A stretch of 23,673 bases of DNA from a virus, in IMG/VR virus record IMGVR_UViG_3300008267_009441, positions 1 to 23,673 of that record; one strand, written 5' to 3'. The notes beneath the pieces are model-generated. The model worked only from the letters and a program-made list of their open reading frames with translations, did no database searches and had not been told where the DNA came from. This document shows positions 1 to 23,673 of this stretch, in pieces. Both the position numbers and the translations under genes were made by a program. Within the stretch, counting starts at the first letter, position 1, and each line of letters begins with the position of its first letter.

Positions 1-96
1 ACCATTCTGTTGGAAGGTAGCTTTACGGCAAGTACGACCTCCAAGGATCTTTTTCTTACCAAGTTGTGTGTTAATACAAGCGTATCCGATATTCAT
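1..96 (-). CDS. uvdE: UV-damage endonuclease (UvdE-like), N-terminal fragment cut by window edge
   Basis: The gene begins at ATG (96-94) and reads 32 codons in frame to the left edge without a stop, so only the N-terminus is present. It starts MNIGYACIN and continues through a basic stretch to RTCRKATF. The IGYACIN start followed by an (N)RTxRxxTF segment is characteristic of UvdE/UVDE-family TIM-barrel endonucleases, which nick 5' of UV photoproducts and some other lesions. No upstream in-frame ATG precedes the stop at 126-124, so the start is well supported. It lies 38 nt downstream of the ClpS-like gene in the same direction. The call rests on only 32 residues; the metal ligands and barrel lie outside the window. 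Confidence 0.7.
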   Translation of the reverse strand, partial: MNIGYACINTQLGKKKILGGRTCRKATFQQNG

Positions 97-134
97 TTCA
101 TAAAGATACGACCTTAATATCGTTTAGGCAACAG

Positions 135-413
135 CTAACTAAAACTATCTATTACTTCCGCATCAAACTCGTACTCTACGAGCGCCTCTAATGTAGCATC
201 CGCAAGCTCTCTCTCTGCAAAGGCTTTTACTACATAACTTCCTTTGTCATCAATGAGATAAGCGCAAGTGGTTGCTTGAGTCTGTTCGTATCCCAGTATC
301 ATTTGTAGGGATTCTATGACGTACTGGAACTCCAAGTCGTCACTATTGTGGATTACAACTTGGTACCTACGACTCTTCTTACCATTTCTTGAGCGGGCAG
401 CTGTCATTCTCAC
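135..413 (-). CDS. clpS: ClpS-like N-degron adaptor protein
   Basis: A 92-residue protein. Residues 17-90 follow the ClpS core: a YxVxxxN strand (Y17 to N23), a helix with YVIESLQ at 31-37, a second helix around GYEQTQAT, then DDKGSYVVKAF and a final helix. Cellular ClpS binds N-terminal hydrophobic residues and delivers proteins to ClpAP or ClpCP. It aligns without gaps to E. coli ClpS through the N-D-D segment: N23 matches the pocket Asn. The position equivalent to pocket His66 is Asp (D55), so specificity may differ. Residues 1-16 are basic and variable. The ATG lies 35 nt inside the end of the upstream gene; Met3 is an alternative start. The fold assignment is from motif reading; the role in infection is unknown. 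Confidence 0.65.
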   Translation of the reverse strand: MRMTAARSRNGKKSRRYQVVIHNSDDLEFQYVIESLQMILGYEQTQATTCAYLIDDKGSYVVKAFAERELADATLEALVEYEFDAEVIDSFS

Positions 414-765
414 TTCGTACTTTAGCAGCTAATGCACAGCCACAATGATCACAATACATTCCTTTTATCTGATGAACGTCGTCTCCAACCATTATGGTAT
501 TCAACTTTCCGTTATACATCGCCAATGGACAAGTACTACATATAGCAGCTCTTGCTTTAGCCATCTTCTCTATTGCTGTATCCTTCACTACCATGTGAGA
601 GAACCCACTAACAATGTCTTGGAACTTGGCTTGGGATGATGGCTTACGTTTTAGCTTACGCCCTATCCAATAGAATGGCATAGCTAATAGTACAAAAGGG
701 TATATAAGCATTGCTACAATTGCTCGTATAGCGTACTTTATTCTTTTCTTGGTTCTTCGTTTCAT
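379..765 (-). CDS. membrane-anchored zinc-ribbon phage protein
   Basis: A 128-residue protein with a basic N-terminus (MKRRTKKRIK), one predicted membrane helix at about 12-34, a basic KLKRK stop-transfer segment, and a C-terminal cysteine module. The module has C76-x2-C79, then C105-x2-C108-x-C110 and C123 followed by a terminal PLKKW. I recognise the pattern ICxxCP...CxxCGC...K...CPLxKW from small proteins of marine T4-like phages, where no function is known. By the positive-inside rule the zinc-ribbon domain would face the cytoplasm. Its start overlaps the HNH gene's stop as ATGA (762-765), and its 3' end overlaps the ClpS-like gene. It is the only clear membrane protein in the window. Confidence 0.75.
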   Translation of the reverse strand: MKRRTKKRIKYAIRAIVAMLIYPFVLLAMPFYWIGRKLKRKPSSQAKFQDIVSGFSHMVVKDTAIEKMAKARAAICSTCPLAMYNGKLNTIMVGDDVHQIKGMYCDHCGCALAAKVRSENDSCPLKKW

Positions 766-1424
766 AGGTTTTCTAATGATCTTAGTAGTTCATGCTTTTC
801 TTCATCTGTTAATACATCTAAGGTGTTTGGATCCACTCCCTGGTCTAGCATCTCTTGTGAAGATGGTATTGCCATAGGAACTTCTGCTCTTTGTGATATA
901 TGAGACATCTTCATCTCTTTCTTTCTCAACTCACCTACTTGTATGAAGTAGCAGTTGTAGCAAAGTATCTCGAGGTTGTCTAGTTTGTGGTCTGTTATGT
1001 CTGAGTTAATGTGATGCAATACAAGCGGAGATTTAAAGTCATTTGGTCTCTTTGAGCAGAAACCACATGAGTTGCATTTCTCTTCCTTATACCCGTTCAT
1101 AATAAGCCTAGCGAGTAGTTTCTCTCTTGGGTATTGAGGATGCTTTCCTGTAAGGATGTCATCTAATCTGAACTTGGTATTATCTCTCTTGACAGCATTT
1201 GCATTAGGTTCCTTGGTTGCTTTAGTTATACCCTTACCTGATCTGTTAAGATGTATATCAAATAGACTACGACCACTTACTGGATCCTTATATGCTTTAG
1301 CAAATCGTCTGTAGAGATTGTAACCAACACGTAGGTACTCTGCAGCAGCTCTGTTACTACGCGTAACTTTCATTGCTTGCTCTATCTGAGCTTGCATCAA
1401 TGCTCTCGTCCTGGCTTTCTTCAT
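762..1424 (-). CDS. HNH endonuclease
   Basis: A 220-residue protein. The N-terminal region (about 10-45) looks like a helix-turn-helix, with IEQAMKVTRSNRAAAEYL followed by an aromatic Y-LYRRF segment. The catalytic beta-beta-alpha-metal module spans about 117-158: CNSC (117-120), LHHIN (136-140, His137/138), N150 and C155-x2-C158, giving the two CxxC pairs of a zinc-stabilised HNH fold. Proteins of this build are common free-standing, often homing-type nucleases in phages. The C-terminal 50 residues are acidic and unassigned. The ATG at 1424 lies 68 nt inside the upstream gene; Met10 (ATG at 1397) just before the conserved helix is a reasonable alternative start. Whether it is a homing enzyme or serves packaging or recombination cannot be read here. 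Confidence 0.8.
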   Translation of the reverse strand: MKKARTRALMQAQIEQAMKVTRSNRAAAEYLRVGYNLYRRFAKAYKDPVSGRSLFDIHLNRSGKGITKATKEPNANAVKRDNTKFRLDDILTGKHPQYPREKLLARLIMNGYKEEKCNSCGFCSKRPNDFKSPLVLHHINSDITDHKLDNLEILCYNCYFIQVGELRKKEMKMSHISQRAEVPMAIPSSQEMLDQGVDPNTLDVLTDEEKHELLRSLENL

Positions 1425-1605
1425 AACTTACACTTGGTATATGGTTGCAGAATAAAAAGTATCCTGATGGCTCGTGTTTGAATACTGTATCGCAATTGAG
1501 ATACTCTTTCCATTCATCTACTATCGGATCATTTGCGATCTTTACCTTTCTCTTTATTAAATATAACTCTTCTCTAACTTCTATAACTTCATTTTGTATT
1601 ATCAT
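1357..1605 (-). CDS. small protein of unknown function
   Basis: 82 residues, with no family recognised. The N-terminal 60 residues look foldable, with alternating charged and aromatic residues and two cysteines (CDTV, FCNH). The last 25 residues are Ser/Asp/Glu-rich and probably disordered. The start codon overlaps the upstream stop as ATGA (1602-1605), which supports translation by coupling. The 3' end runs 68 nt into the HNH gene in another frame, so its disordered tail may be an overprinted extension. I have no functional assignment. Confidence 0.55.
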   Translation of the reverse strand: MIIQNEVIEVREELYLIKRKVKIANDPIVDEWKEYLNCDTVFKHEPSGYFLFCNHIPSVSYEESQDESIDASSDRASNESYA

Positions 1606-2093
1606 AACTGTTGTATTAGCTTTGCCACGATGTCACAAGCTTCATATTTCTCTACACCCTCGAAATAGGTCAAAGCACTCCTAAGACCAGCTTCCCAATT
1701 CTCTCTCTTGGAAGTAATATACTCGCCAGTACCATTAAGCTCAAACATTCTAATGTCCGATGCACTCGTTTGGATACCTTCTGCCACTGCTTGCATTACT
1801 CTATTGTAGACAAACTCCTCATTCTCTTCAAAAAACTCTTCTGCATCCTCTTCCTCTAAGACTGGTATGCTTGGTATCTCCGAGTATTTGAACTCTGATT
1901 TCTTGTTGTCATGGATGATGATATCTATTGTATTGTATAGATCGCACCATTGCCACACTAAGTCATCCCTTGACTTGATATCAGAGACAACGACGTCCTC
2001 TAGCGTAGAGTTGTTGTTTATCAACACCACTCTATACTTTTTACCAGCATTGAGCTTGTGAACGTGTATTTCCATGTGTAGCTCGTTTTCCAT
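1602..2093 (-). CDS. acidic phage protein of unknown function
   Basis: 163 residues, no family recognised. Residues 18-60 (KKYRVVLINNN to DIIIHDN) read as an alternating beta/alpha segment. Residues 80-93 are a nearly pure Glu/Asp run. Residues 95-163 look helical and end in Leu-Ile-Gln-Gln-Leu. No transmembrane or signal segment and no metal motif are visible. It is followed by an ATGA-overlapping small gene and lies 8 nt after the stop of the 52-residue gene upstream, so it belongs to the same polycistron. Met7 is an alternative start. Confidence 0.6.
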   Translation of the reverse strand: MENELHMEIHVHKLNAGKKYRVVLINNNSTLEDVVVSDIKSRDDLVWQWCDLYNTIDIIIHDNKKSEFKYSEIPSIPVLEEEDAEEFFEENEEFVYNRVMQAVAEGIQTSASDIRMFELNGTGEYITSKRENWEAGLRSALTYFEGVEKYEACDIVAKLIQQL

Positions 2094-2101
2094 AAATAGT
2101 C

Positions 2102-2260
2102 TTATCGGATCTCTACTACCTCATAAAGCCTAAGAAATGTATCTGTGTCCATATCCTTTTTAAAGGCGAAGTCTCTCCAAGCCTGCATTGCACTCGTATA
2201 AGCTGCTTGTGTAATTAATTCTTTTGTTGGGTCTTGTTTGCTGTAAAATCCGTACTTCAT
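2102..2260 (-). CDS. small conserved-looking phage protein (52 aa)
   Basis: A 52-residue gene starting at ATG 2260-2258 and stopping with TAA at 2104-2102. It begins MKYGFYSKQDPTKE and ends LRLYEVVEIR. It fills the only apparent gap between the neighbouring genes. Its start overlaps the stop of the upstream gene as ATGA (2257-2260), the same coupling used throughout the region. The opening K-Y/F-G-F-Y followed by a charged DP turn and a helical F-x-K-x-x-x-L/M segment resembles short uncharacterised proteins I know from marine T4-like phages. Function unknown. Confidence 0.65.
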   Translation of the reverse strand: MKYGFYSKQDPTKELITQAAYTSAMQAWRDFAFKKDMDTDTFLRLYEVVEIR

Positions 2261-2499
2261 TTCATTATTACTTTTAGTGGTTGTATTTCTTGAAGGAACT
2301 CTGCTATTGTTAGCACCTTTCCCTTTTCATTAACTATCTTCAAAATATCAAGTACCTCTGGTTCTGCTTCCACAAGTCCCATTAAGACTTGCAAAGCTGC
2401 TCCTCCCCAGAAGTTTTGGAAGCTGGCTTCTCCTAATAGATTAGCTTCATTCATTGCGTCTTGCTCTGTATCACCAGGAGCTACTAAGTAGTATTGCAT
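2257..2499 (-). CDS. conserved phage hypothetical protein (80 aa)
   Basis: 80 residues, beginning MQYYLVAPGDTEQDAMNEAN and containing a conserved-looking LLGEASFQNFWGG segment, followed by helical stretches and a basic C-terminus (LKVIMK). I believe proteins with the same pattern (YYLV...DTE.DA..E.NLLGE.SF..FW) occur in marine myoviruses without assigned function; this is recollection, not a search. The stop overlaps the next start as ATGA, and the start overlaps the last base of the upstream glycosyltransferase stop. No catalytic or metal motif is evident. Confidence 0.65.
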   Translation of the reverse strand: MQYYLVAPGDTEQDAMNEANLLGEASFQNFWGGAALQVLMGLVEAEPEVLDILKIVNEKGKVLTIAEFLQEIQPLKVIMK

Positions 2500-3779
2500 T
2501 AGTGTATTGAGTATAGATGTTCTAGTTTAATTTCTGGATTATCCACTCTAATCAGCTCTGGAGCTCTATCTTGAATACGGTTGATTGTAATCTTAAATGG
2601 TCCATACTCAAAGCTACCAGTGTCCTCAACTTCTGCAATAATATCTTGCAACTTAGCAACAAACTCATGCACATAGCCGACATCGATTTGATTTAAGTTA
2701 AACTCAACTACGACATCTCCATCGCTTTCAGACAGAGGCTTTATTCTGTCTGAAGCTAATTTTGTATTATACATGTAGCCGTATGTAGCCCAGTCTTCTT
2801 CTGATATGCTTAATAGTTTGTTTGCTGGGGTATGCATTCTGTCGTAGTAGTCTTGCATAACTTGAACAATGGATGTATCCTCCACAAACACCTTGTCAAA
2901 GAAAGTTTCGAAGTTAGCAAACTTTTGTATCTCTAGAGAGCCTCCTAATATATTGGCAACTACATTAAAGTGCTTAACTCTCAAAGTGTCGTGCACAAAA
3001 GTTCCCCACTTCTTGTAGAACCTACTCATCTCAACACTATCAGCTGTCTGCTGCAACTGCACCCTTTCCTGAGCTTCCTTATTATTATGATCGAACCAGT
3101 TAGGCCCTCTACTTGAAAGGCAGGTGAAATGGTAGACTATTGCTGACCATGTCTGTGTTATGTCAATGCCACTAAGAGCTAATCTAAGCAGTACGTCGCT
3201 ATCCTCTCTCGATCTTCTAAATTGCGTATCATGTCCTCCTATATCATTCCACACCTCCTTGTACATAGTAAATGGAGCAAAGAAGTATTGGGTGTACTTA
3301 TCCTGCTTCTGCGATTCAGCGTAGCTTGAAAAGGCTTCAAGGTCAAACTGATTGGGATCAAATCCAAAGTCGTATGTAATCTTTTCTCCCGAATTACCAT
3401 GTAATGGGGGTTCAATTCTAGTCGAACATAGCACCATTTTTGGCTGTATTCGTTGTATCAGCTCCAAGTCGTAATTCTTACACACTACCATATCTGACTG
3501 TAGATAGGATACTATGTCCCCACTTGCCTGCTTGAACATCTCGTTAATGTTCCTAGCATACCCATAGCAAATAGGTAGGTTGTTTTTTAACACCTTTAGC
3601 TTTGGAAAAACGCTTTTCTTAGTTAAAAGCCAATCTAACGTATTCTGATTATCGCTGTCGACGAATACAAGTACTTCATGCTCCCTGCTCGATAGATTCT
3701 CCTCCAATGAACGAAACAATAACCTTACATGATTCAATTCGTTTCTCGCTGTGTTTATGCAAAAACTGATACTACTCAT
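2499..3779 (-). CDS. GT2-like glycosyltransferase with C-terminal extension
   Basis: 426 residues. The N-terminal 250 residues form a GT-A (family 2-like) domain: ISFCINTARNE at 4-14, FVDSDNQNT at 39-47, a GYARNINE helix at 73-80, and the metal-binding DxD position as S95-D96-M97. Then comes a GG-H turn at 181-183 followed by E192-D193 in REDSDVLLRLAL, the usual acceptor or catalytic ED motif. About 170 C-terminal residues form an extra alpha/beta domain that I cannot assign. Such enzymes transfer a sugar from a nucleotide donor. The start overlaps the upstream broken epimerase as ATGA, so it closes the glycan cassette. The sugar donor is not readable from the sequence. Confidence 0.8.
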   Translation of the reverse strand: MSSISFCINTARNELNHVRLLFRSLEENLSSREHEVLVFVDSDNQNTLDWLLTKKSVFPKLKVLKNNLPICYGYARNINEMFKQASGDIVSYLQSDMVVCKNYDLELIQRIQPKMVLCSTRIEPPLHGNSGEKITYDFGFDPNQFDLEAFSSYAESQKQDKYTQYFFAPFTMYKEVWNDIGGHDTQFRRSREDSDVLLRLALSGIDITQTWSAIVYHFTCLSSRGPNWFDHNNKEAQERVQLQQTADSVEMSRFYKKWGTFVHDTLRVKHFNVVANILGGSLEIQKFANFETFFDKVFVEDTSIVQVMQDYYDRMHTPANKLLSISEEDWATYGYMYNTKLASDRIKPLSESDGDVVVEFNLNQIDVGYVHEFVAKLQDIIAEVEDTGSFEYGPFKITINRIQDRAPELIRVDNPEIKLEHLYSIH

Positions 3780-4386
3780 CCTTTTAATTTTTGATAGGTT
3801 CTACTAATTCCCTCAGCTAAACCTACTAGAGGGCTTAGTACTGGCTGATATTGTCCAATGTAAGCATCTCCTACTCCATCCGTTTGTATCTTGATTTCTA
3901 CTTTATGCTCATCTAATGAGTTTATGCAGTTTGCTATCTCTGATAGTGTTAGGTTGTAGTTGTAGCAACAATCCACTTCTTGGAGAATAGGATCCTTTGC
4001 GGTGATGTAAAAGTTAACTAACGATATCAAATCTTCCATATAGAAGAAATCCATATGCTTATTCTGATGGATGGTTATTGGTTCATGATTTATATGCCGA
4101 ATGTTATGAATCTGCCAAATTGTTCTTCCATTGCTACAAGGTTATAGTACATGAGCAGGTTTCGGTTGACGACGCTTTCGTCATCTATCGCCAATCTTGT
4201 TCCTCCAACTACAGCTGTATGGACAACTACATCAAAATACTTACCTTCAAACCAACGAGAGGTTTGACTGTAATTTGTAAGATCAAAGTCTTGGCGGGTT
4301 GCTATAACGATCTCATACTCACCTCGAAGTCCTTGACGAAGACTCTTGGCTATGTACCCATTCCCTCCAGTAATTAGTATTTTCAT
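3776..4386 (-). pseudogene. NAD-dependent sugar epimerase/dehydratase, broken by internal deletion and frameshift
   Basis: Two reading frames carry the two ends of one short-chain (extended SDR) enzyme. The 5' part (4386-4090, 98 aa) begins MKILITGGNGYIAKSL, with the GxxGxxG nucleotide-binding loop, and ends FGRFITFGI then stop. The 3' part (ATG 4054 to 3776, 92 aa) begins DFFYMEDLISLV. Its frame stays open upstream and encodes RHINHEPITIHQNKHM directly before that ATG, which fits the family. The middle of the protein, including the YxxxK catalytic pair, is absent. From recall of full-length relatives (about 260 aa) roughly 50-70 residues are missing, and the ends are in different frames. The full-length family resembles GDP-fucose synthase-like reductases. 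A sequencing or assembly collapse is an alternative explanation. Confidence 0.75.
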
Positions 4387-4859
4387 CGTTTTAAGTTTAT
4401 ATACGTAGGTGATTGCTTTGTGAGCGAGTACTGGAAGCTACTGACCAACTCGCTATCAGTTTCAGGCCAGCTTGAGGTTATGTTATGAAAAACACCCATT
4501 ATCTCTCTATCGTCATGCGACCAGTGCGAAAATCCTAGATAGCCGTAATCTCTATCCCTTCCACCTCCAACAATGTTTACAAGAATGCTTTCATGATCAA
4601 GGTAGTTACGGATCATTTCAAATGGTCTATAAATTGCGAAAGGGGTAATCGAATAAACATATGGTATTTTTCCATCCATAGCCAACCCAATAGCCGCTCC
4701 CATCATCGCCATCTCAGAAGATCCTACATTATAAAATCTATCTGGGTAGTCGTCTCTGACTGCGTCCCATAATCCATATCCAAGATCTCCGGTGATTAAG
4801 TAAATGTCTGGGTTGGATGCCATTTCGGCGTGTAGTAGTTGTGCAAATGCTCTTCTCAT
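4383..4859 (-). CDS. transketolase-like protein, pyrimidine-binding subunit
   Basis: 158 residues corresponding to the PYR domain of transketolase-type thiamine-diphosphate enzymes. DIYLITGDLG at 18-27 opens the domain. RFYNVGSSEMAMMGAAIGLA carries the conserved catalytic Glu (E49) that activates the cofactor pyrimidine. IPYVYSITPFAIYRPFE continues the fold. The usual C-terminal third domain is absent, as in other split transketolases of polysaccharide clusters. It overlaps the PP-domain gene by ATGA (4856-4859), so the two subunits would be made in equal amounts. The pair should transfer two-carbon ketol units; a specific sugar substrate is not evident. The stop overlaps the broken epimerase start. 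Confidence 0.85.
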   Translation of the reverse strand: MRRAFAQLLHAEMASNPDIYLITGDLGYGLWDAVRDDYPDRFYNVGSSEMAMMGAAIGLAMDGKIPYVYSITPFAIYRPFEMIRNYLDHESILVNIVGGGRDRDYGYLGFSHWSHDDREIMGVFHNITSSWPETDSELVSSFQYSLTKQSPTYINLKR

Positions 4860-5470
4860 AATTCCATGGCTTGTTTGTAGTTCTCTTCTGACATTACATG
4901 GTAGTGTGCATTGAGTCCTTTTAAGAAAGGATACTGTTCTACAGTTGTATATCTTAGTTCTATACTAGGTAAGAAGGCCTTGAGTCTTGTTGTGATATAA
5001 TCAACATCAACTTCTTTATAAGCACAGACTCCGTTTATATTAACAAACACCTCTATGTTATCAATTCCTAACTCCTCAATCGTCTTCAGTGACTCCCAGA
5101 TGCTTCCTTCAGCAGACTCACCGTCACTAATTAAAACCCACACTTTTCTAGTACGATCAGCTAAGGCTCTTCCTAATGCAATTGGTAAGCCTAGTCCTAA
5201 GCTACCAGTAGAGCAATATATCTTGTTCTCCTCGTCTCTGTGTGGATGACCTCCATGCTTGGTAAATAACGCATCAGCATCTATTCCATGGTACTTTTCA
5301 ATACACACGTACATAGCCAAGGATGCGTGTCCTGATGATAGTATGAAGATATCCCTTTCATCCATCTTTGAATAAATCTCATCGACTACATCAACGCTAG
5401 ATAGGTAGCTTCCTAAGTGGCCTAGTCTATGTTTATAGGCTATCTCAACAATTCGCTTTTTTAAGTTCAT
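4856..5470 (-). CDS. transketolase-like protein, diphosphate-binding subunit
   Basis: 204 residues corresponding to the N-terminal (PP) half of transketolase. Visible features are GHLGSYLSSVD at 17-27, SSGHAS at 45-50, GGHPHR at 73-78, the glycine-rich STGSLGLGLPIALG at 87-100, and the cofactor motif DGE at 116-118 with VNINGV at 143-148, spaced as in the classic GDG-to-N thiamine-diphosphate/Mg2+ motif. The downstream gene supplies the PYR domain, and together they should form an active heteromeric enzyme. Two-gene transketolases occur in bacterial sugar and antibiotic clusters, where they move two-carbon units. The start overlaps the methyltransferase stop as ATGA. Confidence 0.85.
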   Translation of the reverse strand: MNLKKRIVEIAYKHRLGHLGSYLSSVDVVDEIYSKMDERDIFILSSGHASLAMYVCIEKYHGIDADALFTKHGGHPHRDEENKIYCSTGSLGLGLPIALGRALADRTRKVWVLISDGESAEGSIWESLKTIEELGIDNIEVFVNINGVCAYKEVDVDYITTRLKAFLPSIELRYTTVEQYPFLKGLNAHYHVMSEENYKQAMEL

Positions 5471-6168
5471 ACTACCCTATGCTTAAAGATCATATAATGG
5501 TTCCAGTCTGTTAGATGCTCATCAGGCAACAGGGTTTCGCTTGATATCTTAGGATAGCTTGGTGTTTTTAATTGTGATCCATAAAATCCCTCTAATCCAA
5601 AGTGGTGAGTATAAAGGAGGTATGTGAAGTTATCAAAGTCAAACAACCCTCTATAAACGTATTGGTGTGCCATTCTCCAATTTGGATTAGAGATGAAAAA
5701 GATAGATTTATCGTTAGTAAGTTCATAGACTGCTTTTAGTATTGCATGTGGATTGTAAACATGCTCTAAAAAGTCATTTGTAATTACAAGATCATACTTA
5801 GTTAGCAATCCCTCTTTATCAAAGCTATTAGATAGGTCTTTTACGAAAAAAGTCCCTTTGTATTGTTGCTCTTCAAAATGCTTTTTTGCAAAAGGCTTAT
5901 CGATTAGATGGTAGTTGAGATTTGGATACTTAGCAAGAATCTTTTGTGACAGTATTCCTGGACCACTGCCAATCTCTAATACATTTACTATGTGAGGATT
6001 GTCTTTGATAACTTCACACACCAACAAAGATTCGTACTCATACCTTTCTATCCACGCTTGCTCTTGTAATCTATCAACGCTAATCCACTCTTCCATATGC
6101 TCCGTATCAAAACGTTCCATTGAAAACGCCTGCTCGAACTCATTATGTGTTATTCTAAATAATCCCAT
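5467..6168 (-). CDS. SAM-dependent methyltransferase (class I)
   Basis: 233 residues. Motif I is VLEIGSGPG at 63-71, followed by an acidic strand end (LID at 88-90) and the post-II segment YDLVITNDFLEHVYNP at 125-140, typical of Rossmann-fold methyltransferases. The LEH sequence in that loop is common in small-molecule and sugar methyltransferases. A Trp/Tyr/His-rich C-terminal third probably forms the acceptor pocket. Its position between sugar-nucleotide enzymes suggests O- or C-methylation of a sugar (inference). The gene begins 1 nt after the RmlB-like stop and overlaps the transketolase subunit by ATGA. The substrate cannot be determined from sequence. Confidence 0.8.
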   Translation of the reverse strand: MGLFRITHNEFEQAFSMERFDTEHMEEWISVDRLQEQAWIERYEYESLLVCEVIKDNPHIVNVLEIGSGPGILSQKILAKYPNLNYHLIDKPFAKKHFEEQQYKGTFFVKDLSNSFDKEGLLTKYDLVITNDFLEHVYNPHAILKAVYELTNDKSIFFISNPNWRMAHQYVYRGLFDFDNFTYLLYTHHFGLEGFYGSQLKTPSYPKISSETLLPDEHLTDWNHYMIFKHRVV

Positions 6169-6169
6169 A

Positions 6170-7138
6170 TTACCAAATAAATTTTTGTTTATAATAATCT
6201 ACTATACCACCTATTTCTTCATTAAACAACTTTTTAGGCGTCCAACCTAAAGCTTTTATCTTAGAGTCATCTAACGCATAGCGAATGTCTTGTCCTGGTC
6301 TATTGCATGAGAAGTCTATAAAATGATCATCTAAGTAAAAATCATTCCAATTCTCTATCTCAATAAACTTGCTGATTACTTGTTTCACTGTATCTATATT
6401 CTGCTGCTCGAACCCACCTGCTACGTTATAAATCTCACCTACTTGGCCATTCTCAATGAGGGTAATAACGGCTTCTGCAGTATCGTCTGCGTGTAGCCAG
6501 TTACGATATGGAGTTCCATTATTGTGTAGTGGAATCTTACGACCTAAGTTCAAGCACTTAACTGCTTTTGGTATCAACTTCTCAACATACTGACCAATGC
6601 CATAGTTGTTAGTTGGTCTGATGATTATATACGGTACACTGTGGGTTCTTCCCCAAGCCATTATTAGCATGTCTGAAGCTGCCTTAGTTGCTGAGTATGG
6701 GTTGCTTGGCTTTAGTAGATGATCCTCTGCATGAGCACCTTCACCAATATCTCCATACACTTCGTCTGTGCTGAAATGAAGCAGTATTGGCTTCCTAGCA
6801 TTCTCTCCTCTGTGATTCTTGATCAACTCTAATAGATTATGCACTCCATCTATATTAGACTTAACAAACTCAGTACTGCTTGCTATTGAGTTACCAACGT
6901 GAGTCTCTGCTGCTGTGTTAATTACAAAGTCACAGTCATATAAGAACTTCAACTCACTGATGTCGCAGTGAACAAATGAAAAGTTAGAATACTCTCTAAA
7001 CTCAGCAAGCACATCTTTATTAGCTGCGTAGGTAATCTTATCAACCCCCTTTACGAACCATCCTTTCTGCAAACACTTTCTTGTGACATAGGATCCTATG
7101 AAGCCTAAGCAACCAGTTACGTACACTACTTTCTTCAT
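6170..7138 (-). CDS. rfbB: dTDP-glucose 4,6-dehydratase-like SDR (RmlB family)
   Basis: 322 residues. The NAD-binding loop is TGCLGFIG at 8-15 with D33 at the end of strand 2. NTAAETHVGNSI at 74-85, the RmlB-type FSTDEVYGD at 122-130 (the TDE triad contributes the dehydration acid/base) and Y148-x3-K152 are all intact. RPTNNYG and NGTPYRNWLHADD (nucleotide-sugar binding) follow. The family oxidises C4, eliminates water across C5-C6 and reduces C6 of a nucleotide hexose, giving the 4-keto-6-deoxy sugar. At 322 residues it is slightly shorter than cellular RmlB. The nucleotide (dTDP, UDP or CDP) is not certain, and no RmlA thymidylyltransferase is visible here, so the host may supply the substrate. 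Confidence 0.8.
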   Translation of the reverse strand: MKKVVYVTGCLGFIGSYVTRKCLQKGWFVKGVDKITYAANKDVLAEFREYSNFSFVHCDISELKFLYDCDFVINTAAETHVGNSIASSTEFVKSNIDGVHNLLELIKNHRGENARKPILLHFSTDEVYGDIGEGAHAEDHLLKPSNPYSATKAASDMLIMAWGRTHSVPYIIIRPTNNYGIGQYVEKLIPKAVKCLNLGRKIPLHNNGTPYRNWLHADDTAEAVITLIENGQVGEIYNVAGGFEQQNIDTVKQVISKFIEIENWNDFYLDDHFIDFSCNRPGQDIRYALDDSKIKALGWTPKKLFNEEIGGIVDYYKQKFIW

Positions 7139-7142
7139 GCAA

Positions 7143-8126
7143 TTAGTGCTTTAATACCTCTAACCAGTGCTCAATCATTTCGTCCATGAGAGTTTGAAAC
7201 GAGTACTCTGGCTCCCATCCTAACTCGGTTCTAATCTTAGAAGAATCTCCCTTTAAGTAAGGTAGCTCCTCCGGACGTAAGAATATAGGATTCTGAACTA
7301 CATAGTCCTTATAGTCTAATCCCAACTTAGTGAAGACGTAGTCGCACATCTCTCTAATGGAGTGAGTCTCTCCAGTAGCCACAACCCAGTCTCCTGGTTT
7401 ATCCTGTTGTACTATTGAATGCATAGCTTTCACATAATCTTTTGAATGGCCCCAATCCCTGTGAGAGTCCATATTACCCAACTCAAGCTTCGTTGCAAGT
7501 CCTAGTTTTATTTGTACAGCTGTCTTAACGACTTTTGTAGTTACAAAGTTAGAACCTCTTCTTGGTGATTCATGATTAAAAAGTATACCATTACTTGCAT
7601 GCAAGCTAAATGCGTTTCTATAGTTTCTTACAATGTTGTAGCCAAATACCTTACTACAACCATAGGGTGATACTGGATTCATTGGTGTTGTTTCTCTTTG
7701 GTATCCATCTTCATCAACAGATGATCCAAACATTTCGGATGAACTGGCTTGGTAGAATTTAGCTTCTGGGCATGTGTTCTTGTACGCTTCTAAGACGTTT
7801 AAAACTCCTAAAGCGTTGGTCTGAACTGTAAACTGCGGGATGTCATAACTTACCCTCACATGACTTTGAGCTGCAATGTTGTATATCTCGTGTGGTTGAA
7901 TGTTTCTCAATAGCTTTTCTAGGCTTCCTTGATCTAGAAGATCCCCGTAATAGATGTGAAGTCTATTTCGAACATCATCGCTAAAGCGACTTTGTTGATT
8001 CTCTGCAACGGAGTTTCTTCTAATAATACCATGAACTTCGTAGCCTAAATCTAAAAGATATTCTGCTAAATAGGAACCGTCTTGTCCATTGATTCCTGTA
8101 ATAAATGCTTTTTTCTGCTGTAACAT
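7143..8126 (-). CDS. gmd: GDP-mannose 4,6-dehydratase
   Basis: 327 residues. The NADP loop is TGINGQDGSYLAEYLL (G11, G14, G17). RRNS at 36-39, NIAAQSHVRVSY at 83-94, the catalytic SSSEMFG at 128-134, YGCSK with Y155 and K159, and FNHESPRRG at 183-191 are diagnostic of Gmd. The enzyme converts GDP-mannose to GDP-4-keto-6-deoxymannose, the shared precursor of GDP-L-fucose, GDP-colitose, GDP-perosamine and GDP-rhamnose. It is a little short of the usual 340-370 residues but all catalytic motifs are present. It lies upstream of the RmlB-like gene with a 4-nt gap. Two GT10/GT11 fucosyltransferases in the same cassette fit fucose use, but no intact GDP-fucose synthase is in the window. Confidence 0.92.
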   Translation of the reverse strand: MLQQKKAFITGINGQDGSYLAEYLLDLGYEVHGIIRRNSVAENQQSRFSDDVRNRLHIYYGDLLDQGSLEKLLRNIQPHEIYNIAAQSHVRVSYDIPQFTVQTNALGVLNVLEAYKNTCPEAKFYQASSSEMFGSSVDEDGYQRETTPMNPVSPYGCSKVFGYNIVRNYRNAFSLHASNGILFNHESPRRGSNFVTTKVVKTAVQIKLGLATKLELGNMDSHRDWGHSKDYVKAMHSIVQQDKPGDWVVATGETHSIREMCDYVFTKLGLDYKDYVVQNPIFLRPEELPYLKGDSSKIRTELGWEPEYSFQTLMDEMIEHWLEVLKH

Positions 8127-8138
8127 GTTTTTAATTGT

Positions 8139-8861
8139 TTATCTTGTTTGTAAATAAGGATCAATATTGTTTACCTGACAATACTCATAAAAATCGAGTT
8201 TTCCAAATTTTCTTCTCCTAACTACGTTAGGATCCTTAGTCGATTCGTATATGTATCTATCCTCTTGAGGTTGTTGCGCAAATACTGACATCTTAGTTAA
8301 GTCTGGCCAATCTTCTATTGTCCATTGTACAGGAGGCGTGTCGATCGCATGCTGCAACTTATCCAACCCTAGTTGCGCTATCTCCGGTGTCATATAGTAG
8401 TGGTACCCTACTGTATCGATGTTTTGATCCCTCCAAGGAATATTTGGAAGTCTTCCATCATAAGACATCTTTTTTAACTGAATAGCAGCTTCTTTATTAT
8501 CTGTTAAAATCATTCCTCCTCTTCCTAAGCTTAAATGTTTTCGATATTGAAAAGATAAACTCATAAACGTTCCAGGTATGTAACTATCTTTTTTCCAGAG
8601 TACTGCTGCGTCTATTACTGTGTCTGTTACGTAGTAGTAGTCTTTCCAATCTTCCTCTCTCCATTCTAATTCTATATTTAATTTATGAAATAAAAATGGA
8701 ATAGACAAGTAAGTATTCTTTGGTACACTTATTTTATTTGCATTAGTGTACCGTAGTGATAACTCTACCCCGTGGGTACAAGCATCAACTGCTACAGCGT
8801 AGGGTGCTCCGAAGAACTGTGCTACCTGATTTTCAAATTCTGTTACTGTGTTAAAATTCAT
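8139..8861 (-). CDS. short DegT/DnrJ/EryC1-type PLP protein
   Basis: 240 residues against about 370 for typical sugar aminotransferases of this fold. The large PLP domain is recognisable: FENQVAQFFGAPYAVAVDACTHG at 9-31, VPKNTYLSIP at 46-55, an acidic VIDAA (D84) that pairs with the pyridine nitrogen, and SLSFQYRKHLSLGRGGM with K108 at the Schiff-base lysine position. The canonical C-terminal small domain is missing or much reduced; the last 60 residues are unlike the family. No frameshift is visible, so the short form looks natural. It probably acts on a keto-sugar nucleotide from Gmd or RmlB (inference). It overlaps the upstream GT10 gene by 11 nt. Confidence 0.75.
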   Translation of the reverse strand: MNFNTVTEFENQVAQFFGAPYAVAVDACTHGVELSLRYTNANKISVPKNTYLSIPFLFHKLNIELEWREEDWKDYYYVTDTVIDAAVLWKKDSYIPGTFMSLSFQYRKHLSLGRGGMILTDNKEAAIQLKKMSYDGRLPNIPWRDQNIDTVGYHYYMTPEIAQLGLDKLQHAIDTPPVQWTIEDWPDLTKMSVFAQQPQEDRYIYESTKDPNVVRRRKFGKLDFYEYCQVNNIDPYLQTR

Positions 8862-9657
8862 AGGACTGTATAAAGTTTTTATATATGTAATCTTCTGCTG
8901 TTAGTAGATCAATGGCTAGCTGTAAATTTTTTTTAACTGCTTCTATTTTTGATTGATATAATTCAAAAGAAAGATCTTTAATTTCAAAACTATCATGCAG
9001 CATTATAATTCCTTCAGTATCAAAGTAATCTCCAATATTAGCAATGCCATAGTAAATTGGAATTGTACCTGTCATAAAGCAATCAGTTATTTTTTCTGTA
9101 AACATGTTTGGATATGTTGCATTTTCCATTACGATTGAAAAGCAGTAATCTCTTAATCCATCTTCTTTATTCTCTAACGCTGTATACCCTCTGCCAAAAT
9201 GATCACATTCTTTTGAAAACCTCTGAATAATTTCTTGCCTAAGTATGTGCTCTGCACACATCAGCTTGTTTGATGCTATCATCGAAACTAATTTAGTTTT
9301 TGGGTAGACTTCTCCGTGAGCAAAATATGACTTAACACTACACTGTGTAAGTTGAAAAATCTCAGACAGCTCTGCTAATTCAACATCATGTGTAAAAACT
9401 TTTATAAACTTAGCTTTTAATGTCGAAATATTCTTTTTACACCATTCATAGTAGTGTGGTGCTATTGTTTTTGATTCACATAACCAACCAAAGTTTTTTG
9501 TTTTTGGATCTACATTGGTATGTAGTCCGTCATCAATGTGTATTGAAATTTGTGCTGATCTATCTTTGACCCATTCTATAAATTTTGGATCCATATCATT
9601 GGTGGATACACTGTGTTGGAATCCTCCACCTATCATATTAATTTTTACTTTATCCAT
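8851..9657 (-). CDS. GT10-family alpha-1,3/4-fucosyltransferase
   Basis: 268 residues. The C-terminal half has the signature of fucosyltransferase family 10: YCFSIVMENATYPNMFTEKITD at 171-192, then the TGTIPIYYG donor-binding segment at 197-204 and a NIGDYF loop. E189 of TEK and the GxxPIYYG loop are typical GDP-fucose binding residues in this family. The N-terminal part (1-160) is a divergent acceptor domain. The enzyme would add L-fucose from GDP-fucose to a sugar acceptor. It sits next to gmd and the short DegT gene and starts 21 nt after the upstream GT-A gene, with an A/T-rich leader and no Shine-Dalgarno. The linkage and acceptor are unknown. Confidence 0.85.
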   Translation of the reverse strand: MDKVKINMIGGGFQHSVSTNDMDPKFIEWVKDRSAQISIHIDDGLHTNVDPKTKNFGWLCESKTIAPHYYEWCKKNISTLKAKFIKVFTHDVELAELSEIFQLTQCSVKSYFAHGEVYPKTKLVSMIASNKLMCAEHILRQEIIQRFSKECDHFGRGYTALENKEDGLRDYCFSIVMENATYPNMFTEKITDCFMTGTIPIYYGIANIGDYFDTEGIIMLHDSFEIKDLSFELYQSKIEAVKKNLQLAIDLLTAEDYIYKNFIQSYEF

Positions 9658-9678
9658 GTTATTTTTAAGTTTAAAAGC

Positions 9679-10353
9679 TTATCCCCTTCCCACAAAGATC
9701 TTTGTTATGTAATTTGTTTTATTTGTAAACTCAGTATTCTGATTGATAAACTCTCTTAACGTATTTAGTCTGATATCAAATCCTAACTTATGTAAAAATA
9801 TTCCCCAAATTCTCTCACTGGCCTGAGCTTCTAATTTGTTTGTAGGTAGTATTGTGTTTAATCCTAATCGCTTTAAGTCATCTAAAATTGTTCGTTTACA
9901 ATATAAAGTAGTTCCAAATAATCCTGCTAATGTACTCAATTCCACACCTGTTAAGTCTAGTCCTACTTCAGCTATTTTGGACATGCTGTAGTTATACTGT
10001 ACATCCGAATCGAAAGGCAGTCCTTCAAAAAAACCGAATACTGTGAGGTCATTTTTACTTATTGGAGTTAAATTTTTATTAACAATCATACTATCGTGTA
10101 GTATGTAGAAAAACTCAACATCAGGGTACTTTTCGTAACAGTGCCAAATAGCTCCATCAATATGGTGTTTATTTTCGATATCTTCAACAACTACACCATA
10201 CTGTTCAATCTCACTAAAGTAGCTCTTGTCCGGAGAGTTACTATCAACTACACAAATTGAATCACTGTTTCCTGATTCTCTAATACTTTTAATGCAGTTT
10301 ACTATACGTCTTTGACCTGTATTTTTACAAGGAATTACTATCATTGTCTTCAT
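9679..10353 (-). CDS. GT-A fold glycosyltransferase (GT2-like)
   Basis: 224 residues. The strand MIVIPCKNTG at 4-13, VVDSNSPD at 35-42 and FFYILHDSMIV at 81-91 (HDS in the position of the metal-binding DxD) outline a short GT-A nucleotide-sugar binding domain. The remaining region is helical with a GLFGTTLYCKR strand pair. The ED motif is less obvious, so catalytic residues cannot be assigned with confidence. The start overlaps the HAD-kinase stop by 4 nt (ATGA). It resembles small glycosyltransferases in surface-polysaccharide clusters. The donor is unknown, and it could instead act on an unusual acceptor because the DxD is degenerate. Confidence 0.65.
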   Translation of the reverse strand: MKTMIVIPCKNTGQRRIVNCIKSIRESGNSDSICVVDSNSPDKSYFSEIEQYGVVVEDIENKHHIDGAIWHCYEKYPDVEFFYILHDSMIVNKNLTPISKNDLTVFGFFEGLPFDSDVQYNYSMSKIAEVGLDLTGVELSTLAGLFGTTLYCKRTILDDLKRLGLNTILPTNKLEAQASERIWGIFLHKLGFDIRLNTLREFINQNTEFTNKTNYITKIFVGRG

Positions 10354-11339
10354 AGTGCGTCTATTAAGTTACTGGTAATATCTGTCAGTTGCTTTTTGCG
10401 ATTACATACTCTAACAGATTCACATGCAATTAGTATATCTAGCTCATTTTTTTCAATACCTAACTTATATACATATTGATCATAGCATATGTTGTAAAAA
10501 TCTGAATCTAAGGTATAGTATAGTATGCTGTATAGGTGTTTAGCAGCATCTAGTACATACGATTGGTAGATGTCCTCTGAGTATATTGGATCAATTAAAT
10601 ATAGTTTATTAGCACTCTCTATCTGGTTGTATATTGAAAAATCTCCATGGTTAAATGTATTAGGTGGATTAATTGTACTTAATTTTTCAAGTAGCTTGCT
10701 TCTATTTTGTATAGTTGGATTGTTCTCTAAGTGATTTTTAATTCTCTCAATGTAAGTACTAAAATTTACTTTATTTGTTGGTAAGGTATTTTTAAACTTA
10801 AGCAGAGTATCCATTACCAGATCTACGTTGCTGCAATACGTTCCTTCTATATACCTAGTTGCTATAGTATCTCTATCATAACTTAAAACTCCTGGTATGT
10901 TTAGTTTAATCTCTAAAGCTTTGTTGTACCAAGCTACTTCATCGCTGCTGTTTTTTGTTACCTTTACAACGCAGTTATTGATTCGTCGAACTTTATTAGT
11001 TGTAAATTTTGAGTCTAACTTTTCATAAAAAATAGTACTATCTATATTGTATGCTCTATCATCTATATAAGCATCTCCGTACTCCTTACTGAACGATAGT
11101 TTATGAAATTTAATACCATTAGTATGCAACCAATTAGATATAATGTTCCTATACTTCTTTTCTCGTTGAATAATAGTTGAGCATGATTTGGATCCCCTAG
11201 CAGTTACTATTTTTACTATATTTCCATCATCATACATCTTATTTACTAAAGAAGCTATTTTAGGATTGACATACATAGCATTAATATCAGCTGTATCTCC
11301 TAAAGCTAATGTACCGTCAAAGTCTATTACAACAACCAT
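10350..11339 (-). CDS. HAD phosphatase fused to an aminoglycoside/choline-kinase-like domain
   Basis: 329 residues with two enzymatic parts. Residues 1-100 are a HAD domain: DFDGT at 6-10 with nucleophile D6 and acid D8, TARGS at 46-50 (motif II Thr), a lysine further on (K80/K85), and DDRAYN at 93-98 (motif IV). Residues 120-329 read as an APH/choline-kinase fold: VVKVTK (K126/K129) as the ATP-contact strand, HGDFSIYN at 231-238 (HGDxxxxN catalytic loop), and LIDP at 248-251 (metal Asp D250). The downstream ATGA overlap and the neighbouring nucleotidyltransferase suggest stepwise phosphorylation and nucleotide activation of a small group or sugar, as LicA and LicC do for phosphocholine (analogy). 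The substrate is not readable. Confidence 0.75.
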   Translation of the reverse strand: MVVVIDFDGTLALGDTADINAMYVNPKIASLVNKMYDDGNIVKIVTARGSKSCSTIIQREKKYRNIISNWLHTNGIKFHKLSFSKEYGDAYIDDRAYNIDSTIFYEKLDSKFTTNKVRRINNCVVKVTKNSSDEVAWYNKALEIKLNIPGVLSYDRDTIATRYIEGTYCSNVDLVMDTLLKFKNTLPTNKVNFSTYIERIKNHLENNPTIQNRSKLLEKLSTINPPNTFNHGDFSIYNQIESANKLYLIDPIYSEDIYQSYVLDAAKHLYSILYYTLDSDFYNICYDQYVYKLGIEKNELDILIACESVRVCNRKKQLTDITSNLIDAL

Positions 11340-11956
11340 AAATTATCAATATATGAATTAATATCTCCCAAGTTTGTATGATTCTTAGAATAGATCACAC
11401 TAACATCCTTAGCCTGGTTATAGTATGCTAGTAAACTCTCCTCTGTTACCTCTTCCAAGTATTTACAAAAAGAATCTGTAGTTACACTATAGGCTCCTAT
11501 CGTGATGTGCCCTGTTTCTTTCTTTTTTTCATTACCTTTAATATACGTAAAATTATGATCTAATCCAACAAAACCGTACTTTAATCCATCTAATTTGTAG
11601 TTAGTTATTGCTATACTATTCTTTTCTAGTTTAGACAATACATCTGGTTCGATGATAGTGTCACAGTCGTGTATAATCGTTGAGGTGTACTTTGCTAAAT
11701 AAGGAAAACACTGCTTCAATGTATCTAATCTATTAGTTGTTTGTTCACATGGAATTAGCATCACATTTGAGCAATCAAATTTTATCTCAACATTCTTTCT
11801 AACAGCAACAAATACTTTATCAGCAGAGGTAGTTGCACTTTTTATTATAGTATCAATTATTCTCTCACCATTATAAAATAGTTCATATTTAGGTTGACTA
11901 AAGTATTTACCTAGCCGGATATTGTTTCCATTAGCCTGTATTAGTATACATTTCAT
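11327..11956 (-). CDS. sugar-phosphate/phosphocholine-type nucleotidyltransferase
   Basis: 209 residues with an NTP-transferase (GT-A like) fold. The N-terminal IQANGNNIRLGKY (6-18) replaces the usual LAAGxGxRL nucleotide loop. PKYELFYNGERIIDTII at 22-38 corresponds to the KPL...G.P.I segment with substrate Lys K23. IIHDCDTII at 95-102 gives the metal-binding D97-x-D99. IT-GAYSV matches the later G-Y strand. Such enzymes activate a phosphate monoester with CTP, GTP, UTP or dTTP. It overlaps the HAD-kinase gene by 13 nt, which supports a shared pathway. The length (209) is close to LicC-type or short heptose-guanylyltransferases. The nucleotide and phospho-substrate are unknown. Confidence 0.7.
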   Translation of the reverse strand: MKCILIQANGNNIRLGKYFSQPKYELFYNGERIIDTIIKSATTSADKVFVAVRKNVEIKFDCSNVMLIPCEQTTNRLDTLKQCFPYLAKYTSTIIHDCDTIIEPDVLSKLEKNSIAITNYKLDGLKYGFVGLDHNFTYIKGNEKKKETGHITIGAYSVTTDSFCKYLEEVTEESLLAYYNQAKDVSVIYSKNHTNLGDINSYIDNLWLL

Positions 11957-11969
11957 ACTTACTTTAATT

Positions 11970-12644
11970 TTAAGACTGTGAGATAATATCTACAAACTCT
12001 TCTAGTAGTAGTGGCATAGCTTTCTGTGCTAGGTGTATATCATCCATAATATAACTTTCATCAGTAGTACCATCAGGAAGCATTAACAGTGGTGCTATAT
12101 CTTTAAATATAATTTCATTCTCTGTGCATAGTTTCTTTAGGTATGCACTAAATTGAAGTGTCATGCTATTTCTTAGAATAACATCCCCATATTCTACTGT
12201 AGTTCCTCCAATAGTGGATGCAGGTGGAGCATACACACCTACCTTAAAAGACCTATTTTTTAAACTTAATATTGTCCTAATGTATCGATCAACACATTGC
12301 TTGATTCCCTCCTCAATGTTCATAGTATGAAATCCTATATGATTACGTATATCAATTTCTCCAAAGCTTAAGAAAACATAATCTCCCTCCTTGATACCGT
12401 ACTCTAATATAGCTTGTTCAATTACAGGTAATTTGTTTAATGAATTGTATGCTGTATATGAACCTATTTTTATAGGACAAAAGAACGGTATTCTCTGTTC
12501 AAATTTATTAATATGCTCCTTTAACTGTCCTTGGCTTAATGTATAACATGTTCCAAATTCTGGCTGAATGTGACGTAGTCCTTGGTTAGTTGTGTCTGTA
12601 CCTGAAAAAACTGATACATGACTATCTCCTATAATGTAAATCAT
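11970..12644 (-). CDS. SGNH/GDSL-type hydrolase
   Basis: 224 residues. Block I is IIGDSHVS (Ser8 nucleophile), block III is FGEIDIR at 94-100 (GEID in place of GxND, a variant I know from viral and surface-sugar SGNH proteins), and block V is DDIHL at 201-205 with catalytic D202 and H204. The rest is alpha/beta with no signal peptide, so it should work in the cytoplasm. SGNH proteins in polysaccharide clusters often add or remove acetyl groups on sugars; that role here is inference. The start overlaps the upstream glycosyltransferase by 4 nt (ATGA). Leader sequence is A/T-rich. Confidence 0.78.
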   Translation of the reverse strand: MIYIIGDSHVSVFSGTDTTNQGLRHIQPEFGTCYTLSQGQLKEHINKFEQRIPFFCPIKIGSYTAYNSLNKLPVIEQAILEYGIKEGDYVFLSFGEIDIRNHIGFHTMNIEEGIKQCVDRYIRTILSLKNRSFKVGVYAPPASTIGGTTVEYGDVILRNSMTLQFSAYLKKLCTENEIIFKDIAPLLMLPDGTTDESYIMDDIHLAQKAMPLLLEEFVDIISQS

Positions 12645-13468
12645 AGTTTATAAATTGTTTTAATATTTTCAGATAAGATACTAGCAACAACTGATACTGC
12701 TGAAATGTCTGCTTTCAGCAGGTAGTCACATTTTGCTAGTGTGAATATTTCTTGGATACACTCTACACCTAACTGGTATTTATGGTGAGGCCTACTACTC
12801 TTATACCTATCGTATGGATGCAAATGTGGGTTACCTGCATCAGCTCTAAACATATTTTCATAACATATAACAGGAATGTCTATATGTTCTCTTAGTATAT
12901 CAATAGTAGTACTATCGTCCGTAGCTAAAAATACTTGTTGAATTAGTGGGTTGTCTGCTAGAATATCTTTTATTCGATTTACATAAACTATACTAGGTGA
13001 TACCTTATGGTAATGTCTCATATCAGTTAACCTGATCTGTACTCCTAATGTTACTTTATCTTTCATGTTTTTATTATAGTAGTCATGTAACATATCAACT
13101 AGGCACTGTTTCAACTTAAAAGAGTTATAAAATACCTTCCTAAGTTCAGTAAATTCTTGTGGGTCTAAGTAACTGTCCTTACAGTCATATTTTAGATTTG
13201 CAGAGATAAGACTATTCATTCTACCAATCTCTTCCCCTTGTTCTATACTTTCTTGGTCAAAGTAATACTCCCAACAATTCTCTGTACCGTACAGGTTACT
13301 ATTTCGTTCAGTGCATACACAATCTTGCTTTTCCATGTTAACAACTAACTTATCATTTGGAGATATATGTGTTAATGCGTTAAGTGTTATAAATATGTTT
13401 CCTGCAAATCCTACACCTGCATACTCATGCTGGTTTGATATTTTTACAAATTCTAGTTCATATTTCAT
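12641..13468 (-). CDS. O-fucosyltransferase/NodZ-like glycosyltransferase (copy 1)
   Basis: 275 residues. Residues 141-149 (LGVQIRLTD) match the GVhxRxTD donor-phosphate motif of alpha-1,6/O-fucosyltransferase-type GT-B enzymes. FLATDD at 180-185 and a final E-x-x-L-x-KCDYL segment before IYKL are shared with the gene at 13993-14850, so the two are paralogs. The N-terminal 100 residues contain several cysteines and GNIFITLNAL, typical of the acceptor domain. Activity would be transfer from GDP-fucose or a related GDP sugar (family inference). The start lies inside the 3' end of the acyltransferase gene (11-nt overlap), and the stop overlaps the SGNH gene as ATGA. Confidence 0.7.
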   Translation of the reverse strand: MKYELEFVKISNQHEYAGVGFAGNIFITLNALTHISPNDKLVVNMEKQDCVCTERNSNLYGTENCWEYYFDQESIEQGEEIGRMNSLISANLKYDCKDSYLDPQEFTELRKVFYNSFKLKQCLVDMLHDYYNKNMKDKVTLGVQIRLTDMRHYHKVSPSIVYVNRIKDILADNPLIQQVFLATDDSTTIDILREHIDIPVICYENMFRADAGNPHLHPYDRYKSSRPHHKYQLGVECIQEIFTLAKCDYLLKADISAVSVVASILSENIKTIYKL

Positions 13469-13988
13469 TGTATCCTAATTTTTTTGCGTTTTGTAATATC
13501 TTAGCTGGATCTATCTTTTTTACTAGCACTGCTGGATTTCCTTTATACACTCCCCACTCTTCCGTATCACCCTTCAGTAAGCTACCTGCTGCTAGTAGTA
13601 CACCTTTTCGTAAAGTTGTTCCTGGCAGTACTATTGCATTTGTCCCTATGTTGGAAAACTCCTCCATAATAACTGGCTCTATAATTTGAGTACCTTTCAG
13701 CTCTTGTGGTATCATTGCTCCAAATAATCCACTATCGTCGAATCGATCTGATCCACAAATGATTCTAGCTCCTGCCATTATATTATTAAAGCCCTTTATT
13801 ATTAATGAGCTGCTTTTCCCACCTATAATTGTAACGTATGGACTAATGTGTACATAGCTTTCTATTACAACGTTCGTAGAACAGTATACTCCTTTATCAA
13901 TTGCAACATGAGAGCCATTTACTAATAACTTCTGCTTACTAACTACATCAGCATCTATCAACACATCCTCTCCTACTACGTGTATCAT
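13458..13988 (-). CDS. left-handed beta-helix acyltransferase
   Basis: 176 residues with hexapeptide-repeat character: repeated [IV]-x-x-G/N turns through VAIDKGVYCSTNVVIESYVHISPYV (28-52), IIKGFNNIMAGARIICG, and IIEPVIMEEFSNIGTNAIVLPGTTLRKGVLLAAGSLL. The closing GNPA at 153-156 is the classical LbH signature. These trimers acetylate or acylate hydroxyl or amino groups of sugars with acyl-CoA. It stands between the two NodZ-like paralogs, and partners could be the DegT-derived amino sugar (inference) or a neutral sugar. The catalytic His is not assigned with certainty; H47 in YVHIS is a candidate. The gene ends 11 nt inside the next start. Confidence 0.82.
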   Translation of the reverse strand: MIHVVGEDVLIDADVVSKQKLLVNGSHVAIDKGVYCSTNVVIESYVHISPYVTIIGGKSSSLIIKGFNNIMAGARIICGSDRFDDSGLFGAMIPQELKGTQIIEPVIMEEFSNIGTNAIVLPGTTLRKGVLLAAGSLLKGDTEEWGVYKGNPAVLVKKIDPAKILQNAKKLGYNEI

Positions 13989-13992
13989 ACTT

Positions 13993-14850
13993 TTATAGTT
14001 TGTATATATGTTTTAAATTATCGTTCCATAACACTGCTCCTGCTATTACGCCTCCGTGCTTGCCAAATAAGTAATCGCACTTACTAAGTAGTTTTGTCTG
14101 AATAATAGTTTCCTCACCTAGTAGCTTACAGTGATTGGCTCGCTTAGTTGCTACGTTCATCCAACAATGCACAGCGTTCATGTACTCCATTGTTTCATCT
14201 GTTTTTCTAAATACGTCTGGCATAAAGTATGATTGTGGAAATGCAGCGTGCATCGCTGAGATGTAATCCATGTCTTCACTGGCTAGAAATAATTTAGTTA
14301 TTTGTGGATTATCTTTTAGTATTTTGTCAATCTCTCTAATATAGTCATCTATGGTGAATATACCATACATTGGGTGATGGAAATAGTTTTCCGTACCCCT
14401 AGCCATAACACCAAGAACAGTATGACCAGCAAACTCTTTATTCCATATCGCCTCCACTTTATCTAGAATAGGCTGCTTTACTTTTATGTACTGCTTATCG
14501 GCCACTTGCTGCCTAACTAGCTGATCTGGTTCATCAAAGTAGTCCTTGCCATGGTGCAATATGTCGGGATTGGATGGAGTTGTGCACTCTACTATCTCAT
14601 CACCTGGTTGTGGGATTTGTTGATCAAACCACTGATTGAAGGGATTGTAGTTGTCAATGATTTGGTTTGATTCAAAAGGATTAAATCCCTCAACCCATGT
14701 TGTACCTGACCAATCTATATATGGAATCGAATCCATGCCATTTTCTCGGTGTATCATAAGTTGTTCTAGGCAAATTCTGTAATTTGAAAAGAAGCCGTAG
14801 CCATACCCCCATCCATGGTGAGTTGGTGCTATTCTGTAAAATTTATTCAT
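13993..14850 (-). CDS. O-fucosyltransferase/NodZ-like glycosyltransferase (copy 2)
   Basis: 285 residues from the chosen ATG at 14850. A longer reading from ATG 14904 would add 18 residues but overlap the cupin gene by 62 nt; from 14850 the overlap is 8 nt, as elsewhere in this region, and the conserved FYRIAPTHHGWGYG begins directly. Residues 147-155 (GVMARGTEN) form the GVxxRGTD-like fucosyltransferase motif, followed by a His pair and a FLASEDMD segment. The C-terminus has L-x-KCDYL-x-G and ends IYKL, shared with the gene at 12641-13468. Together they form a paralogous pair flanking the acyltransferase. Donor presumed GDP-fucose (family inference). Confidence 0.72.
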   Translation of the reverse strand: MNKFYRIAPTHHGWGYGYGFFSNYRICLEQLMIHRENGMDSIPYIDWSGTTWVEGFNPFESNQIIDNYNPFNQWFDQQIPQPGDEIVECTTPSNPDILHHGKDYFDEPDQLVRQQVADKQYIKVKQPILDKVEAIWNKEFAGHTVLGVMARGTENYFHHPMYGIFTIDDYIREIDKILKDNPQITKLFLASEDMDYISAMHAAFPQSYFMPDVFRKTDETMEYMNAVHCWMNVATKRANHCKLLGEETIIQTKLLSKCDYLFGKHGGVIAGAVLWNDNLKHIYKL

Positions 14851-15259
14851 TAATAAAGGTTTTATCGAGTTGTTGTCCTTCGTAAGGACCTGTTTTATAT
14901 TCAAACACTACTGTATCTTCTTCTAAGATTACGTAGTTATGACCGCCTTCAAGGGTAAAGCTTGCTTCACCTGGGTTGAGGACTGGTTCTGCTATCACTG
15001 TATCGTCTAGATCGTATAGAACGCATTTAACGCTACCTCGTACAACTATCCACGACTCTTGAGCTATTACTTGCTGTGAACGTTGCTTCCAGATATGTCT
15101 ATGAGGCTTAAAAGTTTTACCACTCTCCATACCTAATAGTGAGCATTGAATGAAGTGTGTTTCTGGTACGATGTCCTGTCGCCCTGGTTTTTGATCGCTC
15201 TTCCTAATAATGATGTGAAGTAGCTTTTCTGGATTAATTTTTGAGTATATTTTTTCCAT
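14843..15259 (-). CDS. WbuC-type cupin metalloprotein
   Basis: 138 residues. The cupin core is KTFKPHRHIW at 48-57 (metal ligands H53 and H55), AQESWIVVRGSVKCVLYDLDD at 66-86 (E68), and the second motif GGHNYVILEEDTVV at 105-118 (H107). I know the MEKIYSKINPEKLLHII start and GPYEGQQLDK end as features of a cupin family that recurs in O-antigen and capsule clusters near fucose-type sugars; the biochemical activity of WbuC-type cupins is not established. Some cupins in such clusters are keto-isomerases of nucleotide sugars, which is an alternative. It follows the GT11 gene with a 3-nt gap. Confidence 0.8.
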   Translation of the reverse strand: MEKIYSKINPEKLLHIIIRKSDQKPGRQDIVPETHFIQCSLLGMESGKTFKPHRHIWKQRSQQVIAQESWIVVRGSVKCVLYDLDDTVIAEPVLNPGEASFTLEGGHNYVILEEDTVVFEYKTGPYEGQQLDKTFINE

Positions 15260-15262
15260 TGT

Positions 15263-16048
15263 TTATAATTTAGTCCAATCTAGTGGACATATGTCTGAGG
15301 TATCTAAGCTATCGTATGCTGGGCCGAACCAGTTTATAGGAGTAATTACTGCTTTGTTTGGGTTTGTGTTGAGATAAGCTCCCCACCAACTAAAACTACT
15401 ATTGCATATGATATTATCCTGACATAGGCTCATAATGTACATATCCAACCAGTCTGCATTTGTATCAATATACAACTTATTTGGGATAAAGTCAACTAAA
15501 TCTACACATCCGTTTAAATCATCACTAAACACCAAATACGTCTTATCCAAGCCTAGTTTATTCACTGCCTGTTTGTAGTACTCTGTAGATTGTTGTGGGT
15601 GATGATTCGGGTACTTTAGATAGTCGCCTCTCCTTATGTGTAGTGAGTTGTATGTGTTTATGTCTGGGAGCTGATCTATGATGTGTTGCTTAATGTCCTC
15701 TGTTGGCTTAAACAACTCTACGATCTTTGATTTGTTATTTTCGAAGTACCGGTAGCTTTGATAATATCCATCGAGTAATAAATCTGTTCCCACTTCATAA
15801 GGAATCTCCGTGAAGTTAAAAGATGGCTCGGTCCAAGTTGCGTAGTTGGTTGGTAATGTGTCTACAAAGTTAATGTGCCTAAACACGTTTGTAGTGTAGT
15901 TAGAGTAATCTGGATCTATTCCAGGCCTTACAAACTCCTTTGATAGCTTATAGTCTATAGCATTGTCTATTGACAAGCTTATCACAGCTGCAATCTTGAA
16001 CATTGCGTTGCCTAATCCTCCTCTGTGGTTAGTTGTTATATAGTTCAT
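15263..16048 (-). CDS. GT11-family alpha-1,2-fucosyltransferase
   Basis: 261 residues. The N-terminal GGLGNAMFKIAAV (10-22) is the GGLGNQxFQYA motif of family 11. LHIRRGDYL at 136-144 (H137 and R139-R140-G141-D142) is the HxRRxDY donor-binding motif, and NSSFSWWGAYLN at 216-227 is the third signature. All three canonical motifs are intact, so this should be an active alpha-1,2-fucosyltransferase using GDP-L-fucose. The protein is slightly shorter than many bacterial FutC-type enzymes and lacks any membrane segment. The start overlaps the GT2 stop as ATGA. Confidence 0.93.
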   Translation of the reverse strand: MNYITTNHRGGLGNAMFKIAAVISLSIDNAIDYKLSKEFVRPGIDPDYSNYTTNVFRHINFVDTLPTNYATWTEPSFNFTEIPYEVGTDLLLDGYYQSYRYFENNKSKIVELFKPTEDIKQHIIDQLPDINTYNSLHIRRGDYLKYPNHHPQQSTEYYKQAVNKLGLDKTYLVFSDDLNGCVDLVDFIPNKLYIDTNADWLDMYIMSLCQDNIICNSSFSWWGAYLNTNPNKAVITPINWFGPAYDSLDTSDICPLDWTKL

Positions 16049-16809
16049 AGCCTATTGCAAGGTTTTAGTTGCCTAATTACACTCTCTTTATGCTTCTGCT
16101 CTCCTAATCGTCTTTGTGATTCGTTGTCGGCGTCTTCTGACACATTGTATACGTAAATTGGAGTCTCTACCCTATAGATGCGATTCTTTCCAGCCATTTC
16201 CACCATCGGCATACACAAAGCAAAATCAGCCGTTATATTGAAATATTTGCCTGTTTCTGGATCGAGTACACATTCCTTGGGAACTTTGTTGAGGAGATGA
16301 ACTTTGTAGGTCTTGAGATGGCTATACGGAAATGGTGCTTGACGATAAGCGTTATGTTTATCTACCTCATCATCTAAGTGCATATAGTAGTGGCTACCTA
16401 ATTCTCCATCTGGGTATGTTATGTACTGTCCATAGGTCATCCAGATATCGGTGTTTTGGTAAACATCGTTTAAGTGCTGTAACACGAATGGATGCAATAG
16501 CCAATCATCAGCATCCAACTCAACAATAACATCTTCCTCCTTCAGGACATTCTCCTGCTTTAAATAATCAATACAGTTGAAATAGTTTACAAGTTGACTC
16601 TCTTGTATTGGATTATCAAATAAAACAAACCTGCTGTCCCCCTCTATACCGTCAGAGATAACCTTTCTTGTGTTGTCTTTGGAATTATCGTAACCATACA
16701 CCGCGATAAAGTTTCCGTAAGATTGTTGCTTGAGACTATTGATGTTGTAACCTATCCACTTTTCTTTATTGTAAGAGGTTATAATAACCACAAATCTAAT
16801 ACTATTCAT
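16045..16809 (-). CDS. GT2 glycosyltransferase
   Basis: 254 residues. VVIITSYNKEKWIGYNINSL at 7-26 is the start of the GT2 nucleotide-sugar fold, VYGYDNSKDNT at 37-47 the UDP loop, and VELDADDWLL at 96-105 contains the DxD (D99-A-D101). The acceptor-side ITADFALCMPMVEMAG lies later. It is a complete, single-domain GT-A enzyme with no membrane helix, so it should work in the cytoplasm. The gene overlaps its neighbours by ATGA on both sides. The donor sugar cannot be identified. Confidence 0.85.
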   Translation of the reverse strand: MNSIRFVVIITSYNKEKWIGYNINSLKQQSYGNFIAVYGYDNSKDNTRKVISDGIEGDSRFVLFDNPIQESQLVNYFNCIDYLKQENVLKEEDVIVELDADDWLLHPFVLQHLNDVYQNTDIWMTYGQYITYPDGELGSHYYMHLDDEVDKHNAYRQAPFPYSHLKTYKVHLLNKVPKECVLDPETGKYFNITADFALCMPMVEMAGKNRIYRVETPIYVYNVSEDADNESQRRLGEQKHKESVIRQLKPCNRL

Positions 16810-17786
16810 ATAGACAATATACGTAATAATTTAGTCAAAAACAACTCTTTGTTGTAGTGAGTTTGGTAGTTTGCTTTTGCTTGCTCGCTGCATGCCTTGT
16901 AAAAAGCACTATCCTCTACCAATCTTTTAGCCAAGCCTCTTGCGCTTTCTAGGTCGTGTACGTCTACTGAGAGTTGTGGATGACATATTCTCTGCGTATC
17001 AACTTGCTTATTTCCTATACAAGGTATGCCAAAATAGGCGCAGTTTAGACTAAAAGTACCTGCAGCTACAGTAGGCATTAAGTGAACAGCGTATTTGAAA
17101 GAGCTCAACTGCTTCATCCAATCTGTCCAAAATACTCTCGGAAGATGGTTAAATAGCTGATCTTCACCGACCCTCATTGCGTGTGATGATTGTCCCCAAG
17201 TAGGAATGCCGAATTCCTGCGCTATCATATAGCTCTCAAATCCTCCATACCATCTTGCAAAGTTTCCACCAACAATCACCTTCTCTTCAGGCTGCCATGT
17301 TATGTCTGCAACTATTTCATCCACCATTAAAGTGGGCATTACGTGCACTGGTGTTGCTGGTAGTAAGCCTTTATAGTACTTTGCGTCTTCATTGTTGTGA
17401 GCAAACACACCATCACAGCTTGTGAGCATGTTAAAGAAGTATATTTGATCCGCCAACTCATAATCGTTGTACCACCAGTGAGGACCTTCTTGCATATAGT
17501 ACACTGACTTGTTGGTCTGTTTTAGTTGTCCGATTAAATCAGATGCTAAGATGTCACTGACTGGGTTTTGTTTATCCACTAGCCTAGATCCAGCTGCATT
17601 CAAGTATACTTCGCCTTTAGGAAAAATAACTATCACAGCATCATAACCCATCGCATCGTGTGGATTGTGAATATTATAGTGTGAGGCGTCTAGAGCATGC
17701 ATCCATGCAAACTCCGTTCTCATATTTGAATGATTCGCAGGAACCTTTCCAATAAAGCCCATCTCCGTTAAAAACGCTATCTTCAT
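16806..17786 (-). CDS. GT-B fold glycosyltransferase
   Basis: 326 residues with two Rossmann-like halves. The N-terminal MKIAFLTEMGFIG opens the acceptor domain; YYMQEGPHWWYND at 96-108 and VFAHNNEDAKYY follow. The second half begins with KVIVGGNFARW (about 169-179) and contains a GTFSLNCAYFGIPCIGN segment, which is the C-terminal donor-site strand and loop of GT4-like enzymes. No classical E-x7-E is obvious, so the catalytic mechanism is uncertain. It is preceded by the RfbH/ColD-like dehydratase (4-nt overlap). Probable hexosyl transfer in the same cassette. Confidence 0.65.
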   Translation of the reverse strand: MKIAFLTEMGFIGKVPANHSNMRTEFAWMHALDASHYNIHNPHDAMGYDAVIVIFPKGEVYLNAAGSRLVDKQNPVSDILASDLIGQLKQTNKSVYYMQEGPHWWYNDYELADQIYFFNMLTSCDGVFAHNNEDAKYYKGLLPATPVHVMPTLMVDEIVADITWQPEEKVIVGGNFARWYGGFESYMIAQEFGIPTWGQSSHAMRVGEDQLFNHLPRVFWTDWMKQLSSFKYAVHLMPTVAAGTFSLNCAYFGIPCIGNKQVDTQRICHPQLSVDVHDLESARGLAKRLVEDSAFYKACSEQAKANYQTHYNKELFLTKLLRILSI

Positions 17787-18931
17787 TTAGTAAAGAACTC
17801 TTTAATTTTGTCACAAACGTAATCCACATCCTCAATAGTCATGCCATGGTGAGCACCTAACAGGAATCCATTTTTCATGATTGCGTCTGAGTTATCAAAT
17901 GGCTGTAGGTATTCTCTGTAAACTGGGTGGCGTGTTACATTACCGGCAAAGGTTACGCGAGTTTGAATACTATTATCTTCTAAGAAGGTAAGTAATTCTA
18001 ATCGTCTCTCTGTTTGCAATGGTATAGCTAACCAATTAGGCTTAATGCTGTCGTCTGGTAGAATCAACTCTGTGACATCTTTTAAGTTCTCAAAGTATCG
18101 TTCAATGTTAGCTCTACGAGTGTCTTTATAGGTCTCAAAGCGTTCTAACTGGACTAATCCGAATGCAGCACTCATTTCGCTACACTTCATATTGTATCCC
18201 AATACTCCGTAAAGGAACTTGTGGTCATATGGAATGCCATCTACTTTGTGATTAAAGCGATCATCCATGATCTCCGAATTATCTCCCATACGTCCCCAGT
18301 CACGATACTGCAATGCTCTCTCTACGTGAACTTTGTCATTAAACATAACCATACCACCAGTACCACCTGCTGTGATAATGTGACTTGCATAGAAGCTTGT
18401 AGTCGATACATCAGACTCTTCTGTGTAGGTGATCGTGTCAGCTGAGTCTTCAATTACAATAATATCTTCTCTCCCCATCAAATATAATTCATGGCGTAAT
18501 TTTTTCCAATCAGGTTTATTGCCAATAAGATTAGGCACCATGATTGCTTTTACTTCATTGTCAATCATATTAATAATATCATCAACAGTTGGGACATAAG
18601 AAGTTAATCCTACATCAATAAACATTGGCTTGTATCCTAATTGGATAATTGGTGCTAATGTTGTTGAGAATGTACATGCTGGTGTAATCACCTTACATCC
18701 TTTTGGAAGATCCAATGCTGCTAATGCTAACAAGCATGCTGAGGAGCCTGAGTTAACGAACACACCATATCTTTTACCGAAGCGCTTTGCAATCTTTTCT
18801 TCGAATTCTATTGAACGAGGTCCAAAGCCAGCTAACCAACCATCTCGCAAGCAAGCCTCAACTGCCTTAATCTCTTCTTCCCCATAAGATTCAAACTTAT
18901 TAGGGGCATACCATACCTTTCTTGTACTCAT
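17783..18931 (-). CDS. DegT-fold sugar 3-dehydratase (RfbH/ColD-like)
   Basis: 382 residues of the DegT/DnrJ/EryC1 fold. The PLP region reads SGSSACLLAL at 61-70, IVIEDSAD at 158-165 (D162), and FYASHIITAGGTGG at 180-193. His184 occupies the Schiff-base lysine position. A His there is the mark of PLP or PMP dehydratases that remove the C3 hydroxyl from 4-keto-6-deoxy nucleotide sugars (ColD on the GDP sugar, RfbH/E1 on the CDP sugar). The RDWGR at 210-214 and the following YDHKF...GYN pattern resemble RfbH, but the four iron-sulfur cysteines expected there are absent. ColD-type chemistry without a cluster on a Gmd-derived GDP sugar is the best guess. The start is preceded by a 28-nt A/T-rich gap. 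Confidence 0.78.
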   Translation of the reverse strand: MSTRKVWYAPNKFESYGEEEIKAVEACLRDGWLAGFGPRSIEFEEKIAKRFGKRYGVFVNSGSSACLLALAALDLPKGCKVITPACTFSTTLAPIIQLGYKPMFIDVGLTSYVPTVDDIINMIDNEVKAIMVPNLIGNKPDWKKLRHELYLMGREDIIVIEDSADTITYTEESDVSTTSFYASHIITAGGTGGMVMFNDKVHVERALQYRDWGRMGDNSEIMDDRFNHKVDGIPYDHKFLYGVLGYNMKCSEMSAAFGLVQLERFETYKDTRRANIERYFENLKDVTELILPDDSIKPNWLAIPLQTERRLELLTFLEDNSIQTRVTFAGNVTRHPVYREYLQPFDNSDAIMKNGFLLGAHHGMTIEDVDYVCDKIKEFFTK

Positions 18932-18959
18932 AATGTATATTGTAGTAGTTGTTTTATTA

Positions 18960-19613
18960 TTAGTTTTGCTCTGGCTCTAACAGTGCTCTATAGTACCCAC
19001 CGATCTGAAATAAGACCTTGGTGTTGATGGAGCTGCGCTCACTTGCAACGTAGTTTGATCGTTTAATTACTCTAAAATCCACACTAAGTCTAGCCTTACC
19101 GGTTTGATTGATCTTGTTACCATGCGTTAAGTTACAACCATCCCACTGAACGCATTCACCATATAGGCAGTTTATAGGAGCAAAGTCGCCTTTATCCTCT
19201 TCAGACTCTACCCATATTGTGTTAGTGTCAAAAGCGTTTGTTAACGGCAGAAAGAAGTTATCTTCTTTAACCTTAGCTGCCCATTCACCGTTTCTATAGT
19301 GCTTATCTTTGTGAAACTCGCCAACTGCAATGTTGTTGGGGTAAGCTACTCTAAATGTGGGAATGGCTTGGTATACGATCTCCTCGTCGTATAATGGACG
19401 TACTACGTGCAAGATAAACTGATCATACATCTGGATGAATTCGTTAGAGCGAGCCCAGTCGTAAAACATCCTATGCCAGTTAGTATCCTGATCTCTCTCT
19501 CTGGTGAATACGTCTACATCGTCGTTCAAGTCCGATAATTCTGGTACTCGAAACAATTGCTCTAACTTGGATTTAAACGGAAATTGATTCACATTAAAGT
19601 TAATTTTTTTCAT
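18960..19613 (-). CDS. 2OG-Fe(II) oxygenase (StrG-like)
   Basis: 217 residues. The double-stranded beta-helix motif is visible as H101-K-D103 (EFHKDKHY), a distal H164 (NLTHGNK) and R175 in GKARLSVDFRV, the HxD...H...R triad for iron and 2-oxoglutarate. The family around streptomycin-cluster StrG has the same FHKDxxY and LTHGN patterns (recall). Such enzymes hydroxylate or otherwise oxidise an organic substrate. The location between glycosyltransferase genes suggests a sugar or peptide carrier (inference). The start overlaps the upstream GT2 gene's stop as ATGA. Complete and in frame. Confidence 0.75.
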   Translation of the reverse strand: MKKINFNVNQFPFKSKLEQLFRVPELSDLNDDVDVFTRERDQDTNWHRMFYDWARSNEFIQMYDQFILHVVRPLYDEEIVYQAIPTFRVAYPNNIAVGEFHKDKHYRNGEWAAKVKEDNFFLPLTNAFDTNTIWVESEEDKGDFAPINCLYGECVQWDGCNLTHGNKINQTGKARLSVDFRVIKRSNYVASERSSINTKVLFQIGGYYRALLEPEQN

Positions 19614-20221
19614 AGCTTACTATAATACTCGTTTTGTTTTTCTTGTCTGTTTATTGTCTTTGGATGAAATAAGGCATACTCCTCTGATACTGGAAGGTAC
19701 GTAAATTGTTTATGATTTACAAGGATTTCATGGACTTTATTTTGCCATTTAATGTTATTATCGTTTCGATAGATTCTATGCTGCCAGTCTGGCCAATTCA
19801 CCCATCCATTACCATCAACTCTCCAACCCCATTGTTGTATGTGGTCCTGAGTAAGCCCATCTACTGTGTTCACACGTGGCACCAAGTATACATCAACATC
19901 TGGATTGGTTTCTACAATTACTGGTAAGCTTTCTATGAAATGGGGGTGTGGATACTCATCTGCATCAATCTGAAACACATAATCTCCAGTGCAGAGATGT
20001 GTTAACTTGTTCTTCCACTCAGCAAAGTCGTGTTGGAAGTTATCCCAAACCAGCTTAATGCCATCAACTGTTTGTAAATAAGAAAATACTTCTTTAGAAC
20101 CGTTATTATCGTATAATACAACAATCTCATCCTGATCTCGTTTGTACTCAAGAAGAAGGTCAAGCAAACGCCTAACCTCTTCTAATTCATTGCATACTGT
20201 AATTGCGTAACTAATTTTCAT
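19610..20221 (-). CDS. GT2 glycosyltransferase (WaaE-like)
   Basis: 203 residues. ISYAITVCNELEEVRRLLDLL at 3-23 opens the fold, VVLYDNNGS at 34-42 is the nucleotide loop, and FQIDADEYPHP at 83-93 holds the DxD (D86-A-D88). The C-terminal WQHRIYR, then HEIL and a late His followed by ...KTINRQEKQNEYY, resembles the KdtX/WaaE branch of GT2, which transfers glucose or a related sugar to LPS core in cells. Complete for this short branch. It lies 3 nt downstream of a zinc-ribbon phage gene, so it is the first gene of the main glycan cassette. Confidence 0.85.
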   Translation of the reverse strand: MKISYAITVCNELEEVRRLLDLLLEYKRDQDEIVVLYDNNGSKEVFSYLQTVDGIKLVWDNFQHDFAEWKNKLTHLCTGDYVFQIDADEYPHPHFIESLPVIVETNPDVDVYLVPRVNTVDGLTQDHIQQWGWRVDGNGWVNWPDWQHRIYRNDNNIKWQNKVHEILVNHKQFTYLPVSEEYALFHPKTINRQEKQNEYYSKL

Positions 20222-20224
20222 GCA

Positions 20225-20692
20225 TTAGGATTTTATTAATCCTACGTACTTGCAAGCTTCGGTGAACTCTGTTTGTTCGAAGTCTTTAGCTAAGTCCATA
20301 TTCAGTCTCTTGGTGTAGAACTCGCCAGGTTGTCCCGGGATTGGATACTTAGTCTTCTCTGACTCAGCTACATCCACTGCTGGAGCAGCCTTCCATTTCC
20401 AGTCTTCCTTAGACTTTCCATCTACAAAGACAATGCCCAAAGAAGGTATGTTGAGTACTGTAGGGTACCAGGTTATCCCTCGCTCACTATCCGCAAACTT
20501 AATATCCTTATACAACTCCGGCATTGGTTGCTCGAAGCCTAGTAGGTCGTCTGTTCCTGTTTTAAACAAATCATTTGACGTGTAACCACATCCCATACAA
20601 AGGTATGAAGTCATTCCATCTTCCAACTCTTCGTGAAAGCAATTGTGCGATCCACAATGAGGACATATTATTTTACTACTATTAGATTCCAT
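20225..20692 (-). CDS. zinc-ribbon phage protein of unknown function
   Basis: 155 residues. The N-terminus has a compact zinc ribbon, C10-x2-C13 (CPHCGS) and C32-x2-C35 (CMGCGYTSN). The middle (about 67-105) has ITWYPTVLNIPSLGIVFVDG and WKWKAAPAVDV, and the C-terminus is helical. I recognise the CxGCGYTSN plus WxPTVLN pattern from short proteins of marine T4-like phages without a known function. Its start overlaps the upstream gene by 11 nt. It marks the end of the phage-core genes next to the glycan cassette. Confidence 0.7.
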   Translation of the reverse strand: MESNSSKIICPHCGSHNCFHEELEDGMTSYLCMGCGYTSNDLFKTGTDDLLGFEQPMPELYKDIKFADSERGITWYPTVLNIPSLGIVFVDGKSKEDWKWKAAPAVDVAESEKTKYPIPGQPGEFYTKRLNMDLAKDFEQTEFTEACKYVGLIKS

Positions 20693-20900
20693 GCTCTAAG
20701 GTTACTGTGTAAATGTTATTTTCATTAACTAAACCTCTCAATCTCTCAAACACTTCCCGCTCGCTTCTGATTATGAATCTGCTATACATTTCCTCTGTCT
20801 CAACAATTTCTTGTTGAAACTGCGAGTCTGTGCTTGTTAGTATTTGTATTAGGTATATGTGAGTTGAACTCTCATACGTTGTTGCTCTGTATTCAATCAT
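20682..20900 (-). CDS. small protein of unknown function (72 aa)
   Basis: 72 residues, starting MIEYRATTYESSTHIYLIQI and ending with a helical region then VTLEHGI. It reads as a small alpha/beta domain with no catalytic motif. The ATG at 20900 overlaps the stop of the 49-residue gene upstream (ATGATTGA), and the 3' end overlaps the zinc-ribbon gene by 11 nt, which supports translation. No family recognised. Confidence 0.55.
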   Translation of the reverse strand: MIEYRATTYESSTHIYLIQILTSTDSQFQQEIVETEEMYSRFIIRSEREVFERLRGLVNENNIYTVTLEHGI

Positions 20901-21042
20901 TTAATCGTTGTTTATAATTTTGTGTACTTTCTTGTACGTTGTTTGCTGCTGCTAATAGTTGTCTTGGATCTACTTGTGCTCCTGACATGATCGCTGTGTT
21001 TGCCAATCCTTTAGCGTATTGTACGAATTGCTCTGGTGTCAT
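20893..21042 (-). CDS. small protein of unknown function (49 aa)
   Basis: A 49-residue gene with ATG at 21042-21040 and stop TGA at 20895-20893. It begins MTPEQFVQYAKGLANTAIM, continues SGAQVDPRQLLAAANNV and ends KQRLND, an amphipathic, largely helical peptide. Its ATG overlaps the TAA stop of the upstream glycosyltransferase remnant by one base (TAATG), and its end overlaps the next gene's start. This double coupling and the absence of another use for the stretch support it as a real gene. No family recognised. Confidence 0.6.
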   Translation of the reverse strand: MTPEQFVQYAKGLANTAIMSGAQVDPRQLLAAANNVQESTQNYKQRLND

Positions 21043-22180
21043 TATCCTTCTATCTTTTTGAGTTTTGGTAATTCGATCTTCTTGAGCTGTGGTAGCTTTA
21101 ATTGTGCTTGCACTGCAAACTCTGGTACATTTCTATCCAAGATGTCCTTTAGCTTATCTACCATTCCATCAAAGTTCCACTCCTTCTTAATTAAGGTTGC
21201 TTGCTTCTTTGCTCCTATCTCATAGTCTTTTGGATTATCCACAATGTGCTTCATAACTCCACTAGCATACCCATAGTCAACAGTAAACCATTGTGACTCA
21301 GGCAATATCATCTTATCCCATACAGCTGATGGATGTACATTCTCCATAGTACCTGGTAGCAGCACCGACTCCTTTAAAAACTCAATGTGAGCTGAGTAGT
21401 TAGTGGCTATCACCGGCTTTTGGCTCAGTGCTGCCTCTGCTAATGGACGTCCAAAGCCTTCTCCTCTTGTGAAGGTAATGTGAGCTTTCACTTTAGGATG
21501 GTTGTATAGACTATTCATCTCATCGTCTGTAAAGTCTCCGTGAACGAAGTATACGTTTGGAAGATTCTGACCAACGACTGTGCTGTATACCGACCTTAGT
21601 TTATCAATAATAGCTTCCTTATCAACTGGGCTGTAATCAGCTCCAGAAGTCTTGATTAGTAAAGCAGGTTGATTGTGCTTAGCTTTATTCTTGAAAGTCT
21701 CTAAGAAAGTTCTAATCAGCATTCCAACATTCTTTCGATCAGCACCTAAGTCTCCTTTAAGCCAATGACCTACAAATAAGAAGCAAAACTTCTCTTTTAT
21801 CTGACTCAGTTGGTCATCTACTGACTTATGTACATCTTTTGTTGCAAAGTACTTATCCAAGCGAACTCCTTCAAACAACACCTCAATTGGTCTGTCAACT
21901 TTTAAGTCACCTATCTTCTGTTTTGTTTTATCGTCTATTTGCTCGTATGCACAAGCCATAAACACTTCCCTAGCAAAGTCGCTTGATGTGATTGTTAGGT
22001 CCATGCGATTAATACCATCAATCCACTCAGCAGCTGCTATTGTAGTTTCTATACAGTTGGGAATATCTTCACTTCGTATTTATCCAACTTCAACAATGCT
22101 GTGACTAAATCGCGTGATCTTGCACCGTAACCACTTTGTGTAGCTACTGGTGCCATAATTAAACATAATGGTTTATTCAT
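21042..22180 (-). pseudogene. GT-B glycosyltransferase (GT4-like), broken by internal deletion and frameshift
   Basis: Two frames encode two parts of one glycosyltransferase. The 5' part starts at ATG 22180 and gives 43 residues (MNKPLCLIMAPVATQSGYG then ARSRDLV...YEVKIFPTV) before stop TAG at 22051-22049. The 3' part, open from about 22065 and with an ATG at 22004, gives CIETTIAAAEWIDGINRM then DLTITSSDFAREVF and continues 320 residues through TRGEGFGRPLAEAALSQKPVIA (the E-x7-E donor region). In related phage enzymes about 60 residues (recall) with an RWG...PDVFIQVS-type segment lie between these parts; they are missing here, and the frames differ. The C-terminal frame has internal ATGs and could still make a truncated product. 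An assembly collapse is possible. Confidence 0.75.
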
Positions 22181-23660
22181 AACTCAATACTATTCCTGTT
22201 TTTCTATTTTTAAACTTATCTAACTCTTCTTGTACATTATACACCTTAAATCTCTTAGGTGCAACGTAATTATCCAATACTGTTGTACATGCGTTAGCAA
22301 AATTGTTACACATATTCTCAGCTGTGAATCCTGCTTCTTGCGACATAGCCCACTCACGTCCAGCTAATCCACACTCAATTCTCTCTTCTGCTGAAGTCTC
22401 GTACCAAGCCATGATTGCTTTTGCAATATCACGGATATCTGCTCTGTCGTCAAAGATATATGGAGTTGGAATTGATCCTTGTAAGTTAATAGCTGCTGGG
22501 TAGACTGGCTTAACCCACTTGCCGTGCTTCTTGTAAATTCCTGTGTGGTTCGTTGCAAAGTCTGGTGTGAACTTGATCCACTCTCCATTCTCATCCTCAA
22601 AACGACATTGGTCCTGTAGACCCCCAGTTACGTTATTGATAATAGGAGTACCACTCATCATTGATTCAGTACTACTTAATCCCCATCCTTCATTTGAACC
22701 TACATTAATAGTAACGTCGCATGAATTATATAGTTTACACATATCCTCTGGTGAGTATCTTGCATCAGTGAATATGATATTGTTCACCAACTCGGGGCAT
22801 AGCGTATCAATTACTGCTAAGAGATTAGTTCCATTCTCGTCTACTGGTTGAGTGTGCATTACTAATCGAGCTTTCTTTAATTGCTCTGGTGTTAGCTTAC
22901 TTGTAAACAGTTTGAACGCTAGGATAATATCGCTCGTCATCTTACGACGAATGTTTCTATTGTTATATAGTATAGAGAACTCCACATCCTCACCTCTAAA
23001 CAAACGAGACTTAAATAACCCAAGTTCTGGGCTTGGTTCAAGCTTTTTGAATATATTATGATTAATTCCGTGAGGAACATAACAAGTCTTAGGTAACGCT
23101 TGTGCAATCTCCTCTGCTATAGTCTTGTCTGTGAGCTCTGTGAAATTACCTTCTCCTAATACAAGGTGCGATATGTTCACAGATTGTTTACTGATGCCCA
23201 TCAACAAGTCACAAGACTCATAGAAAGCTTTGTTGTAATGTGGTGCTGGAAGATCATCCCAGATGTGATAATAGAAGATAGGAATTTGCTGACGGATTTC
23301 AGCTGACATTTGGTATAACCATACCCAGTATCTAGGATCAGTAAAGTGCGCTATAGCATCTATCTTGTGATTGCTCATTAAGTAGCGGATAAGCCCTTGA
23401 TCTCCATATCCGTTGTATGGATACATAATAACACTAGCATCAGTAATACCAGTTTCGTTATTAACGTCAGCTGAGATGTTGAATACCTTACCAACATCGG
23501 GATGGTTGATACCTGCTCCTACGTGAACGTAATTAAAAATGTGTGCGGTACCGAGAATTAACTCTCGCGTCATTGTACCAATACCAGACGGCATACGCAT
23601 ATCGTCTGCTAAGAAAAGAATAGTCTTCCTTTTGTCTTTTTCGATGTAACCTGCTTTCAT
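22173..23660 (-). CDS. GT4-family GT-B glycosyltransferase
   Basis: 495 residues. The N-terminal half has FLADDMRMPSGIGTMTREL (16-34), the G-rich acceptor-domain start of GT4 enzymes, then FYYHIWDDLPAP, KQSVNISHLVL and YVPHGINHNIF, which mark the hinge. The donor half has YNNRNIRRKM, a P-E-D-M-C-K-LY segment and GSNEGWGLSSTESMMSGTPIIN, with the E-x7-E donor motif. The C-terminal 120 residues include an AGREWAMS helix common to this group. I know closely patterned enzymes from marine T4-like phages. The upstream leader (23661-23673) is A/T-rich without a Shine-Dalgarno motif. The stop overlaps the start of the broken glycosyltransferase by 8 nt. Donor unknown. Confidence 0.88.
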   Translation of the reverse strand: MKAGYIEKDKRKTILFLADDMRMPSGIGTMTRELILGTAHIFNYVHVGAGINHPDVGKVFNISADVNNETGITDASVIMYPYNGYGDQGLIRYLMSNHKIDAIAHFTDPRYWVWLYQMSAEIRQQIPIFYYHIWDDLPAPHYNKAFYESCDLLMGISKQSVNISHLVLGEGNFTELTDKTIAEEIAQALPKTCYVPHGINHNIFKKLEPSPELGLFKSRLFRGEDVEFSILYNNRNIRRKMTSDIILAFKLFTSKLTPEQLKKARLVMHTQPVDENGTNLLAVIDTLCPELVNNIIFTDARYSPEDMCKLYNSCDVTINVGSNEGWGLSSTESMMSGTPIINNVTGGLQDQCRFEDENGEWIKFTPDFATNHTGIYKKHGKWVKPVYPAAINLQGSIPTPYIFDDRADIRDIAKAIMAWYETSAEERIECGLAGREWAMSQEAGFTAENMCNNFANACTTVLDNYVAPKRFKVYNVQEELDKFKNRKTGIVLSYE

Positions 23661-23673
23661 AAATGTTTATTAT

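Follow-up and report, generated by a model that had tools for sequence, protein, structure and literature searches.

What does a phage gain from a ClpS-type adaptor whose substrate pocket has itself been altered? In bacteria, ClpS is a small adaptor that selects substrates of the Clp protease according to their N-terminal residue. Phage ClpS proteins have been described previously (PMC7824862, PMC6102473), and the steering of bacterial N-degron proteolysis by phages has been proposed for jumbo phages (PMC7824862); our literature search found no experimental test of this jumbo-phage idea. The question is posed anew by a small gene in the window, i.e., the whole stretch of 23,673 nucleotides analyzed here (IMG/VR record IMGVR_UViG_3300008267_009441), whose product belongs to this known kind of phage protein and, as judged from its sequence, is a variant of it with the pocket combination N-S-D...D.

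A divergent ClpS gene

We are close to certain that this ORF is a real gene and that its product belongs to the ClpS family and adopts the ClpS fold. ClpS (PF02617) is the sole Pfam family matched (42.4 bits vs a cut-off of 23; E 6e-11), and an independent ClpS profile, built leaving out window-type sequences, recovers the protein with 53.0 bits as against 9.0 for the best of 2000 shuffles. In PHROGs it matches a family named ATP-dependent protease (1.6e-5). The cut-off of the NCBIfam ClpS equivalog is not reached (best 23.2 bits vs 149), and the weak matches to these models mark the protein as a divergent member rather than an ortholog-level match. The gene is under purifying selection in the two phages discussed below, with a dN/dS of 0.16-0.26 over the whole gene by three methods and of 0.13-0.33 outside its overlap with the upstream gene. 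Across 135-413 the plus strand holds three stops. A chance ORF at 135-413 is ruled out by the dN/dS values together with the shuffles. The first-pass annotation, which had placed a 92-residue ClpS-type domain here, thus had the right family and coordinates; the coding strand is the minus strand (Table 1).

The structure prediction against ClpS that the same annotation had proposed as a check also yielded a ClpS fold. The AlphaFold model has a pLDDT of 86 (about 49 for residues 1-10), although the alignment behind the model is mostly canonical ClpS, so that part of the support for the fold comes from the family. In a Foldseek search the best solved match is the M. smegmatis ClpS (9b1p/9ayo; target-normalised TM 0.92, rmsd 0.6-0.7 Å), and next come E. 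coli ClpS structures bound to Phe or Leu peptides. ClpS chains make up the top 38 matches, and the distantly related L7/L12 domain follows (E 2.5e-6 for ClpS vs 9.8e-3 for the L7/L12 C-terminal domain).

The upstream gene, which has no match in a Pfam search and whose product gives a poor predicted structure (pLDDT 60), shares the DNA of its Cys-rich tail with residues 1-11 of ClpS. This overlap suggests that the two genes are translationally coupled.

Table 1. Features of the clpS locus and the residues discussed in the text
Feature	Position	Strand	Remarks
ClpS-family adaptor ORF	135..413	minus	92 aa; GTG start at 413, stop ends at 135; alternative ATG start at 407 (codon 3)
N-terminal extension, residues 1-16	366..413	minus	strongly basic (RMTAARSRNGKKSRR); low model confidence
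Upstream co-oriented gene	379..765	minus	35-base overlap with clpS (379-413); helix-rich N-terminus, Cys-rich tail; phrog_13558
N23 (E. coli N34)	345..347	minus	alpha-amino ligand, conserved; by alignment
S24 (E. coli D35)	342..344	minus	substituted; by alignment
D25 (E. coli D36)	339..341	minus	second alpha-amino ligand, conserved; by alignment
D55 (E. coli H66)	249..251	minus	third alpha-amino ligand, substituted; by alignment
E69 (E. coli E79)	207..209	minus	putative ClpA-docking surface, conserved; by alignment

Phage context

A clpS copy with 85% protein identity is present on IMGVR_UViG_3300042887_002597 (locus L001), a viral contig of 131 kb, where the gene order is that of the window: an HNH-like gene, a Cys-rich gene, clpS, and the same next gene. 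When viral contigs were scanned with the window protein, a two-member alignment, and the two upstream genes, this contig alone was recovered as a close relative; a first scan of genome contigs, queried with the window protein, gave no chromosomal relative. A UniProt entry from an uncultured Caudovirales phage (A0A6J5MDP1), 76% identical, is already named ClpS. The 131-kb contig is T4-like, and its terminase shares 53-54% identity with those of Flavobacterium phages (immuto) and of a Microcystis phage record. The syntenic contig and its terminase bear out the earlier claim that the gene is phage-encoded, and the terminase, along with the sequence type of the ClpS, points to a tailed phage that probably infects a Bacteroidota host. 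Neither the window nor the kin contig, which may be incomplete, contains ClpP or Clp_N; thus, any Clp partner would presumably be that of the host. As Bacteroidota genomes nearly always have a ClpS of their own (59/61 genomes of the phylum), the phage protein would be in competition with a host copy.

Almost the whole window (2499-23660, minus strand) is filled by clustered phage genes of the sugar-nucleotide and glycosyl type, including a GDP-mannose 4,6-dehydratase, a DegT aminotransferase, family 11 and group 1 glycosyltransferases, and a transketolase that is split into two adjacent half-size ORFs with a 4-base overlap (4383-5470, minus; a TPP-binding and a pyrimidine-binding half). The matching stretch of the kin contig has a partly different gene set, which suggests modular exchange. 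A further ORF (10350-11339, minus) has an N-terminal HAD/PNKP phosphatase-like and a C-terminal RIO-kinase-like match, both weak and below the Pfam cut-off, and could possibly encode a phosphatase-kinase fusion.

The pocket and its two substitutions

In E. coli numbering, the pocket of the window protein reads N34-S35-D36...D66. We take Asn47, Asp49, and His79 of Caulobacter ClpS to be the counterparts of E. coli N34, D36, and H66. In the Caulobacter protein these three residues hold the alpha-amino group of the substrate, and Asp48 (= D35) is part of the specificity pocket (PMC12493166). Alignment confirms both observations of the first-pass annotation on this site, namely that the pocket Asn is conserved and that Asp stands in place of His66; with D36 retained as well, two of the three alpha-amino ligands are kept. 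The loop that follows reads D26/L27/E28, and the gatekeeper position (40) is occupied by Phe, the residue found there in ordinary Bacteroidota ClpS. Of the established docking residues E79 and K84 (PMC12493166), the second aligns with T74, at a position that varies in Bacteroidota ClpS too. The window protein shares with the bacterial ClpS of E. coli, Caulobacter, and M. smegmatis (PF02617) the fold, N34, D36, a hydrophobic gatekeeper, V43, G69, and the size of a single-domain adaptor; it differs from them in D35S, H66D, K84T, a short basic N-terminal extension, and its residence in a phage.

The residue that truly departs from the family is S24 (D35S), which the first-pass annotation had not recorded; a modeling paper describes the D35 position as universally conserved in ClpS (PMC6274998). 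Both S24 and D55 are kept in the two phages, with the S24 codon differing silently, whereas D56, the neighbor of D55, is Ser in the copy of the 131-kb contig. Over residues 17-55 there are 13 codon changes between the two phages, of which only two (I21V and M38T) are nonsynonymous.

Asp at position 66, on the other hand, has several parallels. It occupies the H66 position in solved chains of human UBR1 (AIDKEGRRAVK), human UBR2 (TVDRDGRRSVR), and yeast Ubr1 (RIDGEGR), for which the query fragment matched the PDB chain in full, and the N-domains of these proteins recognize hydrophobic N-degrons (PMC4447728). The Asp is found there in an I/V-D-x-E/D-G context, comparable to I-D-D-K-G of the window protein, but these domains retain D35, have Glu at D36, and are embedded in a large ubiquitin ligase, whereas the phage protein has lost D35 and kept D36. 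A natural His-to-Asp change is likewise seen in the Leptospira ClpS1 (LinClpS1), which binds ClpA with a Kd of 0.44 uM and inhibits both the ClpA ATPase and the degradation of an ssrA substrate (PMC12493166). LinClpS1 resembles the window protein in this pocket position and in its altered K84; unlike it, it is chromosomal, retains the other acidic pocket residues, and has demonstrated ClpA binding (PMC12493166). The idea of a unique or disabling Asp66 was set aside in view of the UBR proteins, LinClpS1, and the loci L005, L195, and L198 (see below). Hence, of the earlier notion of an altered pocket, the observation of D55 was correct, whereas the implication that Asp66 alters or abolishes recognition is weakened by UBR1/UBR2/Ubr1 and LinClpS1; because these share the Asp, D55 alone is no proof of a decoy or of a new specificity.

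Distribution of pocket variants

The least biased view of the pocket comes from 61 chromosomal ClpS of the Bacteroidota phylum (59 genomes), drawn without selection on pocket residues; other survey patterns favored D35 and H66 or constrained positions 34-36, and only these 61 loci are free of such bias. In this set Asp is universal at position 35 (61/61). Position 66 has His 59 times and Asp twice; at position 34, 54 proteins have Asn and seven have Asp; and 47 have Asp at position 36, the rest having Glu, Asn, or Ala. Both Asp66 cases (L195 and L198, in genomes G064 and G039) represent an additional copy, as another ClpS is present in the same genome; these paralogues read D34-D35-D36...D66, carry a C-terminal extension, and form a long separate branch. 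The other viral loci are uniformly N-D-D...H (79/79), under a search pattern in which N34 and D36 were obligatory and position 35 could be either D or S. Among the ClpS examined, Ser at position 35 is confined to the window and L001 phages (the Kaldavass phage ClpS has Asn); on this comparison of sequences, D35S is a rarer change than H66D and has no precedent among them. A search of the PDB with the short pocket peptide gave no match.

Phage ClpS of the Bacteroidota type (LR756502, LR745206, and about 80 IMG/VR contigs) are similar to the window protein in being phage-encoded, in comprising the same domain in 92-94 aa, and in probably coming from the same host phylum, but the 79 viral loci read keep H-N-D-D...H and form a separate clade. 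A tree of 54 ClpS gives the window pair its own long branch near Bacteroidota ClpS, apart from the canonical phage clade, though 75 columns are too few to place the pair further. In three phage loci with a canonical ClpS (L003 3402-4231, L004 3414-4231, L214 3397-4231) the clpS gene follows a small HAD-like phosphatase gene, its family judged by eye.

Jumbo phages offer a different comparison. The ClpS of Vibrio phage 2.275.O (N-D-D...D) has the Asp66 of the window, those of SCTP-2 (N-D-N...H) and Serratia BF (N-D-S...H) are changed at position 36, and that of Agrobacterium phage Atu_ph07 (D-D-Q...E; L091 1450-1749) departs at every alpha-amino ligand (N34D, D36Q, H66E). All four thus show changes at the alpha-amino site as the window protein does, but they retain D35, and genes for Clp_N and ClpP are present in both 2.275.O and Atu_ph07, in contrast to the window and the kin contig. 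Scans with the Vibrio and Agrobacterium proteins found no members beyond Atu_ph07 itself. In several jumbo phages unrelated to the window (L005 3111-4342, L092 735-1815, L090 728-1827) a clpS-like gene comes just after IF-3; an rpsU-like gene intervenes in Vibrio phage 2.275.O, and in Serratia BF and Erwinia Kaldavass the clpS-like gene lies beside IF-3. This recurring neighborhood may reflect a link with translation.

Possible roles: adaptor, decoy, specificity switch, or reused fold

The reading that we favor, to which we give an even chance, is that this divergent ClpS of a phage docks onto host ClpA/ClpC, at the N-domain, in competition with the host ClpS. The docking itself is likely, and whether some N-degron binding is retained is a matter on which we are evenly divided. 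During infection, the phage protein would dock on the N-domain of the unfoldase in place of the host's own ClpS, and the host Clp protease would be steered away from its ordinary (e.g., ssrA-tagged) substrates and toward proteins with an N-terminus fitting the phage pocket. In such a complex the alpha-amino group would be held by the D55 carboxylate along with N23 and D25, a role that the corresponding Asp probably plays in the UBR1 N-domain. Counted against an adaptor are the loss of D35 and of K84, as well as an N-terminal extension of just 14-16 residues that is partly dictated by the overlapping gene.

The same docking could serve a purely obstructive purpose, with a pocket that no longer holds N-degrons on account of D35S and H66D; the phage protein would then displace host ClpS, stop N-degron and other Clp-dependent turnover, and thereby protect phage proteins. 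Changes at D35, D36, or H66 of E. coli ClpS impair N-degron binding. The two phages share both substitutions, and no residue but Asp was seen at position 35 of the unselected set. In addition, the docking of ClpS alone inhibits degradation of ssrA substrates (PMC12493166). However, the equivalents of N34 and D36 are kept, Asp66 does not preclude N-degron binding in UBR N-domains, and pure docking need not preserve a pocket, yet the pocket residues are identical between the two phages; we regard such a blocking decoy as rather unlikely. Less probable still is a switch of the substituted pocket to other N-termini (e.g., small, beta-branched, or Met-initiated ones), through which a particular protein of the host or the phage would be handed to host ClpP. 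The coincidence of changes at the amino-group site (N-S-D, D66) with D26/L27/E28 in the following loop would fit such a switch, as would the changes at these positions in the ClpS of Atu_ph07, SCTP-2, and Serratia BF, but the gatekeeper is the Phe of ordinary Bacteroidota ClpS. Finally, a fold shared by ClpS and L7/L12 might have been reused outside the Clp system, e.g., for binding ribosomes or phage proteins, as hinted at by the weak structural match to L7/L12 and by the jumbo-phage clpS-like genes near IF-3 and rpsU. This we consider very unlikely, as ClpS structures are far better matches, the sequence profile is that of ClpS, and no translation gene was recognized in the window neighborhood.

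Implications

The most far-reaching possibility would be that an acidic, UBR1-like alpha-amino site evolved independently in these phages and, combined with the loss of D35, confers on host Clp an N-degron specificity chosen by the phage during infection; we put this forward as a speculative proposal that we think improbable. More generally, should the protein prove to recognize an atypical N-terminus or to block the host pathway, it would directly exemplify the steering of N-degron proteolysis in bacteria by a phage. The window ClpS also represents a natural test, of bacterial size, of the reason for Asp in eukaryotic UBR1 at a position that is His in most ClpS.
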